NCBI RefSeq assembly: GCF_003264935.1
Contig: NZ_QLOE01000002.1
Coordinates: forward strand, 1-64,000
Origin: Methanothermobacter tenebrarum
GTDB taxonomy: Archaea > Methanobacteriota > Methanobacteria > Methanobacteriales > DSM-23052
Reading direction: 5' to 3'
Length of the DNA stretch: 64,000 nucleotides
Shown piece after piece: positions 1 to 64,000 of the stretch (within the stretch, counting starts at the first letter, position 1; the number at the start of each line of letters is the position of its first letter). Made by a program: the position numbers and the translations under genes. A model generated the notes under the pieces. The model did no database searches and was not told the origin of the DNA. It worked only from the letters and a program-made list of their open reading frames with translations.

Positions 1-46
1 CCCTATTATCCATCCAATATTCTATGACGAGCGCCATTCTGAATAC

Positions 47-2996
47 ATTTCAATCCCATTTTGGTCTGATTTTAACGTTTTTGGGTTTTCCCATCTTGCT
101 AGAAAGTTGACTATTTCAATCCCATTTTGGTCTGATTTTAACTCCCTGAGTAAGTCATCTTTTTTGTCAAATCCCTTGATTTCAATCCCATTTTTGTCTG
201 ATTTTAACTCTTTCTTCATCGATAATCCTTGCCATTGCAAGAAAATTTCAATCCCATTTTGGTCTGATTTTAACACAAATAATTCAGCAACTTTTTGGAT
301 CATAGCAGAATTTCAATCCCATTTTGGTCTGATTTTAACTTTTAAATGTCATTTGTTGGCGTTAGATTATGCTGAAATTTCAATCCCATTTTGGTCTGAT
401 TTTAACCGAATTGTTCCGCTTGGCCCGCTAACACCACCTATAATTTCAATCCCATTTTGGTCTGATTTTAACAGGATCCATATGGATCAACTCAGCAACT
501 AACACCATAATTTCAATCCCATTTTGGTCTGATTTTAACAGTTCCACTATAACCACCAGCATATCGCAGTGTTGATTTCAATCCCATTTTGGTCTGATTT
601 TAACTTGCACCAATCACACCAGCGATACCTGCAATCTATAATTTCAATCCCATTTTGGTCTGATTTTAACGATCGCATTGTCAATATCCTTCTTCAATTC
701 AGAGTAATTTCAATCCCATTTTGGTCTGATTTTAACATTATGACTGGAAAAAAAGAGGAAAAAAAACTAAAAGATTTCAATCCCATTTTGGTCTGATTTT
801 AACAAGAATGGCCTCGTGAAGATAGCGGATCCAACCAAATTTCAATCCCATTTTGGTCTGATTTTAACACATGCTGGCACCGTTTGCATATGCGATGAAG
901 ATAAATTTCAATCCCATTTTGGTCTGATTTTAACACGATTTTACTCAGATGCTGGAATGGAACCGCCAGAAATTTCAATCCCATTTTGGTCTGATTTTAA
1001 CCCAAACTCGCACCACACCTTGATGTGCTAATCCCAAATTTCAATCCCATTTTGGTCTGATTTTAACCACCCCAAACCCACACGCCTTTTCTATACGTTT
1101 TAATTTCAATCCCATTTTGGTCTGATTTTAACTTAATTATGTGCAATCTTCTGAGTAATGCATCATCATTTCAATCCCATTTTGGTCTGATTTTAACCCT
1201 ACACAAACGGTTGGACAAAATAGAAGAATACCAATTTCAATCCCATTTTGGTCTGATTTTAACGTTTATGAATGTGTTAAATCGAAGATAGAGGAAGTTG
1301 GATTTCAATCCCATTTTGGTCTGATTTTAACTTTAATTCCACATTTCTCTGAGGCTTTCTTAACGGCCATTTCAATCCCATTTTGGTCTGATTTTAACGA
1401 GAATGTCATTGACACTCTACCAGAGAATGTGAGGAATTTCAATCCCATTTTGGTCTGATTTTAACCCAACCCAGGGCCTTGGGGTGGTTTTCGGGGTGGT
1501 CATTTCAATCCCATTTTGGTCTGATTTTAACCAGTTTACACAACTGGTGGCCGTTTTGATCAAACAAATTTCAATCCCATTTTGGTCTGATTTTAACAAT
1601 CCTCGCAGTAATGGTCAAAGAACTCCAACTAAGATTTCAATCCCATTTTGGTCTGATTTTAACCAGAGGCATCAACATCCCTAAACTCCACTTCTACAAG
1701 TATTTCAATCCCATTTTGGTCTGATTTTAACCCGTTTACTATCTTATCCTTCTAAAATAAGATGATGATTTCAATCCCATTTTGGTCTGATTTTAACTCT
1801 TGTCACACCACCACCTTTCCCCTTCCAATCCACCATTTCAATCCCATTTTGGTCTGATTTTAACTCATCCTTGAGCTTCTTTATCAGTTCAAGGTTTCTC
1901 ATTTCAATCCCATTTTGGTCTGATTTTAACAATTCAAAAACGCCGTTGCCACAGTTTACACAACTGGATTTCAATCCCATTTTGGTCTGATTTTAACTCT
2001 TATCTCCATGTTCTTCACCTCCATGTTATATTAATTTCAATCCCATTTTGGTCTGATTTTAACAATTTGATTTCATGGGATGATGTTCTCATAAAAAGAT
2101 TTCAATCCCATTTTGGTCTGATTTTAACAATAAAAGATATTGAAGAACTCATTAGATCCAATCTCATTTCAATCCCATTTTGGTCTGATTTTAACTCTGC
2201 AATGAGATCATACAAGGCTTGAAAGAACTCGATTTCAATCCCATTTTGGTCTGATTTTAACACTGAGAAATACAAAATGAAGATAGTGTTGGAAAACAAA
2301 TTTCAATCCCATTTTGGTCTGATTTTAACACTCGTAGAATTCAAATTAGAGGAGCCAATTAGCCCAGATTTCAATCCCATTTTGGTCTGATTTTAACTGA
2401 GTATCAGGGCTTGAATTCTTTTGTAGTGCGTGAATTTCAATCCCATTTTGGTCTGATTTTAACGCAAATATGCTAAAACATCCCAGATAGCTTCTAAAGC
2501 ATTTCAATCCCATTTTGGTCTGATTTTAACCCTCCAAGCAATAGTTCATCGATGTCATCTTCAGATATTTCAATCCCATTTTGGTCTGATTTTAACAATC
2601 GCTTAGGTCCTGGATGGTGAAGGATTCTGTTGGTGATTTCAATCCCATTTTGGTCTGATTTTAACCATGGAAATCCAAGGCCCTGGACAAGAACCTTACA
2701 ACGATTTCAATCCCATTTTGGTCTGATTTTAACGGGTGGATGAAGACATTCCCACAGGTGTGGCCGAACATTTCAATCCCATTTTGGTCTGATTTTAACA
2801 CTTGCAACACTTGAAACGCACCCCTGAGTGTGACATTTCAATCCCATTTTGGTCTGATTTTAACTGTAACTTTGAGGAGAGTCCGGGATGGAGTTTACAA
2901 TTTCAATCCCATTTTGGTCTGATTTTAACTCAAGGAAGTATGAGTCTTCAAATAGTATATCGATGGATTTCAATCCCATTTTGGTCTGATTTTAAC
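47..2996 (-). CRISPR. Main type I-B CRISPR array, 45 repeats
   Basis: Forty-five copies of a 30-bp repeat were counted by eye, the first at 47-76 and the last at 2967-2996, separated by 44 unique spacers of 35-39 bp. On the plus strand the repeat begins ATTTCAATCCC and ends TGATTTTAAC. Read on the minus strand it begins GTTAAAATC and ends ATTGAAAT, the typical 5' handle of type I-B crRNAs, so transcription should run right to left from the leader at 2997 onward. All copies look identical except the one at 179-208. The 46 bases before the first repeat are longer than any spacer here and contain no repeat, which suggests that the trailer end of the array lies at the left edge of the window. Confidence 0.98.
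179..208 (-). repeat. Variant CRISPR repeat copy
   Basis: This third copy from the left end carries T instead of G at plus-strand position 195 (repeat position 17), reading CATTTTTGTCTG where all others read CATTTTGGTCTG. Mutated copies are usual at the leader-distal, oldest end of an array, which fits the leader being on the right. Confidence 0.9.
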
Positions 2997-3350
2997 AGGG
3001 CGATTTTTTCTTTCTTTTTGTTTTATCTTTTTTCTTGTTGGTTGTATTTAATGGTTTGTGTCGGCGGTCCCTAATAATACAATCCATTTATAAAGATAGA
3101 CGACTTTGTCAACGGAGTCAAAAAATGGAATAGGGATAATAGGATAAATTTAGGTACATAAAAGCAGATTAAATGGGGATAGATAGATAAACAAGTTAGT
3201 ATATTTTGTAAAAGACTGAAGGAGAGATAAAGTAACAAAATGTTATAAAAATTGGCTTGGAAAGATAGGTTGATAAACGACAAAATAAGGTTTGGTTAAA
3301 GGCAGAATAGAAGGTTGAAGGGTTTTTAAGGTGGTAATAAAAAAAGTTTA
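2997..3350 (-). promoter_or_regulatory. CRISPR leader with promoter
   Basis: These 354 bases between the array and cas2 hold no convincing gene. Next to the first repeat lies a long pyrimidine-rich stretch on the plus strand (3000-3045), so the transcript would begin purine-rich. A TATA-like box TTTATAAA (read on the minus strand) sits at 3087-3094, which predicts a start near 3062-3068 and about 65 nt of leader RNA before the first repeat. Leader identity follows from repeat polarity and from its position beside the cas genes. The start site is an inference. Confidence 0.75.
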
Positions 3351-3614
3351 TCATATTATTTCAGATATTAGTGATTTTTCGATGCCTAAAACTTCTCTTT
3401 TCATTGCTCTTTTAGTTCTGAAAGAATAGATTATGATTGAATCTTCTGATTCGTTGCAAATAATCTTAAGGTCCTTTTTTATTCTTTCTAGTTGACTTTT
3501 TGTAATTTCGCCTTCAAAGACGGAATTTTGAACCCATAAAAGATATTTTCTTAAATATGCTTTGACTTTGTTAACACGTTTTACATTTATGTCATAAACT
3601 ATTATAACATACAT
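3351..3614 (-). CDS. cas2: CRISPR-associated endonuclease/structural protein Cas2
   Basis: Cas2 dimers bridge two Cas1 dimers in the spacer-integration complex. The 87-residue protein has the family's ferredoxin-like start with the YDI motif at residues 8-10 (VIIVYDIN), the conserved stretch around residue 30 (WVQNSVFEGE) and the usual length. It lies on the same strand as the rest of the cas genes but is separated from cas1 by about 550 bp containing a second small repeat array. It is the cas gene nearest the leader of the main array. No insertion or frameshift is visible, so it should be functional. It is either read through from cas1 across the mini-array or has its own promoter in 3615-3687. 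Confidence 0.96.
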   Translation of the reverse strand: MYVIIVYDINVKRVNKVKAYLRKYLLWVQNSVFEGEITKSQLERIKKDLKIICNESEDSIIIYSFRTKRAMKREVLGIEKSLISEII

Positions 3615-3735
3615 TATTTCAGGTTTTATGGTTCAAGTATAAAATGTTTTCATATTCTTGAAAGGACAAGTAATGAAATAAAAGGATGTAAAAGTTTAAC
3701 TAAGTATTTATTAGCAATTCTTGGTGAGACTCGAG

Positions 3736-3896
3736 GAACAGGGCCGTGTAAAGTAAAAGTTTAACGAACCTTTTGCGCTTTTCTATGTCCCCGTTGAAAT
3801 CGAACAGGGCCGTGTAAAGTAAAAGTTTAACTCGGTCGGATTCGGCATCATATGTCACTTTGACCCGAACAGGGCCGTGTAAAGTAAAAGTTTAAC
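3736..3896. repeat. Repeat B copies (shifted register)
   Basis: Repeat B starts GAACAGGGCCGTGTAAA and ends with the 13-bp core GTAAAAGTTTAAC. Copies lie at 3736-3765, 3802-3831 and 3867-3896, with 36- and 35-bp spacers. Its left 17 bp equal the last 17 bp of what would be the 35-bp spacer 3718-3752 between two A repeats. B is therefore spacer end plus repeat start, keeping the 30-bp length exactly. Confidence 0.88.
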
Positions 3897-4115
3897 TAAG
3901 TATTTATTAGCACGTAGCTTAACCTCCGAAATCCGAAGATAGCCAATATAGTAAAAGTTTAACTAAGTATTTATTAGCACCTACAGAGTCTGCTTGGATG
4001 ACAGGAGGGCGTATGTCGGTAAAAGTTTAACTAAGTATTTATTAGCACACAAGACATTTGATAGCACATGGCGGGAAACTGAATAGTAAAAGTTTAACTA
4101 AGTATTTATTAGCAC
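3884..4115. repeat. Repeat A copies (original register)
   Basis: Repeat A starts GTAAAAGTTTAACTAAG and ends TTTATTAGCAC. Full copies lie at 3884-3913, 3951-3980, 4019-4048 and 4086-4115, with spacers of 37, 38 and 37 bp. A further copy at 3688-3717, beyond the B block, differs only in its last base (A for C). A is probably the original repeat, because the outer left copy is of type A and carries no trace of the left half of B. Confidence 0.9.
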
Positions 4116-4165
4116 CCTGGTCTTGATTTCTTTTAATTTTGCTAATGTTAGAATTCAATTAAGTG

Positions 4166-5134
4166 TTACCACCAGCTTATGAATGGTTTATACTGTTCCT
4201 TTCCTAGAACATGTTTTATCAATTTGTAGCATTCTAACCGTATTAAACGTTTATATGATACTTTTCTCCCGATTTTCCTATGTTTAATTGTCTTTTTAAG
4301 TCTTTTATCGTATTCTGCTATGAATTTTCTTTTCCCATTTTCGTTGAGTAAAGAATAATTTAAATCTTTTTCAAAGTCTGTTTTATCTATCATATTCTTC
4401 TTTATTAGATACAATATTAGGCGATCGATGATTATTGGCTTGAATAATTCGCTGATGTCTAATGCAAGTGAGTATCGTCTTTCAAATGGTTCATGGAGAT
4501 ATGATATAGTGGGGTTTAACTGTGTATTATAGATTTCGCTTATGATGGTTGAATATAAAAGGGAGTTGCCAAAACTAATTAGTGCGTTTGTCATGTTTTT
4601 GGGTGGTCTACGAGTCCTCTGACCTATCCTAAAATCTTTTGGGAGTATCTTGTCCAATAATCTATAATAGTCTGCTCTAGCCCTTCCTTCAACATTCATG
4701 ATCTCGGTTATCTTATCACATGAATTAAGATTTTCTAAGAGAGCATCCATGTTATTATCCAGATTATAGTAGGATAAAACTCGTTTCATGTTAGATATTG
4801 CGCCTTTAACAAAATCTGAGGCAAGTTTTAACCTTTTCTCATTATCTATAAAATGTTCGACTTGTTTTATCAGAAGATCCCCAGACAGTAGCGTCTCCCT
4901 CGGATAAAAACTCCCTGTGTAAAATCCGTACCGGTTAAAAAAGTGTATTGGTATACCTTCTTTTGATAACAAATTCACAACCTGGGAGGAAATGCTAAGC
5001 GCCCCATATGTGTATATTGAATATATAGCGTGGATTGGTAGTGGGCGTTTCCCATCCTTGTTTATGAAATATAATGTGTTCTCTTTCCTTTTTAGGAGGC
5101 CATTTGTAAGTATATAGTAATTTTTCCTAGTCAT
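4166..5134 (-). CDS. cas1: CRISPR-associated endonuclease Cas1
   Basis: Cas1 is the metal-dependent integrase that inserts new spacers together with Cas2. The 322-residue protein has the beta-rich N-terminal domain (KNYYILTNG) and the alpha-helical catalytic domain, with metal ligands visible as Glu149 (NVEGRARADYY), His214 (LHEPFERR) and Asp226 (LALDISEL), so the active site is intact. An upstream GTG at 5170 is in frame and overlaps cas4. I prefer the ATG at 5134 because the family N-terminus starts there and it lies just after the cas4 stop. The 3' end is followed at once by the mini-array rather than by cas2. Confidence 0.96.
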   Translation of the reverse strand: MTRKNYYILTNGLLKRKENTLYFINKDGKRPLPIHAIYSIYTYGALSISSQVVNLLSKEGIPIHFFNRYGFYTGSFYPRETLLSGDLLIKQVEHFIDNEKRLKLASDFVKGAISNMKRVLSYYNLDNNMDALLENLNSCDKITEIMNVEGRARADYYRLLDKILPKDFRIGQRTRRPPKNMTNALISFGNSLLYSTIISEIYNTQLNPTISYLHEPFERRYSLALDISELFKPIIIDRLILYLIKKNMIDKTDFEKDLNYSLLNENGKRKFIAEYDKRLKKTIKHRKIGRKVSYKRLIRLECYKLIKHVLGKEQYKPFISWW

Positions 5135-5141
5135 CGTGATG

Positions 5142-5660
5142 TTATGACCAACAAAATTCAAGGTAGGCACAGTTTCTACATATTTTCTTCCTTTGAGGCT
5201 GTGGAACGTCGCCTTTAATTATGGAGTCTATATCTTGGAGAATTTTTTCTAATCTTTTCTCAATATCGTGGGTTAGTCTTATCTCTTTCCTTTTGCGGAG
5301 TTTTGGATAATCTATAAAACCTCTAATCTTCTCTATTCCCTTTTCATTTTTCAAGTAATAGAGATAATAGAGTAATTGGAAAAGGTGAGCTTCCTCCATT
5401 TTATTGCTTTTTTTAACTTCATGAACTTCAAGGACTTTTCCTTTTCTCATGAAGTCTGCGCTTATAAGGTCATCAAGTATCAAACCCTTTTCTTCCCGTT
5501 TATAAGTGTCATCATGTATCAATTTCCCTAGTTCAACAGCATCTGATTCCTGCTCCATTTGTATATGGTGAGAAAAAAGCCAAAGCTTAGTTTTACATAC
5601 GAAATAATAATTGATTTGAGTTCCACGTACCAGAAGCTTCTTCTCAGCCTCTGAAATCAT
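5142..5660 (-). CDS. cas4: CRISPR-associated exonuclease Cas4
   Basis: Cas4 is a RecB-like nuclease with an Fe-S cluster that trims prespacers and selects those with a correct PAM. From the ATG at 5660 the protein has 172 residues. Four Cys for the cluster are visible (Cys22 and Cys161/164/170, the last three as CRNCAYLEFC), and the nuclease residues His49 (GKLIHDD), Asp69 (SADF) and the EVK motif at 81-83 are present. The open frame extends upstream to 5723 inside cas3, but the ATG at 5660 is preceded by AAAGGA about 10 nt away and follows the cas3 stop at 5674. The gene ends 8 bp before cas1 and is translated in the same run. Confidence 0.95.
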   Translation of the reverse strand: MISEAEKKLLVRGTQINYYFVCKTKLWLFSHHIQMEQESDAVELGKLIHDDTYKREEKGLILDDLISADFMRKGKVLEVHEVKKSNKMEEAHLFQLLYYLYYLKNEKGIEKIRGFIDYPKLRKRKEIRLTHDIEKRLEKILQDIDSIIKGDVPQPQRKKICRNCAYLEFCWS

Positions 5661-5673
5661 CAGATCACGTCCT

Positions 5674-8199
5674 TTATAGGATGGAAGGGGAGTTCGTGCT
5701 TTCAAATATGCTATCCAAGCCAAGTTCTTTTATTGCATTAAGATCATCCGCGTTTATATTACCCCATATGTAAAATCCTTTAAATTCTCCTGTAGTTTTA
5801 TCCCAAAAATCGCTTTTCTCTTCGTAATAAACTGGCATGTTTATTGAGTATTCATAAAGTAATTTCTTAAGTGTCCACATATCAACTTTTTTGCCTGTCT
5901 CCTCCTTTATTCTTTCTATGATTTCTTTCCAGGTTTTAGCGCCTTCTTTTATACATTTTCCAAAAATTTTTTGGATTTTATTATCAGAATCCTGGATTAT
6001 AATATCAGGTATTACTATCTTTACTCCTGCAATTCTTCGGAATAATAATTGGGCCTGGCTCTTTTTCTCTACGCTGAAATATTCAAGATCTTTGAGTATG
6101 TCTTCTATTTTGTTTTCGTAATGCTCTTTCAGTGTTGAATTTCCAATCTTCTTTTTAAACACTTCTAGAATGAGGTTCCTTTCAGAATTATAATCCAAAA
6201 TTTCGCCTTCATATTCTTTAAGCACTTCTCTTGTTTTCTCCACTACTCTCTGATCATATATGCGCTTGGTTCCATTGTCAATTTTTAGATTGCCGTTTTC
6301 CACTTTTCCAGTAAATATTATTATGTTGGGTTCATGTTCTTGGTAATCTTCTTCTCTATTCCTGTAGATTCGTCCCCAGCGCTGGATTTGACTGTCAATT
6401 GTGGATATCTCCGTTATCATCGTGTCAAAATCGAGGTCTACAGAAGCTTCTATTATCTGCGTCGACACAACTATTACTTGCTCTCCATTTTCTACTTTCT
6501 CTCTTATTTCTTTTAATCTTCTGTCTTTTTCGATTTCAAGTATTCTTGAATGGAGAAGGTACACATTAGGATAATCTTCATTTAATTTTTTATATAATTG
6601 AATTGCCTTTTTGACATTATTGACCACTATAAGAAAGTTCTTATTCTGATCTTCTAGAACATCTTTTATCTCATTTTCACTTTCTTTATGGATTTTTAAT
6701 TCTTTGTCCCTAAAAAGTGGTTTATCTATGACCTTTATCTTATGTCTTTTTAAATTTAGATTTTTCACAGGGAGCCCATAATCTTTAACATCCACAAAAT
6801 CGAAATCTTTAAAGAATCTCTTAAAATAAGGGGGGAAAGTTGCAGTCATTATCATGACTTTACCATCTAACTCCTTGATAATATTAACTGTTTTAATGAT
6901 GATAGCGGCCATTTCTTCATTGTATGTTTGTACTTCGTCTATAATAAATGAAGAGAATGGATAGGCAGATATTACCTTATCAGATCCATAATAATTAAGC
7001 GAAGTTAAAAATACCTGGTCTGGTGTCGTTAATAAAACAGGTGATGCTAGGAGCCTTGCAGAAGTCAACATTTTATCAAGATCTATACTTTTTCCTTTCC
7101 TTTCTTCGTCCATGTATTCTATAAAAGCAGTTGAATGAAGAATATCAACATTAGAAGCGTTGAAATAACCATTTTCTTCGTTTCTGAACCTTATGAAGAG
7201 ATCGTTCAATGCTACTCGTAATGGTAATGTGTACATTAATTTTCTATTATTTTTTGCGGCCCAAAGGATGGCAAATTCTGTCTTACCAGAACCGGTTGGA
7301 GCCACAAGAACTAAAGAATCTCCCAGATCTATTTCATCTAAGAGTGTTTTTTGCCATAATTTTTTCACTGGGATTCTTTTTTTGAGTCTATCTTCGATAT
7401 TAACGAATATTCTTGGAGTATATGATTCTATGGGCACGTTTGCACTTGCTGAATAATCTGATCTTCTAAGAAGCCCCAATAAGACTAAAAAATCATAATC
7501 TTCCGCTTTTGGATTATAAAATCCTGCGAAATCAGAAATATCATCATCATGCCTATTGATTTTTCTTAATAAAACCTTTGCTTTATCAAAATCCATCTTT
7601 TTTCTTAGATAATCAATTGCAGAAGAAACTATATTCTCCTGGAAGTCTCTTTTGATAGATTCCAATAATTGAATTAAAAAATCTTCTAATAGATGACGTT
7701 TTTCAATTATAAACTCAAGGTATGAGTTTACTTGATCCTCATAATTATAGACTATTTCCATCAAATCCCGTTCAACAGTAAAATATTCATTGTAATGATG
7801 TAAAAGAATGGCAGTTCTAATTTTTTTGTCTAACTTGTCATTACCTACGAGAAATGTGCTCCATATACTTGAAAGTATTTCGTGACGTGGAGATCTCTGA
7901 AGACCTCTTAAAGGTTTGAAAAACTCCTTTAATTCAATCCAATCCTTATCTTTCCTTTCTTCTGGCTTTAAAACTTTCCTCTGAAAATTATAGTCGATCT
8001 TTCCAAGGTCGTGGATTAGCGCAGCAACTATAAGCCTCTCAAACAAAGTCCTGTCTAAATCGTATGTGAAATTCCCCCTATTTTCGTCAAAAAATCTATA
8101 CATTTCAACAATCCTATTCACAGTCTCCTCTAGGTGGTCTTTTAAAAGATAATTCTCTTGATCACTCGATTTAGCCCTTAAAAGCTCCATTAATTCCAT
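5674..8199 (-). CDS. cas3: CRISPR-associated helicase-nuclease Cas3
   Basis: Cas3 is recruited by Cascade to degrade target DNA. The 841-residue protein is a full fusion of an N-terminal HD nuclease (His22, His63-Asp64 in ALIHDLGK, and His133-134 in LLHHYNE) and a superfamily 2 helicase. The helicase has Walker A PTGSGKT at 301-307, Walker B DEVQ at 421-424, a TAT motif at 452-454 and an arginine-finger region QRWGR near 605. The frame opens at a GTG at 8208, but the ATG at 8199 shares its A with the cas5 stop (TAATG), so coupled translation from 8199 is more likely. No truncation is seen. Confidence 0.95.
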   Translation of the reverse strand: MELMELLRAKSSDQENYLLKDHLEETVNRIVEMYRFFDENRGNFTYDLDRTLFERLIVAALIHDLGKIDYNFQRKVLKPEERKDKDWIELKEFFKPLRGLQRSPRHEILSSIWSTFLVGNDKLDKKIRTAILLHHYNEYFTVERDLMEIVYNYEDQVNSYLEFIIEKRHLLEDFLIQLLESIKRDFQENIVSSAIDYLRKKMDFDKAKVLLRKINRHDDDISDFAGFYNPKAEDYDFLVLLGLLRRSDYSASANVPIESYTPRIFVNIEDRLKKRIPVKKLWQKTLLDEIDLGDSLVLVAPTGSGKTEFAILWAAKNNRKLMYTLPLRVALNDLFIRFRNEENGYFNASNVDILHSTAFIEYMDEERKGKSIDLDKMLTSARLLASPVLLTTPDQVFLTSLNYYGSDKVISAYPFSSFIIDEVQTYNEEMAAIIIKTVNIIKELDGKVMIMTATFPPYFKRFFKDFDFVDVKDYGLPVKNLNLKRHKIKVIDKPLFRDKELKIHKESENEIKDVLEDQNKNFLIVVNNVKKAIQLYKKLNEDYPNVYLLHSRILEIEKDRRLKEIREKVENGEQVIVVSTQIIEASVDLDFDTMITEISTIDSQIQRWGRIYRNREEDYQEHEPNIIIFTGKVENGNLKIDNGTKRIYDQRVVEKTREVLKEYEGEILDYNSERNLILEVFKKKIGNSTLKEHYENKIEDILKDLEYFSVEKKSQAQLLFRRIAGVKIVIPDIIIQDSDNKIQKIFGKCIKEGAKTWKEIIERIKEETGKKVDMWTLKKLLYEYSINMPVYYEEKSDFWDKTTGEFKGFYIWGNINADDLNAIKELGLDSIFESTNSPSIL

Positions 8200-9008
8200 T
8201 ATAACCACCCGAAATTTTTAGATATCTTGAAAACCAGCCCCCCAACATGGTACTCTTCAACAGTTACCTTATCCTCTAAATATATTACTTGATCTGTGCC
8301 GGTATAAATTACACTTTCAAATTCAGGTACCCTATCTGTAGAATTTGATAATTCGGCCTTGTTTGAAATGACACGGTCCTTGTTTTTAAATAAAACCTTT
8401 AGGGGTATGGAATAAACGGGGAATTTCCTATTTTTTAAGGGGAAAGTTTTGCCATTATCTTCTAGCTTAATATATGTTGGATATGTGAGCCATATGTTCC
8501 TTTTAACCTTTTTTTCTTTTAAATCGAAATTTTTGTGCATATTTTTTATGAATATAATATCTTCGCTTCTTCCTAAGTAGAGTATATTAGAAGGTTTCGA
8601 AAGTGACTCTTCCACCTCCAAGAGCATGTTTTTATCACCTTTTAGGAAAATATAATAATGTCCATTGAAAAGCTCCTCTTGGTATGTTGGACTCCTTTGC
8701 GACTTTATATTTTCACTATAAAGGGGATATCCAGCATTCCACAATTCTAGGCGTCTATGACGTCTTCTTAAGGAGACTTCTCCCTTTATCAAACTCTGGT
8801 AATTCCAGAATTTACTTTCGAATAATCCATGAACACTAACCTTTAAATTGTATAATTCTTCGTCGTAGTATTTGCCAGTGGCGTTCTGTAGCATTCCGAT
8901 GATCGTTGATTTAGGCGGTAAAGGATAACTCTGAGCATAATCAAATGTGAATGCATTTCTGTATTGTGCAAATGGTTGGAATATTTCCATGATTAATGTA
9001 TCATCCAT
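8199..9008 (-). CDS. cas5: Cascade subunit Cas5 (I-B)
   Basis: Cas5 is the RAMP-fold subunit that caps the 5' handle of crRNA in Cascade. The 269-residue protein has the family N-terminus (MEIFQPFAQYRN) and the typical motif YPLPPKSTIIGML around residues 28-40. A glycine-rich region near the C-terminus (HVGGLVFKI) is also present. It belongs with the Cas5 of the Cst/Tneap branch of type I-B, judged from its Cst2-like Cas7 partner. It starts 21 bp after cas7 and its stop overlaps the cas3 start. An in-frame ATG at residue 7 is an alternative start. Confidence 0.9.
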   Translation of the reverse strand: MDDTLIMEIFQPFAQYRNAFTFDYAQSYPLPPKSTIIGMLQNATGKYYDEELYNLKVSVHGLFESKFWNYQSLIKGEVSLRRRHRRLELWNAGYPLYSENIKSQRSPTYQEELFNGHYYIFLKGDKNMLLEVEESLSKPSNILYLGRSEDIIFIKNMHKNFDLKEKKVKRNIWLTYPTYIKLEDNGKTFPLKNRKFPVYSIPLKVLFKNKDRVISNKAELSNSTDRVPEFESVIYTGTDQVIYLEDKVTVEEYHVGGLVFKISKNFGWL

Positions 9009-9029
9009 TTAAAAGCGCCCCAGTCCAAA

Positions 9030-10199
9030 TTAAATTTGCACTTCTATACTCTCATCTTTGAAAATTTTCACATCCTTGTATTCACCTTCTTTATCGAATA
9101 TCTTCTCGATAAATGAAAGAATTTTTTCATCATCTAACACGTCTATAGCGGCTTTAAGTCCATTAATTTCGAATAAAGGCTTCCTTGTTTTATTAGTTTT
9201 GTGTTTCACTTTTAATATGCGTCCATTTTCTGTTTCATTTTCTTCTATTTCATCGTATGCCTCTTCTACGTATTCGTCGACAAGAGCTAGTTTGTCTTTA
9301 TATGTTTTGTATGGACAATCACTGTATATTCCTGCGATGAGGAGTTTAGGCGATAAATCCTCCTCCCGACCTTTTATACTGCGTTTTAAATTCATCAATG
9401 CTCTTATAAAATTCAATATCCTCTCTTTAATCTTTTCATTATCCTTTAACCTATATTTGATTGCATAAACATCATCAAATTCTGTGAACTCTGATAATTC
9501 TACGAGGTCTGATTGTAAAAGCTCTTTCTCATTTCTGCTTTTTTTCAATTTTATTGACAATTTTTCTCCACCATCTAAGCCACTTACTTTCTCTATACTT
9601 TCCACTTTGAATTTTCCATCTTGAATAGTAACATCTTTCTTTGGTTGGATGTAAACTTCTATTTCTCCGATATTTTCGATATCCACTACAACAGTGTACT
9701 GATAATATGTTTCGTGTTCTTCCATTGTGAACGGATTGGGTTCCATTTCACCGTGCATTTTTCGCATTCTATTTGCAAGGCCGATGTTGGCATTGAAATG
9801 TGCGTCATACATGAAAGGCGTCATAGAAACAGCATGAGAAATCTTAATAGGAGCCGTTCTAAAATTCTGTGGGGTGGTGTCCGTTATCAGATACCCGAAA
9901 AGATCAAATTCAGGATACTGTAATATGTCTCCAGTTAATAGAAATTCTGTTGCAGGTTGTATAACCTTGTTTTCACCCTTACCAGCTTTTATGAGGTTTT
10001 CTGCTTCGGTTAATTTAAATAAATTCATATTTTGCGCTGTTTCGAGCAAACTGTACCTTATGGCGTACCTACTTACTAGGGTATATTGTCTACCATCCCA
10101 TTTCGTTATTTTCTTCAGTTCCTGATAATTTCCACTGCCTTGGTCATAGTTTAAAGAATTTCCATGGAAAACTATATCTAGCACTACATATTTTCCCAT
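9030..10199 (-). CDS. cas7: Cascade backbone subunit Cas7 (Cst2/DevR type)
   Basis: Cas7 forms the helical backbone of Cascade along the crRNA spacer. The 389-residue protein opens with a sequence typical of the Cst2/DevR family (HGNSLNYDQGSGNYQELKK, residues 13-31), followed by TLVSRYAIRYSLL and the central stretch TAPIKISHAVSM. This assigns the locus to the Tneap-like branch of type I-B rather than the Csh2 branch. It begins 2 bp after the small upstream gene, so both are likely read from one mRNA. The C-terminal third is charged and less conserved. Confidence 0.92.
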   Translation of the reverse strand: MGKYVVLDIVFHGNSLNYDQGSGNYQELKKITKWDGRQYTLVSRYAIRYSLLETAQNMNLFKLTEAENLIKAGKGENKVIQPATEFLLTGDILQYPEFDLFGYLITDTTPQNFRTAPIKISHAVSMTPFMYDAHFNANIGLANRMRKMHGEMEPNPFTMEEHETYYQYTVVVDIENIGEIEVYIQPKKDVTIQDGKFKVESIEKVSGLDGGEKLSIKLKKSRNEKELLQSDLVELSEFTEFDDVYAIKYRLKDNEKIKERILNFIRALMNLKRSIKGREEDLSPKLLIAGIYSDCPYKTYKDKLALVDEYVEEAYDEIEENETENGRILKVKHKTNKTRKPLFEINGLKAAIDVLDDEKILSFIEKIFDKEGEYKDVKIFKDESIEVQI

Positions 10200-10201
10200 C
10201 T

Positions 10202-10516
10202 TTATTCACCTCGTACACTCATTATGCCCATTATGATTGAATATGCGATTTTTTCGAAGTTAGAAGGTGAAAGCGGGAACAACCATTCAAGTTTTCTGGA
10301 AAGTCTTTTAACATGTTCATCATTTTTACGGGAATTCAAAGCCCTTAGTAACGACGAAAAGAAATCATTCTGATTGTTCACTTTAGCTGAATTGAGTAGC
10401 TTGTAAACTAATCTTTGTCTATAACTTTCAGATCCAATATTTTCGAATGCTTTTTTCGTATATATTTTTATTTCATCATAATCTTTTGCTGAAATAGGTT
10501 TTTTAACAAATTTCAT
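10202..10516 (-). CDS. Small helical protein, candidate stand-alone Cas11
   Basis: This 104-residue protein lies between cas8 and cas7 and overlaps the cas8 stop as ATGA, so it is part of the Cascade operon. It is basic and predicted to be mostly helical, with repeated Lys/Arg clusters (FVKKPISAKDYDEIK, RLSRKLEWL). Size, charge and place match a Cascade small subunit (Cas11). In many type I-B systems that subunit comes from an internal start within cas8. I do not recognise a named family by sequence, so Cas11 is an inference from context. It could also be a subtype-specific accessory protein. Confidence 0.6.
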   Translation of the reverse strand: MKFVKKPISAKDYDEIKIYTKKAFENIGSESYRQRLVYKLLNSAKVNNQNDFFSSLLRALNSRKNDEHVKRLSRKLEWLFPLSPSNFEKIAYSIIMGIMSVRGE

Positions 10517-12363
10517 TGTTTACCCCCTATAAATCCTATGAAGAGGCCGAGAGCGTAATAAATCCATGTTTCATCATTTTGTACAATTTCATGGAAAACG
10601 TAATCATTTAAGTGCTTAATTAGCTTTTTATCCTTTTCTGGATTTGAAATTATAAGCCTTAAAAGGGAGTTTACAAATGAATATTTACTTTGTCGTCTTA
10701 TAATAGAAAATAAATGTGGTGCGTTATTTTCTCTTATATCCTTAGAGAATAATTTCTGGATATTTGTCATGGCCATGCCCATTTTTTTACGGCTTTCCTT
10801 TATCTTTGGAATTAACTCATCCAATTTAGCCTTCAATAACATTGGATCCTCAAAGAGATTAGTAAAATCGTGTGCTGGGAATAATTCCGCCTCTACTGCA
10901 AGCGCGTAAAGTAAAGGTTGGACTTTTCGTTGTTTTGTTTTCTGGTTCAGCCTCAAAACTAAGTGATTCATTATTATAGGCATCAAAGATTTATTTTTAA
11001 TGAATTCCTCAAAAAGCCATCTGTATTCATTTTCATCCACTTGCACTCTCTGATTCAAGTTTCTCCTGATATCATCATCCAATAGCAAGGTGGCCTGCAA
11101 TCTGGAGATACCCATATACTCAACATCGATGAAGCGTTGAGTGTTCTCGTCCAACTTGGCATATTTTATGAGGTAAAGGTTTTCAAGAACCCACCATGAC
11201 TCCATTTCTATTATAGTGTCAATAACTGTCTGCCACGTGCCTCTAAAAATACTATTCGGATCCTCCTCACTTTCAATCTTCGATTTTCTGAGCCTTAAAC
11301 GCTTGTTAATTTCATATGTTGTAAAAATGTCATTTGAATAAAATACAAGATAATCAATGTTTCTATAATACTCGAATGCACGATCAAAACAGAAGAGATA
11401 TACAAATAAATATGGTATATTGTTTATAAAGAATTTTGTCTTTAATGGCGCATAATAAATGTTAACTGCTTTACGATATGACGCCAAGAACTTGTTAATT
11501 GTCTTATCTATCCTATTAAGAATATGATCTTCCTTTTCTATCTTAAAATCTATAGCATGATAAAATTCTTCTTTTTGTTTTTCATGAGTGTAACCTGGCT
11601 GGAAGAATAAAAAATTCTTATAATATTTATTATCAATAGGTATCCTAAATACAGTACTTTCAGAAATATCTTTATTACCTACGATTTCGTCCTTCCATTT
11701 TTTATCTAAATATCTATCAACTTTAGAGAGCAGTTTTTTAAATTTTTTAGCATTTTTTATGAACTCTTCCCCATATTCTTTAAATTTTTCTATTGGAGCA
11801 TCCCGAAACTTTTTTATATCCTTATATTTGAATTTTTGAAACCTTCCTTTTTTGTCTAAAAATCTCTTTATTTCATCTCTATTTTTTCTAATAAATTCCT
11901 TCTCAAAATCTTCTAATTCTCTTATTAACTCTTTTAGTTTTTCTAAAGATTTAGAGACTTTAGAGATAAACTTCTTATCATCCACCACTCTTTCTGTAAT
12001 ATAATCTTTCCAACGGCTTGTAGCCGCCTTGGTTATGTGGTTTTCCCATGTAAAGTCAAATATTTCCTTTTTTGATCTGAATTTTCTTTTATAAATTTCA
12101 TTTAAAAAATCTTCAATAATCTTTTTAGAAACTGTTGAATCTTTCCTTTTTATCTCGGAACACATGTAGGCAAATGGGAAAAGCCCATAATATACGATTT
12201 CTTCATTTTCTTTTATTCTCTTCTGTGTCTCTAAAATATCCCACCCATAGATCTCCTCTAAGAGGTTTACGAACCCTAACATTCCTAAATCTATGATCCA
12301 GTTGCCGGTAAATTGTAAAACAGGCTCGCCTACTAATCTCGTTTCATTAGAAGCTTTTATCAT
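10513..12363 (-). CDS. cas8: Cascade large subunit Cas8 (Cst1-like)
   Basis: Cas8 is the large subunit that recognises the PAM and recruits Cas3. The 616-residue protein begins like Cst1/Cas8b members (GNWIIDLGMLGFVNLLEE, residues 20-37). It has a long Lys/Glu-rich helical segment around 130-230 and a helical C-terminal part (about 440-616) typical of the region that becomes a small subunit in related systems. Its start overlaps the cas6 stop as ATGA, and its stop overlaps the next small gene in the same way. Cas8 proteins diverge quickly, so the assignment rests on size, N-terminus and position more than on motifs. Confidence 0.85.
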   Translation of the reverse strand: MIKASNETRLVGEPVLQFTGNWIIDLGMLGFVNLLEEIYGWDILETQKRIKENEEIVYYGLFPFAYMCSEIKRKDSTVSKKIIEDFLNEIYKRKFRSKKEIFDFTWENHITKAATSRWKDYITERVVDDKKFISKVSKSLEKLKELIRELEDFEKEFIRKNRDEIKRFLDKKGRFQKFKYKDIKKFRDAPIEKFKEYGEEFIKNAKKFKKLLSKVDRYLDKKWKDEIVGNKDISESTVFRIPIDNKYYKNFLFFQPGYTHEKQKEEFYHAIDFKIEKEDHILNRIDKTINKFLASYRKAVNIYYAPLKTKFFINNIPYLFVYLFCFDRAFEYYRNIDYLVFYSNDIFTTYEINKRLRLRKSKIESEEDPNSIFRGTWQTVIDTIIEMESWWVLENLYLIKYAKLDENTQRFIDVEYMGISRLQATLLLDDDIRRNLNQRVQVDENEYRWLFEEFIKNKSLMPIIMNHLVLRLNQKTKQRKVQPLLYALAVEAELFPAHDFTNLFEDPMLLKAKLDELIPKIKESRKKMGMAMTNIQKLFSKDIRENNAPHLFSIIRRQSKYSFVNSLLRLIISNPEKDKKLIKHLNDYVFHEIVQNDETWIYYALGLFIGFIGGKQ

Positions 12364-13088
12364 GTTTTTATCACCATCCCAAATCCCATGCTATTTTTTT
12401 CTCCCACTCCGCAATCGTATGCGAATTCAATGAGCCTGGGATCTGCTTCCATTTCAAATCTCATATGGTATGCTCGATGGTATGTTTCAGCCCCACTTTT
12501 AGGTATTTTGATCCTCTTCCTCTTTATCGACCGCTGTTCTGGGACTATTTTAATGTATTCGTCTCCATCGTATTCTCCATGGAATGCGATGTACTTGTTG
12601 ATGAGGTTTTTTTGCAAGTTTTCATAAAATTTAAGATCCGCTGGGTTGAGATCCCATTGTTTCAGCTTCCCATTTTCTTCCTTGAGCGTTCGTGTGATGA
12701 TAGGGGATAAAGTTTTGAATTTCATTCGCTTTTTTATCTTAGGTTTTTTTAGAAGGCTGACTTTTTCTATCCAAATCTTATTTTTTAGAAGGTTTATTTG
12801 GGGATCTGTTAAGAATCCTTCTACAAGTGATTTGATGAATCCTTCGTCTGGTGATGATATGTAGAGGCCTATTTCTCCGTTTTCTGCTATTAGATACTTT
12901 TTGAGGGGTTTTCTTTTCATGATTTGGAGTTCTGAGAATGTGAAAAATTTGTAGTTTTTTGTTTGGTGTAATTTTGCTGCAAGATCTTTGTCGGCTATTT
13001 TGTTGTATATCATGGAGTTTATTGCATAATTGTAGTTGTAGGGTATTTTGATCGGCTCTTCTGCCTTAAATAGTAGGTGTAATCTCAT
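12360..13088 (-). CDS. cas6: CRISPR RNA endoribonuclease Cas6
   Basis: Cas6 cuts the pre-crRNA inside each repeat to leave the ATTGAAA(T)-type 5' handle. The 242-residue protein has two RAMP-like halves, a likely catalytic His near residue 41 (KLHQTKNYKFFTFS) and the C-terminal glycine-rich loop CGVGEKNSMGFGMV at about 226-239 that defines the family. It is the first gene of the cas operon, preceded by a TATA box at 13138-13147. Its stop overlaps the start of cas8. Confidence 0.95.
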   Translation of the reverse strand: MRLHLLFKAEEPIKIPYNYNYAINSMIYNKIADKDLAAKLHQTKNYKFFTFSELQIMKRKPLKKYLIAENGEIGLYISSPDEGFIKSLVEGFLTDPQINLLKNKIWIEKVSLLKKPKIKKRMKFKTLSPIITRTLKEENGKLKQWDLNPADLKFYENLQKNLINKYIAFHGEYDGDEYIKIVPEQRSIKRKRIKIPKSGAETYHRAYHMRFEMEADPRLIEFAYDCGVGEKNSMGFGMVIKT

Positions 13089-13137
13089 GTGTGTCTTCCC
13101 TGTTTTGTTGTTGGTTATGGATAATTGTGTAAACTAA

Positions 13138-13147
13138 TAATATATAA
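13138..13147 (-). promoter_or_regulatory. TATA box of the cas operon
   Basis: Read on the minus strand the sequence is TTATATATTA preceded by purine-rich AAAAGC, a plausible BRE. A start near 13115 is predicted, which would give a leader of about 27 nt before cas6. This is the only strong box in the 231-bp divergent region between cas6 and the gene at 13320. Confidence 0.6.
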
Positions 13148-13172
13148 GCTTTTATTCTATAATTATATCGTA

Positions 13173-13188
13173 AATGATTTATATCATT
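13173..13188. promoter_or_regulatory. Inverted repeat upstream of the cas operon
   Basis: AATGAT-TTAT-ATCATT is a perfect 6-bp inverted repeat lying about 25 bp upstream of the cas TATA box. It could bind a dimeric regulator of cas expression or of the divergent gene. The region is AT-rich, so chance is possible. Confidence 0.35.
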
Positions 13189-13319
13189 ATATTGTCTTTG
13201 TTTGTGGAGGACTTCATTGAAAGATGTGAATATTTTTTTAGTGGGATTGTCTCTTTTTTTGATCTTGAGGGGGGAGTGAGGCGTTAATATTATATTTTAG
13301 TGTTTTTAGAGTGTAGGTT

Positions 13320-14312
13320 ATGGTGGGGAATAGGCGGTTTTTTTTTTTTTCGGCTCAGCATGATGAGATAGATAAGGTAACTGATATTTATTTTGTAAAG
13401 ACTTTGAGGATATTGGAGGATTTGGGATTGGAGGATACGCTTGTTAAGGCGGAGGTGTTTGCGGGGGCGGATGGTGTATTCTGTGGACTAGTTGAAGTTT
13501 TGAATTTATTGGAGGATTCTGAGTGTAAAATATATTCTTTAGAGGAGGGTGAAAGGTTTTCGAAGAAGGAGGTTGTCTTGAGGATTGAGGGGAGGTATTC
13601 GGAGTTTGGGTTGTATGAAACCGCAATCTTAGGGGTGTTGGCAAGTTCTTCTGGCTGGGCTACGGCAGCCCATAAGTGTAAGGAGGCTGCTGGTGACAAG
13701 CCTGTTGTATGTTTTGGTTCGAGGCATGTGCACCCTTCTGTGGCGCCAGTCATGGAGAGGGCGGCGAGGGTGGGTGGCGCGGATGGTGTTAGTTGTGTTT
13801 TGGCCGCCGAGATCCTGGGGGTTAAACCATTAGGTACTGTGCCCCATGCCGCCATGCTAATAGCTGGTAGTACTGAAAGGATAGCCACCACTTATGATAA
13901 GATAATGCCAGAGGATGAGCCTAGGATAATCCCTGTAGACACCTTTAAGGATGAAGCGCAAGAATCATTGGATATTGCGAGGATACTTGGCAAAAGATTG
14001 GATGGGGTCCGCTTAGACACGCCAAAGGAGAGGGGTGGTGTGACGCCTGATCTAGTGCGTGAAGTTAGGAAGAGATTGGATCTTGAAGGGTTTTCACATG
14101 TTAAAATATTCGTGTCTGGCGGGTTAAACCCTGAGAAAATAAGAGTGCTTGGCGAGGCAGGGGCTGACGCGTTTGGCGTTGGATGGTATATTTCAGCCAC
14201 TCCTCCAATTGAAATGACAATGGATATAAAAGAGGTGGATGGGAAGCCCGTGGCTAAGAGGGGTAGGATACCTGGGATAACAGAAAATAAGAGGTTGAAG
14301 AGGGTTAAATAG
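13320..14312 (+). CDS. Nicotinate phosphoribosyltransferase family protein
   Basis: The 330-residue protein belongs to the nicotinate/quinolinate phosphoribosyltransferase superfamily of NAD synthesis, in the short archaeal form. Family features include DIYFVKTLRIL near residue 23, the region GSRHVHP around 133, the alpha/beta-barrel strand PVDTF near 200, RLDTPKERGG near 231 and the phosphate-binding end FVSGGLNPEKI/GADAFGVGWYI at about 262-290. It is convergent with the ABC transporter downstream, with 2 bp between the genes. A run of 13 T (13338-13350) within codons 7-11 encodes FFFFS. A one-base slip there would end the protein, so either this is a switch point or the base count needs checking. 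Confidence 0.85.
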   Translation: MVGNRRFFFFSAQHDEIDKVTDIYFVKTLRILEDLGLEDTLVKAEVFAGADGVFCGLVEVLNLLEDSECKIYSLEEGERFSKKEVVLRIEGRYSEFGLYETAILGVLASSSGWATAAHKCKEAAGDKPVVCFGSRHVHPSVAPVMERAARVGGADGVSCVLAAEILGVKPLGTVPHAAMLIAGSTERIATTYDKIMPEDEPRIIPVDTFKDEAQESLDIARILGKRLDGVRLDTPKERGGVTPDLVREVRKRLDLEGFSHVKIFVSGGLNPEKIRVLGEAGADAFGVGWYISATPPIEMTMDIKEVDGKPVAKRGRIPGITENKRLKRVK

Positions 14313-14314
14313 GA

Positions 14315-15079
14315 TTACATTAGGCTTTGTTCTTTGACATTGAACATGAAAGCTGCTAATAGGACCATTATAATAGCAAATATTGTCACTACAAGTATGT
14401 TAATAGCTAATGGGAACACTGACCTGTGAAGTATTATGTAGCGTAGAGCGTCCACTCCATAAGTTAAAGGGTTCATGTAAACCGCATTTTTCAGCCAAAT
14501 TGGCAGTCCTGTTATAGGGAATAGGGCGCCGCTAAGGAGGAATATTGGCAATACTATGAAACTCATTATAAGGTTGAATCCTTCCATGCTATCTGTGAAT
14601 GCTGCTATCAACAATCCTAGGCCGCCGAAGCCTAATGATATTATCAATGAAAGTATCATTGTAGTGATGAAACATGCTGGCGTCATTGTAATTTCCACGA
14701 TGAATGATAGTATTAGTAGGATGGTTGTTTGTATCATTGAGGCCGTGCTTATGCCCAGGGCCTTTCCAAGGACTATTGACGGTCTCGATATCGGGGCTAC
14801 CAGTATTTCTTTGAGGAAACCGTATTGTCTGTCTATTATTACAGAGACTCCTGAGAATATGCTTGTGAATAGTATGGTTTGGCCTATTATGCCCGGGTAG
14901 ATGAATGCTCTGTATCCTCCTGGGATTCCCCCGAATCTTACTGAAGCTCCGAGTCCTGTTCCGAATATGATTAGCCAGAGGAGTGGCGTTACTATGGAGG
15001 TGACTATCCTTGATCTGTAACGTAGGAATCTTTTCATTTCCCTTAACCATATGGTGTAGATGCCTTCTATTTCACCCAT
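14315..15079 (-). CDS. ABC-2 type transporter permease
   Basis: A 254-residue membrane protein with six predicted hydrophobic segments (for example PLLWLIIFGTGLGA, IGQTILFTSIFSGVSVII, SFIVLPIFLLSGALFP). It shows the ABC-2/DrrB pattern, with a cytoplasmic N-terminus and the stretch DRQYGFLKEILVAPISR near residue 83 that contacts the ATPase. It starts 6 bp after the ATP-binding gene, and the two should form a dimeric exporter. The substrate cannot be told; relatives export drugs, lipids or polysaccharides. It ends 2 bp from the end of the convergent gene. Confidence 0.88.
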   Translation of the reverse strand: MGEIEGIYTIWLREMKRFLRYRSRIVTSIVTPLLWLIIFGTGLGASVRFGGIPGGYRAFIYPGIIGQTILFTSIFSGVSVIIDRQYGFLKEILVAPISRPSIVLGKALGISTASMIQTTILLILSFIVEITMTPACFITTMILSLIISLGFGGLGLLIAAFTDSMEGFNLIMSFIVLPIFLLSGALFPITGLPIWLKNAVYMNPLTYGVDALRYIILHRSVFPLAINILVVTIFAIIMVLLAAFMFNVKEQSLM

Positions 15080-15085
15080 AATTGG

Positions 15086-16018
15086 TCACTTTATCCTGGT
15101 TCCTGTATATTTTATGAAGACGTCTTCGAGTGTTGGATGTTCTAGTTCCACTGATTTTATCTGGAAGCCTTGTTGTGTTGCGAAGTTTACTATCGCTGGT
15201 ATGAGGTTTTCTCCCCTTTCTACCATGAGTTTTATCATGCTCCCGGTATTGTAAGCTTCTTTCACCCCAGCTAATTCTATGATCTTATCTGCGAATTCTC
15301 TGGGCTTGTTGGTTTTTATTTTTATCGTGTCTGCTTTTAGTTCTCTTTTGAGTTTTGCTGGTGTGTCTGCTTTTATGATTTTTCCACGGTTCATTATGGC
15401 TACTTTGTCGCAGAGTTTGTCGGCTTCTTCCATATAGTGTGTTGTGAGTAGTACTGTTACCTTTTCTTCTCTGTTGAGTTGTTTTATGTATTTCCAGATG
15501 CTTTCGCGTGTCTGGGGATCCAAGCCTAGTGTTGGCTCATCTAGGAATAGGACCCTTGGGTGGTGTATGAGTCCTCTTCCTATTTCTAGTCTGCGTTTCA
15601 TGCCACCTGAGTATGTTTTAACATATTCGTCGGCTTTTTCTCCGAGGGCTATCAGTTCTAGCACTTCCTCTATCCTTTTTTCCCTTATTCTCTTAGGGAC
15701 TCCGTATAATGCTGCGTGCATTTCTAGGTGTTCTCTTCCTGTTAGCATGTCATCGAGTGCCCTGGATTGGAATACTATGCCTATGGATGCTCTTACCTTC
15801 TCTGGTTCCTTGATGACGTCGTGTCCGTTCACTTTCGCCGTGCCGCTTGTTGGCTTGAGTATTGTGCACAACATTGATATTAGGGTTGTTTTACCGGCCC
15901 CGTTGGGTCCTAGTATCGCGTAGATGTCCTCCTCTGGTACTTTCAAGTCTACTTTGTCCACTGCTGTGAAGTTGTCATATTTTTTGGTTATTTTTTCTGT
16001 TTCGATGATGTAATCCAT
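15086..16018 (-). CDS. ABC transporter ATP-binding protein (DrrA-like)
   Basis: A 310-residue ABC ATPase with Walker A GPNGAGKT near residue 37, Q-loop VFQSRALD, signature YSGGMKRRLEIGR, Walker B VLFLDEPTLGLD, and an H-loop in LLTTHYMEEAD. The C-terminal 90 residues form the extra domain found in DrrA/NodI-type exporters. The frame opens at a GTG at 16024, but the ATG at 16018 is preceded by AGGGGGGTGG and fits the family start (MDYIIETEKITKKY). It forms an operon with the permease at 14315. Confidence 0.92.
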   Translation of the reverse strand: MDYIIETEKITKKYDNFTAVDKVDLKVPEEDIYAILGPNGAGKTTLISMLCTILKPTSGTAKVNGHDVIKEPEKVRASIGIVFQSRALDDMLTGREHLEMHAALYGVPKRIREKRIEEVLELIALGEKADEYVKTYSGGMKRRLEIGRGLIHHPRVLFLDEPTLGLDPQTRESIWKYIKQLNREEKVTVLLTTHYMEEADKLCDKVAIMNRGKIIKADTPAKLKRELKADTIKIKTNKPREFADKIIELAGVKEAYNTGSMIKLMVERGENLIPAIVNFATQQGFQIKSVELEHPTLEDVFIKYTGTRIK

Positions 16019-16088
16019 GGCCACCCCCCTGGAGTGTTAAAGCTATCCTCTTTTTTTTGTTCCCTATGGGGATTATTCTATTAGAAAG

Positions 16089-16096
16089 ATTTATTA
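16089..16096 (+). promoter_or_regulatory. Putative TATA box of the kaiC operon
   Basis: ATTTATTA preceded by purine-rich AGAAAG. A start near 16120 is predicted, leaving a short leader with a strong ribosome binding site GGGGGTGA at about 16138-16145 before the ATG at 16153. Confidence 0.45.
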
Positions 16097-16152
16097 TGAA
16101 TTGTTGGTAATAACTTTTTTTAGTTAGCCTTTCACCTTGGGGGTGAATTTTC

Positions 16153-17556
16153 ATGAGAGAGTCTCCTAGGCCTGTTGATAAGACTCCGACTGGTATTTGG
16201 GGTGTTGATATTATTACCAGGGGTGGTTTGCCTCGTGGCCGTAATACTCTTGTTTTTGGAGGTCCTGGTACGGGTAAAACGTTTTTTGCCATGGAGTTTC
16301 TGGTTAATGGTGCTAGTGTTTATGATGAGCCTGGTGTGATGGTAAGTTTTGAAGAGAGTGAGGATAATATTATTGAAAATTTCAGGTCTGATGATTTGCT
16401 CAGGGAGCTTATAAGGGAGAATAAGATTTTTATAGAAGATTTTTCATCTACTAAAGATTTTGAGAGTGGTGATTATAGTTTAGAGGCTTTGTTCATGCGT
16501 CTTGATCGTCTTGATGATGCTATAAAGAGGGTGGGTGCCAAAAGGATAGTGCTCGACAAGATCGATAACCTATTTTCACACTTTGAAAAGAAAGCGATCA
16601 TAAGGTCCGAGCTTTTACAACTTATAGAATGGTTGAATAGCAGGGGACTTACAAGTGTGTTTACAACTGGTGAAAATCCTTATGGTGGGGCGGCCCATGG
16701 CCTTGAGGAGTATGTATCAGATTGTGTTATCCATCTTAAACATCGTTATAAAGATCATATTGGCACCCGGTATATGACAATAAAAAAGTATAGGGGTTCT
16801 GAGCATGGTTTGAACGAATATCCGATGCTCATAAACTCTAAAGGTTTGTCATTGTTCCCTATAACATCTCTTAGACTTGATTATACTGTGAGTCGTAGGA
16901 TTGTGTCAAGTGGTATCCCTGAACTTGACAATATACTTGGCGGCGGATTTTATCAGGGGTCATCTGTGCTTATCTCAGGGACTAGTGGGACTGGTAAAAC
17001 AAGTTTTGTGGCCAAATTTGCCTATGAAGCCTGTGAGAGAGGTGAAAGGTGTCTTTTATTTGCTAATGAGGAGCCTGCGGATCAGATAATCCGTAACATG
17101 GCCTCTGTTGGGATAGATCTTGAAAAGTTTAGTAGTCACAATCTCCTGATCCATTCTGAAAGACCCACTACATTGGGCCTAGAAGCTCATTTGACGGCTA
17201 TGCAGGATCTTGTACGTGAATTCGAACCAGACCATGTTATAATAGATCCTATATCCGCGCTTACAGAGGCCGGTTTTGGCGTGAAAGACCTTTTTGTAAG
17301 GTTCACAGATTTCTTGAAGAATCGTAAGATAACCTCTATCTTAACATACCTTACAAAAGGTGGTTCGCCCTTGACAACTACAGAAATACACTTGTCCTCT
17401 CTCATAGATACTTGGGTTATACTCCAACAAGTAGAAAAAGGGGGATATTATGCTAATATTTTAAGGGTGCTTAAAAGTCGCGGCCTTAAACATTCCAAAA
17501 AACCTGTAGAATTCAAATTAACCAGTAAGGGTATAAAAATTTTGGGGGGAGAGTAA
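16153..17556 (+). CDS. KaiC-like double-domain ATPase
   Basis: The 467-residue protein has two tandem RecA/KaiC domains. Domain 1 has Walker A GGPGTGKT at 36-43 and the catalytic Glu pair in VSFEES (67-68). Domain 2 has Walker A SGTSGTGKT at about 275-283 and the Glu pair in FANEEP. Both sets of ATP-binding residues look intact, as in cyanobacterial KaiC, and both domains open with the family's target stretch (GVDIITRGGLPRG; IPELDNILGGGFYQG). It is followed after 3 bp by a KaiB-like gene and then by a sensor kinase. The trio suggests an ATP-driven signalling switch; a true circadian role is not shown by sequence. Confidence 0.93.
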   Translation: MRESPRPVDKTPTGIWGVDIITRGGLPRGRNTLVFGGPGTGKTFFAMEFLVNGASVYDEPGVMVSFEESEDNIIENFRSDDLLRELIRENKIFIEDFSSTKDFESGDYSLEALFMRLDRLDDAIKRVGAKRIVLDKIDNLFSHFEKKAIIRSELLQLIEWLNSRGLTSVFTTGENPYGGAAHGLEEYVSDCVIHLKHRYKDHIGTRYMTIKKYRGSEHGLNEYPMLINSKGLSLFPITSLRLDYTVSRRIVSSGIPELDNILGGGFYQGSSVLISGTSGTGKTSFVAKFAYEACERGERCLLFANEEPADQIIRNMASVGIDLEKFSSHNLLIHSERPTTLGLEAHLTAMQDLVREFEPDHVIIDPISALTEAGFGVKDLFVRFTDFLKNRKITSILTYLTKGGSPLTTTEIHLSSLIDTWVILQQVEKGGYYANILRVLKSRGLKHSKKPVEFKLTSKGIKILGGE

Positions 17557-17559
17557 ATT

Positions 17560-17820
17560 TTGGATGAGGTAATCCTAAGATTATATGTGACTCAAAAAAA
17601 TCCTCATGCAAAGGCAGCTATCCAAACCCTCAATCAACTCCATGATAGAGTGAATATTAAACTTGAGATTGTGGATGTTAGTGAAAATCCGGATTTGGCC
17701 CGTGAGAATCATCTTATCGCCATACCCACCCTTGAAAGGATAAAACCCGAGCCTAGAAGGAGGCTTATAGGTGATCTTTCCGATACTAAGGCGCTCTTAA
17801 AAATAGGGTGTCAACTTTGA
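17560..17820 (+). CDS. KaiB-like thioredoxin-fold protein
   Basis: An 86-residue protein with the KaiB signature across its length: the strand ILRLYVTQ, the helix AKAAIQTLNQL, then LEIVDVSENPDLA around residues 42-54, and the motif AIPTLERIKPEPRRRLIGDLSD at about 60-81, in which PT and GDLSD are hallmark positions. Cyanobacterial KaiB is slightly longer and switches fold when it binds KaiC. It starts with TTG 3 bp after the kaiC stop, with GGGGGGAGAG just upstream, and its end overlaps the kinase gene. An Asp/Glu cluster replaces the N-terminal tail. Confidence 0.88.
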   Translation: MDEVILRLYVTQKNPHAKAAIQTLNQLHDRVNIKLEIVDVSENPDLARENHLIAIPTLERIKPEPRRRLIGDLSDTKALLKIGCQL

Positions 17821-19760
17821 AAGAGAATGCTAGATCCTTAATAAAGGACATGAAAGTCCATGACCACATCTGTTTAATTTATGAAGATGAAAGAGAATGG
17901 GAATCCACTATCATACCATTCCTAGTAGAAGGATTAAAAGGTAATGATAAATGTATTTATATAACTGACAGGCATAAGAGCGAGACCATAAAAAAACTTC
18001 TCAAAAAGAGGGGATTCGACCCTGAAAAGCTTAAAGGGCAATTTGAAATATTATCAGAGGATGAAGCATATACCCTTGGCGGATCCTTCGACCCTGATGC
18101 CATGATAAAACTCCTAGAAAAGGAAACAGAAAAAGCCCTAGATGAAGGTTATTCCGCCCTCCGGGTCACTGGAGAGATGACCTGGATCTTGAAGGGTAAG
18201 CCTGGGAGTGAAAAGCTGATAGAATATGAGGCTAAACTTAACAGGTTCTTTCCAAAGGCAGAGTGCTTGGCTATTTGTCAATATGAAAGGTCTGCTTTTG
18301 AACCAGAAATCCTTAAAGGGGTTATAATGACCCATCCTATCCTAGTATGGAAGGGTGAAATTTACAGGAATTTCTATTATATACCTCCCAGGATTTTTCT
18401 TGAAGGCGATCCCGCCCGTGCAGAGGTTGAAAATTGGCTTAGGAATATAAGACGTGAAAATGAGTTTATAGAATCTGTTGAAATGTTCACAAGATTATTT
18501 AAGAGTTTTATTGCTAATGTTCCGGCTATTGTGTCTGTTAAAGATTCTGATTTAAGGTATTTTCTCGTGAACGATAAATTTTGCAGGTTCGCTGGGAAAA
18601 AAGAATCCGAAATAATCGGCAAAACCGTCAATGAAATATTTAACGGGGAAACAGCAGCCATATTTGGAGATTTGGATGAAATACCATTAAAGGGTGATGA
18701 TATAGCCATTGAAAGGAAAATCAAGGGCAGATATTATCATATACGTAAGTTTCCCGTGGAGATACCCATCGGTAAAAAAGGTGTGGCATCCATAATAATG
18801 GATATAACTGAAAGTAAAAAATTTGAAGAAAAACTAAGTAAATTGACGAAAAATTTCATCAACATCGTCGAGAACAGTCCAGAGAGCATATTCATCGTTA
18901 ACAAAACAGGGAAAGTATACTATGCAAACCACCAAGCCCTAAAATACTTTGGATGGGAAAAAAGTGAAATCATAGGAGAAAATATAGGAATGCCAATAAA
19001 ACCCAACATCACAGAAGAAATCCAAACCATAGATGCAAATGGCAACCTGAAAACCGCCGAAATAAGAACCGCCAAAACATACTGGGAAGACGAAGAATGC
19101 ACCCTAATATCCCTACGCGACATAACAAAAATCAAAGAATATGAAAAATCCCTCAAAAAAGCCCTAAAAGAAAAAGACGCACTCCTCCTAGAACTACACC
19201 ACCGCGTCAAAAACAACCTCCAACTCATAATAAGCCTCATAAACCTCCAAGAAAAACAATTCCAAAAAGAAGACAGAAAACTACTCAAAGAAACAACAAA
19301 CAGGATAAGAGCAATTGCACGAGTCCATGAAAAAATCTACCAATCAGAAGACCTAACCTCCATAAACCTCAAAGATTACATAAAAGACATCATCTCAGAA
19401 CTAAAAGCAACATACAAACTCCCAAAAATAAAATTCAACTGCCAAATCCAAGACATAAAACTCAACATAAACCAGGCCATCCCCTGCGGACTTATAATAA
19501 ACGAAGCCCTTACAAACTCCATGAAATACGCTTTCCCAGACAAGAAAGGGACAATCACAATAAAAGCATGCAAAAGTGGAGATTCCTTAAATCTTATCAT
19601 AGCCGATGATGGTGTCGGATTCCCAGAAGGATTCAAACCAGAAGAATGTGAAGGTATGGGTATGAGAATAATCTACGCCCTGACAAGACAACTTGACGGT
19701 GAAATAAAAATAAAAGGAGAAAAAGGGGTTAAAATCAAACTCAAATTTCCATACTATTGA
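17808..19760 (+). CDS. MEDS-PAS-PAS sensor histidine kinase
   Basis: The protein has up to 650 residues. Residues about 5-195 form a MEDS (DcmR-like) sensory domain (HDHICLIYEDEREW, CIYITDRHK, CLAICQYERSAFEPEIL). This is followed by two PAS domains (about 230-340 and 345-445) and a histidine kinase whose H box ELHHRVKNNLQLI places the phosphorylated His near 463. The N box INEALTNSMKYA and G box ADDGVGFPEG follow, as in the LHK/HisKA_2 group. MEDS domains resemble a KaiC-like fold, which fits the kaiC-kaiB neighbours. The start may be GTG at 17808 or TTG at 17817 overlapping the kaiB stop. No response regulator gene is adjacent. Codon choice changes sharply near 18.84 kb. Confidence 0.9.
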   Translation: MSTLKENARSLIKDMKVHDHICLIYEDEREWESTIIPFLVEGLKGNDKCIYITDRHKSETIKKLLKKRGFDPEKLKGQFEILSEDEAYTLGGSFDPDAMIKLLEKETEKALDEGYSALRVTGEMTWILKGKPGSEKLIEYEAKLNRFFPKAECLAICQYERSAFEPEILKGVIMTHPILVWKGEIYRNFYYIPPRIFLEGDPARAEVENWLRNIRRENEFIESVEMFTRLFKSFIANVPAIVSVKDSDLRYFLVNDKFCRFAGKKESEIIGKTVNEIFNGETAAIFGDLDEIPLKGDDIAIERKIKGRYYHIRKFPVEIPIGKKGVASIIMDITESKKFEEKLSKLTKNFINIVENSPESIFIVNKTGKVYYANHQALKYFGWEKSEIIGENIGMPIKPNITEEIQTIDANGNLKTAEIRTAKTYWEDEECTLISLRDITKIKEYEKSLKKALKEKDALLLELHHRVKNNLQLIISLINLQEKQFQKEDRKLLKETTNRIRAIARVHEKIYQSEDLTSINLKDYIKDIISELKATYKLPKIKFNCQIQDIKLNINQAIPCGLIINEALTNSMKYAFPDKKGTITIKACKSGDSLNLIIADDGVGFPEGFKPEECEGMGMRIIYALTRQLDGEIKIKGEKGVKIKLKFPYY

Positions 19761-19773
19761 GAGGTTGGAAATA

Positions 19774-21123
19774 ATGATATTTGAGATAATAAAATCCGAG
19801 GGAATATCACACAACTCCTATTTTTTAGGATCAGAAGGCGAAGCCGCCATCATAGACCCTAGAAGAGACATTGACATCTACCTAAAACTTGCAAGAAAAC
19901 ATGATATAAGCATCCGTTACATATTCGAAACCCACAGAAACGAAGATTATACCATAGGCTCCCTAGAACTTGCAAAATATGTTGACGCCGAAATACTACA
20001 CGGAAGCAAACTAAACTTCAAATACGGGACCAAAGTAATCGAAGGAGACACATTCAAACTAGGCTCCCTAGAACTCGAAGTTTTAGAGACTCCAGGGCAT
20101 ACATATGAGAGCATATCCATCCTCGTGAGGGATAAAACCACAGACAAACCCATGATAATATTTGTTGGTGATGTGCTCTTCCCAGGAGAAGTTGGAAGAG
20201 TCGACTTTTTCGGGGAAGAAAAAATACCAGAAACCGCAAGCCTACTCTACGAAAGCTTACATGAAAAAATATTACCATTAGGTGATCATGTTATAGTCTG
20301 CCCAGCGCACACCGCCGGTTCAGTCTGCGGCGCCCAGATAAGAGACCAGGACCTCACAACCATAGGATATGAAAAATTAACAAATCCCCTCTTAAAATTA
20401 GACAAAGAAAGCTTCATAGAACATAAAAAGAACGAAAAAGTTTACACACCACCATACTTCAAGAGGATGGAAAAAAACAACCTCGAAGGAGCCCCACTAG
20501 AAAACCCACACCTAGAACCATTAAATGTCCAAGAATTCAATGGTATGATAAAAGAAGGGGCTCAACTAGTGGATGTTAGGAATCCCACAAGCTTCTGCGG
20601 AGGTCACATACCAGGAAGTCTGAATATCTGGAGCAGTGGCTTCCCAGCATTCGCAGGATACTTCTTAGATTATGAAGATCCGATAATCATAGTAGATGAA
20701 AGCGGATCCAACGAGTTTGTGAGAAGATCCCTTATAAGACTAGGATATGATAACAAGTATGGTTATCTGCAGGGTGGATTCCCCAATTGGTACATTAATG
20801 GAATGAAATGTGACAACCTGGAAGCATGGACTGTAGACCGGCTTAAATCCCAAATTGATAAAGGTGGAGACTTCTTCATCTTAGATGTTAGGAAACATGC
20901 AGATCGTGAAAAATATCCTATAGAAGGCTCCAAACATTGCTGGGTTGGTGAAATCCCAGAAAAATTGGATAATATCCCTGAAAATGTAGTTGTCTACTGT
21001 GATTCAGGTTATAAATCAACCATGGCAGCAAGTTTCCTTAAAATAAACGGTTACAAGAATGTTAAAACTCTCCTTGGGGGGATAACCGCTTGGATAAAAA
21101 GAGGTTATCCTATCAAAAAATAA
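19774..21123 (+). CDS. MBL-fold hydrolase with two rhodanese domains
   Basis: A 449-residue protein. Residues 1-230 form a metallo-beta-lactamase fold of the persulfide dioxygenase/glyoxalase II type (AIIDPRRDID, ETPGHTYESI, IFVGDVLFPGEVGR, CPAHTAGSVCG). Then come two rhodanese domains: the first (about 258-350) lacks a catalytic Cys, while the second (about 360-449) has the active loop YCDSGYKST. The usual HxHxDH metal motif appears here as THRNEDY, so one ligand His is replaced. The ATG at 19774 is chosen over an upstream TTG because GAGGT lies 8 nt before it. A role in sulfane-sulfur handling is likely. The next gene is 19 bp downstream. Confidence 0.85.
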   Translation: MIFEIIKSEGISHNSYFLGSEGEAAIIDPRRDIDIYLKLARKHDISIRYIFETHRNEDYTIGSLELAKYVDAEILHGSKLNFKYGTKVIEGDTFKLGSLELEVLETPGHTYESISILVRDKTTDKPMIIFVGDVLFPGEVGRVDFFGEEKIPETASLLYESLHEKILPLGDHVIVCPAHTAGSVCGAQIRDQDLTTIGYEKLTNPLLKLDKESFIEHKKNEKVYTPPYFKRMEKNNLEGAPLENPHLEPLNVQEFNGMIKEGAQLVDVRNPTSFCGGHIPGSLNIWSSGFPAFAGYFLDYEDPIIIVDESGSNEFVRRSLIRLGYDNKYGYLQGGFPNWYINGMKCDNLEAWTVDRLKSQIDKGGDFFILDVRKHADREKYPIEGSKHCWVGEIPEKLDNIPENVVVYCDSGYKSTMAASFLKINGYKNVKTLLGGITAWIKRGYPIKK

Positions 21124-21142
21124 TAATGGGGAGGTTATATAG

Positions 21143-21619
21143 ATGGGGATTGTTAAAATACCCTTAATGTCAAAGGAAGAATACGACGAGTTTATAAGCG
21201 AGAATTTTATGAGCAGGATAGCCTTCAGTGGAGAATACCCCTATATAGCACCTTTTATTTATGTGTTTGATGGGGAACATTTGTACTTCCTGTCAACTAA
21301 GTATGGGCGGAAAATCGAACTTCTAAAAAACAACCCATATGTTGCGGTGGAGATAGAAGAATTCGAACCAGACCTTTCAAGTTACAAATTCGTGACACTA
21401 CAAGGCCAGATAGTCGAAGTGACAGACCAGGATGAAAAGAATAGGGTTAGGGGAATGTTCGCAGACATGATCAAGGAAAAAGGCCTTTCTAGGAAGGTGC
21501 TTAAGGCCTTGGGCCATTCCCCTGAAGATCCGCTGGCATGTCTTGTTAAAATGGAAAGATCCTATGTCTGGAAACTCGTAGATGTGGTTGATATAACCGG
21601 TATAAAAAGTGGAGAGTGA
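21143..21619 (+). CDS. FMN-binding split-barrel (PNPOx-like) protein
   Basis: A 158-residue protein of the pyridoxamine-phosphate-oxidase-like split-barrel superfamily, which binds FMN or F420. Typical stretches are SRIAFSGEYPYIAPFIYVFDGEHLYFLST (residues 24-52), then KIELLKNNPYVAVEIEE and the strand FVTLQGQIVEV. The start has GGGGAGGT shortly upstream. It is probably cotranscribed with the MBL-rhodanese gene 19 bp before it and is followed by a hairpin-plus-T terminator. The exact reaction cannot be told. Relatives in methanogens are usually flavin reductases or binding proteins. Confidence 0.8.
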   Translation: MGIVKIPLMSKEEYDEFISENFMSRIAFSGEYPYIAPFIYVFDGEHLYFLSTKYGRKIELLKNNPYVAVEIEEFEPDLSSYKFVTLQGQIVEVTDQDEKNRVRGMFADMIKEKGLSRKVLKALGHSPEDPLACLVKMERSYVWKLVDVVDITGIKSGE

Positions 21620-21739
21620 AAAATATCTTACATGCAGGTTGGCTGACAATGCTCTTTAGCTCCCCCAGATTTTAGGGATGATAAAGTCACACACCAGTGG
21701 GGGATCCTATAAAAGTACTATTAGGATATCTCAGTCAAG

Positions 21740-21779
21740 AAGATATGGGGGGCTGGTAAGATGAGCATATCTTTTTTTT
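21740..21779 (+). terminator. Hairpin with T-run
   Basis: AAGATATG (21740-21747) pairs with CATATCTT (21766-21773), followed by eight T (21772-21779). It lies 120 bp after the end of the plus-strand unit. The rest of 21620-21893 holds G-rich tracts (21790-21800, 21822-21828) and no gene I can support. Confidence 0.5.
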
Positions 21780-21893
21780 AAATGTTTAGTGGGGGGGGTT
21801 AAAGGAGGGAAGAATGGGGGGTGAAAAAAATATTACCTCCTTAAACCCTTATCCCTTGATCTTCTTTTCACATATATTAACCTTTTTTAGTGA

Positions 21894-22739
21894 CTATATT
21901 CCCAATATTATTTTTGTTAATGTTTCGCTTCCTAGTGCGAAGGCTATGAAGGTTATTCCCATCCCTATTTTTATCTGCTTGGAAACCCTAGTGGCGGTTT
22001 CTCTCCTGGGATCTGATAAAATCTTGAATGCGGCCTTTAGGAATACTATTATTGCTATTGCCAAAATTGGAATGTAGAGTATGCTGAATATTTTTATAAT
22101 GTAGAGTATGGGGCTTGTTAGGCTGGCTATGAAGATGAAAATAGCGGCTATTATACTTGAAGTTTTGTGACCATACTTTATTGGTAGTGTTTTAGCTCCT
22201 TCCATTTTATCTCCTTCTATATCTTCCATGTCTTTGATTATCTCCCTCGCCATGGTCATGAGAAAGGCATATAATCCTATATAAGCTGCTTTAACTGTTT
22301 CACCGACTATTATACCCCCGAATACGAAACTTAGGCCTGTTAAGAATGATACTACAAAGTTGCCGATGAAACATTCTCTTTTAAGGGTATGGGCATAGTA
22401 TATCATAAGCAGTGAACTTCCAGCCACTATAAAACCTGGCAGCGAACCCAGATAAAAACCGAACATGGAAGCTAAAATGAAAAGTCCCATCGCATAGACA
22501 CCTGCAACCTCCCTTCTAATCCGGCCAGAAGGTATAGGCCTCCCAGGCCTGTTTATGGCATCGATTTCATAATCAAAATAATCATTAATGACATTACCAG
22601 CCCCAGTGGCCATGAAAACAACAGCAGCCGCTAATAGGACTTTTAAATTGAATTTCCATCCTATAAGGGCCATTAAAATGATTGAAACCACAGCCATGAA
22701 GGCATTAACTGGCCTTAATATTTCTATATAAGCTTTCAT
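21894..22739 (-). CDS. Digeranylgeranylglyceryl phosphate synthase (UbiA family)
   Basis: This enzyme adds the second geranylgeranyl chain in archaeal ether-lipid synthesis and sits in the membrane. The 281-residue protein has the UbiA motifs NDYFDYEIDAINRPGRPIPSG (near 55-75) and REIIKDMEDIEGD (near 165-177), with several hydrophobic helices. The reading frame opens at 22757, but AGGGGG at about 22745-22750 points to the ATG at 22739 or the adjacent one at 22742. It is divergent from a dolichol-kinase-like gene with a short shared promoter region, which fits a lipid theme. Confidence 0.92.
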   Translation of the reverse strand: MKAYIEILRPVNAFMAVVSIILMALIGWKFNLKVLLAAAVVFMATGAGNVINDYFDYEIDAINRPGRPIPSGRIRREVAGVYAMGLFILASMFGFYLGSLPGFIVAGSSLLMIYYAHTLKRECFIGNFVVSFLTGLSFVFGGIIVGETVKAAYIGLYAFLMTMAREIIKDMEDIEGDKMEGAKTLPIKYGHKTSSIIAAIFIFIASLTSPILYIIKIFSILYIPILAIAIIVFLKAAFKILSDPRRETATRVSKQIKIGMGITFIAFALGSETLTKIILGI

Positions 22740-22793
22740 CATCAGCCCCCTAACCAAAAGTCAAATATACCCAAGATTATCTTTAATTAAAAT

Positions 22794-23432
22794 ATGATAC
22801 TCAATGATATACTTGGCCTGGCATTAGTATATGTTTATGTTGCAATTTTACTTTTCATAGCTGATAAGTTCCAAGATTTGAATGTTAGTCGCAAATTTGT
22901 ACATATAATGGTTGGTAATATCCTCTTTATATTACCAGTCTTTAAAAGTTGGTGGGTTATGACATTCCTCGCAGCAGCACCTTTCATCCCATTAACTTTC
23001 CTTATAAGCCCATATTCCCCCATTAAAATGGAACATAAAGTATCATCCTATGGTCATGGCCTTGGACTCGTATACTACTCAATCTCTTGGACCTTACTCG
23101 CACTATTATTCTTTGATCGTCCATGGATCATCGGAATCGGAATCGCAGCAATGTCATATGGTGACGGCTTAGCATCACTCATCGGCGAAAAATATGGCAG
23201 AAGAAAATACAACGTCCTAGGGGATGTTAAAAGTGTGGAAGGATCCCTTGCAATGTTCATCACACTCCTAATAACACTACCCCTAATCCTACTCTATTAT
23301 GTACAACCCATAGAATGGCCTATAATATTTGCCATAGCAGCCACGGCCACAATGATAGAGGGGGTCACGCCAAAAGGACTTGACAATATAACAGCGTGCA
23401 TGGGATCAGTGGCAGTTTACCTCCTAATCTAA
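22794..23432 (+). CDS. Dolichol/phytol kinase-like membrane protein
   Basis: A 212-residue polytopic membrane protein of the SEC59/phytol-kinase family, which transfers phosphate from CTP to polyprenols or related lipids. Conserved stretches are SRKFVHIMVGNILF (near 32-45), MSYGDGLASLIGEKYGRRK (near 120-138) and GDVKSVEGSLAMF, which contains the CTP-binding acidic and Lys residues. Related CDP-archaeol-forming enzymes share this fold, so the true substrate may be a polyprenol or an archaeal lipid precursor. It is divergent from DGGGP synthase and followed 11 bp later by a nucleotide-kinase-like gene. Confidence 0.78.
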   Translation: MILNDILGLALVYVYVAILLFIADKFQDLNVSRKFVHIMVGNILFILPVFKSWWVMTFLAAAPFIPLTFLISPYSPIKMEHKVSSYGHGLGLVYYSISWTLLALLFFDRPWIIGIGIAAMSYGDGLASLIGEKYGRRKYNVLGDVKSVEGSLAMFITLLITLPLILLYYVQPIEWPIIFAIAATATMIEGVTPKGLDNITACMGSVAVYLLI

Positions 23433-23443
23433 GGGTGTGCTCT

Positions 23444-24028
23444 ATGAGGTTCATAGTTATTGACGGATTAGACGGCGCCGGTAAAGACACGCACGGAAAA
23501 CTCATAAAAAAGAGATACGAGAATATGGGGGAAAAGGTTATATTCAGGTCTCATCCAGAGGATGACAACCCATATGGCCGAAAAGCGAAAAAAGCTCTGC
23601 TTGAGGGTGGGAAAATAAATCATCTAAAAGCGAGCATATATTATGCATTGGATGTTATAAGATCCCTCAGATTATACTATTGGTCGAATCCAGGTGCCGA
23701 TACTATCATATTTGTAAGATATCTTATGGGAGTGGCATATCTACCATCAACACTATCAAGGATATTATACCATATCTTCTCATTTATCTTTCCCACTACA
23801 GAATACATGTTTTTCCTTGACGTTTCACCCCAAGAATCTTTAAGGCGTCTTCAAGAAAGGAATGAACATGAAATGTTCGAAAACATTGAAGATCTCAGGC
23901 GAGTCCGCCAAAAAGCCCTTAGATTAGCCAAAAATTGGCATATTATAAACACTGAAGAGTCCATAAAACAAGTTCAAAAGAAGATTAACAAAATCTTGGA
24001 TAAACTCGACCAAAGGAGGATAAAATGA
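23444..24028 (+). CDS. Thymidylate-kinase-like P-loop kinase
   Basis: From the ATG at 23444 the protein has 194 residues. It has Walker A GLDGAGKD near residues 8-15, DR-like region FVRYLMGVAYLP and the LID-like stretch RRLQERNEHEMFENIEDLRRVRQKAL. The fold is that of dTMP kinases, but the segment is unusual enough that another nucleoside or lipid-headgroup kinase is possible. A longer reading frame runs upstream into the dolichol-kinase-like gene. The ATG with AGGGTG before it fits the family start MRFIVIDG. Its stop overlaps the next gene as ATGA. Confidence 0.75.
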   Translation: MRFIVIDGLDGAGKDTHGKLIKKRYENMGEKVIFRSHPEDDNPYGRKAKKALLEGGKINHLKASIYYALDVIRSLRLYYWSNPGADTIIFVRYLMGVAYLPSTLSRILYHIFSFIFPTTEYMFFLDVSPQESLRRLQERNEHEMFENIEDLRRVRQKALRLAKNWHIINTEESIKQVQKKINKILDKLDQRRIK

Positions 24029-24807
24029 AGATAACATGTCTCATAGAAGATAATGGTCCCGGCCAATTCAAGGTTGAACATGGATTATCACTACACATAG
24101 ACCAGTTCAATTTATTATTTGACATGGGACAATCCCATTCCTTTATTGAAAACGCCCAAGAACTTGGCATAAGCATATCCAAGGTACAATGCGCTATAAT
24201 CTCTCATGGACACTATGATCATGGGGGAGGCCTAGCCCACTTCCTTGAAGAAAATAACAGTGCGAACATTTACATTGGCAATGGCGCTTTTTCCAAAAGA
24301 TACGCTGATGATAATGGGTCATGGCGTTATATTGGCTTGGACAGGAGATTATCTGACAATCCTCGGATAAAAAGCTTAAAAGGGGACACTACACTGTTTA
24401 TCGGCTGCGATATACTAGTTGATATTCGGGATTTCTTCTCACCGCCAATAGGTAATCGTAAACTTTACAGGATATCAGAAGATGGGGTTGTAAAAGATGA
24501 TTTCAGGGATGAGATAGTCTTAATCATGGAATCAGAGGATGGTCTGATAGTTTTAACCGGATGTTCCCATCGTGGCATCCTTAACATAATAGAGACGATA
24601 AAAAGAAAATATGGCAAACCTATAAAAGCCCTCATAGGGGGCTTCCACATAGAAGCCAAAGAGGCCCTAAACTTACTAGAACCATTCAAGAACATAAAAG
24701 AAATCTATACTGGACATTGCACATCAAAGGAAGCATACAATATACTAAAAGAAAACCTAGAAAATATAAAACCCCTCCATACAGGAACCCAAATAAAAAT
24801 CAGATAA
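24025..24807 (+). CDS. MBL-fold enzyme of the dihydropterin/RFAP synthase-like family
   Basis: A 260-residue metallo-beta-lactamase-fold protein with the metal motif SHGHYDHGGGL (near 60-70), LTGCSHRGILNI (near 176) and GGFHIEA. It matches the COG1237 family, annotated as 7,8-dihydropterin-6-yl-methyl-4-(beta-D-ribofuranosyl)aminobenzene 5'-phosphate synthase and placed in methanopterin synthesis. The motif HxHxDH is intact here, unlike the MBL protein at 19774. It starts inside the stop of the previous gene. The family name is from memory; other hydrolase activities are possible. Confidence 0.78.
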   Translation: MKITCLIEDNGPGQFKVEHGLSLHIDQFNLLFDMGQSHSFIENAQELGISISKVQCAIISHGHYDHGGGLAHFLEENNSANIYIGNGAFSKRYADDNGSWRYIGLDRRLSDNPRIKSLKGDTTLFIGCDILVDIRDFFSPPIGNRKLYRISEDGVVKDDFRDEIVLIMESEDGLIVLTGCSHRGILNIIETIKRKYGKPIKALIGGFHIEAKEALNLLEPFKNIKEIYTGHCTSKEAYNILKENLENIKPLHTGTQIKIR

Positions 24808-24839
24808 ATTTAATAATTAATAAAAATAGAAAATTATCC

Positions 24840-25412
24840 GTGAAAACCAAAATCTTATTCCTCGTATTGGCTGTTATCTGCCTCGTAGGTGTTGTAGTCG
24901 CCCATCAACCACGACTCGCACCATCAACAGCCCCAATAAACAATCCTATAATCATAGAAAAACCAGAAATCTCACAAGCATTCTATGGCCAATTACAAGG
25001 CGAACCAGTCTACTACATGATAGAATCCCCCAAAAAGTTCAGATTATACGTCAACATCCTAGTACCAGATAATCCAGGGGCCGACCAACTCGTATATGCT
25101 AGGATAACCGACTATAAAGGCAAAACCATAAAAGAATTGGGCCCAGGAGACTGGGAACCCTACTTCGAAGAGTTCGGGGGTGACTACTATCTTAAAGGGC
25201 CCGAATTCAATGAAACCCTCCCACCTGGGAAATATTATATAATAGTATTCAACGAACAAAATAAAGGCAAATATTCCCTCGCAGTCGGTGATATAGAGGC
25301 CTTCCCAGCTGACGAAGCCCTCAAAGCAATCATACTCCTACCAATATTAAAAGCAAGCATCTTCAACATACCAATACTTGAATCGTTCCTACAATTCCTA
25401 GGATCATATTAG
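24840..25412 (+). CDS. Secreted or membrane-anchored protein, function unknown
   Basis: From the GTG at 24840 the protein has 190 residues with a clear signal peptide (KTKILFLVLAVICLVGVVV). The middle is soluble and beta-rich (FRLYVNILVPDN; LPPGKYYIIVFNEQNKGKYSLAVGDIEAF), resembling a small jelly-roll or pre-peptidase domain. A hydrophobic C-terminal tail follows (AIILLPILKASIFNIPILESFLQFL), so both ends may be in the membrane. An open frame reaches back to 24717 but would overlap the MBL gene. There is no good ribosome site, while TTTAATAATTAATAA about 25 bp upstream suggests a leaderless transcript. I do not recognise a named family. Confidence 0.65.
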   Translation: MKTKILFLVLAVICLVGVVVAHQPRLAPSTAPINNPIIIEKPEISQAFYGQLQGEPVYYMIESPKKFRLYVNILVPDNPGADQLVYARITDYKGKTIKELGPGDWEPYFEEFGGDYYLKGPEFNETLPPGKYYIIVFNEQNKGKYSLAVGDIEAFPADEALKAIILLPILKASIFNIPILESFLQFLGSY

Positions 25413-25414
25413 CA

Positions 25415-25690
25415 ATGGGCACATTCATATCCCTAAACTTCACAGATAACAAGAATCTTATAAAAATCAACTGGGCGGGTATCATACTAACAACGATAAT
25501 GTGGGGATTCCACTACATCCAAAACCCTCTTAACATACTTGCTAACGTCCAAAACATTATATTACTGGTGACGATAATCCTAACCTGGAAATTCAACAGG
25601 CAAATAATCCGGGGTAAGATGCCAATTTGGACCAGCAGAACCCTAATGATATTCTGGTTAATATTCCTATTCCTCAGAGTAACAATATAA
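25415..25690 (+). CDS. Small membrane protein, function unknown
   Basis: A 91-residue protein with three hydrophobic segments (about 19-34 WAGIILTTIMWGFHYI, 46-57 NIILLVTIILTW, 75-90 RTLMIFWLIFLFLRV) and basic loops. It begins 2 bp after the stop of the secreted protein, so the two are probably made together and may form an envelope unit. I recognise no family. Confidence 0.6.
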   Translation: MGTFISLNFTDNKNLIKINWAGIILTTIMWGFHYIQNPLNILANVQNIILLVTIILTWKFNRQIIRGKMPIWTSRTLMIFWLIFLFLRVTI

Positions 25691-25708
25691 CCATCTTTGG
25701 GGGATATC

Positions 25709-25993
25709 ATGGACCGCTTCCAAGAAGAATATACAAGGATAATGGCAATGGATAAAATAGAAATGCAAGAAGAAGTTAAAAGGTTGTCAGAGGATTGCGC
25801 ATGCCCATCATGTCCATCCTATAAGGAATGCGATGAGAAACTATTCTGCATCCTAGGAGAATCAAAGTGTATAAAAGATGAAAAAGGATGCCTATGCCCC
25901 ACATGCCTAGTAGCATCCACCCTAGGCATTGGGATTTCAAGAAACTTCTACTGTACTAGAGGCTCTGAGATGGATCAAAGAACCAAACCATAA
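25709..25993 (+). CDS. Cys-rich DUF2769-like protein
   Basis: A 94-residue protein with an N-terminal helical part and a Cys-rich core: CACPSCPSY (near 29), CDEKLFCILG, SKCIKDEKGCLCPTCLV and a final FYCTRG. This gives ten Cys in about 60 residues, arranged as in DUF2769 proteins of methanogens. Metal or Fe-S binding is likely but unproven. The ATG at 25709 is preceded by TTTGGGGGAT, so it is preferred over an in-frame TTG at 25697. It follows the small membrane protein by 18 bp. Confidence 0.72.
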   Translation: MDRFQEEYTRIMAMDKIEMQEEVKRLSEDCACPSCPSYKECDEKLFCILGESKCIKDEKGCLCPTCLVASTLGIGISRNFYCTRGSEMDQRTKP

Positions 25994-26003
25994 CTCTTGA
26001 AAA

Positions 26004-26020
26004 GCGAAAGATTTAATAAT
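26004..26020 (+). promoter_or_regulatory. Putative promoter of inositol-phosphate synthase
   Basis: CGAAAGATTTAATAATC looks like a BRE followed by a TATA box. It predicts a start near 26040 and a leader of about 60 nt with GGGTG before the TTG start codon at 26100. Confidence 0.5.
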
Positions 26021-26099
26021 CTGGATAAGCATGATTATAGTAGTTGATCATTCTAACCTTCTCATCACAATAAACTGGAATACTGGAAGGGTGTTCTAA

Positions 26100-27197
26100 T
26101 TGGGTAAAATAAAAATCGCTATCATAGGCGTGGGGAATTGCGCAAGTTCCTTAATCCAAGGAATATACTATTACACGGGAAAAAATGAAGAGGATGCCAT
26201 AGGATTAATGCATTGGGATATAGACGGTTACAAACCAGAGGATATAGAAGTTGTCGCAGCATTTGATATTGACAAGAGAAAAGTGGGGAAAGACCTGAGC
26301 GAGGCAATATTCGCCCCCCCAAATTGCACAAAAATATTCTGTGAAAACATACCCTGGATGGACGTTGAAGTCGCAATGGGCCCAGTCCTCGATGGTGTAG
26401 CATCCCACATGAAAGAATATGATGAAAAATACACATTCTCAGTTGCAGATGAAGAACCGGTGGATGTTGTGGAGGTCCTAGAGGACAGTGGCGCGGAAAT
26501 ACTCCTAAATTACCTGCCAGTTGGTTCAGAGAAGGCCACACGCTATTATGCTAAATGTGCACTCGAAGCCGGCACAGCCTTCATAAATAACATACCAGTA
26601 TTCATAGCAAGCAACCCAAAATGGGCATCCCGTTTCGAAAAGGCGGGTCTGCCCTTAATAGGAGATGATATAAAGGCCCAGATAGGGGCCACTATAACAC
26701 ATAGGACGCTAACACAATTATTCAAAAACAGGGGTGTTAGATTAGATAGAACCTACCAACTAAACACCGGTGGAAACACTGACTTCCTAAACATGCTAAA
26801 CCGGGACAGGCTCCATTCAAAGAAAAAATCAAAGACAGAGGCTGTACAATCCATCCTAGGCGATGAAAGACTAGACCCAGAGAACATACATATAGGTCCA
26901 AGCGATTATGTAGCATGGCAAAAAGACAACAAAGTCTGTTACCTTAGAATGGAGGGGAGGATCTTTGGTGACGTTCCCATGAATCTTGAAGTCCGCCTTA
27001 GTGTCGAAGATTCGCCCAATTCTGCAGGTTGTGTCATAGACGCTATAAGATGTTGTAAACTAGCGCTCAAAAGGGGAATTGCAGGCCCCTTGACATCCAT
27101 ATCAGCCTATACAATGAAACATCCGCCAATACAATATCCTGACGAGAAAGCAGCCAAGCTGGTTGATAAGTTCATCAGCGGGGAAATTGAAAGATGA
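26100..27197 (+). CDS. Inositol-3-phosphate synthase
   Basis: This NAD-dependent enzyme turns glucose 6-phosphate into inositol 3-phosphate, used in archaea for inositol phospholipids or the solute di-inositol phosphate. The 365-residue protein has the Rossmann motif GVGNCASSL at residues 10-18. The catalytic family stretches LNYLPVGSEKAT, INNIPVFIA, GDDIKAQIGATITHRTL and NTGGNTDFLNM are all present, in the order expected for archaeal members. TTG is the start codon, with GGGTG 9 nt upstream. It converges with the V4R gene, 3 bp apart. Confidence 0.95.
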   Translation: MGKIKIAIIGVGNCASSLIQGIYYYTGKNEEDAIGLMHWDIDGYKPEDIEVVAAFDIDKRKVGKDLSEAIFAPPNCTKIFCENIPWMDVEVAMGPVLDGVASHMKEYDEKYTFSVADEEPVDVVEVLEDSGAEILLNYLPVGSEKATRYYAKCALEAGTAFINNIPVFIASNPKWASRFEKAGLPLIGDDIKAQIGATITHRTLTQLFKNRGVRLDRTYQLNTGGNTDFLNMLNRDRLHSKKKSKTEAVQSILGDERLDPENIHIGPSDYVAWQKDNKVCYLRMEGRIFGDVPMNLEVRLSVEDSPNSAGCVIDAIRCCKLALKRGIAGPLTSISAYTMKHPPIQYPDEKAAKLVDKFISGEIER

Positions 27198-27200
27198 ATT

Positions 27201-27614
27201 TTATATTTCCTCAAAAAGGCAGGTTCTGTCTCCAAGACCCCAACACTTCACTTCTTTAAGGTCTATATCATCTCCTAGGGCTGATCCGAGCAAACCCGCT
27301 AATAGGCCGCCTTCAAAATGGCACAGTGGCCTTCCAACCTTTGGGTGTCCTGAACAAGTGACGCATTCGTCCACTTTAACCCTTAAAGGGTCCGTGCTCA
27401 AGATCTTTACCCTGCCTATCTTTTTTTCCTTGAAAAAAGCGACTATCTCATCTAAATCTATTTCCATGTCAGTGGTTGCGGTTTTCGCACCATTGTATAT
27501 TAGGCCATCCACTCTTTCACCTAACATTTCCATTGGTAGGAAGCGGATCATGCGGAAGAATTCAACATCAACGAACCTTCCAATAGTGGGTCTTTCAATC
27601 TTTCCAAATTCCAT
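27201..27614 (-). CDS. V4R-domain protein
   Basis: A 137-residue protein with a V4R (4-vinyl reductase-type) domain, a small ligand-binding fold. The C-terminal half carries CVTCSGHPKVGRPLCHFEGGLLAGLL and ends CWGLGDRTCLFEEI, giving five Cys plus a His typical of the metal-binding V4R form. V4R proteins occur with tetrapyrrole and one-carbon genes, but the ligand here is unknown. The ATG at 27614 is chosen because GGAGGGTG lies about 10 nt upstream, although the frame opens earlier at 27641. The ferredoxin upstream (27701) is on the same strand, 60+ bp away. Confidence 0.78.
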   Translation of the reverse strand: MEFGKIERPTIGRFVDVEFFRMIRFLPMEMLGERVDGLIYNGAKTATTDMEIDLDEIVAFFKEKKIGRVKILSTDPLRVKVDECVTCSGHPKVGRPLCHFEGGLLAGLLGSALGDDIDLKEVKCWGLGDRTCLFEEI

Positions 27615-27700
27615 GGAATGAACACCCTCCAGTAGGGTCAATGGGGGAATGTTAGAAATTTTAACCCCCCCTCACAGGATATTCATTGTGTGGGGTTTTT

Positions 27701-27886
27701 TTATTCTGGTTCTACTTTTATGGCTTCATTTGGGCATACATCCATGCACACCTCACATTCATTGCAGTCTTCAGGATTTTGGACCTCTAGTTTGTCATCA
27801 ACTATTATGAGTATCTCCATTGGGCATAAATCGGCACATTCTCCACATGCATCACATTTGTCATAATCTATAATTATCTTTGCCAT
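27701..27886 (-). CDS. 2[4Fe-4S] ferredoxin
   Basis: A 61-residue ferredoxin with two classical cluster motifs, CDACGECADLCP (residues 11-22) and CNECEVCMDVCP (41-52). All eight Cys are present, so it can hold two [4Fe-4S] clusters and act as a soluble electron carrier. The ATG is preceded by CAGAGGAG. A TATA-like TTATATTATAG on the minus strand lies near 27937-27947. Which enzyme it serves cannot be told. It is divergent from the pyruvate carboxylase subunit gene. Confidence 0.93.
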   Translation of the reverse strand: MAKIIIDYDKCDACGECADLCPMEILIIVDDKLEVQNPEDCNECEVCMDVCPNEAIKVEPE

Positions 27887-27996
27887 CTTTGATTCTCCTC
27901 TGGTCTTTGAATTATAATCCCTTAAGATTTTACTATAATATAACCATAACCCTCAAAGATTAGAAAATATTGCAAAAAAGTGAGCTTAAAAATATT

Positions 27997-28052
27997 TTAC
28001 TATGGCTCGAGTGGTAGTGTATTATCCTACTATGAGAACCTTCCCATAGTAA
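27997..28052. promoter_or_regulatory. Compound inverted repeat upstream of pycB
   Basis: TTACTATGG (27997-28005) is the exact inverse of CCATAGTAA (28044-28052). Inside lies a second stem, GTAG (28014-28017) with CTAC (28027-28030), extendable with wobble pairs. It sits in the 270-bp divergent region between the ferredoxin and pycB. The rest of that region holds a candidate pycB TATA box (AAGTATTTAAG near 28104) and no gene. Confidence 0.5.
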
Positions 28053-28160
28053 TAATATGATTTTGTTATATTATGAGTAGGCTTCCTTTTTCTTTGTTGA
28101 AGTATTTAAGTCAGTTTTTACTATTGTATATAGAGATGATCAATCACCGTGAGGGTCAGC

Positions 28161-29873
28161 ATGAAAAGGATAAAAATTGTTGAAACAGCATTCAGAGATG
28201 CGCATCAATCACTCCTTGCAACCCGTATGCGGACACGAGATATGTTACCCATAGCCGAAGATATGGATAAAGTGGGCTTTTTTTCATTAGAGGCATGGGG
28301 TGGTGCAACATTCGATACTTGTATAAGGTACCTTAACGAAGACCCATGGGAGCGTCTAAGAAAATTAGATGAAAAGGTCAAGAAAACCCCTATACAGATG
28401 CTTTTAAGGGGACAGAACCTTGTAGGATATAAGCACTACCCTGATGACATAGTTAAAAAGTTTGTTGAAAAAGCCTACGAGAACGGTGTTGACATCTTCA
28501 GGATATTCGACGCCCTAAACGATATAAGGAACATGGAATATGCTATTAAGGTGGCTAAGGACCAGGGGGCCCACGTCCAGGGCACCATCTGTTATACAAT
28601 AAGCCCATACCATACCCTCGACAAGTATGTGGAATTTGCCAAGGAACTCGAGGCTCTAGAATGTGATTCAGTCGCTATAAAGGACATGGCTGGCCTAATA
28701 TCACCGCATGATGCTTATGAGCTTGTTAAAGCACTTAAGGAGGAGACAGACCTTTTAGTGAACCTCCACTGTCATTGTACGAGTGGAATGACCCCCATGA
28801 GTTATTATGCCGCGTGCCAGGCCGGTGTTGACATACTAGACACTGCAATATCACCCTTATCATGGGGTGCTTCACAACCTCCAACCGAGAGCGTGGTAGC
28901 CGCCCTCAAGGATACACCATATGATACTGGTCTCGACCTCAAAAAATTAACCCAAATAAAAAAATATTTCGAGGAAATCCGGGAAAAGTACAAGTCCATA
29001 CTAGACCCAATAGCAGAACGTATAGATACAGATGTCCTAATCTACCAGATACCCGGGGGAATGCTATCAAATCTAGTAGCCCAACTCAAAGAACAGGATG
29101 CCCTCGACCGTTATGATGACGTCCTGAAAGAAATGCCAAGGGTGAGGAAAGACATGGGATACCCTCCCTTGGTAACACCTACAAGTCAAATCGTTGGAAT
29201 ACAAGCTGTTATGAACGTGCTTTCAGGTGAAAGATACAAGATGGTGTCAAACGAAGTCAAAGACTACTTCAGGGGCCTCTATGGGAGGCCGCCAGCGCCT
29301 TTAAACCCAGAAGTAGCCGCCAAGATAATAGGAGACCAGAAACCTATAGACTGCAGACCAGCCGACATACTAGAACCCCAATTCGAAAAGTACAAGAGAG
29401 AAGGAGAAAAACTTGGGATAATCCGGAAAGAAGAAGACATCTTAACATTCGCACTTTACCCAACGATAGCACCAAAATTCCTCAGAGGAGAAATCGAAGA
29501 AGAGCCACTAAAGCCGCCAAAAGAGGCCGTGCCTGGACTTGCCGAGGCTGTTCCAACCCAGTACCTTGTAGAAGTAGACGGGGACGAATTCGAAGTCAAA
29601 GTGATACCTACAGGTTATTTGACTATTGAAGAAAAACCGAAAAAGCCAGAAGAACCAGTGGAAGGTGCTGTGGAGTCCACCATGCAGGGGATGATAGTGA
29701 AACTAAAAGTTAAAGAGGGTGACATAGTAGAAGAAGGAGACGTTGTAGCGGTAATAGAGGCCATGAAAATGGAAAACGACATACAAGCACCACATTCTGG
29801 GGTTGTGGAGAAAATATACACCCAAGAGGGGGAGAAAGTGGAAGCAGGGGACATACTCATGGTGATAAAATAA
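28161..29873 (+). CDS. pycB: Pyruvate carboxylase subunit B (biotin carboxyl carrier/transcarboxylase)
   Basis: Archaeal pyruvate carboxylase has two subunits; this one transfers the carboxyl group from biotin to pyruvate to give oxaloacetate for the incomplete reductive TCA path. The 570-residue protein has the carboxyltransferase barrel (ETAFRDAHQSLLATRMR at the N-terminus, EAWGGATFD, NLHCHCTSGM) and a C-terminal biotinyl domain with Lys536 in EAMKMEN. The ATG at 28161 with GAGGGT upstream is chosen over a GTG 12 bp earlier. The partner pycA is not in the window. The 3' end abuts the convergent queC. Confidence 0.94.
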   Translation: MKRIKIVETAFRDAHQSLLATRMRTRDMLPIAEDMDKVGFFSLEAWGGATFDTCIRYLNEDPWERLRKLDEKVKKTPIQMLLRGQNLVGYKHYPDDIVKKFVEKAYENGVDIFRIFDALNDIRNMEYAIKVAKDQGAHVQGTICYTISPYHTLDKYVEFAKELEALECDSVAIKDMAGLISPHDAYELVKALKEETDLLVNLHCHCTSGMTPMSYYAACQAGVDILDTAISPLSWGASQPPTESVVAALKDTPYDTGLDLKKLTQIKKYFEEIREKYKSILDPIAERIDTDVLIYQIPGGMLSNLVAQLKEQDALDRYDDVLKEMPRVRKDMGYPPLVTPTSQIVGIQAVMNVLSGERYKMVSNEVKDYFRGLYGRPPAPLNPEVAAKIIGDQKPIDCRPADILEPQFEKYKREGEKLGIIRKEEDILTFALYPTIAPKFLRGEIEEEPLKPPKEAVPGLAEAVPTQYLVEVDGDEFEVKVIPTGYLTIEEKPKKPEEPVEGAVESTMQGMIVKLKVKEGDIVEEGDVVAVIEAMKMENDIQAPHSGVVEKIYTQEGEKVEAGDILMVIK

Positions 29874-30545
29874 TCAAAATTTATAGACTGTAGGATCCTC
29901 TATTCCAGCAAATTTAAAAGCCCTTTTTCTCCTCATACAAGATTCACATAGGCCACAATGCAACCTCCCACCCTCATAACAAGAATATGTGACCTCTAGG
30001 GGTGCTTTAAGCCTATGACCCTCCTCTACTATCTCCTTTTTAGTATAATTTATCAAGGGCGCCTCTACCTTAACATCTGCAAGAACACCCACTTCAAGGA
30101 GCTTGTTGAACGCTCTTAGGAATCTCCAGGAATTATCAGGGAAAGTCCTTGCTTCCTCCTTGTCCCAGCCGACTATGATGGCCCTTGCATCTATCGCATC
30201 TGCATATGCCGCTCCAATGGAAGTGAAAACAAGATTGCGACCTGGAACCCAAACCATCCTAGCGGTTTCCTTGGCAACATCAGATTCTAATTCATCCATT
30301 GTGGGTTTTGGTATTCTATTTTTTGTTGTGAGGGCTGAACCTCCAAGTTTTCCAAGCCAAGGAAGTTTAATAACATGATGTTTGAAACCATATGTTTTGC
30401 TTATAATCTTGGAGGCTTCTATTTCCATCATAGCACTTCTCTGACCATAATCAAAGGTTATGGCATGTATGTCATACTTTTCAGCGAATTTTACTGTGGC
30501 CACGGTCGAGTCAAGGCCTCCTGAAAGTATGCTGATAGCCTTCAA
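29874..30545 (-). CDS. queC: 7-cyano-7-deazaguanine synthase QueC
   Basis: QueC makes preQ0, the base inserted into archaeal tRNA on the way to archaeosine. The 223-residue protein has the ATP pyrophosphatase loop SGGLDSTVA at 8-16, the family stretch VPGRNLVFTSIGAAYAD near 99-115, and a C-terminal zinc site of four Cys (YSCYEGGRLHCGLCESCMRRK). It starts 6 bp after larC on the same strand, so the two are probably cotranscribed. Confidence 0.95.
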   Translation of the reverse strand: MKAISILSGGLDSTVATVKFAEKYDIHAITFDYGQRSAMMEIEASKIISKTYGFKHHVIKLPWLGKLGGSALTTKNRIPKPTMDELESDVAKETARMVWVPGRNLVFTSIGAAYADAIDARAIIVGWDKEEARTFPDNSWRFLRAFNKLLEVGVLADVKVEAPLINYTKKEIVEEGHRLKAPLEVTYSCYEGGRLHCGLCESCMRRKRAFKFAGIEDPTVYKF

Positions 30546-30551
30546 TTTGGT

Positions 30552-31748
30552 TCACCATCTCCTATTTTTGAATTGTTCTTCTGCCATTTCCATGACTTCA
30601 CGTAGAGGGAGTCCAGTTTTTGATGATATCTTTTTCGCATCTTCGTATTCTATACGTGCGCTTATTATTTCAGAATCTAGGAAGGCTACTTTGAAGTTTG
30701 CTGTCCATTCGCCTTTGATATTAACTTTAAATGGTATTTTATCCCTTTTTAGTATTGTTCTGTGTACTTGTGGGAATATTCTGATGCCAAGGGTTCCTGT
30801 TTCCTTGAATATTCTCCTTAGGATATTTTCTTGGTCTTCTGGTTTGGATATGACCCTCAAGAGGTGGCCTGGTCTGTTTTTTTTCATTAGTATGGGTGTG
30901 ATTGTCACATCAAGGGCTCCTTCTCCTATTAGATCATCGAAAAGGTTTCCTATTATTTCACCGCTTAAATGGTCCAAGTTTGTCTCGAATAATACTATTT
31001 TATCCTCTTCTAGGCTCTTTGTGCCCTTTATTATCCTGAGTATATTGGGGAAGTCTGGATCCATTTTACCCGCGCCATATCCGATCTCAACCACCCTGAT
31101 GGGTGGAAGGAAGTTCTTGAATTCATCTACTATGTTAACGAGTAATGCTGCACCTGTAGGTGTTGCAAGTTCCATTTCAACAAGTCCTCCGTGGATTGGA
31201 ACCCCTCTAAGGATCTCAAGGGTTGCTGGGGCGGGTATTGGGATCCTGCCATGGGCTGAGGTGGTTGAACCTCCCCCTAATGCTACCGGGAGTGAATAAA
31301 CTTTCTCCTTGTCAAATCCTAAGCTGAAATATGCGAATGCCGCCCCGAAAACGTCTGCAACAGCATCTGATGCTCCAACTTCATGAAAGTGTATATCATC
31401 TAGGGATTCTCCATGGATTTTCGCCTCGGCTTGTGCTATGGTATGGAATACTGCCCTAGAAAATGATATTACATTATCATCTATGAGTGGATGGTCAATG
31501 CTTTCAATTCTTTCCAAGAACTCAGGATACTTAAAATTTGGCATGGAAGCTTTTTTCACTTCAACATAGGTGGCTTTTATACCAGCCCTTTTAACATCAG
31601 AAACTTTAACATCAACACCGCCAAAATAGGATGCTGCGGCCTCCATAACCTCTACAACCTCGTCTGGGTGGGCTCCCAAGCCTATGAGAGCCCCTACGAT
31701 CATGTTACCAGCAACACCAGCTAATTGGGGGTCTACAACCACTACCAT
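30552..31748 (-). CDS. larC: LarC-like nickel insertion protein
   Basis: LarC inserts nickel into the pyridinium-bisthiocarboxylate (nickel-pincer) cofactor of lactate-racemase-type enzymes. The 398-residue protein shows the family's start (DPQLAGVAGNMIVGALIGLG), the conserved HFHEVGASDAVADVFGAA near 119-136, PVALGGGSTTSAHGRIPIPAPAT near 156-178, and ETNLDHLSGEIIGNLFDDL near 258. No larB, larE or larA lies nearby in the window, so its client enzyme is elsewhere or different. It lies between the P-II-like gene (10 bp) and queC (6 bp) on the minus strand. Confidence 0.88.
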   Translation of the reverse strand: MVVVVDPQLAGVAGNMIVGALIGLGAHPDEVVEVMEAAASYFGGVDVKVSDVKRAGIKATYVEVKKASMPNFKYPEFLERIESIDHPLIDDNVISFSRAVFHTIAQAEAKIHGESLDDIHFHEVGASDAVADVFGAAFAYFSLGFDKEKVYSLPVALGGGSTTSAHGRIPIPAPATLEILRGVPIHGGLVEMELATPTGAALLVNIVDEFKNFLPPIRVVEIGYGAGKMDPDFPNILRIIKGTKSLEEDKIVLFETNLDHLSGEIIGNLFDDLIGEGALDVTITPILMKKNRPGHLLRVISKPEDQENILRRIFKETGTLGIRIFPQVHRTILKRDKIPFKVNIKGEWTANFKVAFLDSEIISARIEYEDAKKISSKTGLPLREVMEMAEEQFKNRRW

Positions 31749-31758
31749 TGAGGATCAG

Positions 31759-32088
31759 TTATGGTGGTGAATTCACGATTATGCGTTTTACAGGAACTTC
31801 TAAAAGGGTGTAACGTTTATCAGAAAGTTCATCCTTGAATCTTTCTATTATATTCTCTACTTGTTCCTCATCAACCACAGAACAGAGAAGTATAGCATCC
31901 CTTGCATGATTCCTTATAAGTGATATGGCGGATTCCGGATCCTCCCTAACAATGAACCCACTCCACTCACTAGGGGAAATACCTTTATATTCCACTAAAT
32001 AAAATCCTGTGACACCCTCCTCTGCAAGTATATTTATAACCTTGCCAAGGTTTTCAACTTCAATAAACACCCTAAGATGCACCTTCAT
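31759..32088 (-). CDS. MJ1244-family small protein (P-II-like fold)
   Basis: From the ATG at 32088 the protein has 109 residues. The start is set by GGTGAT just upstream and by the repeated beta-alpha-beta pattern (MKVHLRVFIEV, VTGFYLVEYKG, AILLCSVVDEEQVENIIERFKDEL, YTLLEVPVKRIIV), which looks like a ferredoxin-like/P-II-like regulatory fold. A longer frame to 32463 is antisense to the next gene and is rejected. The name MJ1244 family is from memory. The role is unknown, but linkage to larC and queC suggests cofactor or metal regulation. Confidence 0.65.
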   Translation of the reverse strand: MKVHLRVFIEVENLGKVINILAEEGVTGFYLVEYKGISPSEWSGFIVREDPESAISLIRNHARDAILLCSVVDEEQVENIIERFKDELSDKRYTLLEVPVKRIIVNSPP

Positions 32089-32146
32089 AATATCACCAAA
32101 GTTTAGATATGTGAAGATGACTAAATAAAACATTTGGTGATCCTCA

Positions 32147-33031
32147 ATGCAAATCGTAAAAGGCGAAACTAGCATCCAATACAACAAGAACAAGCTAACC
32201 ATAAAAAACAGCCATGGACTAAAGACACTAGAAGTATGCGAGACAAAAAGCGGCTTCCATGAAACAAAAAAGATAACATACCCAAGCAATGATATGGGAG
32301 CATCCGCAGATAATTTTAAACTCCTCCTAAAAGACTTTGAAAACATAACTTGCAGTATAGGAATTGGAAATTCACTACTAGACCTTATAATATTCATAGA
32401 CGATAACAAAAGCCTAGAAGAACTTTTATCATATCTTAAGATAGTAGTAGAAACCAAGGACAAAATACTAGGACCCTTAACCAGATTCTACAAATCCAAA
32501 ACCATCCTCATAATAAGTAGAGAAGGTCAACCAGGAAACTGCAACACCAAAAAATTAAAAAATTGCATAAAAACAAGCCTCCTTGAAACACTAAAAGATA
32601 ATAATATAAGTATACTCGATCAGCTAAGAGAAAAGGGCATACTATTAGACGAGCTCGTAGAAGCCGGTCTCAAACTCTGCATAGGAGTTGAAATAGACAA
32701 TAAGCTAAAAGAAAAACTCAAAAGGCAATTGATCAAATCATTGTCTGACATCAACGTTATAAGCTTAATATTAGCTGCGATAAGAGCTGAAGAAGACCTC
32801 CAATATCATAGGATAAAAAACGTGAACATAGATGATGATCCAGCCCACCTTTACGCTGATGAAGTCCTGGGGATGGCGGTTGCCAACCAAATTGCAGGTA
32901 CAAAGGCAATATTCAACTTTAAACGTTACGATGAAGAAAAACCAGGTATAATAAGTAGATTAGGTCCAATGACAGATGATGTTATCGCAGGTCTCATCGC
33001 AGGATCCATGTCAAAAATCTTCGAAGAATGA
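32147..33031 (+). CDS. CbiS/CobZ-like cobamide salvage protein
   Basis: The 294-residue protein ends in a clear CobZ (alpha-ribazole-phosphate phosphatase, PgpA-like) domain: [15 protein letters not shown] near 168, [23 protein letters not shown] near 228-250 and [21 protein letters not shown] near 265-285. The N-terminal half (about 1-135) should be the CbiZ-type adenosylcobinamide amidohydrolase of bifunctional CbiS proteins, but I see only partial resemblance. Its stop overlaps cobS, which catalyses the joining step with alpha-ribazole, so a cobamide role is well supported. It has no clear upstream ribosome site besides GGTGATCC. Confidence 0.8.
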
Positions 33032-33771
33032 TAACCATGCTACGTGAAATAATAGGCCTCCTATCCTTCCTAACAATACTACCACTAAAAACACATATTA
33101 GCATACCAAGGATCGCAAAATACACATGGTTATTCCCAATCATGGGAGCCATCATAGGCCTCACCGGAGGAATCTTCGCAACCCTACTACAACTACTAGG
33201 AATGCCACCCATCATAATAGCCAGTCTAACATATGGATTCCTAATCTGGTTTACAGGCTTCCACCATCTAGACGGACTCATAGACATGGGCGACGCCCTA
33301 ATGGCCCATGGAAGCCCAGAAGATAAGATCAAGATAATGAAGGACGAACGCATAGGAACCGGAGGGCTCAGTTTATTCTTTATCATCGCCATCACAACAT
33401 TCACATGCCTCTATTCAATACTCCCAGGCCAACTACTCCAAATGATAATAATCGGGGAAGTAGGCGCCAAGATGGGCCTTGTAAGTTCATGCATCATATC
33501 AAAGCCACTCAATGAGGGGATAGGACGCCACTTCATAATAGAAATGGACAAAAAAAAATTCATAGCATCATCCATCCTATCATTTATCATTGGATTTTCA
33601 CTACTCAAATATCAAGGCATGATAGGAATACTTGCAAGTATAATCGGGGGCCTATTCATCGGAACAGTTGCAAGAAAGAACTTCAAATATACAACAGGAG
33701 ACGTTCTCGGCGCATCCAACGAATTCAACAGGATGCTAACACTAATCATATTAGTACTTGGGAGTAGGTGA
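33028..33771 (+). CDS. cobS: Adenosylcobinamide-GDP ribazoletransferase CobS
   Basis: CobS joins adenosylcobinamide-GDP and alpha-ribazole in the last steps of cobamide synthesis, in the membrane. The 247-residue protein has several hydrophobic helices and the conserved acidic motifs [21 protein letters not shown] (near 76-96) and [10 protein letters not shown] (near 105-115), plus [11 protein letters not shown] near the C-terminus. It starts as ATGA over the stop of the CbiS-like gene. A further cobamide gene, cobY, lies at 62.6-63.2 kb. Confidence 0.93.
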
Positions 33772-33778
33772 AAAATAG

Positions 33779-34321
33779 ATGATGATAAAAGTTTTAAGAT
33801 TAGGTCACAGGAAAGCCAGGGATGCCAGGATCACAACCCACGTATGTTTAGCTGCGAGGGCGTTCGGCGCTTCAGAGGTTATCATTAGTGGGGAACAGGA
33901 CGATAAACTCATAGAGAATGTTAATGACGTTACCGAAAGATGGGGTGGACCATTTAAAGTATCATATCAAAAAGATTGGAAGAAAATCCTAAAGGAATGG
34001 AAAGGTGAAATAATACACCTTACAATGTATGGTATACCCATACAGGATATTATAAAAAAGATCAAAGAAAGTAAGAATGAAAAATTAATAATTGTCGGGG
34101 GGCCTAGGGTGCCTGGGGAGATCTTCAAGATAGCTGATTTTAATGTGGCAGTCACAAACCAGCCGCACTCAGAAGTCTCCGCACTTGCAGTATTTCTTCA
34201 CATGTTTTTCGAGGGGAAAGAATTAGAAAAAGAATTCGAAAACCCTAAAATAAGGATAATACCCTCAAAGGAGGGTAAAAAAATAGTGGATGGGGGGGTG
34301 AAAGATGATAAAGCTAGTTGA
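33779..34321 (+). CDS. tRNA (cytidine(56)-2'-O)-methyltransferase
   Basis: This archaeal enzyme (Trm56/aTrm56) methylates the ribose of C56 in the T-loop of tRNA using S-adenosylmethionine. The 180-residue SPOUT-fold protein opens with the family signature VLRLGHRKARDARITTHVCL (residues 5-24) and has the knot-forming parts HLTMYGIPIQD and KLIIVGGPRVPGEIF, with NQPHSEVSALAVFL near the end. It starts 8 bp after cobS with AGGTGA, and its 3' end overlaps the upp gene by 17 bp. Confidence 0.93.
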   Translation: MMIKVLRLGHRKARDARITTHVCLAARAFGASEVIISGEQDDKLIENVNDVTERWGGPFKVSYQKDWKKILKEWKGEIIHLTMYGIPIQDIIKKIKESKNEKLIIVGGPRVPGEIFKIADFNVAVTNQPHSEVSALAVFLHMFFEGKELEKEFENPKIRIIPSKEGKKIVDGGVKDDKAS

Positions 34322-34940
34322 TAATCTTATAGTCCAAGAAAAACTTGGGAGGATACGCCGCAAAGGGATCGACCCGGCACATTTCAGGCATGGTTTAACC
34401 GATATTGGACGTTATATGGCATATGAGTTCGCTAACACACTATCCTATGAAAAAACTAGAGTTCAAACCCCACTGGGAGTTGCTGAGGCCCCGAGAATTA
34501 CAGATGAGATAACAATCATAAGTGTTTTGCGAGCATCATTACCATTCAGTTATGGTATAATGAAAGTGTTCCCAGAAGCCCAACATGGGATAATCGGAGC
34601 ATGGAGAGAAGACAAAAGCCCATTCAAGGTTCACATTGACTATTTCAAAATACCAGAAGTTCATGGCAAGATAGTGATAATAGCAGATCCGATGCTAGCA
34701 ACAGGGAACACCATGGAACAAATACTAGAAAGGCTAAAGTCTTTCCCCATTAAAAGACTTGTAATATTTAACATAATATCAGCAAAAGCAGGACTTGAAA
34801 GGATAAAAAGATTTGATATAGAAGTTTACACTTGTTCCATCGAAGAAGAACTTGACAATTCAGGTTACATTGTACCGGGTCTCGGCGATGCTGGGGATCT
34901 TGCATTCGGGAAACCATCAAAGACTATAAACCTCAAATGA
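34305..34940 (+). CDS. upp: Uracil phosphoribosyltransferase
   Basis: UPRT salvages uracil to UMP with PRPP. The 211-residue protein has the PRPP-binding loop VIIADPMLATGNTM at about 124-137, the substrate region ISVLRASLPFSYGIMK near 73, and the uracil-binding end GYIVPGLGDAGDLAFG near 188-203. The start overlaps the Trm56 gene, with GGGGGGGTG immediately upstream. The last 8 bp overlap the convergent fumarase beta gene. Confidence 0.95.
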   Translation: MIKLVDNLIVQEKLGRIRRKGIDPAHFRHGLTDIGRYMAYEFANTLSYEKTRVQTPLGVAEAPRITDEITIISVLRASLPFSYGIMKVFPEAQHGIIGAWREDKSPFKVHIDYFKIPEVHGKIVIIADPMLATGNTMEQILERLKSFPIKRLVIFNIISAKAGLERIKRFDIEVYTCSIEEELDNSGYIVPGLGDAGDLAFGKPSKTINLK

Positions 34941-35427
34941 TGGATTTCCCATGGGCTGCCGCGACTATACCCGGGAATCCCTCAACTTCTAACTCATAGA
35001 GTGCTTCCATACCCTCCTCCTTATATGCGATAATTTTCTTTGACTTTACTCTGCTCGTAAGCAAAGCCGCCACAGGAGGCGTGACCACAAATATCGCACC
35101 AGCTTCATCTAATGCGTCTATAGTCTCCTCTTTGAGGGCTCCCTTCCCTATATGTATGAGAACACCCGCAGATGCTAAAAATGGGATGCTTTCTTCGATA
35201 TCCTTCTTGTTACTGCTCGTTGGGGCGATACCAGCATCGCTTACACCTGTGTGCATTATAGCCGCGCCCCTCAAATCTACTGGTGACCTGCCAGATTTCA
35301 CAGCATCCACTAGCCTTGGCAAAACAGCATCCCTGCCAGTATAAATCTTACCCTTTAATAGGATCCTATCACCAATTTTTAAAGATTTCAACTTGTTTGG
35401 TGTGGATGGTACTCTTATCTCCATCAT
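34933..35427 (-). CDS. Fumarate hydratase beta subunit (class I)
   Basis: The beta subunit of the two-part, oxygen-sensitive [4Fe-4S] fumarase/tartrate dehydratase used in the incomplete TCA cycle of methanogens. The 164-residue protein has LKIGDRILLKGKIYTGRDA near 15-33, GAAIMHTGVSDAG, HIGKGALKEETID and VTPPVAALL, all family marks. The start at 35427 (ATGATGG) overlaps the stop of mfnA, so the larger frame to 35532 is not needed. The alpha subunit is not in the window. Confidence 0.9.
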   Translation of the reverse strand: MMEIRVPSTPNKLKSLKIGDRILLKGKIYTGRDAVLPRLVDAVKSGRSPVDLRGAAIMHTGVSDAGIAPTSSNKKDIEESIPFLASAGVLIHIGKGALKEETIDALDEAGAIFVVTPPVAALLTSRVKSKKIIAYKEEGMEALYELEVEGFPGIVAAAHGKSII

Positions 35428-36566
35428 ATCCTTGTAAGATCCTCCATGAAAGCTTCTATATGTTCTTTTTTGATATGGGGCATTAAAACTATCCTCACAG
35501 CTGGGGGATACGATGAAATGGACACAGACCAACCTTTTAATCCAAGTTGATGTGCAAGAGCCTCAGGGGGCATGTCAGGCGAATTAAAAGCTACAATATT
35601 TAACTGGGGTTCTGTTACAAGCTCGAACCCACACCTTTTAAGTTCACGGGCTAAAAAATGTGTTATCTTCATAGAATCCTTAACAACCCTTATATATCCT
35701 TCCCGTCCCATATATTTCATTATAGCCCATGTTGCGGCTGCTGAAGCCCCACTACGAGTCCCTACTATAGTTGATTGCTGCTTCTCTGTAAGATATGGTG
35801 TCTCGATACTCATAGAATCAAGATACTCCCGTCCCCTGAAGACTATACAACCACTTGGTATAGGGGCTAAACCCATCTTATGAGGATCTATAGTAACAGA
35901 AGTAACACCTTTCAGCCTAAAATCGAAATCAGGAATATCATAACCAGCCTCTTTCAGGAAGGGTATTATGAATCCTCCAAGGGCCGCGTCAACGTGTAAA
36001 TATACCCCTTCATCCTCACATAATCTTGAAAGTTCTGGTATGGGATCCACAAGTCCAAGTTCAGTAGTCCCGGCGATGCCTACAATAGCAACTGTATTGG
36101 ATGATAGGAGCTCCCCAACAGAATCAATATCCACCCTATAATCAGGGCCGAGCGCGGCTTCCTTCAAATTTAACCTTAAAATCTCAGCAGCCTTTTTAAA
36201 AGAAAAATGAGCCGACTTGGGAACTATTATCTCCGGCTTCACAAGACCTTTAATATTACGGGCGGCACGCATTGCCATCAAATTAGCCTCTGTACCCCCA
36301 GTTACCACATGCCCCACCACATTAGGGTCGCCGAGGAGCTCCCCAATCATTTTTATCACATCATTTTCAAGAGCCCTTGTACCTTTAAAAAGGCCAGGGT
36401 CTCCAAGGTTAGACTCTATGAATTCGCAGAAAACTTCCTTTGCAATAGGATGGGGACTAGTACACATTGAACCGAGTATCCTACCTGAATCGTAGGTTAA
36501 GTCTTCCTCTTTAACCTTTTTTAAAAGTTTTAAAATTTTATCCCTAGAGAGGCCTTTGAAGTCCAT
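35424..36566 (-). CDS. mfnA: L-tyrosine decarboxylase MfnA
   Basis: MfnA is a PLP enzyme that makes tyramine for methanofuran and may also serve as aspartate decarboxylase for coenzyme A in archaea. The 380-residue protein has the group II decarboxylase features HVVTGGTEANLMAMRAARN near 85-103, AHFSFKKAAEIL, HVDAALGGFIIPFL near 190, and the PLP lysine in TSVTIDPHKMGLAPIPSG near 228-245. It overlaps the fumarase beta start and lies 33 bp after ppsA on the same strand. Confidence 0.95.
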   Translation of the reverse strand: MDFKGLSRDKILKLLKKVKEEDLTYDSGRILGSMCTSPHPIAKEVFCEFIESNLGDPGLFKGTRALENDVIKMIGELLGDPNVVGHVVTGGTEANLMAMRAARNIKGLVKPEIIVPKSAHFSFKKAAEILRLNLKEAALGPDYRVDIDSVGELLSSNTVAIVGIAGTTELGLVDPIPELSRLCEDEGVYLHVDAALGGFIIPFLKEAGYDIPDFDFRLKGVTSVTIDPHKMGLAPIPSGCIVFRGREYLDSMSIETPYLTEKQQSTIVGTRSGASAAATWAIMKYMGREGYIRVVKDSMKITHFLARELKRCGFELVTEPQLNIVAFNSPDMPPEALAHQLGLKGWSVSISSYPPAVRIVLMPHIKKEHIEAFMEDLTRI

Positions 36567-36599
36567 TTCTATAACCCAAAGAAAAAATAGGAAAATGTT

Positions 36600-38879
36600 T
36601 TATCCTAGTAGTTTTCTCGCCGCTTTTAACATGATTTTTTGCTCTACTCTTGCAACTGTCCTTCGGACTTCTCCAACTGCATCTGTATTAGCCGATACGC
36701 TGTCGATTCCAAGTTCGACTAGTCTTTCAACTATCCATGGTATGCTCCCTGCTTGGCCACATATGCTTGTCTTGACACCGGCTTCCCTACACTTTCTTAT
36801 AACCCTTTCTATGAGTTTCATGACTGCTGGGTGTCCTTCTGTGTAAAGATCGGCGACTAGTTCATTGTTCCTATCAATTGCAAGTGTGTATTGTGTTAAA
36901 TCGTTTGTACCGAAACTTACAAAGTCTATCCCAACATCTATGAAATCTTCGATTATTAATGCGGCGGCTGGAGTCTCAACCATTATACCAAATTCAACAT
37001 CCTTGTGTGGTTTGAGGCCAACTTCTTCTGCAATCTCCTTGGCTTTCCTTAACTCATCTGGATGCTGTACAAGGGGTATCATTATACCAATGTTGTTGTA
37101 TCCTTTCTCTTGCAACCTTTTAATGGCTTTGAACTCGGCTTTTAGGATTTCAGGCTCATCAAGTTCTCTTCTGATACCTCTCCAGCCTAACATTGGATTG
37201 TGTTCGTATGGTTCGTCTTCCCCGCCTTTCAATGTTTTGAATTCATCTGTGGGAGCATCTAATGTCCTATACCATACAGGTTTAGGATAGAATGCGTCCG
37301 CAACCTTCATAATATTCTCAACTAATATTTTAACTAATTCTTCTTCCTTCCCATCCTTTATAAACTTCTTTGGGTGGACTCCGGGTGTTAACATCATGTG
37401 TTCAGTTCTTAGGAGTCCTACCCCATCAGCTCCGGTAGCTGCTGCTTTCCTAGCAGCCTCTGGCATGCTCACATTAACCTTGACCTCTGTAACAGTGAGT
37501 AATGGGGCCTCTGGTGGAATTTCCTCTGTCACTTTTTCCTCCTTTTCTTTGGGTGCTGCGATCTCACCCTTGTATACTATGCCTTTTGTACCATCCATGG
37601 TTACAACTTGGTTGTCTTTTAGTTTACGGGTTGCATCACCAGTTCCTACTATACATGGTATGCCAAGCTCCCTTGATACTATGGAGGCATGACATGTGAC
37701 GCCTCCTTCATCTGTTAGGATTCCACTTGCCCTCTTCATCGCAGGTACCATGTCTGGTGTGGTCATCACAGTTACGAGTATGTCTCCTGTCTGTATTTTG
37801 TCAAGTTCATCTATATCCTTTATTATTTTAACTTTACCCGAAGCAAGACCTGGACTAGCACCTAAACCCTTTAATATGATCTCTTTCTCCTCTTCTTCTT
37901 TTTCTTCCGGGACTTTAATCTCTGTTAATGTTGTAACAGGCCTTGACTGTAACATGTATACTTTTCCTTCTTCTATTGCCCATTCTGTATCTTGAGGGAA
38001 CTTATAATGTTCATGGATTTTCCTTCCAAGGTCTGCAAGTTTCGCTATCTCCTCATCTGATAAAACTCTCTTCTCCCTCATATCATCCGGTACCGGGACT
38101 TTAACTGTCTCGCCATCTTCTCTTTTGAACATTACATTCTTTTCACCGATTTTGAAGTTTAAGAGTTTCCCTGTGGCTTTATCAACTGAATAAGTGTCTG
38201 GGGTTACAGCCCCAGAGACCACAGCCTCTCCCAAGCCCCATGAAGCCTCTATTAATAGGATGTCCTCGCCCGTTGAGGGGTGTGCTGTGAACATTACACC
38301 AGCCTTTTCCGCGTTCACCATCTCCTGGACAACCACTGCTATGGAGACCTTTGCATGGTCGAAGTTGTTCTGTTCCCTGTAGAATATCGCTCTTGCCTCG
38401 AATAGTGAAGCCCAACACTCTTGGACATGTTTTAGCACATCCTCGGCCCCTTTTATGTTGAGGAAGGTCTCTTGTTGGCCGGCGAATGATGCTTCTGGCA
38501 AGTCTTCTGCTGTTGCGGATGAACGTACAGCAACATACACGTCCTCTCGGCCTATGCGCTGACATAGAGCATTATAGGATTCTATTATGATGGTTTGAAT
38601 GTCCTCAGGCACCTCGGTAGATACTATAATATCTTTTATTTGCTTGGAGACTCTCTGAAGTTCCTTTGTATCATTAACGTCTAAGTCCTCAAGTAAGCCC
38701 ATAACCTCTGGGAATAGGCCAGTGTCTTTCATGAACTTGTCATAGGTCTTGGATGTCACAACAAAACCTGGAGGTACTGGTATGCCTGCACGGGTTAGTT
38801 CACCAAGGTTAGCCCCTTTACCTCCAGCTATAGGCACGTCATCCTTGGTGAGTTCCTCGAAAAATGCCACGAACTTCAT
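36600..38879 (-). CDS. ppsA: Phosphoenolpyruvate synthase
   Basis: PEP synthase converts pyruvate, ATP and water to PEP, AMP and phosphate, the first step of gluconeogenesis in methanogens. The 759-residue protein has the three expected parts: ATP-grasp domain (IAGGKGANLGELTRAGIPVPPGF; AVRSSATAEDLPEASFAGQQETF), a phospho-His domain with GGVTCHASIVSRELGIPCIVG near 390-410, and a PEP/pyruvate barrel (EFGIMVETPAAALI; FGTNDLTQYTLAIDRN; CGQAGS). The length is normal. It lies just after the ribosomal L10e gene on the minus strand. Confidence 0.97.
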   Translation of the reverse strand: MKFVAFFEELTKDDVPIAGGKGANLGELTRAGIPVPPGFVVTSKTYDKFMKDTGLFPEVMGLLEDLDVNDTKELQRVSKQIKDIIVSTEVPEDIQTIIIESYNALCQRIGREDVYVAVRSSATAEDLPEASFAGQQETFLNIKGAEDVLKHVQECWASLFEARAIFYREQNNFDHAKVSIAVVVQEMVNAEKAGVMFTAHPSTGEDILLIEASWGLGEAVVSGAVTPDTYSVDKATGKLLNFKIGEKNVMFKREDGETVKVPVPDDMREKRVLSDEEIAKLADLGRKIHEHYKFPQDTEWAIEEGKVYMLQSRPVTTLTEIKVPEEKEEEEKEIILKGLGASPGLASGKVKIIKDIDELDKIQTGDILVTVMTTPDMVPAMKRASGILTDEGGVTCHASIVSRELGIPCIVGTGDATRKLKDNQVVTMDGTKGIVYKGEIAAPKEKEEKVTEEIPPEAPLLTVTEVKVNVSMPEAARKAAATGADGVGLLRTEHMMLTPGVHPKKFIKDGKEEELVKILVENIMKVADAFYPKPVWYRTLDAPTDEFKTLKGGEDEPYEHNPMLGWRGIRRELDEPEILKAEFKAIKRLQEKGYNNIGIMIPLVQHPDELRKAKEIAEEVGLKPHKDVEFGIMVETPAAALIIEDFIDVGIDFVSFGTNDLTQYTLAIDRNNELVADLYTEGHPAVMKLIERVIRKCREAGVKTSICGQAGSIPWIVERLVELGIDSVSANTDAVGEVRRTVARVEQKIMLKAARKLLG

Positions 38880-38910
38880 ATTATCACTAAAAAAGGATTT
38901 TGAGGGGGTT

Positions 38911-39393
38911 TTATTTGATAAGTTCTTCTCCTCGGTCGATTATTATCTTGCATGGGACTGGGAATTTCATCGCAGCTCTCCTAAGAGCTTCCTTGGCGTT
39001 CTTGAAATTCCTCTTATTGGTTTCGATTGTTATTATTCTCTGGTTTTTCTTGACTAGTGCAACAGAACTCACTGGTTTGCCGAAGGCCTTTCTCATACCA
39101 TCCTGCACACGGTCGGCCCCGGCGCCTGTGGCCATTGGATTTTCCCTTATGATATGGTGCGGGTAGACTCTAATCTTCAGATGGTAGCCCATTCTACCAG
39201 CCTTTCTCTGCATGTACCTGTTCGAGGCTATCCTAGCCGCCTCAAGGGCGTTATGTGTGATCTGGGCAGGAGCTTTAACGGCCAAACTTAAAGATAATGG
39301 GAAAGAACCTGACAAATTGCCCATATCATATTGGACTATCTTTACTCCAGGAATCTTCTTAATATACTCACGTCTAGTATATGCACGAACCAT
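38911..39393 (-). CDS. rpl10e: 50S ribosomal protein L10e (uL16)
   Basis: The archaeal/eukaryotic-type L10e is a large-subunit protein near the peptidyl transferase and tRNA corridor. The 160-residue protein has [20 protein letters not shown] at the N-terminus, the basic [19 protein letters not shown], and [28 protein letters not shown] in the middle, all typical. It has a strong ribosome site (GGGAGGATT) before the ATG and a TATA-like box on the minus strand near 39458-39466. ppsA follows 31 bp later and may be cotranscribed. Confidence 0.96.
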
Positions 39394-39614
39394 AATAATC
39401 CTCCCTTATATCTTATGAAGATAAAAAATTTACCTTATGTGAATTTCTCCAACTCCTTTAATAAACTTTTATCCTATATCACTTAAAATAATTTTTAGGT
39501 TGCAAAAAGTTTTGAAAAATACCAAAGTATATTGCAGCCCAAAAAAATTATGAGATAAAAAAACTAGTGGGAAAGATTATCAAACCTTATGGGCGTGGGG
39601 GATGTGTGCAAAAT

Positions 39615-39836
39615 ATGATGATAAAAGCAAAAATCAGATTAGATTACAAAGACACTGAAACTGCTTGGATAACTTTCAAGGCACTTGAACCAGACAATCG
39701 AGGTTTCATAGATAGTGAGATAATAGGTAAGAGTATAATATTCAAGTTAGAAGGGGAATCCATAGGTAGTATACGTCAGAGTATAGACGACCTACTAGTC
39801 TCTGAGATGATAATCGAAAATATGGTGATTAAATGA
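39615..39836 (+). CDS. KEOPS complex Pcc1-like subunit
   Basis: A 73-residue protein resembling Pcc1, the dimer-forming subunit of KEOPS that makes the t6A37 modification in ANN-decoding tRNAs. Features are the strand IKAKIRLDYKDTETAWITFKALEPDN and the C-terminal helix SIGSIRQSIDDLLVSEMIIENM, matching the small alpha-beta Pcc1 fold. The frame opens at 39567, but the ATG at 39615 gives the family length. Its stop overlaps the serS start as ATGA, linking tRNA modification and charging. The family is short and varied, so confidence is moderate. Confidence 0.75.
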   Translation: MMIKAKIRLDYKDTETAWITFKALEPDNRGFIDSEIIGKSIIFKLEGESIGSIRQSIDDLLVSEMIIENMVIK

Positions 39837-41368
39837 AATTTAAACTCAAAGGGAGAATAATCTTCAATAAAAAGGTATCACCTGCAATGGAAGAAATAGA
39901 AGAATTCATAGAAAAAGCCAATAAAGATCTCCTGTTAAGGGGTTCAAAAGAAGAAAAAGACGCCTCAAAGATAACCCAATGGAAGATCAAGGACAAAGAA
40001 ATCCAACTGACAATAATATCAGGTAGGAGGGTAAGAGCCCATGACGGACTCTTAAGACTCAAAAAGCCATTAACCCAACTACTAGGACCAAAATATCATA
40101 TTGGGATCCGTAAAATGGTTGTTGACGATTACACTTTCAACACAAAAATACCCAGAGACATCCCAGAGGAAAAATTAGATGAGATCAAAGAATTACCCTT
40201 TGTAGACACTTTAAAAATCGAAGAAGACACGCTAAAAATCCATTTCAAACCATTAGATGAAAAAGAGCTTAGAAGACACGTTATTGACCGTGTGGTTAAA
40301 CAAGTCCAAAATCTCTTGGAATTTGAAGAAGATTTAACAGTGAAGATTACAAAGGCAAAACCAGGGGAAATAGTGGCTAAAAGCAGACCATACAAACCAT
40401 TATTCTCCGGAGACCCAACAGAGGAGGCTATAAGGCGTGGATGGGTTAAAAAATTCCCGGGAAGGGGGCAATGGTTCTACACACCACCCATCACAGCCCT
40501 ACACAGGGCCCTCGAAGAACTTGTAATCCAAAAGATCGTCAAACCGCTAAAATTCCAAGAATGCCTATTCCCAAAACTCATACCACTACCCATAATGCAA
40601 AAAATGAGATACCTTGAAGGACTACCAGAGGGCATGTACTATTGCAACGCACCACGAAGAGACCCTGAAACTTTCGAAAAGTTCAAAAAGGAGCTCATAA
40701 TAAAAAAAGAGATACCCATAGACTTGCTTAAGGAAGGATTAAAAAATCCGGGGTATGTTATCGCACCTGCACAATGCGAACCTTTCTACCAGTTCCTATC
40801 ACATGAAATAGTAAAAAAAGAGGATTTGCCAATAAAATTCTATGACCGCAGCGGATGGACCTACCGATGGGAAGCCGGAGGCGCTAAAGGACTAGACAGA
40901 GTCCACGAATTCCAACGAATAGAACTAGTCTGGCTTGGAACACCAGAACAAACAGAAAAAATAAGAAACAAAACCGTTGAATTATCACAGAAACTATCAG
41001 ATGAACTCGAACTAGAATGGTACACCGAAATAGGAGACGACCCATTCTACCTAGAAGGCCGGAAAATAGAAGAAAGGGGCATAGAATTCCCAGACATACC
41101 AAAATACGAAATGCGAATAACACTACCAGGAGAAGAAAAAGGAGTGGCTGTCATATCAGCTAATGTGCACGGAACACACTTCATAGAAGGATTCTCAATA
41201 AAAGAAGCCCATGGAGAGAAAATATGGACAGGATGCACAGGCATAGGCCTCACAAGATGGGTGTTCGGATTCCTAGCCCAAAAAGGCTTCGAAACCAATA
41301 ACTGGCCCAAACCAATAAAAAACAGAATAAAAAAAGTCGAAATCCCACCCATAGTAACCTGGCCATAA
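39833..41368 (+). CDS. serS: Type-2 (methanogenic) seryl-tRNA synthetase
   Basis: An atypical class II SerRS found only in some methanogens, with an active-site zinc. The 511-residue protein has a long idiosyncratic N-terminal tRNA-binding domain (1-165) and a catalytic core with the zinc ligands seen as Cys in APAQCEPFYQF, Glu in WTYRWEAGGAKG and Cys in WTGCTGIGLTRW (C-terminal motif 3). Motif 2 is RVHEFQRIELVW. The length agrees with the family. It starts within the Pcc1-like stop. Codons become more C-ending toward the 3' half. Confidence 0.94.
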   Translation: MKFKLKGRIIFNKKVSPAMEEIEEFIEKANKDLLLRGSKEEKDASKITQWKIKDKEIQLTIISGRRVRAHDGLLRLKKPLTQLLGPKYHIGIRKMVVDDYTFNTKIPRDIPEEKLDEIKELPFVDTLKIEEDTLKIHFKPLDEKELRRHVIDRVVKQVQNLLEFEEDLTVKITKAKPGEIVAKSRPYKPLFSGDPTEEAIRRGWVKKFPGRGQWFYTPPITALHRALEELVIQKIVKPLKFQECLFPKLIPLPIMQKMRYLEGLPEGMYYCNAPRRDPETFEKFKKELIIKKEIPIDLLKEGLKNPGYVIAPAQCEPFYQFLSHEIVKKEDLPIKFYDRSGWTYRWEAGGAKGLDRVHEFQRIELVWLGTPEQTEKIRNKTVELSQKLSDELELEWYTEIGDDPFYLEGRKIEERGIEFPDIPKYEMRITLPGEEKGVAVISANVHGTHFIEGFSIKEAHGEKIWTGCTGIGLTRWVFGFLAQKGFETNNWPKPIKNRIKKVEIPPIVTWP

Positions 41369-41379
41369 AACCCCCTTCA

Positions 41380-41413
41380 AATATTGGGAGCCCCCACTTC
41401 ACCAATATTTTAG
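41380..41413 (+). terminator. Hairpin after serS
   Basis: AATATTGG (41380-41387) pairs exactly with CCAATATT (41402-41409) around a C-rich 14-nt loop, followed by a short T run. It begins 11 bp after the serS stop and probably ends that transcript. Confidence 0.5.
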
Positions 41414-41529
41414 ACACACCCCCCAAGAAAAATAACTTCATACTTGGCATAGGCTACCATCGCCATTCCTTGCGGATAAACATATAAATCAGAAGCTCTT
41501 ATATTGTAAATCCTCATTTTTTGGGAAAA

Positions 41530-41537
41530 TTTTATAC
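41530..41537 (+). promoter_or_regulatory. TATA box of the mpgS operon
   Basis: TTTTATAC preceded by GGGAAAA, a likely BRE. It predicts a start near 41555, leaving about 20 nt that include AAAGGAGAG before the ATG at 41577. Confidence 0.55.
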
Positions 41538-41576
41538 TATCCCTCTAACAATAAATTTCAAAAAGGAGAGATTATC

Positions 41577-42710
41577 ATGCTTGTCGAGGCGCCTAAAGGC
41601 GTTGAAGACATAGGCCCTATTAGGGTATATTATCCACAGAGTATAATCAAATTAGAATCTAAGAGTTCAAGTTTATCTGCTCTTAATTTTCCAAAGGAGA
41701 GTCTTAAGCATATCCTCGAAGATTTCTCTATTATAGTACCTATCAAAAATGAAAATATAAGATTATTTGATAGTGTGATCCGTTCAATACCTGCTGATTG
41801 TCATATAATAGTGGTTTCAAATAGTGACAAAGAAAAATGCGAAGAAGAAATGAAAGTTGTGGAGGATTTCCACAACATAGCAGGGGATCCTATAATCTTC
41901 GCGCATCAAAGAGACCCTAGTATCGGGTCAATATTAGAAGATATGGGGTATACAAATATACTTGATAATGGGATAGTAAGGGATGGTAAAGGCGAAGGTC
42001 TAATCATCGGCCTTTTAATAAACAAATGCCTTGGAAGAAAATATGTTGGTTTTGTTGATGCTGACAATTATATGCCCACATCAATCTATGAGTATGTTCT
42101 AGATTTTGCAGTTGGAATAGCAATGTCAAAGACGCCCTATTCGATGGTTAGGCTATTATGGAGGTATAAACCGAAGGCTGCAGGTAATAGATTACATCTT
42201 GAAAAATGGGGTCGTGTCTCAAGGATTACGAACAAGTACATGAATTTACTTCTAAGCAGCCGATTAGGGCATGAAACTAAGATTATAAAGACTGGAAATG
42301 CAGGAGAGCATGCCATGAGCATGGAACTAGCCGAAAGATTAGCATATGCCCCTGGTTATTCCTTCGAACCCTACCAGTTGATCCACATGCTAGAATCCGC
42401 GGATGGCCTAAATCTTAAGGATGGGGTCGAAGTGTTCCAGATAGAAACTTTAAGCTCGCATATGCATGAAAACAAAGGCGAAGAACACGTCAATGATATG
42501 ATACTCAGTTCATTATCCACTATATACCATAGTAGACTATCCAACAAGGACATACAAGAAAAAATAGTAAAAGAATTAAAAGACAAAAACATCCTAGAGG
42601 ATGATAAACCACCAAAGAATATTATAATACCCCCAATCAGGGACATTAACGCCAAACATTTTATAAATTCTGTAAAGAGGGAATCTGATATTTTCATGGA
42701 ATTGAGGTGA
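41577..42710 (+). CDS. mpgS: Mannosyl-3-phosphoglycerate synthase
   Basis: This glycosyltransferase (family GT55) joins GDP-mannose and 3-phosphoglycerate, the first step to the compatible solute mannosylglycerate. The 377-residue protein has the nucleotide-sugar region FSIIVPIKNENIRLFD near 50-65, HQRDPSIGSILEDMGY, the metal motif FVDADNYMP near 162-170, and the stretch KPKAAGNRLHLEKWGRVSRITNKYMN near 196-222. It is first in an operon with the phosphatase and a GH38 enzyme. Mannosylglycerate is mainly known from heat- and salt-adapted organisms, which fits a thermophile. Confidence 0.95.
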   Translation: MLVEAPKGVEDIGPIRVYYPQSIIKLESKSSSLSALNFPKESLKHILEDFSIIVPIKNENIRLFDSVIRSIPADCHIIVVSNSDKEKCEEEMKVVEDFHNIAGDPIIFAHQRDPSIGSILEDMGYTNILDNGIVRDGKGEGLIIGLLINKCLGRKYVGFVDADNYMPTSIYEYVLDFAVGIAMSKTPYSMVRLLWRYKPKAAGNRLHLEKWGRVSRITNKYMNLLLSSRLGHETKIIKTGNAGEHAMSMELAERLAYAPGYSFEPYQLIHMLESADGLNLKDGVEVFQIETLSSHMHENKGEEHVNDMILSSLSTIYHSRLSNKDIQEKIVKELKDKNILEDDKPPKNIIIPPIRDINAKHFINSVKRESDIFMELR

Positions 42711-43498
42711 ACAATATCTTATATATCATCTTCACAGACTTGGACAACACACTATTAAACAAGGAATATTCCTACAGCGAAGCCGAAAAAGTTCTCAGAG
42801 AACTAAAAGAGGCTGAAATACCCATTATTTTTTGTTCAGCTAAAACCAGGAGAGAACAGGAGAAAATAAGGGAAAAGATGGGAATATACCACCCATTCAT
42901 AGTAGAGGATGGATCGGCGATCTACATCCCCAAAGGATACTTCAAAGAAACAAAAGGTAAACCAATAAACAATTATGAGATTATTGTTCTAGGCACAAAA
43001 CTTGAAAATATAATCAAGGAAATCCAGAAGCTGCAAAAAAAAGGATATAAGATAATAGGCTACCAGGACATGACCCCAGAAGAAATCGCAGAGATTACAG
43101 GACTAAGCATCCATGATGCCAAACTCGCCAAGAACAGAGAATTCAGCGAAACCATCATAGAATACGACGAGGAAGGATTAGAGAAACTAAAAAGAAAATT
43201 CAACGTCCAAATAGGGGGCAGATTCATACACGTCTTCGGCAAAGGAGCTGATAAAGGCAAAGCCATAAAAATCCTCACAAAATTCTACAAGGAAGAACAT
43301 GAAAAAATTAAAACAATAGGCATAGGAGACTCATATACAGATGAACCACTCCTAAAAGCCGTGGACATCCCAGCACTAGTAAAAGGATACAATGGCCAAT
43401 GGGCCCAAGTAAATGTGAAAAACCTCTACTATGCAAAAGAGGCCGGCCCAAAGGGTTGGGCAGAAACCATGAAAAAATTCATCCCCAAGGTGAAATAA
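42707..43498 (+). CDS. mpgP: Mannosyl-3-phosphoglycerate phosphatase
   Basis: A HAD-superfamily phosphatase that removes the phosphate to give mannosylglycerate. The 263-residue protein has the nucleophile motif FTDLDNTLL near residues 9-17, motif II FCSAKTRREQE near 42, a Cof-type cap with PFIVEDGSAIYIPKG, and motif IV IGIGDSYTDEPLL near 205-217. The start codon GTG overlaps the mpgS stop (GTGA), so the two proteins are translated together. It ends 1 bp before the GH38 gene. Confidence 0.93.
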   Translation: MNNILYIIFTDLDNTLLNKEYSYSEAEKVLRELKEAEIPIIFCSAKTRREQEKIREKMGIYHPFIVEDGSAIYIPKGYFKETKGKPINNYEIIVLGTKLENIIKEIQKLQKKGYKIIGYQDMTPEEIAEITGLSIHDAKLAKNREFSETIIEYDEEGLEKLKRKFNVQIGGRFIHVFGKGADKGKAIKILTKFYKEEHEKIKTIGIGDSYTDEPLLKAVDIPALVKGYNGQWAQVNVKNLYYAKEAGPKGWAETMKKFIPKVK

Positions 43499-43499
43499 G

Positions 43500-46037
43500 A
43501 TGGATGAAAAATATGTTATACACCTCGTCCCACATACACATTATGACGCAATATGGGTTTTCACAAAGGAAGACTACTTCTATATAAATATTGACATGAT
43601 CCTCAAGGCCGTGATAAAAATCATGGAAAAATCCAAAGACTACAAATTTCTAATAGAACAAACATACCTCCTCGAAGAAATCGAGAGAAGATACCCTAGA
43701 TTATTCGATAAAATAAAAAAGTACATCAAAGAAGGGAGGATCGAAGTAGCAGACGGCGAATACCTAATGGCAGACACCATGCTACCACAAGAAGAAACAC
43801 TCATACGAGAAATACTCATAGGCAAAAAATATCTCAAAGAAAAATTCAACCTAGACATAGAAGTCATGTGGCAGGCCGACAGCTTCGGATTAAACGCCCA
43901 ACTCCCCCAAATATACCGCAAATGCGGCTACAAGTACTTAGCCTTTAGAAGGGGCTCCCCAGAGAATAAACCATCAGAATTCCTATGGGAAGGACTTGAC
44001 AAGACAAGAATACTAACACACTTCATGCCACTAGGCTACAGGGCGGGCCTAGATTTTAAAAAACTCGAAAAAAATTTCCATATCCTCAAAGAACTCGCAG
44101 CCACCAACCATATACTAATGCCATCAGGCAGCGGAGTTACAATGCCACAACCTAACACAGAAAAAGTTGTCAAAAAATGGAACAAAACACACAAAAACTC
44201 CAAGATGATAATATCAACATCCAAAGATTTCTTTAAAAAATTGGAAGAGTCCGCCAAAAACCTCCCAATCAGAAAAGGTGAAATGTACAGTGGCCGATAC
44301 TCAGAAGTATTCCCAGATGTCGCATCAAGCAGAATCTGGATAAAAAAGAGCCTGCGAAAATACGAAAACTGGTTAAACACCTTCGAAAGATTCTCAACCA
44401 TAAAATTCCTCATAGACAACCACTATCCGGAAGAAATCTATGAATGTTGGAAAAAACTCCTATTCTTAGCATTCCATGACGTGGCCCCGGGCACGGGAGT
44501 CGATGAAGTATACGAAGAAGTTAAACAGAATATAAAATTCCTCAAGCAACAACTCACCACACTCACACCCAAGGTTTTAAAGGCTATCACATCCAAAGGA
44601 AGCCAAAAAGAGGATATAATAGTCTATAATCCATTCCCTTGGGATTCCAAGGATTGGGTTGAAGTCGACTTAAATTTTGAAGAAAGCCAAATAAAAAGTA
44701 TTGGCACCCTAGAATGTGAGGGGGAAAAAATAGACATTGAAATATTAAAGGAGACTAGACACGCTGACGGGTCGATAAAGTCTGCTAGGATAGGTTTCAT
44801 AGCAGAGGCGCCCCCACTTGGTTACAGAACATATAAAATCCTCGAAAGGGGGTGGAGAAAGGGAAAAAATGGTATAAAAGTCCTTGATAATACCATCAGG
44901 AACAGATTCTTCGAATTATCATATTCGCCAAAGAATGGGTTGATCAAAGTTAAAATGGACGGGGAAGAAATCCTCAAAGGCAATGAAATAATACTCGAAG
45001 AAGAAATAGGAGACCTATACAATCACAAAGAAGGGCTGAAAGAAGTCTTGAAAAGAGAATCAAGCAGTGGAATAAAATATGGGGCCTTCAAGGTCAAAGA
45101 CATCCGCATAGGAGGTTCAGATCTTAGAAAAGTATTAGAAATTAAAGTTGACTATTATTCACTAAGATGGCCTTACCGCCTAACAAAAAAGTGGAAACCT
45201 CGAATCTGGCGACACAAATCCCTAGCCTGCACCAAAAAAATAATAATCTACAGGGACATTCCCAGGATAGATTTCGAGATAAAATTAGAAAATAAGCATC
45301 CCAGGACCAGAATACGGGTACTCTTCGAAACACCCTTCACCAACCCCACCTACAATTCCGAAACACAATTCGGGGCCATCACAAGAAAAACAGACCAATA
45401 CTACTTCGCAGCAGAGGATTGGAAGGAAAAACCTTCAGGAACGTCCCCCTCACTCAGATGGATAGCCTATGAAGAAAACGGGAAAGGAGTCGCGCTCTTA
45501 AACCTTGGCAACCCAGAACATGAAATAAGGGACGGGAACATATACCTCACACTATTAAGATCAGTAGACCTACTATCAACCGATGGAAAAGCAGGGCCCA
45601 TAATACCAGTACCAGATGCTATGGAATTCAAAGAATACACATTCAAATACTCAATATACCCTTACAATGGTAACTGGAAAGAATCAAAAGTCTACAAGAT
45701 GGGATACGAATTCAACTATGGACTAATCGGACTACAATTAGATAACAGAGCATATAAGACTAGTGAATCATTCCTGGAGATCAGACCAGACAATATCATA
45801 CTCACAGCACTTAAAAGATCAGAGGAAAGGGATCATATAATAATGAGATTCTATGAGGCCGCTGGAAAAAATACGAAAGCTTGTTTAAGATTCTTCAAAA
45901 AACCTAAAAGTGTAGAAATTGTTAACATGCTAGAAGAAAAAGATGAAGAATTTGACAAGGAGATCATCATGGATGGTGAGTCCATCAAACTCTCCATGGA
46001 CCCCTTTGAGATCGTCACATTAAAACTTGAATTCTAA
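43500..46037 (+). CDS. GH38 alpha-mannosidase, possible mannosylglycerate hydrolase
   Basis: An 845-residue glycoside hydrolase family 38 enzyme. The zinc site begins with [10 protein letters not shown] (His12, His14, Asp16) and the nucleophile is likely Asp127 in [31 protein letters not shown] near 325 is also family-typical. A beta-rich C-terminal half follows. There is no signal peptide, so it acts inside the cell. Its place directly after mpgS and mpgP points to mannosylglycerate as substrate (inference). Escherichia coli MngB, a GH38 enzyme, cleaves the phosphorylated form of that compound. The 3' end overlaps the convergent FKBP gene by 4 bp. Confidence 0.88.
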
Positions 46038-46747
46038 TCTTCCTTTTCTTCTTTTTTTGTGAACACGTCAACAAATTCCACCTTTTTAATGTCCATGTTC
46101 TCCCAGATATCCCTGGCAATCCTGAACCTTGAAAGTGTAACATCCATGTATGGCCTTCTATCAAAGCGGCTCAACTCATCCATGTAGATCTTAACTGTAC
46201 CATCATCAATTTCAACCTGGATCTTATCAAGGTTGATCTTATCCAATGGATAATATAATTGTATCATGCTCTTAACCTTCTCAGTATCATCCTTGATTAT
46301 CTCCTTAACCTTAATATCATATTCAAGGGTTTTGCCTGCAAGTTCATGATTAAAATCTACACGGACACGGCCACCATCTATACTCTGGATCCTGCCTTCA
46401 TGACCCTCTAAGGTTATGCTCATACCAACCCTCGGTTTAATGCCTTGCTTTTTAAATTCTATCATTGGTATGAGCCTTACAAGGTTAGGATCTCGTTTAC
46501 CGAAGGCTTCTTCTGGTTCGAGTTCAATATGCTTTTCTTCCCCTTCTTCCATGCCAAGAACAGCCTCATCCAATCCTTTGATAAGATGGCCTCCTCCAAC
46601 AATCACAGGAACCGGCCCGAAGACTTTTTTGATTTTTAGACCGGCCTCTTTGGCAACATCCTCTATGGTGGTGTCGAATACCTCACCGGTCTCTTTGACA
46701 CGTCCTGTGAATTCTAATCTTACAAAATCTCCCTTTTTCACTGCCAT
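46034..46747 (-). CDS. FKBP-type peptidyl-prolyl isomerase (SlyD-like, long archaeal form)
   Basis: A 237-residue prolyl isomerase and chaperone. The FKBP domain covers about 1-150 ([59 protein letters not shown]), with an inserted IF/chaperone flap ([41 protein letters not shown]). A roughly 85-residue C-terminal extension ([19 protein letters not shown]...) is the form known from methanogens. Its start overlaps the end of the upstream nucleotidyltransferase gene by 10 bp. Confidence 0.94.
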
Positions 46748-47838
46748 ATCTCTAGCCTCCTATGTGGTATTCTATCTTCAAATTCCTTTAAAACCTCTTC
46801 ATTCTTATAATCTAATATTCTGATGGTGGAAGGATAATTTTCTATATATTTAGAGATCAGTCCTTTATGAACTTTTGCCTCTAGCACAGATAATATACGA
46901 TTCTTATAATGTTTGCTGAAACCCCGGGGGATGCAAGCCAGTATCTTCTCTATACTATTAAATGGTCTATTTTCTATGATGGCATTGGCAGTTTTTTCAT
47001 CAAACAGGTTAAGTTCTAGGAGTTCATCACGTCCTAGGAAGTTTGCATTTTCTATTATTTCATCTTCAAGGCGGATTTCATGTAATGGTGCTCTGCCTTG
47101 GCTGATTTCATCCTTGAGAACCTTAAGCGTCTCAGGGGGTAGCATGTTCTCTATTTCGTCAAGCCGCCCCTCTGATGTGGCCTTCCTGATCAAAGTGCCA
47201 CTTATACCCTCTAAGCGTTCCACGAAGATGAATTTATCCTTAAAATCGAATCCTATCTTCCCAAGGGCTCTTGAAAGTGATAGGATGACATAATTATCCT
47301 CTTCAAGTTTGCCCTCCAATATTGTCTCACCAGTTTCAAGGTCGACTATCCTATAAGGGCGTGGAACCACCCTATGCCCCTTTTTTATCCTCTCCAGGAT
47401 CTCTTGGAAACCTTCCATTGGCCTATAACCCCTTGGGATATAATCGGCATCAAGGGCCTTGAACATCTTAGCAAGACAGATGGAATATTGTCCAGAACCC
47501 ATAACACCCATTGGGGGCCCCTCAACTGCAATGTCAGCCCCCACCATTACAGCGGCCTTTGCACGGGCTCTTCTCGTCATTATATAGGGTAGACCTCTTC
47601 CACTGCGCTCCAACGGCCCTGGGATAACTGCCACGAATAAACCGTCTGGTATCCTCTTCTTGGCCTCGAACATGCAATGCCTATGACCATTATGTAAAGG
47701 AGAATATTCTGTAAAATCGGCTATAATAGGCCTATCAGACGATGAACTCCCATACAATGGGGTGTGTTTAGAATCATCTACTATAAGCTGAAAATCTTCC
47801 CTGATAATCTCCTCTATGAATGAATAGTCAATTTTCAT
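46738..47838 (-). CDS. HIGH-motif nucleotidyltransferase family protein
   Basis: A 366-residue protein with the cytidylyltransferase-type active site [20 protein letters not shown] near residues 42-61. The supporting [13 protein letters not shown] motif (variant of the ISST..R loop) near 215-227 is present. Architecture and size resemble the YlbM/TmcAL (COG1323) group, whose bacterial members load acetate onto tRNA(Met) C34 via an acetyl-adenylate. Whether the archaeal protein does this is unknown, because archaea use TmcA. It forms an operon with the FKBP gene and is divergent from pyrC, with 40 bp between. Confidence 0.75.
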
Positions 47839-47878
47839 AGAATAAAATATAATAACTCATAGTGAATATTTTTTATTG

Positions 47879-49153
47879 ATGTTAGACTTAGCACTTGAAA
47901 ATTGTAGTATAAACCAGAATATAGTGAATATTGGCGTCAAGGATGGTAAAATAGCCAGTATAAGTAAATCACCCCTAAAGGCTGATAAGAAGATAAACAT
48001 AAAGGGGAAGATCATATTACCAGGGCTTATAGATGCTCATGTACATTTTCGCGAACCAGGATACGAATATAAAGAGGATTTTAGGACAGGTTCCATGGCA
48101 GCCGCCCACGGGGGCTTCACAACAATACTGGACATGCCAAATACAAAACCGGAAACAAACACTGCAAAGGAATTTAAAAAAAAGATTAAGATAGCATCAA
48201 AAAAGAGCATAGTAGACTTCGGATTACATGCAAGCATAAACAAAATAAAAGAAATAGAAAAGATAATACCATTAAAACCAGCATCATTCAAAATATTCAC
48301 AGAAAAAATAGAAAACCACAAAATATCTCTGATATTCCAGACCTTAAAGGGGTCCAAGATCCCGGTAACATTTCATTGTGAAGACCCAGAGATAATAGAA
48401 TATTACACAAGCCAATTAAAAGATGAAACCAGACCAGAAATATACTCCCTCGCAAGGCCAAGCATAGCCGAGGAACTCGCAATTGCAAAAGCAATAACAT
48501 TCTCCCACCACTACAACCATCCAACCCATATATGCCATGTAAGCTCAAAAAAAGCACTAAAACTTATAAGATCTGTAAGAGCCCCTGTAACGTGTGAAAT
48601 AACACCACACCACCTACTACTCAGATCAAAAGATTTGAAAAAGTGGGGAACCATCACAAAGACTAACCCACCACTCCGACCCGAAAAAGAGGCCATAAAC
48701 TTCAAGGACCTTAAAATGATTGATATAATAGCCACTGACCATGCGCCACACACACTACAAGAAAAAGAGAACAACATCTGGGACGCCCCACCAGGAATAC
48801 CTAACCTAGAAGTGACCCTGAAACTCCTGCTCACATTAACCAGGAAAAAACGCCTCAAACTAGCCAGGATCCAAAAGATGCTCTCAGAAAAACCAGCAAG
48901 CATATTCGGACTCAAAAACAAAGGCCGGATAAAAATTGGGATGGACGCGGATTTCGTTGTCATAGACCCTAAAAAAACCGGTAAAATAAAAACTGACGAA
49001 TTCTACAGTAAAGCACATTACACCCCATTTGAGGGCAGAGAATACATAGGGGAGCCGATAATGACCATACTCCGCGGAGAACTGATAATGGAATACGGTG
49101 AAATATCAAAGAACAAGGGAGCCCATATAAAAAGCAAATACACCAAAGAATAA
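47879..49153 (+). CDS. pyrC: Dihydroorotase
   Basis: PyrC closes carbamoyl-aspartate to dihydroorotate in pyrimidine synthesis. The 424-residue protein has the metal motif DAHVHFREPGYEYKEDF near 53-69, MPNTKPET, the His ligands HCEDPE and HICHVSS, and the catalytic Asp in IIATDHAPHT near 282. The ATG at 47879 has no ribosome site, and a TATA-like AATAAAATATAAT lies about 30 bp upstream, so the transcript is probably leaderless. A TTG one codon earlier is possible. The 40-bp gap to the divergent gene must hold both promoters. Confidence 0.95.
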   Translation: MLDLALENCSINQNIVNIGVKDGKIASISKSPLKADKKINIKGKIILPGLIDAHVHFREPGYEYKEDFRTGSMAAAHGGFTTILDMPNTKPETNTAKEFKKKIKIASKKSIVDFGLHASINKIKEIEKIIPLKPASFKIFTEKIENHKISLIFQTLKGSKIPVTFHCEDPEIIEYYTSQLKDETRPEIYSLARPSIAEELAIAKAITFSHHYNHPTHICHVSSKKALKLIRSVRAPVTCEITPHHLLLRSKDLKKWGTITKTNPPLRPEKEAINFKDLKMIDIIATDHAPHTLQEKENNIWDAPPGIPNLEVTLKLLLTLTRKKRLKLARIQKMLSEKPASIFGLKNKGRIKIGMDADFVVIDPKKTGKIKTDEFYSKAHYTPFEGREYIGEPIMTILRGELIMEYGEISKNKGAHIKSKYTKE

Positions 49154-49172
49154 AAAAAGAGAGAATAATAGG

Positions 49173-50414
49173 TTATTTTAGGGATAGTGCATTGTTTGGA
49201 CAAACATCTATGCACTGGTCACAGAGTATGCAGAATCCCTTAAGTGGCACGTTTTCCTCTGTGAGTTTGAGCATATCATATGGGCATGCTTCTATACATG
49301 TACCACACTGCTGGCATTTGATTGGATTGTACTGTATCCTATTCCTTTTGACGATCTGGCCATTGATTTCCTTGTCTATTTCAGAGAGTGTTAATGCTCC
49401 GTGTGGACACACTACTGTACATGCACCGCATCTTGTGCACATGTTATATGATGGTTCCTCGTCCACTTTTATCTTCCCTGGGATTTGGAAGCCATTCTCT
49501 GTAACGACCCTTATAGCCTCATTGGGACATTTTTTGGCGCAGGCACCGTCTAATCTGCATTTTTCTTCATCCCATACAACGCCTTCTTCTGTTGTGGGCT
49601 TTGCTGGTCCGAATTCAACATCTAATGTTATGGCATCTACTGGGCATAATTCCTCGCATAAACCGCAAGCAGTGCAAATCTCTGGTAATTTAACAGTTAA
49701 ACTGGACGCTTTAGCATCTATGAAGTCGCCTGGACAGGCTTCAACGCAAGTGTTGCAGCCTATGCATGTTTCCTCGTCCACTTCAAATTTTTTGATTTCC
49801 CTAGTCCTCTTTTCAGGTTTTCTACCTGAAATGTAAACTGCATTCCATGGGCATGTCTGGGAGCATACACCACACTTGATACAAAGGTCTTCGTCGATTT
49901 CAATTGTACCCCCTATCTCCTCGAGGGTTATTGCCTCCACTGGACATTCATCTACACAAGTTCCGCAACCCACGCAATCTGTGATGAATATTGGCTCTGT
50001 TATCTCTAGTTCAACTCTTTCGGGTTCTTTAACGCCTTCGATTCCGATAACACCAACTGGGCAGATATCCACACACTTCTGGCACATGACACAGAAACCC
50101 TTTAATGGGACCTTCTGTACTTTACCCTCCTCCAATTTAAGTATTTGTGGGGGGCAGATCTCTACACAGTCGCCGCACTGTTGACACTTATCAGGGTTAT
50201 AAACTATCCTAGCTTGTGTAACTTCTCCATCATCTTCGATTGTGATATCCCCAACACTCAATGCCTGGTTTGGACAGACTTCAACGCATTTAGGCTCGCC
50301 CTCACAAAGGTCACAATAGATTACATCCTCTGGTGTGACTTCAATGGCTTCACTGGGGCATGTTCCTTCACATGCCCCGCAACGTATACAGTCCTCTTTA
50401 TTTACTATTATCAT
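49173..50414 (-). CDS. mvhB: Polyferredoxin MvhB
   Basis: A 413-residue protein made of six tandem bacterial-type ferredoxin domains with about a dozen CxxCxxCxxxCP motifs (for example [48 protein letters not shown]). It can therefore hold about 12 [4Fe-4S] clusters. In M. thermautotrophicus MvhB is encoded with the Mvh hydrogenase and is thought to carry or store electrons. The first half and the last third look like internal duplications ([14 protein letters not shown] and [14 protein letters not shown]). The ATG at 50414 follows AAGGTGGT; an in-frame GTG lies at 50423. It is last in the mvhDGAB operon. Confidence 0.95.
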
Positions 50415-50436
50415 CCCTACCACCTTCTAGTGGGGT

Positions 50437-51855
50437 TTAGAACTTCTTCACTAAGTTACCTTCGCTGTCATAGATTTCTAGGGTGGCGAGCCTCATTTGA
50501 CTGTCAATTGTATGGGTTGCACATGAGAGGCATGGATCGTATGCTCTGATAACCATCTCCATTAGGTTGAAGATTTTATCATCTAACTCGACGCCTGGTT
50601 TTATATAATCTTCTGCAACCTTTTGTATGCCCATTTCCATGGCTGGGTTGTTCTGTATCGTGGCGACGATAATGTTGGCCCTTGTTATTAGTCCGTTTTC
50701 GTCACATGTGTAGTGGTGTGTTAATGTTCCCCTTGGTGCTTCAACTATACCTACGCCATCACCTTCCTGTCTTTCGAGTTCTCCTGGTATTTTCTCTCCT
50801 GATAGGTCCCCTTCTAGGGCGTCTGCTGCACATTCTGCACATGCTAGTAATTCTATGAGTCTTGCCCAGTGGAATAGTAGTGTCTGTTGTGCGTATCCAA
50901 ACCTGTCCCTGAATTCTTTGAAGTAATCTTGGGCTTTTGGGGCGGCGTCCGGCATTTTATCTGCAACGTTTAATCTTGAGAGTGGAGCAACCCTATATAC
51001 ACCATCTGGGTAGCCTAAGTCTTTTATGTATGGGAATTTGAGCCATGAATATGGTTTCACGTGCTCTGCCATTGTATCAGCATAATCTGCTGGTTTGAAT
51101 TCCCTGAATAGGTTACCTTCCTTGTCTTTGATCCTTACTATACCATCATAGACATCCCACACACCATCCTTCACTAGACCTGTGTGGTATGTTTCAATAA
51201 CACCTAATGAGTTTACAAGGTCGATATTCTCTTCAAATATTGGCACTGCGAGCTCTATTGTCTCCTCTGCTAGTTCAACACACCTTTTAGCTTTTTCTAG
51301 AAGGTCTTTTTGTGTTTCATCATCGAGCTCTGATGTTATGCCGCCTGGTGTGAATGTTGTTGGGTGTATTGGTCTTGCACCGGTGGCTGTTACGAGGTCT
51401 AGGGCGTTTTTACGGAGTTCTATTGCTTTGAGTGCTATGTCTGGTGAATCCTTAACTATCTGGAATACGTTTCTTGTTGCCCTGTCTTTTCCTGCTATGA
51501 AGTCTGGGGCTGCTAGGAAGTAGAAATGTAGTGCATGGGAGTGCATGTATGAGCCCCAGTTCATTATCTCTCTCATCTTGTATGCTGCTTCTGGTATGTC
51601 CTCTGGTTCGAATCCGAAGCATGCGTCAACTGCTTTTGCACTGGCGAGGTGGTGTTGCACGTCACATATACCACAGATCCTGGGGACTATACGTGGTGCT
51701 TCTTCGATGGGTCTTCCCTGGAGGAATTTTTCGAACCCGCGGAATTCCATGACATGTAATCTTGTATCTTCAACATTACCTGCTTCGTCAAGGTGCACGG
51801 TGATCTTGGCGTGACCTTCAATACGTGTTACAGGTTCCATTGTAACTTTAACCAT
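50437..51855 (-). CDS. mvhA: F420-non-reducing hydrogenase large subunit MvhA
   Basis: The [NiFe] catalytic subunit of the hydrogenase that feeds electrons from H2 to heterodisulfide reductase for flavin-based bifurcation. The 472-residue protein has both nickel-binding motifs, [11 protein letters not shown] near 59-69 and DPCLSCATH near 440-448, with Cys, not selenocysteine, in the second. The 24 residues after the final His ([20 protein letters not shown]...) are the tail expected to be cut off by a maturation protease after nickel insertion. It starts 1 bp from the end of mvhG. Confidence 0.97.
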
Positions 51856-52785
51856 TTATTTCCCCTCCTTTTGGATTTTCATGGGTATAAGGGCGGCTGG
51901 GAGCGTGTAGGTATAGAATGTTCCGACGATATCATCTAATTGTTCTGCGACCTCCTCAGGGTCTACTTTCTTATCCCTTTCAACTCCAAAGTCTGATGCT
52001 ATGGCACTTATCATCTTAGCTCCCTGGTCTATTACACGTGTTGTTGGCCCATAGCATCCTCTGCAGTGTACTCCATTGCTTGGACATTGTGCACCACAGA
52101 TTGATACTGTTGCTGGGCCCATGCATACTATGCCCTGTGCTATGAGGCAGAGGTCTTCTTCTGGTTTCCCTATTTCGAATTGCCTTTTTATGAAGTCCAT
52201 TGCAAGTCCTTCTGGTGGTTTTTCTCTTGGACATACCTCGCACAAGTTTGTGTTTGGTAATTCAACTTCTTCTCCTTTTAGTAATGCTATGACGGCCTCT
52301 GCTACAACATCTGATTTTGGTGGGCATCCTGGGACGACAAGATCCACATCTATCACGTCTGAGAGTGGTCTTACTCTGTCTTCGAGGTGTGGCACGTCTT
52401 CTGATGGTATTACCTTGTCAGGGTTTGGCGTGCTTATTGAATTGATGTATGCTTCTTCAATGACTTCTTCTTTTGGCCAGAGGTTTCTGAGGCCGGGTAT
52501 GCCCCCATAGGCTGCGCATGTACCATATGATATGACGAAGTCGGCTCTTTCCCTTAACAGTTCGGCGAATTCCCTGTTTTCGTCGTTCACTATCCCTCCT
52601 TCTATTATTACGACGTCAAGTTTTTCTGGGATTTCATCATATTTTATGTCCATTAGGACTGGGCTGAATTTAATTTCTGCCAATTCTAATAAATCTAATA
52701 TTTGTTCATGGAAGTCTACTATTGATAGGTGGCATCCGGAGCATCCTCCAAGCCACATCGTCCCTATCTGTGCCTTTTCAGCCAT
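51856..52785 (-). CDS. mvhG: F420-non-reducing hydrogenase small subunit MvhG
   Basis: The 309-residue electron-transfer subunit of Mvh, carrying three [4Fe-4S] clusters. Visible Cys motifs are WLGGCSGCHLS near 11-21 (proximal cluster), YGTCAAYGG, VVPGCPPKSD, and a C-terminal set VCMGPATVSICGAQCPSNGVHCRGCYGP near 218-245. There is no signal peptide, so the enzyme is cytoplasmic. It lies between mvhD (21 bp) and mvhA (0 bp) in one operon. Confidence 0.97.
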   Translation of the reverse strand: MAEKAQIGTMWLGGCSGCHLSIVDFHEQILDLLELAEIKFSPVLMDIKYDEIPEKLDVVIIEGGIVNDENREFAELLRERADFVISYGTCAAYGGIPGLRNLWPKEEVIEEAYINSISTPNPDKVIPSEDVPHLEDRVRPLSDVIDVDLVVPGCPPKSDVVAEAVIALLKGEEVELPNTNLCEVCPREKPPEGLAMDFIKRQFEIGKPEEDLCLIAQGIVCMGPATVSICGAQCPSNGVHCRGCYGPTTRVIDQGAKMISAIASDFGVERDKKVDPEEVAEQLDDIVGTFYTYTLPAALIPMKIQKEGK

Positions 52786-52806
52786 TTTTATTCTCCCTCC
52801 TCCAAT

Positions 52807-53235
52807 TTAGGCTTCAGCTGCTATTTGTTCTTTTACTGGTGATGGTCCAAGGGCTTTTATCCTGTCGACCATCATCTTTACTGTCTCGGCGAATTTTTCA
52901 CCTTCTGATGCTGATATGTAATCATGGTGTAGTCTTTCTTTGCCTATTCCAAGTTCTTCTACGAGTTTGTAGACTAGTTCCATTCTCCTGGCCATTTTGT
53001 AGTTTCCTGCGTCATAGTGGCAGTCCCCAAAGTGACAGCCAGCTACTACGACACCGTCTGCGCCTTCTCTGAATGCTTTGAGTATGAATTGTGGTTCGAC
53101 TCTTCCAGAGCACATAACCCTGATTACGCGGACGTTTGGTGGATATTGCATTCTTGCAGTTCCTGCTGTGTCAGCCCCACCATAGGAACACCAGTTGCAA
53201 CAGAACATAACGATCTTTATATCCTCCTCAGCCAT
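52807..53235 (-). CDS. mvhD: F420-non-reducing hydrogenase delta subunit MvhD
   Basis: MvhD links the hydrogenase to HdrA and carries a [2Fe-2S] cluster. From the ATG at 53235 it has 142 residues, with Cys motifs [16 protein letters not shown] near 10-25, VMCSGRVEP near 39 and [14 protein letters not shown] near 65-78, all typical. The start is fixed by GGAGGAG about 5 nt upstream. It is first in the operon, with a TATA box near 53334-53343 and a perfect palindrome in the mRNA leader (53263-53275). Confidence 0.96.
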
Positions 53236-53262
53236 AGAGTCTCCTCCTTGCTCTTTTTTATT

Positions 53263-53275
53263 GTACAAATTGTAC
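53263..53275. promoter_or_regulatory. 13-bp palindrome in the mvh leader
   Basis: GTACAA-A-TTGTAC is a perfect inverted repeat with a one-base centre, 28-40 bp upstream of the mvhD start codon and about 35-50 bp downstream of the predicted transcription start. It is a good shape for a dimeric repressor site. I do not recognise which regulator would bind. Confidence 0.5.
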
Positions 53276-53333
53276 TTGGTATATTGGTTGAAAAAGAATA
53301 GGTATAAAGATTACTTATGAATCAATTTCGAAA

Positions 53334-53343
53334 AATTTATATA
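53334..53343 (-). promoter_or_regulatory. TATA box of the mvhDGAB operon
   Basis: On the minus strand the sequence reads TATATAAATTT after TAATCCAG. A start near 53310 is predicted, giving a leader of about 75 nt that contains the palindrome at 53263-53275 and the ribosome site GGAGGAG. Confidence 0.6.
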
Positions 53344-53376
53344 CTGGATTAATAATCCTTGCATTTTTAATACATT

Positions 53377-54894
53377 CTAAATGAAACTTATAGTATCCTT
53401 AAAATCTCTGGAGATCTTATTGACGACCTCTGGTATTGTTGATGATATTATCGTAGTATCTGCGTAATGGTATGCCCTTTTATCATCACCATTTGCACCA
53501 TTTAAATCAACCTTTAGTTGGGATCTTAGATTATCAATCGTCACATTCTCCACCCACTTGTCAGTGTCGCTTATCACGATCTCATCAACATAATCTTCTA
53601 GTTCCCTGCCTATAACCCAGGATAGAAACCTTGCACCTATGATCGCAATTTTATCCCCTAAAAGACCCTCTGAGGCCATCCTTTTAATATCATTCACGGT
53701 TTTCTGGATTTTAACCCGCTTGTATAAGGGTGTGTGTGGTAGGCATGCCCAGTGGGCGTCACCCACAAAAGTATGACCTATCCTTTCAGGATAAACATTG
53801 TCTTCACCAGCGGCTTTAACGGCCATTGCAAGAGCTTCCATTTCGCTTTTCTGGATTGGAACCCTTGTAAGCCCCTCTGGGATTTCATCTTTCATTATCT
53901 TGATTATTCTGGGAAGTCCAAAGTTTCCTCTCCTAGCCGTGCCTGGTGAATATCCGCACATGTAACCGTGATGGTTCCGTGGAAAACCTGTTATTATAGC
54001 ATTTAACCCTGCTCTAAGGCCTACTCTACACTCATCCTCATAGGCTCCATTGGTTGCCACGATTTTGCCCGGTGCAAGGATTCTTGCCATGGCAACTGCC
54101 CGTGCGAATGTTCCAAGACGGTCAGTTGCAAGGTTGAAAGGACCTCCTTCAAGTACGAAAACATCCACGCCAATTTCAAGGGCGGTTTCAAATCCTGTGA
54201 TAAGATCATCATATCCATCCCCTATGAACATTATCGCCTCCAAGCCTTTTCCATGTTCCCTTGCAAGTTTAGCAACCTTTTTAGCTTCTTTTATCGGGGC
54301 TGCATGGGCTTCAGCCCCTTGTGCAGAGGTCAGATTAATTGCAACTGATGTTGAATTTCTGATCCACTCATCCCTTTCGTGGAGCGCCTCTTTTTCTTTA
54401 TCCAATAACCTGGAGTGTATCCTATTGCGGGGACAACCCTTAAATGGGGGTCCTTCCATGTAGCATTGGCCGATGCAATGTGTTATATCCTCTGGGAATC
54501 TCATTGGCCCATATTCACCGAAGTGGTCTAAGTCGATGGGGACTTCTGTTATCTGTCTGACTTTGCGCATTAATTCCACACCGTTCATCCCATAGGATTC
54601 TGCCATGTCTGCGAACGCGTATGCACAAGCATGTATGGTTGCCCCTATCATATCAGCTAATATGCAATTGCCTAGGAAGTCTATTTCTTCAAGGTCTGAG
54701 GCGCATGTACCCACTAGGATTTCTGTTAAGTCGCATCCGATGGGGAATCTCTTAAAATTGTATCCTAGTTTAATGGCTTCTTCCATTGAAAGTTCCGAGA
54801 TGGTGTCAACTACTTTTATGGGGTCCTTGTCCTTCTTTGCAAGTTCCCAGGCCGCATTTGGGTCATGAATGGCTTCCATGATAAGATCTTCCAT
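53377..54894 (-). CDS. hcgG: Hmd cofactor biosynthesis protein HcgG
   Basis: HcgG is one of the conserved hmd co-occurring genes needed for the iron-guanylylpyridinol cofactor of [Fe]-hydrogenase; its exact step is unsettled. The 505-residue protein has a barrel-like N-terminal part rich in Cys (CDLTEILVGTCASDLEE; HCIGQCYMEGPPFKGCPRN), a middle repeat of glycine-rich stretches (FIGDGYDDLITGFETALEIG), and a Rossmann-like C-terminus (KIAIIGARFLSWVIG; YADTTIISSTIPEVVN). The ATG has GGTGAT upstream. It is divergent from hmd, across a 216-bp promoter region, and is the only hcg gene not in the plus-strand cluster. Confidence 0.88.
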   Translation of the reverse strand: MEDLIMEAIHDPNAAWELAKKDKDPIKVVDTISELSMEEAIKLGYNFKRFPIGCDLTEILVGTCASDLEEIDFLGNCILADMIGATIHACAYAFADMAESYGMNGVELMRKVRQITEVPIDLDHFGEYGPMRFPEDITHCIGQCYMEGPPFKGCPRNRIHSRLLDKEKEALHERDEWIRNSTSVAINLTSAQGAEAHAAPIKEAKKVAKLAREHGKGLEAIMFIGDGYDDLITGFETALEIGVDVFVLEGGPFNLATDRLGTFARAVAMARILAPGKIVATNGAYEDECRVGLRAGLNAIITGFPRNHHGYMCGYSPGTARRGNFGLPRIIKIMKDEIPEGLTRVPIQKSEMEALAMAVKAAGEDNVYPERIGHTFVGDAHWACLPHTPLYKRVKIQKTVNDIKRMASEGLLGDKIAIIGARFLSWVIGRELEDYVDEIVISDTDKWVENVTIDNLRSQLKVDLNGANGDDKRAYHYADTTIISSTIPEVVNKISRDFKDTISFI

Positions 54895-55040
54895 TATATC
54901 ACCATGTTCTCTATTATATTGGATAAATGTCTAAAATGATATTATTTTTTTGGTTTCTATATTATTCTTATTTAATAATTTCTTGTATTATATGAATAAG
55001 TTTCGGATATAATTTTGGATTTGATTATGATCAAAAAGTT

Positions 55041-55050
55041 TATTTATAAT
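55041..55050 (+). promoter_or_regulatory. TATA box of hmd
   Basis: TATTTATAAT, preceded by AAAAAG-type purines. It predicts a start near 55068-55072, exactly where the 20-nt hairpin begins. The rest of the 216-bp hcgG-hmd region holds AT-rich sequence and an imperfect ATTATT/AATAAT inverted repeat near 54961-54979, but no gene. Confidence 0.6.
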
Positions 55051-55067
55051 AAAAGAGGAGTTATTAG

Positions 55068-55087
55068 TACTATCTGAAAAGATAGTA
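55068..55087 (+). promoter_or_regulatory. Perfect hairpin at the predicted hmd mRNA 5' end
   Basis: TACTATCT-GAAA-AGATAGTA forms an 8-bp perfect stem closed by a GAAA (GNRA-type) tetraloop. It starts at or within a few bases of the predicted hmd transcription start and ends 11 nt before the ribosome site GAGGTGAT. It could stabilise the mRNA or act as an operator. Confidence 0.6.
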
Positions 55088-55110
55088 ATACAAGTTTGTG
55101 AGGTGATGGT

Positions 55111-56145
55111 ATGAAAGTTGCAATATTAGGTGCTGGTTGTTATAGGACGCATGCCGCAACTGGTATAACAAACTTTGCAAGAGCTTGCGAAGTCGCGGAA
55201 GAAGTGGGTAAACCAGAGATAGCCATGACCCATTCAACGATAACAATGGCAGCAGAATTAAAAGAATTAGCAAATATAGATGATATTATAATATCAGATC
55301 CAGTATTCGATAACCAATTCGTGGTAATAGACGACTTCGACTATGAGGAAGTTATAGAAGCCCACAAGGAAGACCCTGAAAAAATAATGCCAAAAATCAG
55401 AGAAAAGGTGGATGAGGTGGCTAAGGACCTTCCAAAACCACCAGAAGGTGCAATACACTTTGTACACCCTGAAGAATTAGGATTAGAGGTTACAACAGAT
55501 GACAGGGAAGCCGTGGCCGACGCTGATTGGATCATGACCTGGCTGCCAAAAGGCGACATCCAACCTAGTATCATAGAAAAATTCATAGACAACCTAAAAA
55601 AGGGTGCAATTGTAACACATGCTTGCACAATACCCACCACAAAATTCTATGAAATATTCGCAGAAAGACACGGAGACCTCGCCACCTCACCAGAAACCCT
55701 CAACATATCATCATACCACCCAGGCGCAGTACCGGAAATGAAAGGACAAGTCTACATAGCAGAAGGATATGCCTCAGACGAAGCAATAAAAACCCTCCTA
55801 GAATTAGGTGAAAAAGCAAGAAGCAAAGCCTATAAATTACCAGCAGAACTCCTAGGCCCAGTATGTGACATGTGCTCCGCACTCACCGCAGTAACCTATG
55901 CAGGCATACTCACCTACAGAGACGCTGTGACTAAAAACCTTGGCGCGCCAGCAGGATTCGCTCAAATGATGGCCAAAGAAGCCCTTGAACAATTAACCGG
56001 ATTAATGGAAAAGGTTGGAATAGACAAAATGGAGGATCACCTAGACCCTGGAACACTCCTCGGAACAGCAGACTCCATGAACTTCGGATCCCTCTCGGAG
56101 ATACTTCCATCAACATTCGAAGTCCTTGAAAAAAGGAAAAAATAA
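55111..56145 (+). CDS. hmd: [Fe]-hydrogenase Hmd (H2-forming methylenetetrahydromethanopterin dehydrogenase)
   Basis: Hmd reversibly reduces methenyl-tetrahydromethanopterin with H2 without nickel or Fe-S clusters, using the iron-guanylylpyridinol cofactor. The 344-residue protein has the Rossmann start MKVAILGAGCYRTHAATG with the catalytic His14, and the iron-ligand Cys172 in THACTIPTTKF. The C-terminal helical dimer region carries LGPVCDMCSALTAVTYAGIL near 250. A strong ribosome site GAGGTGAT lies before the ATG. It is followed by the hcgA-F cluster on the same strand after 95 bp containing a T8 run, so hmd may also end its own transcript. Confidence 0.98.
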   Translation: MKVAILGAGCYRTHAATGITNFARACEVAEEVGKPEIAMTHSTITMAAELKELANIDDIIISDPVFDNQFVVIDDFDYEEVIEAHKEDPEKIMPKIREKVDEVAKDLPKPPEGAIHFVHPEELGLEVTTDDREAVADADWIMTWLPKGDIQPSIIEKFIDNLKKGAIVTHACTIPTTKFYEIFAERHGDLATSPETLNISSYHPGAVPEMKGQVYIAEGYASDEAIKTLLELGEKARSKAYKLPAELLGPVCDMCSALTAVTYAGILTYRDAVTKNLGAPAGFAQMMAKEALEQLTGLMEKVGIDKMEDHLDPGTLLGTADSMNFGSLSEILPSTFEVLEKRKK

Positions 56146-56240
56146 CCCCCCCATCCCACTATTTTTTTTTGAAAAATATTTAAATCACCTACATTATAAA
56201 TAATATTCACTAATTCTAATCTCGAGTTTAGGGTGTTAAA

Positions 56241-57263
56241 TTGATAGAAAGGATCCTCAAAAAAGCAGAAAACATGCAACCGTTAAAAGACGATGAAATA
56301 ATCCAACTATTCAAAATAGATGACAGAGGAGACTTTAATAGGCTAATGGATGTTGCAAGGCAACTTAGAGAAGAAAATAGGGGTCCCATAAAGCTTACAT
56401 CAACCATTCATGTGACTAATAAATGTAAAATCACCCCAAAATGTAAATATTGTGGATTCGCCGCCGGCACATCACCCCAAGGATACTACAAAGAATTCTC
56501 AAGAAAAGATGAAGAAATATTAGAAGCAGCAAAAAGAATAGAAAAAGCCGGGATTCCAAGGGTCAGTTGCTCAGGCGCCCACGGATACAATGGGAAACAC
56601 GCTACCAGAGCAGCTAAAATAGTCAAAGAAAATACTAGCCTAGAATTACTCATAAACGTGGGCTCAGACCTCAAAAGAAAAAACATACAAGAACTAGCAA
56701 AGTATGGAACCGACACCATATGCTGCAACCTAGAAACAATAAACAAAAAACTCTTCCATTACCTCAAACCAGGAGAAACACTAAAACAACGCATAAAAGT
56801 ATGCGAGCTCATATCAGAAAAAGGCCTAGAACTCTCATCAGGACTATTAATAGGAATCGGAGAAACATACAAGGACAGGATAAAACACCTAAAATTCCTC
56901 AAAAAATTCAAAAGCCTCGGAGAAGTACCTATAATGGGATTCAACCCATACAAGGACACCCCAATGGAAAAACATCCGCCATGTCCAATAGACGATCAGA
57001 TGAAAACCATAGCAATAACAAGAATATTATACCCCCACCTAAGGATAACAGTACCCGCACCCACCATAGGCCCCGAAAATGTGAAATTTTCCCTCATAGC
57101 AGGCGCAGACAACATAGCAACAGTAATACCCGACGATTATCCCCTACACGTCAAAGGCGTCGGATCACCACACGTAGGGAATCTTAAAAAAATAGTTAAA
57201 ATCATAGAAAGCATGGGCCTAAAAGCCGAGATAAAAAATTTAGCCTCACCCAGCCCATGGTGA
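56241..57263 (+). CDS. hcgA: Radical SAM protein HcgA
   Basis: HcgA is the radical SAM enzyme of Hmd cofactor synthesis, related to BioB and HydE. The 340-residue protein has the unusual cluster motif CKITPKCKYC (CX5CX2C, residues 57-66) instead of CX3CX2C, as known for HcgA. GIGETYKDRIKH near 215 and NPYKDTPME near 235 fit the SAM barrel. The start codon is TTG with AGGGTG 7 nt upstream. It begins the hcgA-F cluster, 6 bp before hcgB. Confidence 0.94.
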   Translation: MIERILKKAENMQPLKDDEIIQLFKIDDRGDFNRLMDVARQLREENRGPIKLTSTIHVTNKCKITPKCKYCGFAAGTSPQGYYKEFSRKDEEILEAAKRIEKAGIPRVSCSGAHGYNGKHATRAAKIVKENTSLELLINVGSDLKRKNIQELAKYGTDTICCNLETINKKLFHYLKPGETLKQRIKVCELISEKGLELSSGLLIGIGETYKDRIKHLKFLKKFKSLGEVPIMGFNPYKDTPMEKHPPCPIDDQMKTIAITRILYPHLRITVPAPTIGPENVKFSLIAGADNIATVIPDDYPLHVKGVGSPHVGNLKKIVKIIESMGLKAEIKNLASPSPW

Positions 57264-57269
57264 TAAAAG

Positions 57270-57734
57270 ATGCTAAAAGAACACATAAAAAAAGCATACA
57301 ACGAATCAGCAGAGGGAAAAAGAAAAGGGGATAAAAAAATAGAAGTCGAAAAGATAAAAGAATACATCCTCTCAGCAGAGAATATAATCATCCCCAACTG
57401 GGACAAGAAAAAACTAGAAAGTATAAATAAAGTCCTCAAAAAATTCGGACTCCCCCAGGCCAAAGGACTGAAAATCCACACCAACGCCGCAGACCTGACA
57501 AGGATGCCAACCATAACCAAAGCCCTCATGGCAGTGGATACAACAGACTCGGACCTTGTAATAGCAAGGGGCCGATTAGGAATTCCAGGCTCTGGTTCAA
57601 TGCTAGTAATAATGGACTGCAAGGGCAGAATACTCTCAGCAGCCATATCACCACCACACATCATCCACGGAAAAAGCCTAGAAGAAGCAGTAGAAGAAGA
57701 ACTGAAAACAGCCCTAAAAAGGCTAGGATTATGA
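57270..57734 (+). CDS. hcgB: Guanylyltransferase HcgB
   Basis: HcgB joins GMP from GTP to the pyridinol to give the guanylylpyridinol of the Hmd cofactor. The 154-residue protein has the family stretches LKIHTNAADLTRMPTITKAL near 71-90, DLVIARGRLGIPGSGSMLVIMD near 98-119 and AISPPHIIHGKSLEEAVEEE near the C-terminus. Its stop overlaps the hcgC start as ATGA. Confidence 0.94.
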   Translation: MLKEHIKKAYNESAEGKRKGDKKIEVEKIKEYILSAENIIIPNWDKKKLESINKVLKKFGLPQAKGLKIHTNAADLTRMPTITKALMAVDTTDSDLVIARGRLGIPGSGSMLVIMDCKGRILSAAISPPHIIHGKSLEEAVEEELKTALKRLGL

Positions 57735-58486
57735 AAACAGAAACCGGTATAACAAACACAGTAAAAAGCTACTTCTCACAGCACACAATCCAAGATATCA
57801 TAGAAACAATAGGCAAGATAAAAACAGACACCCTACTAGACTGGCTGGCCTATAAAAAAATCAAACCAGAGAAAACCCTCATAATAGGCGCCTACCTTAC
57901 AGGTGCCATGATAGCCAACAAATTCAAAAAATACAATGTTACAATAGTCGACAAACACCCCCACCTTAAATGTCTAATCGATACAAAGGTAACATTCAAA
58001 AAACCAGAAGCCATCAGAGGATCCTGGGATCTTGTAGTGGATACAACAGGCATCGGAGGCATAAAACCAGAAAAATTAAAAATCAAAACAAAAACCTTCA
58101 TAGTTGAAAGTCCAATTTCAGACGCCAGTGACACTATAATAAAAAACCATGACGAAACTAAAAAGAGAATAAAAGCCGTAAAAGCCCCAGTAAAGGGCAT
58201 ATTATATACCAGCGGCCTAAACACAAAAACATCAGGGACAATGACCCTAACCATAGAAGTGCTCAGAAGAAGCTTGGAAGAAATCCTAAAAGCTGATGGT
58301 GTGCTCTACGCTTCATCACAATTAAGATTCTATGAAAGAATCCTATTCAAGGAAAAAGATTGTGAAAAATTTAAAGAATCCCTCAAAGAAAATGCGATAA
58401 TAGCATCATCCCTCAAAAAAATAGACTGTGACATGCCAATAAAAGGAAATCTTAGAAGAATAAAATCCGAAATAAAAGAAGTATGA
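57731..58486 (+). CDS. hcgC: Pyridinol methyltransferase HcgC
   Basis: HcgC is the S-adenosylmethionine-dependent C-methyltransferase of the pyridinol ring, with a Rossmann-like fold. The 251-residue protein has TLIIGAYLTGAMIANKFKKYNVTIVDKHPHLK near 49-80, WDLVVDTTGIGGI near 98-110 and FIVESPISDASD. It was earlier known as DUF1188. It overlaps hcgB and hcgD by 4 bp at each end. Codons are strongly A- and C-ending. Confidence 0.92.
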   Translation: MKTETGITNTVKSYFSQHTIQDIIETIGKIKTDTLLDWLAYKKIKPEKTLIIGAYLTGAMIANKFKKYNVTIVDKHPHLKCLIDTKVTFKKPEAIRGSWDLVVDTTGIGGIKPEKLKIKTKTFIVESPISDASDTIIKNHDETKKRIKAVKAPVKGILYTSGLNTKTSGTMTLTIEVLRRSLEEILKADGVLYASSQLRFYERILFKEKDCEKFKESLKENAIIASSLKKIDCDMPIKGNLRRIKSEIKEV

Positions 58487-59187
58487 GACTAAAAGAATTC
58501 ATAAAAATTATAGAAGAGAAAATACCGCCACAAATCGCCATAAAAGGCGACAAAGTAGGCCTGATAACACCAACCAATAATATTAATGTAGAAAAAGTCC
58601 TATTGCTAATGGACTACATTGCCACAGACCAGATACCATACGACGATTATGACCTACTCATACTACACCATCCACCACAACTAAAACCTCCAATACCAAC
58701 ATATGTTATACACTCAAACTGGGACATCATCAAAGGAGGAGCATGTGACGCCCTTGCCAACAAACTAAAACTAAAAGTCATAGACACAATAACAGAGGGC
58801 CTCGGGAGAATCTGCGAAACAAACATCAGACTCGAAACATTCATAGAAGAGATCCGCAGAAGACTCAAAGCAGAAGAAGTAAGGATTGTTAATTTTAAAA
58901 GAAACCTTAAAATTGATAAGATAGCAATAGTATCAGGTTTCGGTTTAAATCCGAAAATGATAAAAAAAGTCCACGAAAAAAATGTTAAAGTTTACCTTTC
59001 GGGGGATCTCACCCAAGAGGGGGCTATACTAGCAAAGAACCTAGATTTAACCCTCATAGACGCGGGACACCATACAACAGAATTACCAGGCCTATACAAG
59101 TTAGGCGAGCTCCTATCCCAGCTAGGGGTTGAAGTTAGGATAATGGACACGAAAACGCCATGGGAGACCATAAAATGGAATCCATAG
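58483..59187 (+). CDS. hcgD: NIF3-like protein HcgD
   Basis: HcgD is a NIF3-family protein with a dinuclear iron site, proposed to deliver iron to the Hmd cofactor. The 234-residue protein has LLILHHPPQLKPP near 58-70, THWD-like region VIHSNWDIIKGGACDALANKL, and the second metal half LIDAGHHTTELPGLYKLGELL near 190-210. It overlaps hcgC by 4 bp (ATGA) and runs 13 bp into hcgE. Confidence 0.92.
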   Translation: MRLKEFIKIIEEKIPPQIAIKGDKVGLITPTNNINVEKVLLLMDYIATDQIPYDDYDLLILHHPPQLKPPIPTYVIHSNWDIIKGGACDALANKLKLKVIDTITEGLGRICETNIRLETFIEEIRRRLKAEEVRIVNFKRNLKIDKIAIVSGFGLNPKMIKKVHEKNVKVYLSGDLTQEGAILAKNLDLTLIDAGHHTTELPGLYKLGELLSQLGVEVRIMDTKTPWETIKWNP

Positions 59188-59822
59188 AAGAATTGGAAAA
59201 AAAGAAAAAACCCCATGGTAAAGTTACAATAATCGGCCTCGGGAGACTAGGCTTTAGAGTAGCCCTAAACTTGATGGAAGTGCACCGTGGAGGGCCAAAA
59301 GAGATAAAAGCCATTGATGGACAGCGAGTAACAGCCGATGACATTATATTCAGGTTAAAAGGGGCTAATATAGGAGAATACAAGGTCAAATTCCTTGAAA
59401 GATTAGCCAAGGGATCAACCACAAGAAAAGTGGTGGGAATCCCAAAATACATTACAAAGGATAACCTTCACCTAATAGATGGTGACATTATCTGCATTTC
59501 CATCGCAGGTGGCGACACACTCCCAATCACAGCATCCATCATAAAACATGCCCATAGGATAGAAGCCTCAACCATTAGTACAATGGGAGTCGCAGGAATC
59601 GGCCAAGAAAAAATAATAACAAAAGACATATCCAAAATCCACAAGGATAATCCGATAGTCAAATTCTTACAAAATAAAGGAATAAAGGATCACACACTAG
59701 TAGGGACTGGTAAACTTATAAGGGATTGGGAACCCATAACAGGATACACACTAGATGAAATAGCAAAAAACATAACATCCCATATATTAAAGATTCTCCA
59801 TTTTGGTGGGGGAGTGAATTGA
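59175..59822 (+). CDS. hcgE: Adenylyltransferase HcgE (ThiF/E1-like)
   Basis: HcgE activates the carboxyl group of the guanylylpyridinol with ATP, like ubiquitin-E1/ThiF proteins. From the ATG at 59175 the protein has 215 residues. It has a Rossmann motif VTIIGLGRLGFRVALNLMEVHRGG near 17-40, DGQRVTADDIIF, and ISIAGGDTLPITASIIKHAHR near 112-132. The frame opens at 59160, but GGGAG at 59163-59167 supports 59175. Its stop overlaps hcgF as TTGA. Confidence 0.9.
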   Translation: MESIEELEKKKKPHGKVTIIGLGRLGFRVALNLMEVHRGGPKEIKAIDGQRVTADDIIFRLKGANIGEYKVKFLERLAKGSTTRKVVGIPKYITKDNLHLIDGDIICISIAGGDTLPITASIIKHAHRIEASTISTMGVAGIGQEKIITKDISKIHKDNPIVKFLQNKGIKDHTLVGTGKLIRDWEPITGYTLDEIAKNITSHILKILHFGGGVN

Positions 59823-60307
59823 TCAGAATAGCCACTGCAGAATGTTTCACCCATGGTAAAATAGCCAGGGAAATACATGCATTTTCCCAAGGCTACCCAC
59901 TATCCTATAAATGGACTATAAGCCCCAAAGATTACAGATTATCACTTATAGCAGGCCTATTCATCCCAACCATCTCAGGGATTAGAAAGATTCTCAAATT
60001 CGAACCACTCCCACCAACTGAAGTGGTGGATGATATAAAAGTCTATGACGAATCCGCAGATAAAAAAATGGCTAAAAGGATGGCTGAGGCCATAAAAGAT
60101 ATTACAAGAGCAGACATTGGTATAGGGACAACCGCGGGTGTCGGCAGGGGTGGGATAGCTATCATAGCTGATAATATGAAAGTTATAAGTTCATCGGATG
60201 TTTACGCTGATCTAAGATCTTCACCAGCCACTGAGATCATGAAAAGACAAAAATCAGGGGTGGAAAGGGCCCTTAAACTCCTAGAGGTTATTCTTCCACA
60301 TATATAA
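59819..60307 (+). CDS. hcgF: HcgF (acyl-transfer protein of Hmd cofactor synthesis)
   Basis: HcgF takes the activated guanylylpyridinol as a thioester on a Cys. The 162-residue protein starts MIRIATAECFTHGKIA, and Cys9 is the position known to form the thioester. DYRLSLIAGLFIPTISGI near 41-58 and GIGTTAGVGRGGIAIIAD near 100-117 match the UPF0254 family. The start codon is TTG, overlapping the hcgE stop. It is last in the hcgA-F run. Confidence 0.92.
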   Translation: MIRIATAECFTHGKIAREIHAFSQGYPLSYKWTISPKDYRLSLIAGLFIPTISGIRKILKFEPLPPTEVVDDIKVYDESADKKMAKRMAEAIKDITRADIGIGTTAGVGRGGIAIIADNMKVISSSDVYADLRSSPATEIMKRQKSGVERALKLLEVILPHI

Positions 60308-60345
60308 ATATCATGGAGTCTATAAGGTAATAGTGGTGGTTTAAC

Positions 60346-61101
60346 ATGCTCCTTGAAATTACAGACTTAGCAGTTGAAGTGGATGGGAAAGAAGTCCTCG
60401 AGGATATAGACCTCTACATAGACAAAGGGGAAACCCATGTTCTACTAGGACCTAATGGATCCGGGAAGAGCACACTTTTTATGACGATCCTCGGCTTTCC
60501 CAAGTATAAAGTTAAAAGGGGTGAGATAATATTCAAAGGAAAGGACATCACAGACATGTCCACAACAGAAAGAGTTAGGATGGGTATAGGTGTGAGCTTC
60601 CAGAACCCCCCACCAATCCGTGGCGTTAAACTCGTCGATCTGCTCAAAATAGAAAATGGACAAACAGTCGAAGAAGAATTAAACCCTGAGATAATGGAAG
60701 TAGCCAAGAAGCTGAAATTTGATGAAAGATTCCTTGAAAGAGATGTTAACATGGGTTTTTCAGGTGGTGAAGTTAAAAGGTCAGAGATACTGCAACTCTT
60801 AGCCCAGAAACCCGACTTTATAATGTTTGATGAACCAGATAGTGGAGTTGACATTGAAAATGTTGAACTGATCGCAGAGGAGATCAACACACTACTAGAA
60901 AAGGATAAAAAACCAGGACAAAGACAAAAAGCAGGTCTCCTCATCACACACCTCGGCTACATACTGAACTTCGTAAGAGCCGATATAGCCCATGTTCTCT
61001 TAGATGGTAAAATAGCCTGCACAGGAAACCCCGATGAAATATTAGAGGATATAAGAACAGAAGGATTTAAAGGGTGTCTTAGATGTTTCCAGACACAATA
61101 A
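60346..61101 (+). CDS. sufC: Fe-S assembly ATPase SufC
   Basis: SufC is the ABC-type ATPase of the SUF Fe-S cluster scaffold. The 251-residue protein has Walker A GPNGSGKST near 34-42, Q-loop VSFQNPPPIRG near 85, signature FSGGEVKRSEILQ near 140 and Walker B FIMFDEPDSGVD near 160. The Q-loop QNPPPIRGV is typical of SufC. A ribosome site lies in the 38-bp gap after hcgF. Its end overlaps sufB by 19 bp. Iron-sulfur assembly next to two hydrogenase systems is a sensible pairing. Confidence 0.95.
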   Translation: MLLEITDLAVEVDGKEVLEDIDLYIDKGETHVLLGPNGSGKSTLFMTILGFPKYKVKRGEIIFKGKDITDMSTTERVRMGIGVSFQNPPPIRGVKLVDLLKIENGQTVEEELNPEIMEVAKKLKFDERFLERDVNMGFSGGEVKRSEILQLLAQKPDFIMFDEPDSGVDIENVELIAEEINTLLEKDKKPGQRQKAGLLITHLGYILNFVRADIAHVLLDGKIACTGNPDEILEDIRTEGFKGCLRCFQTQ

Positions 61102-62315
61102 AGAAAGCTGAAAAGGCAAAGGAGAAAAAATCACCATACGGTCATGACATAGACCTTGAAAAGTTCATAAAAGAGGAAGCAGGAGAACATGAAAGGATCA
61201 ACAAGGCGACCGAAGTGCCGAAGAAGATGAGAGAAACACTATTGAAAGTCGGTGTAGACCCCACAGAAAAAGAAAGGGCGGGCACGTTCATACAATTAGA
61301 CCAGACAGGGATATACTCAAGTCAAGCTTCAAAGGCAGTTGAGATAATGGGCTTAAACGTCGCCCTAGAGAAATACAATTGGCTCAAAGATTACATGTGG
61401 AAGGTTGTAGCACCAGACACCGACAAGTACACTGCACACACAGCTTTGAGAGAATCCGAGGGGAATATAGGCGGATACTTCATAAGATCTAAACCAAATT
61501 CAAGGGAGATATTCCCACTCCAAGCTTGCATGTTCATAGGCGACGAAAGGGTTATGCAGACACTCCATAATATTATAATCGCAGAGGAAAATTCTGAACT
61601 CCATATAATAACTGGCTGCGCCACAGGAGAAGATGTGAGCTCAGCACTACACCTTGGGATAACGGAATTCTATATAAAGAAAGGTGCCAGGGTCACATAT
61701 ACAATGGTCCACAATTGGGCTGAACAAGTAGAGGTGAGGCCAAGAACAGGTATTATGGTAGGGGATAATGCAACTTTCATAAACAATTATATACTCACAA
61801 GTCCTGTTAAGAGTATACAATCATACCCAACAGCTTATTGTACGGGTGAAAATTCTAGGGTTGTTTTCCAGTCAATCCTTGGGGGTAGGAAGGAATCCGT
61901 ACTTGATATGGGCTCTAGAGTCATCCTTGAGGGTAAGGGATCTAGTGCCGAGATAGTCTCAAGGGCTGTTTCAAAGGATAAATCAGAGATATATTCAAGG
62001 GGTCATCTTGCAGGCAGAGTTCCAGAGGTTAAAGGGCATTTAGAATGTCATGGTCTTGTATTATCTGATGATTCCATGATATATGCCGTCCCTGAACTCG
62101 TGGGTAGTGCAACAGACCTTGAAATGTCCCATGAGGCGGCTGTTGGGAAAATCGCCGAAGAGGAAATATTATATTTAACATCTAGGGGTTTGACAGAGGA
62201 AGAAGCAGCGTCTATGATAGTTAGGGGTTTCCTTAGCATGGATATAAAAGGTTTACCACCAGAACTTGCGGAAGAGACGAAGAGGATGCTTGATATGAGC
62301 TTGAAGGGGATGTAG
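61083..62315 (+). CDS. sufB: Fe-S assembly scaffold SufB/SufD
   Basis: The 410-residue protein is the SufB/D-type scaffold with the central right-handed beta-helix: ELHIITGCATGEDV near 178, HLGITEFYIKKGARVTYTMVHNW near 193-215, YPTAYCTGENSRVVFQSILGG near 250 and the C-terminal EVKGHLECHGLVLSDDSMIYAVPEL near 318-342, where Cys and acidic ligands of SufB lie. Methanogens often have only SufB and SufC, as here. The start follows GGGTGTCTTAG. It converges with the PRC-barrel gene, 5 bp apart. Confidence 0.93.
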   Translation: MFPDTIKKAEKAKEKKSPYGHDIDLEKFIKEEAGEHERINKATEVPKKMRETLLKVGVDPTEKERAGTFIQLDQTGIYSSQASKAVEIMGLNVALEKYNWLKDYMWKVVAPDTDKYTAHTALRESEGNIGGYFIRSKPNSREIFPLQACMFIGDERVMQTLHNIIIAEENSELHIITGCATGEDVSSALHLGITEFYIKKGARVTYTMVHNWAEQVEVRPRTGIMVGDNATFINNYILTSPVKSIQSYPTAYCTGENSRVVFQSILGGRKESVLDMGSRVILEGKGSSAEIVSRAVSKDKSEIYSRGHLAGRVPEVKGHLECHGLVLSDDSMIYAVPELVGSATDLEMSHEAAVGKIAEEEILYLTSRGLTEEEAASMIVRGFLSMDIKGLPPELAEETKRMLDMSLKGM

Positions 62316-62320
62316 AATTG

Positions 62321-62593
62321 TTATTCCGCTATTATTATGAACTCTCCAACTTTCTCCACCTTCCCAAATGGTACGAATAGGCGGTCACCCTTTTTCTTCG
62401 CCCCTTTTACTGTGACATTCCTCCCTTTTTCTACTTTTATGACTATGTCTGTTATTTTACCGGTTTTATCGTTGATTATGAGTTCTTCGAGTTCGCCGAG
62501 TATCCTAGCATTGTTCGTAGCGACCTGATAACCTTTAATGTCGCTCCAATATTTTTCTTCTCCCTTTATTAGACTTTTATCTTCCAATATCAT
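62321..62593 (-). CDS. PRC-barrel domain protein
   Basis: A 90-residue protein with a PRC-barrel domain (GYQVATNNARILGELEELIINDKTGKITDIVIKV, then KKKGDRLFVPFGKVEKVGEFIII), a small beta-barrel found in photosynthetic reaction centres and in RimM-like RNA processing proteins. Stand-alone archaeal copies have unknown roles, often near cell division or RNA genes. The ATG at 62593 follows CTAGGTG; a GTG one codon earlier is possible. Its 5' end overlaps the end of cobY by 17 bp. Confidence 0.85.
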   Translation of the reverse strand: MILEDKSLIKGEEKYWSDIKGYQVATNNARILGELEELIINDKTGKITDIVIKVEKGRNVTVKGAKKKGDRLFVPFGKVEKVGEFIIIAE

Positions 62594-63185
62594 CACCTAG
62601 TATCCTTTTGAATGCTATAAGATCCCTGGGGGTGTTTATGTTTATTGCAAGTTCCAATCTTGGGATCTTCAAAATTTCTTGTTTTTGTATCTTATTTTTA
62701 CTCCTTAATATATTTACCCCGCTTGGCACCATACCCTTCCATGAAATAGGTGGTATGAGACCATGATCCTTGTAAACTTTAACTGGTACAAAAACAGTGA
62801 GAGCCTCAAACTTAGAAGCTTTATAATGTTCTATTATTTCATCAATGATGGAAGAGCTTGCCAATGGCAGGTCCGCGTTTATAATGAATAGGATATAATC
62901 GCCTTTTTTTTCGAAATAGGATAATATCTCCCCTAAATCTTCTATGTAGCCTTGGCCACTGGTGCGGATTATATTATATCCTAACCTTTTCACATGTTTT
63001 TCCGTCTTTGGAGTGTTTGGACTTGTTGCAACTGTTATACTTTGGATGTTCTCTGATCCCTCAAGGTTTTCTAGTACATGGTCTATGAGGGGTTTTCCCC
63101 CTGCTGGGGTGAGTGGTTTTTCATGTTCTGGGTTGAGGCGTGTGCCTCTTCCACCTGCCATTACAACAGCTTCTATTCGATCCAT
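62577..63185 (-). CDS. cobY: Adenosylcobinamide-phosphate guanylyltransferase CobY
   Basis: CobY transfers GMP to adenosylcobinamide phosphate in archaeal cobamide synthesis, a step done by CobU in bacteria. The 202-residue nucleotidyltransferase has the loop VVMAGGRGTRLNPEHEKPLTPAGGKPLIDHVL near 7-38, IINADLPLASSSIIDE near 94 and the C-terminal LELAININTPRDLIAFKRIL. The ATG at 63185 is preceded by AGAGGA; a longer frame runs upstream into the next gene. It complements cobS and the CbiS-like gene at 32-33.8 kb. Confidence 0.92.
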   Translation of the reverse strand: MDRIEAVVMAGGRGTRLNPEHEKPLTPAGGKPLIDHVLENLEGSENIQSITVATSPNTPKTEKHVKRLGYNIIRTSGQGYIEDLGEILSYFEKKGDYILFIINADLPLASSSIIDEIIEHYKASKFEALTVFVPVKVYKDHGLIPPISWKGMVPSGVNILRSKNKIQKQEILKIPRLELAININTPRDLIAFKRILGDDIGR

Positions 63186-64000
63186 TTTTCCTCTTTTTTC
63201 TGTTGTATTTTCCTCCTCATCCCAAGTATGCATGGTCCTCCTTGTCTGCCACCTATTGGTGTGTGTGGAGTGCCCATGGAATTCATGCACCGGGCCATTA
63301 CAGCAGCTCCCAAGGCAAGGGCATCTGATACAAACACGACATCCTTAAACCTTTTATTAACATATTCTAGTATTAGTCTTGGTTTTTCACCTGTTATGCC
63401 TGCTCTTCCCGTCACCCCCAAGACTGAACCTTCTTCTATAACTCCTTCTTCGAAGGCCTCGTCTATGAGCCTTTTTGCTATAAGTGCGCTCACATAATCT
63501 AGGGTCGCGAATAATGTGTGTATACCATCTTCTTGGTATATTTCATGGCCGATCTCTGTAAGTTCTGGAAGTTTGTCACCATTCTTTCCAGCGTCGCAGC
63601 CTATGAGTGTTGTACCGGCCTCATAGGCAGCCTCGGGATCTACAGGGACTGTGCCGAATCTTCTACGGTTTTCAGGTACCTTTCTTATATCTATTACCTT
63701 CTCGTGGACCATCTCGGCGTTTTCGCGCGCTTTTTTCCAATTAGCACCTTTTAGGATGGATTTCTTATAAAGGTCTATGGCTGCTCCGCCTTCCTTGTCA
63801 ACCATTTCGGTTCCCCTTATGAGGGCGTCAGGTATGGCCCCTGCAAGCCCGCAGAAATTTCCGATGGTTCTCGCGTAGGGTTCTGCGCTGTTTACTATAC
63901 GTCCTGCGAGTGTTGTGCCAAAATCTAAGGAGACGCAAGGGTTCCTGTAATCTATTTTTGTCCATTTAGCCCCTATTTTTATCCCTGCTGTAACTAATTC
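63173..64000 (-). CDS. Methanogenesis marker protein 14-like, partial
   Basis: The reading frame is open from the window edge at 64000 down to the stop at 63173, 275 codons, so the start lies outside. An internal ATG at 63805 is not the start, because the frame above it continues with conserved-looking sequence including CVSLDFGTTLAGRIVN, a phosphate-1 motif of the ASKHA (actin/hexokinase/Hsp70) ATPase fold. Further motifs are GTTLIGCDAGKNGDKLPEL and VTGRAGITGEKPRLILEYV. It resembles the methanogenesis marker 14 family from memory. The role is unknown. It overlaps cobY by 13 bp. Confidence 0.7.
   Translation of the reverse strand, partial: ELVTAGIKIGAKWTKIDYRNPCVSLDFGTTLAGRIVNSAEPYARTIGNFCGLAGAIPDALIRGTEMVDKEGGAAIDLYKKSILKGANWKKARENAEMVHEKVIDIRKVPENRRRFGTVPVDPEAAYEAGTTLIGCDAGKNGDKLPELTEIGHEIYQEDGIHTLFATLDYVSALIAKRLIDEAFEEGVIEEGSVLGVTGRAGITGEKPRLILEYVNKRFKDVVFVSDALALGAAVMARCMNSMGTPHTPIGGRQGGPCILGMRRKIQQKKEEKWIE

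Follow-up and report, generated by a model that had tools for sequence, protein, structure and literature searches.

Between cas1 and cas2 of the type I-B CRISPR-Cas locus of Methanothermobacter tenebrarum lies a small array whose repeats run in two overlapping registers. How could such an array have arisen, and what fixed the length of its repeats? The evidence reviewed here makes it likely that this is a natural off-target (neo-)CRISPR array, which would have grown in two registers from the cas1 side through the action of the host Cas1-Cas2(-Cas4).

The cas locus and the anatomy of the mini-array

M. tenebrarum is a methanogen, as its genome encodes McrA. The window, which is the whole stretch of DNA that was analysed (64,000 nucleotides), contains an apparently intact type I-B system in the order cas6-[616 aa]-[104 aa]-cas7-cas5-cas3-cas4-cas1-cas2, followed by the main leader and the main array, with every ORF open and all features on the minus strand. 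According to the ORF list and profile matches, the genes from cas4 to cas6 occupy positions 5142-13088, while cas1 (type I-B, 334 aa; TIGR03641) lies at 4166-5170 and cas2 (87 aa; TIGR01573) at 3351-3614. The 616-aa ORF and the adjoining 104-aa ORF (10202-12363) have no NCBIfam or Pfam match, and are putatively assigned, by position only, as Cas8 (the large subunit) and the small subunit, respectively. The main leader (2997-3350) is conserved in a congener, and the main array (47-2996, near the contig start) consists of 45 repeats of the 30-bp sequence GTTAAAATCAGACCAAAATGGGATTGAAAT (minus strand). An Rfam search of positions 1-6000 gave no match.

The mini-array (3688-4115) has the makeup of a CRISPR array, i.e., direct repeats of 21-48 bp with unique spacers of similar length between them. 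Exact searches find repeat A, GTAAAAGTTTAACTAAGTATTTATTAGCAC, with 30 of 30 bases at 3884, 3951, 4019, and 4086, and with 29 of 30 at 3688, where the final base (3717) is A, not C, through either a mutation or a 29-bp duplication. Repeat B, GAACAGGGCCGTGTAAAGTAAAAGTTTAAC, is found with 30 of 30 bases at 3736, 3802, and 3867. These results agree with an earlier, sequence-only reading of the locus, which had described five A and three B repeats sharing a 13-bp core that forms the left end of A and the right end of B. The core, GTAAAAGTTTAAC, is exact at all seven of its positions; five copies carry the A tail, three carry the B flank, and one, the hybrid at 3867-3913 that had likewise been described, carries both. 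On the minus strand, A reads GTGCTAATAAATACTTA followed by GTTAAACTTTTAC, and B reads GTTAAACTTTTAC followed by TTTACACGGCCCTGTTC. The 17-bp B flank occurs exactly three times, the first time as the end of the 35-bp stretch 3718-3752, just as had been claimed. The sequence-only reading had mentioned neither the mismatch in the first A copy nor the location between cas1 and cas2. This pattern of A and B repeats is far beyond chance.

Read from the cas2 side, the array begins with A1 (3688-3717), the oldest copy according to the reconstruction below, and spacer s1 (3718-3752, 35 bp), from whose final 17 bp (3736-3752) the B flank derives; B1 (3736-3765) consists of these 17 bp of s1 and the 13-bp core. 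There follow a B-register spacer of 36 bp (3766-3801), B2 (3802-3831), a second B-register spacer of 35 bp (3832-3866), and the hybrid, in which B3 (3867-3896) overlaps A2 (3884-3913). The cas1-side part comprises s3 (3914-3950, 37 bp), A3 (3951-3980), s4 (3981-4018, 38 bp), A4 (4019-4048), s5 (4049-4085, 37 bp), and A5 (4086-4115), the terminal copy on that side. The spacers measure 35, 36, 35, 37, 38, and 37 bp (35-39 bp in the main array), and the start-to-start spacing of the cores, 65-68 bp, is like that of the main array.

Order and register of the insertions

In a simulation, six insertions were placed one after another, each into the terminal copy nearest cas1 and each duplicating 30 bp. 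When they follow the sequence s1 (A), B, B, s3 (A), s4 (A), s5 (A), a 650-bp stretch is rebuilt, and within it the entire 428-bp array, with a single mismatch, at 3717. The central proposal of the sequence-only reading, namely that the 30-bp duplication was kept while the entry point shifted by 17 bp, is borne out to this extent, and 30 bp are duplicated in both registers. An exhaustive enumeration of six-insertion histories yielded 240 that rebuild the array. The insertion of s1 in the A register precedes both B events in all 240 of these, in line with the earlier contention that a B-first history fails; among the 240, growth strictly from the cas1 side is found exactly once, and growth strictly from the cas2 side not at all.

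Strict growth from the cas1 side is the course that we infer. Given such growth, the B events would be entries 17 bp inside the then-terminal repeat, at GTTAAAC, and the 30-bp measure of B would run 17 bp into the preceding spacer. The two shifted insertions had previously been placed later than the A-register start; they do follow s1, but need not be internal if the array grew from the cas1 side.

The preferred explanation is as follows. The host type I-B Cas1-Cas2(-Cas4), presumably the native agent, would have placed a spacer in the ordinary DNA that separates cas1 from cas2, and this founding insertion would have duplicated 30 bp to give repeat A, which was probably at first a single native sequence at the site. 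The array would then have grown from the cas1 side, the six insertions as a whole comprising one in register A, two in register B (17 bp inside the terminal repeat), and three more in register A. In every event, 30 bp would have been copied, measured from the point of first attack, and in register B the last 17 of the 30 bp would have been read through the previous spacer. Because positions 14-30 of register B are spacer DNA, the 30-bp measure would need no distal repeat motif, and it would be the complex itself, or at the most the first 13 bp, that determines the length.

It could be argued that an assembly error, or recombination among repeats, made the hybrid and the B copies, as the region is repetitive. 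However, all spacers differ, so that tandem duplication or unequal crossing-over cannot put the 17-bp flank beside new spacers; moreover, every unit falls in the 65-68 bp range that Cas1-Cas2 would be expected to give, and one constructive history accounts for every base but one. Such an origin is hardly credible.

A different mechanism would be the bidirectional use of a quasi-palindromic core, in which case the two registers represent opposite orientations, not a 17-bp shift: for A, the attack would fall on the core's left end in the plus strand (GTAAAAG), and for B on its right end in the minus strand (GTTAAAC). The core GTAAAAGTTTAAC is its own reverse complement at 10 of 13 positions, each of its ends is similar to the start of the genuine repeat (8/13 and 9/13; 13-mers of this kind occur at ~7e-5 per window position), and the odd base at 3717 would be at the far end, where a ruler error is expected. 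On the other hand, the enumeration holds no strictly cas2-side history that rebuilds the array, so this mechanism needs an extra internal insertion, and the PAM side of spacer s5, a single spacer, gives A a minus-strand polarity. Bidirectional use is considered unlikely, and the shifted entry of the preferred explanation is retained.

Spacer sources, polarity, and the resident repeat

Spacer s5 is identical at 37 of 37 positions to the organism's own chromosome (C4:158924-158960). The identity ends at the repeat borders, which fixes the borders of A and identifies s5 as a captured fragment; its protospacer has CCT on the side facing A5. For the remaining five spacers, phages, plasmids, IMG/VR (searched with 20-mers, including one from each of the two B-register spacers), genomes of the order, and the organism's own genome yielded no convincing match. 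Phage matches of the mini-array query had E-values of 0.6-7, i.e., chance level.

Because the main-array spacers gave no usable protospacers from which to derive a PAM, spacers were taken from arrays of same-order relatives (a sister genus) with the identical 30-bp repeat. Two of these matched the Methanothermobacter viruses psiM2 and PhiF3, with 5'-CCT and 5'-CCA, respectively, on the 5' side in the crRNA sense. These two virus matches suggest that the PAM is CCN, which is among the I-B PAMs catalogued in PMC8482600. One of the six mini-array spacers, s5, is thus a captured spacer with a PAM-flanked protospacer. The position of CCT on the A5 side suggests that the mini-array and the main array share one polarity, in agreement with the cas1-side history, the PAM side being taken from one spacer.

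The ORF targeted by s5 (L063:10745-11182) has an RxxxxH motif and adjoins a 1206-aa ORF that is restriction-modification-like; the target region is probably a defence island. A lone copy of the main repeat lies 9 kb from the s5 protospacer (G000:C4:149472-149501), and elsewhere in the same genome there is an array of three repeats (G000:C13:16863-17025), in front of which the sequence is unlike the main leader. The lone copy and one of the three repeats of that array have a one-base variant (GGCC) in common.

If expressed, a spacer that matches its own genome perfectly next to a consensus PAM would be expected to do harm. Both A and B are without the ATTGAAAT 3' end (handle) of the main repeat, and for this reason the mini-array is probably unprocessed. 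Its missing handle and the toleration of a perfect self-target with consensus PAM point to an array that is silent in interference.

A and B have the same length as the resident main repeat (30 bp). A shares with the latter 14 identical positions of 30 on one strand and 12 on the other, levels reached by 2-9% of window sites (at least 14/30 at 2%), and thus shows no clear relationship to it. In ectopic insertion the target is a copy of the resident repeat, to which A and B appear unrelated. Allowing up to 3 mismatches, repeat A is present in 0 of 150 other genomes of the order and nowhere else in the 151 that include its own, and a 23-mer of A is absent from IMG/VR. Nor was a strain with a single A copy found among the genomes of the order searched. 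In one congener, whose Cas1 is 90% identical and whose main repeat is nearly identical, the cas1-cas2 gap is 103 bp and without an array, and it is too diverged from the mini-array locus to reveal a single A. The two genes are nearly adjacent in most other relatives examined. A scan of the genome contigs with Cas1 gave one distant locus only.

These observations bear on whether A is an ordinary foreign or relict CRISPR array, transferred with a repeat family of its own, in which two ectopic out-of-register insertions later took place. The repeat and spacer lengths of the mini-array are canonical, and ectopic insertions are known from other systems (PMC7999890; PMC5338259). Yet a repeat family of this kind has left no trace in the other genomes of the order or in IMG/VR, the ATTGAAAY handle is missing, neither flank of the mini-array resembles the main leader above shuffles, and the array occupies the space separating cas1 from cas2, two genes that almost adjoin one another in most of the relatives examined. 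A foreign or relict origin is accordingly regarded as quite improbable. The A-spacer-A array from which the sequence-only reading had started is probably to be set aside as well: as A is unrelated to the real repeat and absent from relatives, the start was probably ordinary DNA, as in the preferred explanation.

The choice of entry point may also be considered. The B entry, GTTAAACT, matches the genuine repeat start, GTTAAAAT, at 7 of 8 bases, and 0.12% of window sites per strand are as good; A's own start, GTGCTAAT, matches at 5 of 8. Given the tens of positions at issue, it is no more than suggestive, and post hoc, that the shifted entry point (GTTAAAC) appears to resemble the genuine start more than the start of A does.

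Solitary units in relatives and comparison with known systems

Solitary repeat pairs were scanned for in ~637 kb around the cas loci of relatives, together with the window, and in a control of 445 kb mostly away from cas loci. Ten pairs at a spacing of 64-67 were found in the ~637 kb, three with main-type repeats and seven without, and other 4-bp spacing bins held 0-4 pairs each; a further non-main pair at spacing 68, beside the main array in L103, was masked in the count of ten. In the control, the 64-67 bin held one pair and the 68-71 bin one tandem array. Because the control is of modest size and the distant regions were selected by hand, the excess near cas loci should be read as an indication and not as a rate. 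There are about eight non-main units (in G012, G016, G008, G052, G030, and G010, and two in G038), with repeats of 29-32 bp (0-2 mismatches) and spacers of 33-38 bp. The G030 unit has ATTGAAAC at its end and could represent a genuine repeat that belongs to a different system.

The unit of G012 (L078:18533-18629) has identical 31-bp repeats and a 35-bp spacer, and its sister species G008 has a clean empty site, with a single copy at L082, ~18014-18045. The spacer of this unit matches the genome of G012 itself with one base missing, next to 5'-CCC and in the main-array orientation. This unit and the others in relatives are the best evidence for natural stray integration with a ~30-bp duplication in this group.

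Several further details of these units may be recorded. The same two species have different single units (L078:18685-18770 and L082:18091-18186) at almost the same site, on the downstream side of a 400-aa ORF, with registers offset by roughly a dozen bases; the site looks like a hot spot. In G038, an exact 29-bp pair with a 37-bp spacer (L083:7285-7379) lies inside an ORF that adjoins a nucleotidyltransferase-like ORF, and on the minus strand its repeat opens with ATTAAAAC, resembling the start of the genuine repeat. The putatively interrupted ORF has no homologue in the order, and neither half has a Pfam match. The other G038 unit (L083:4075-4172; two 31-bp repeats, 36-bp spacer) lies inside a cas1-cas2 gap of ~1 kb, which also contains two small ORFs.

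The units of relatives suggest that traces of off-target integration persist in the neighbourhood of CRISPR loci, and that such integration can give new arrays their start. A broader proposal, put forward tentatively and at a little under an even chance, is that in this order Cas1-Cas2 regularly founds stray units next to its own locus, that repeat length is set wholly by the integrase, and that new loci become fixed and are tolerated as Cas6 cannot process them. If this is true, any sequence entered at a suitable start would become a repeat, even half a spacer, and CRISPR loci with new repeats could arise naturally.

The mini-array may be regarded as a natural experiment on how Cas1-Cas2 measures length, as it separates the entry point of the complex from the distance measured. 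If the native integrase made the three identical 30-bp B copies, it would be the complex or the first 13 bp that determines the measure, and the locus provides exact sequences for an in vitro test of repeat measurement. In types I-E, I-B, and II-A, the known rulers have been described as elements of the repeat located 8-10 bp away from the distal cut (Kim et al., 2019; PMC6895254). As with these rulers, the second cut in the mini-array lies at a set distance, and ruler errors can duplicate part of a spacer. In contrast to them, B owes its distal 17 bp to a spacer, yet the length stays at 30.

Integration of spacers by Cas1-Cas2 into non-array genomic DNA was reported by Nivala, Shipman and Church (2018), as cited in PMC11788318 and PMC9456107, where non-canonical integration is described for overexpressed Cas1-Cas2 near IHF-type motifs. 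Like those spontaneous loci, the mini-array has its spacers in non-array genomic DNA; unlike them, as far as these accounts extend, it appears to be fixed in a wild archaeal genome, belongs to type I-B, and has six spacers in two overlapping registers. Ectopic acquisition in CRISPR1 and CRISPR3 of Streptococcus thermophilus (PMC5338259; PMC7999890) resembles the mini-array in that insertion occurs away from the normal leader-end site. However, the S. thermophilus insertions described there are inside an established array, whereas the mini-array has a non-repeat target and a duplication shifted by 17 bp. Off-target integration and ectopic insertion are thus already known; relative to what these sources recount, the new element would be a natural two-register array on non-repeat DNA.
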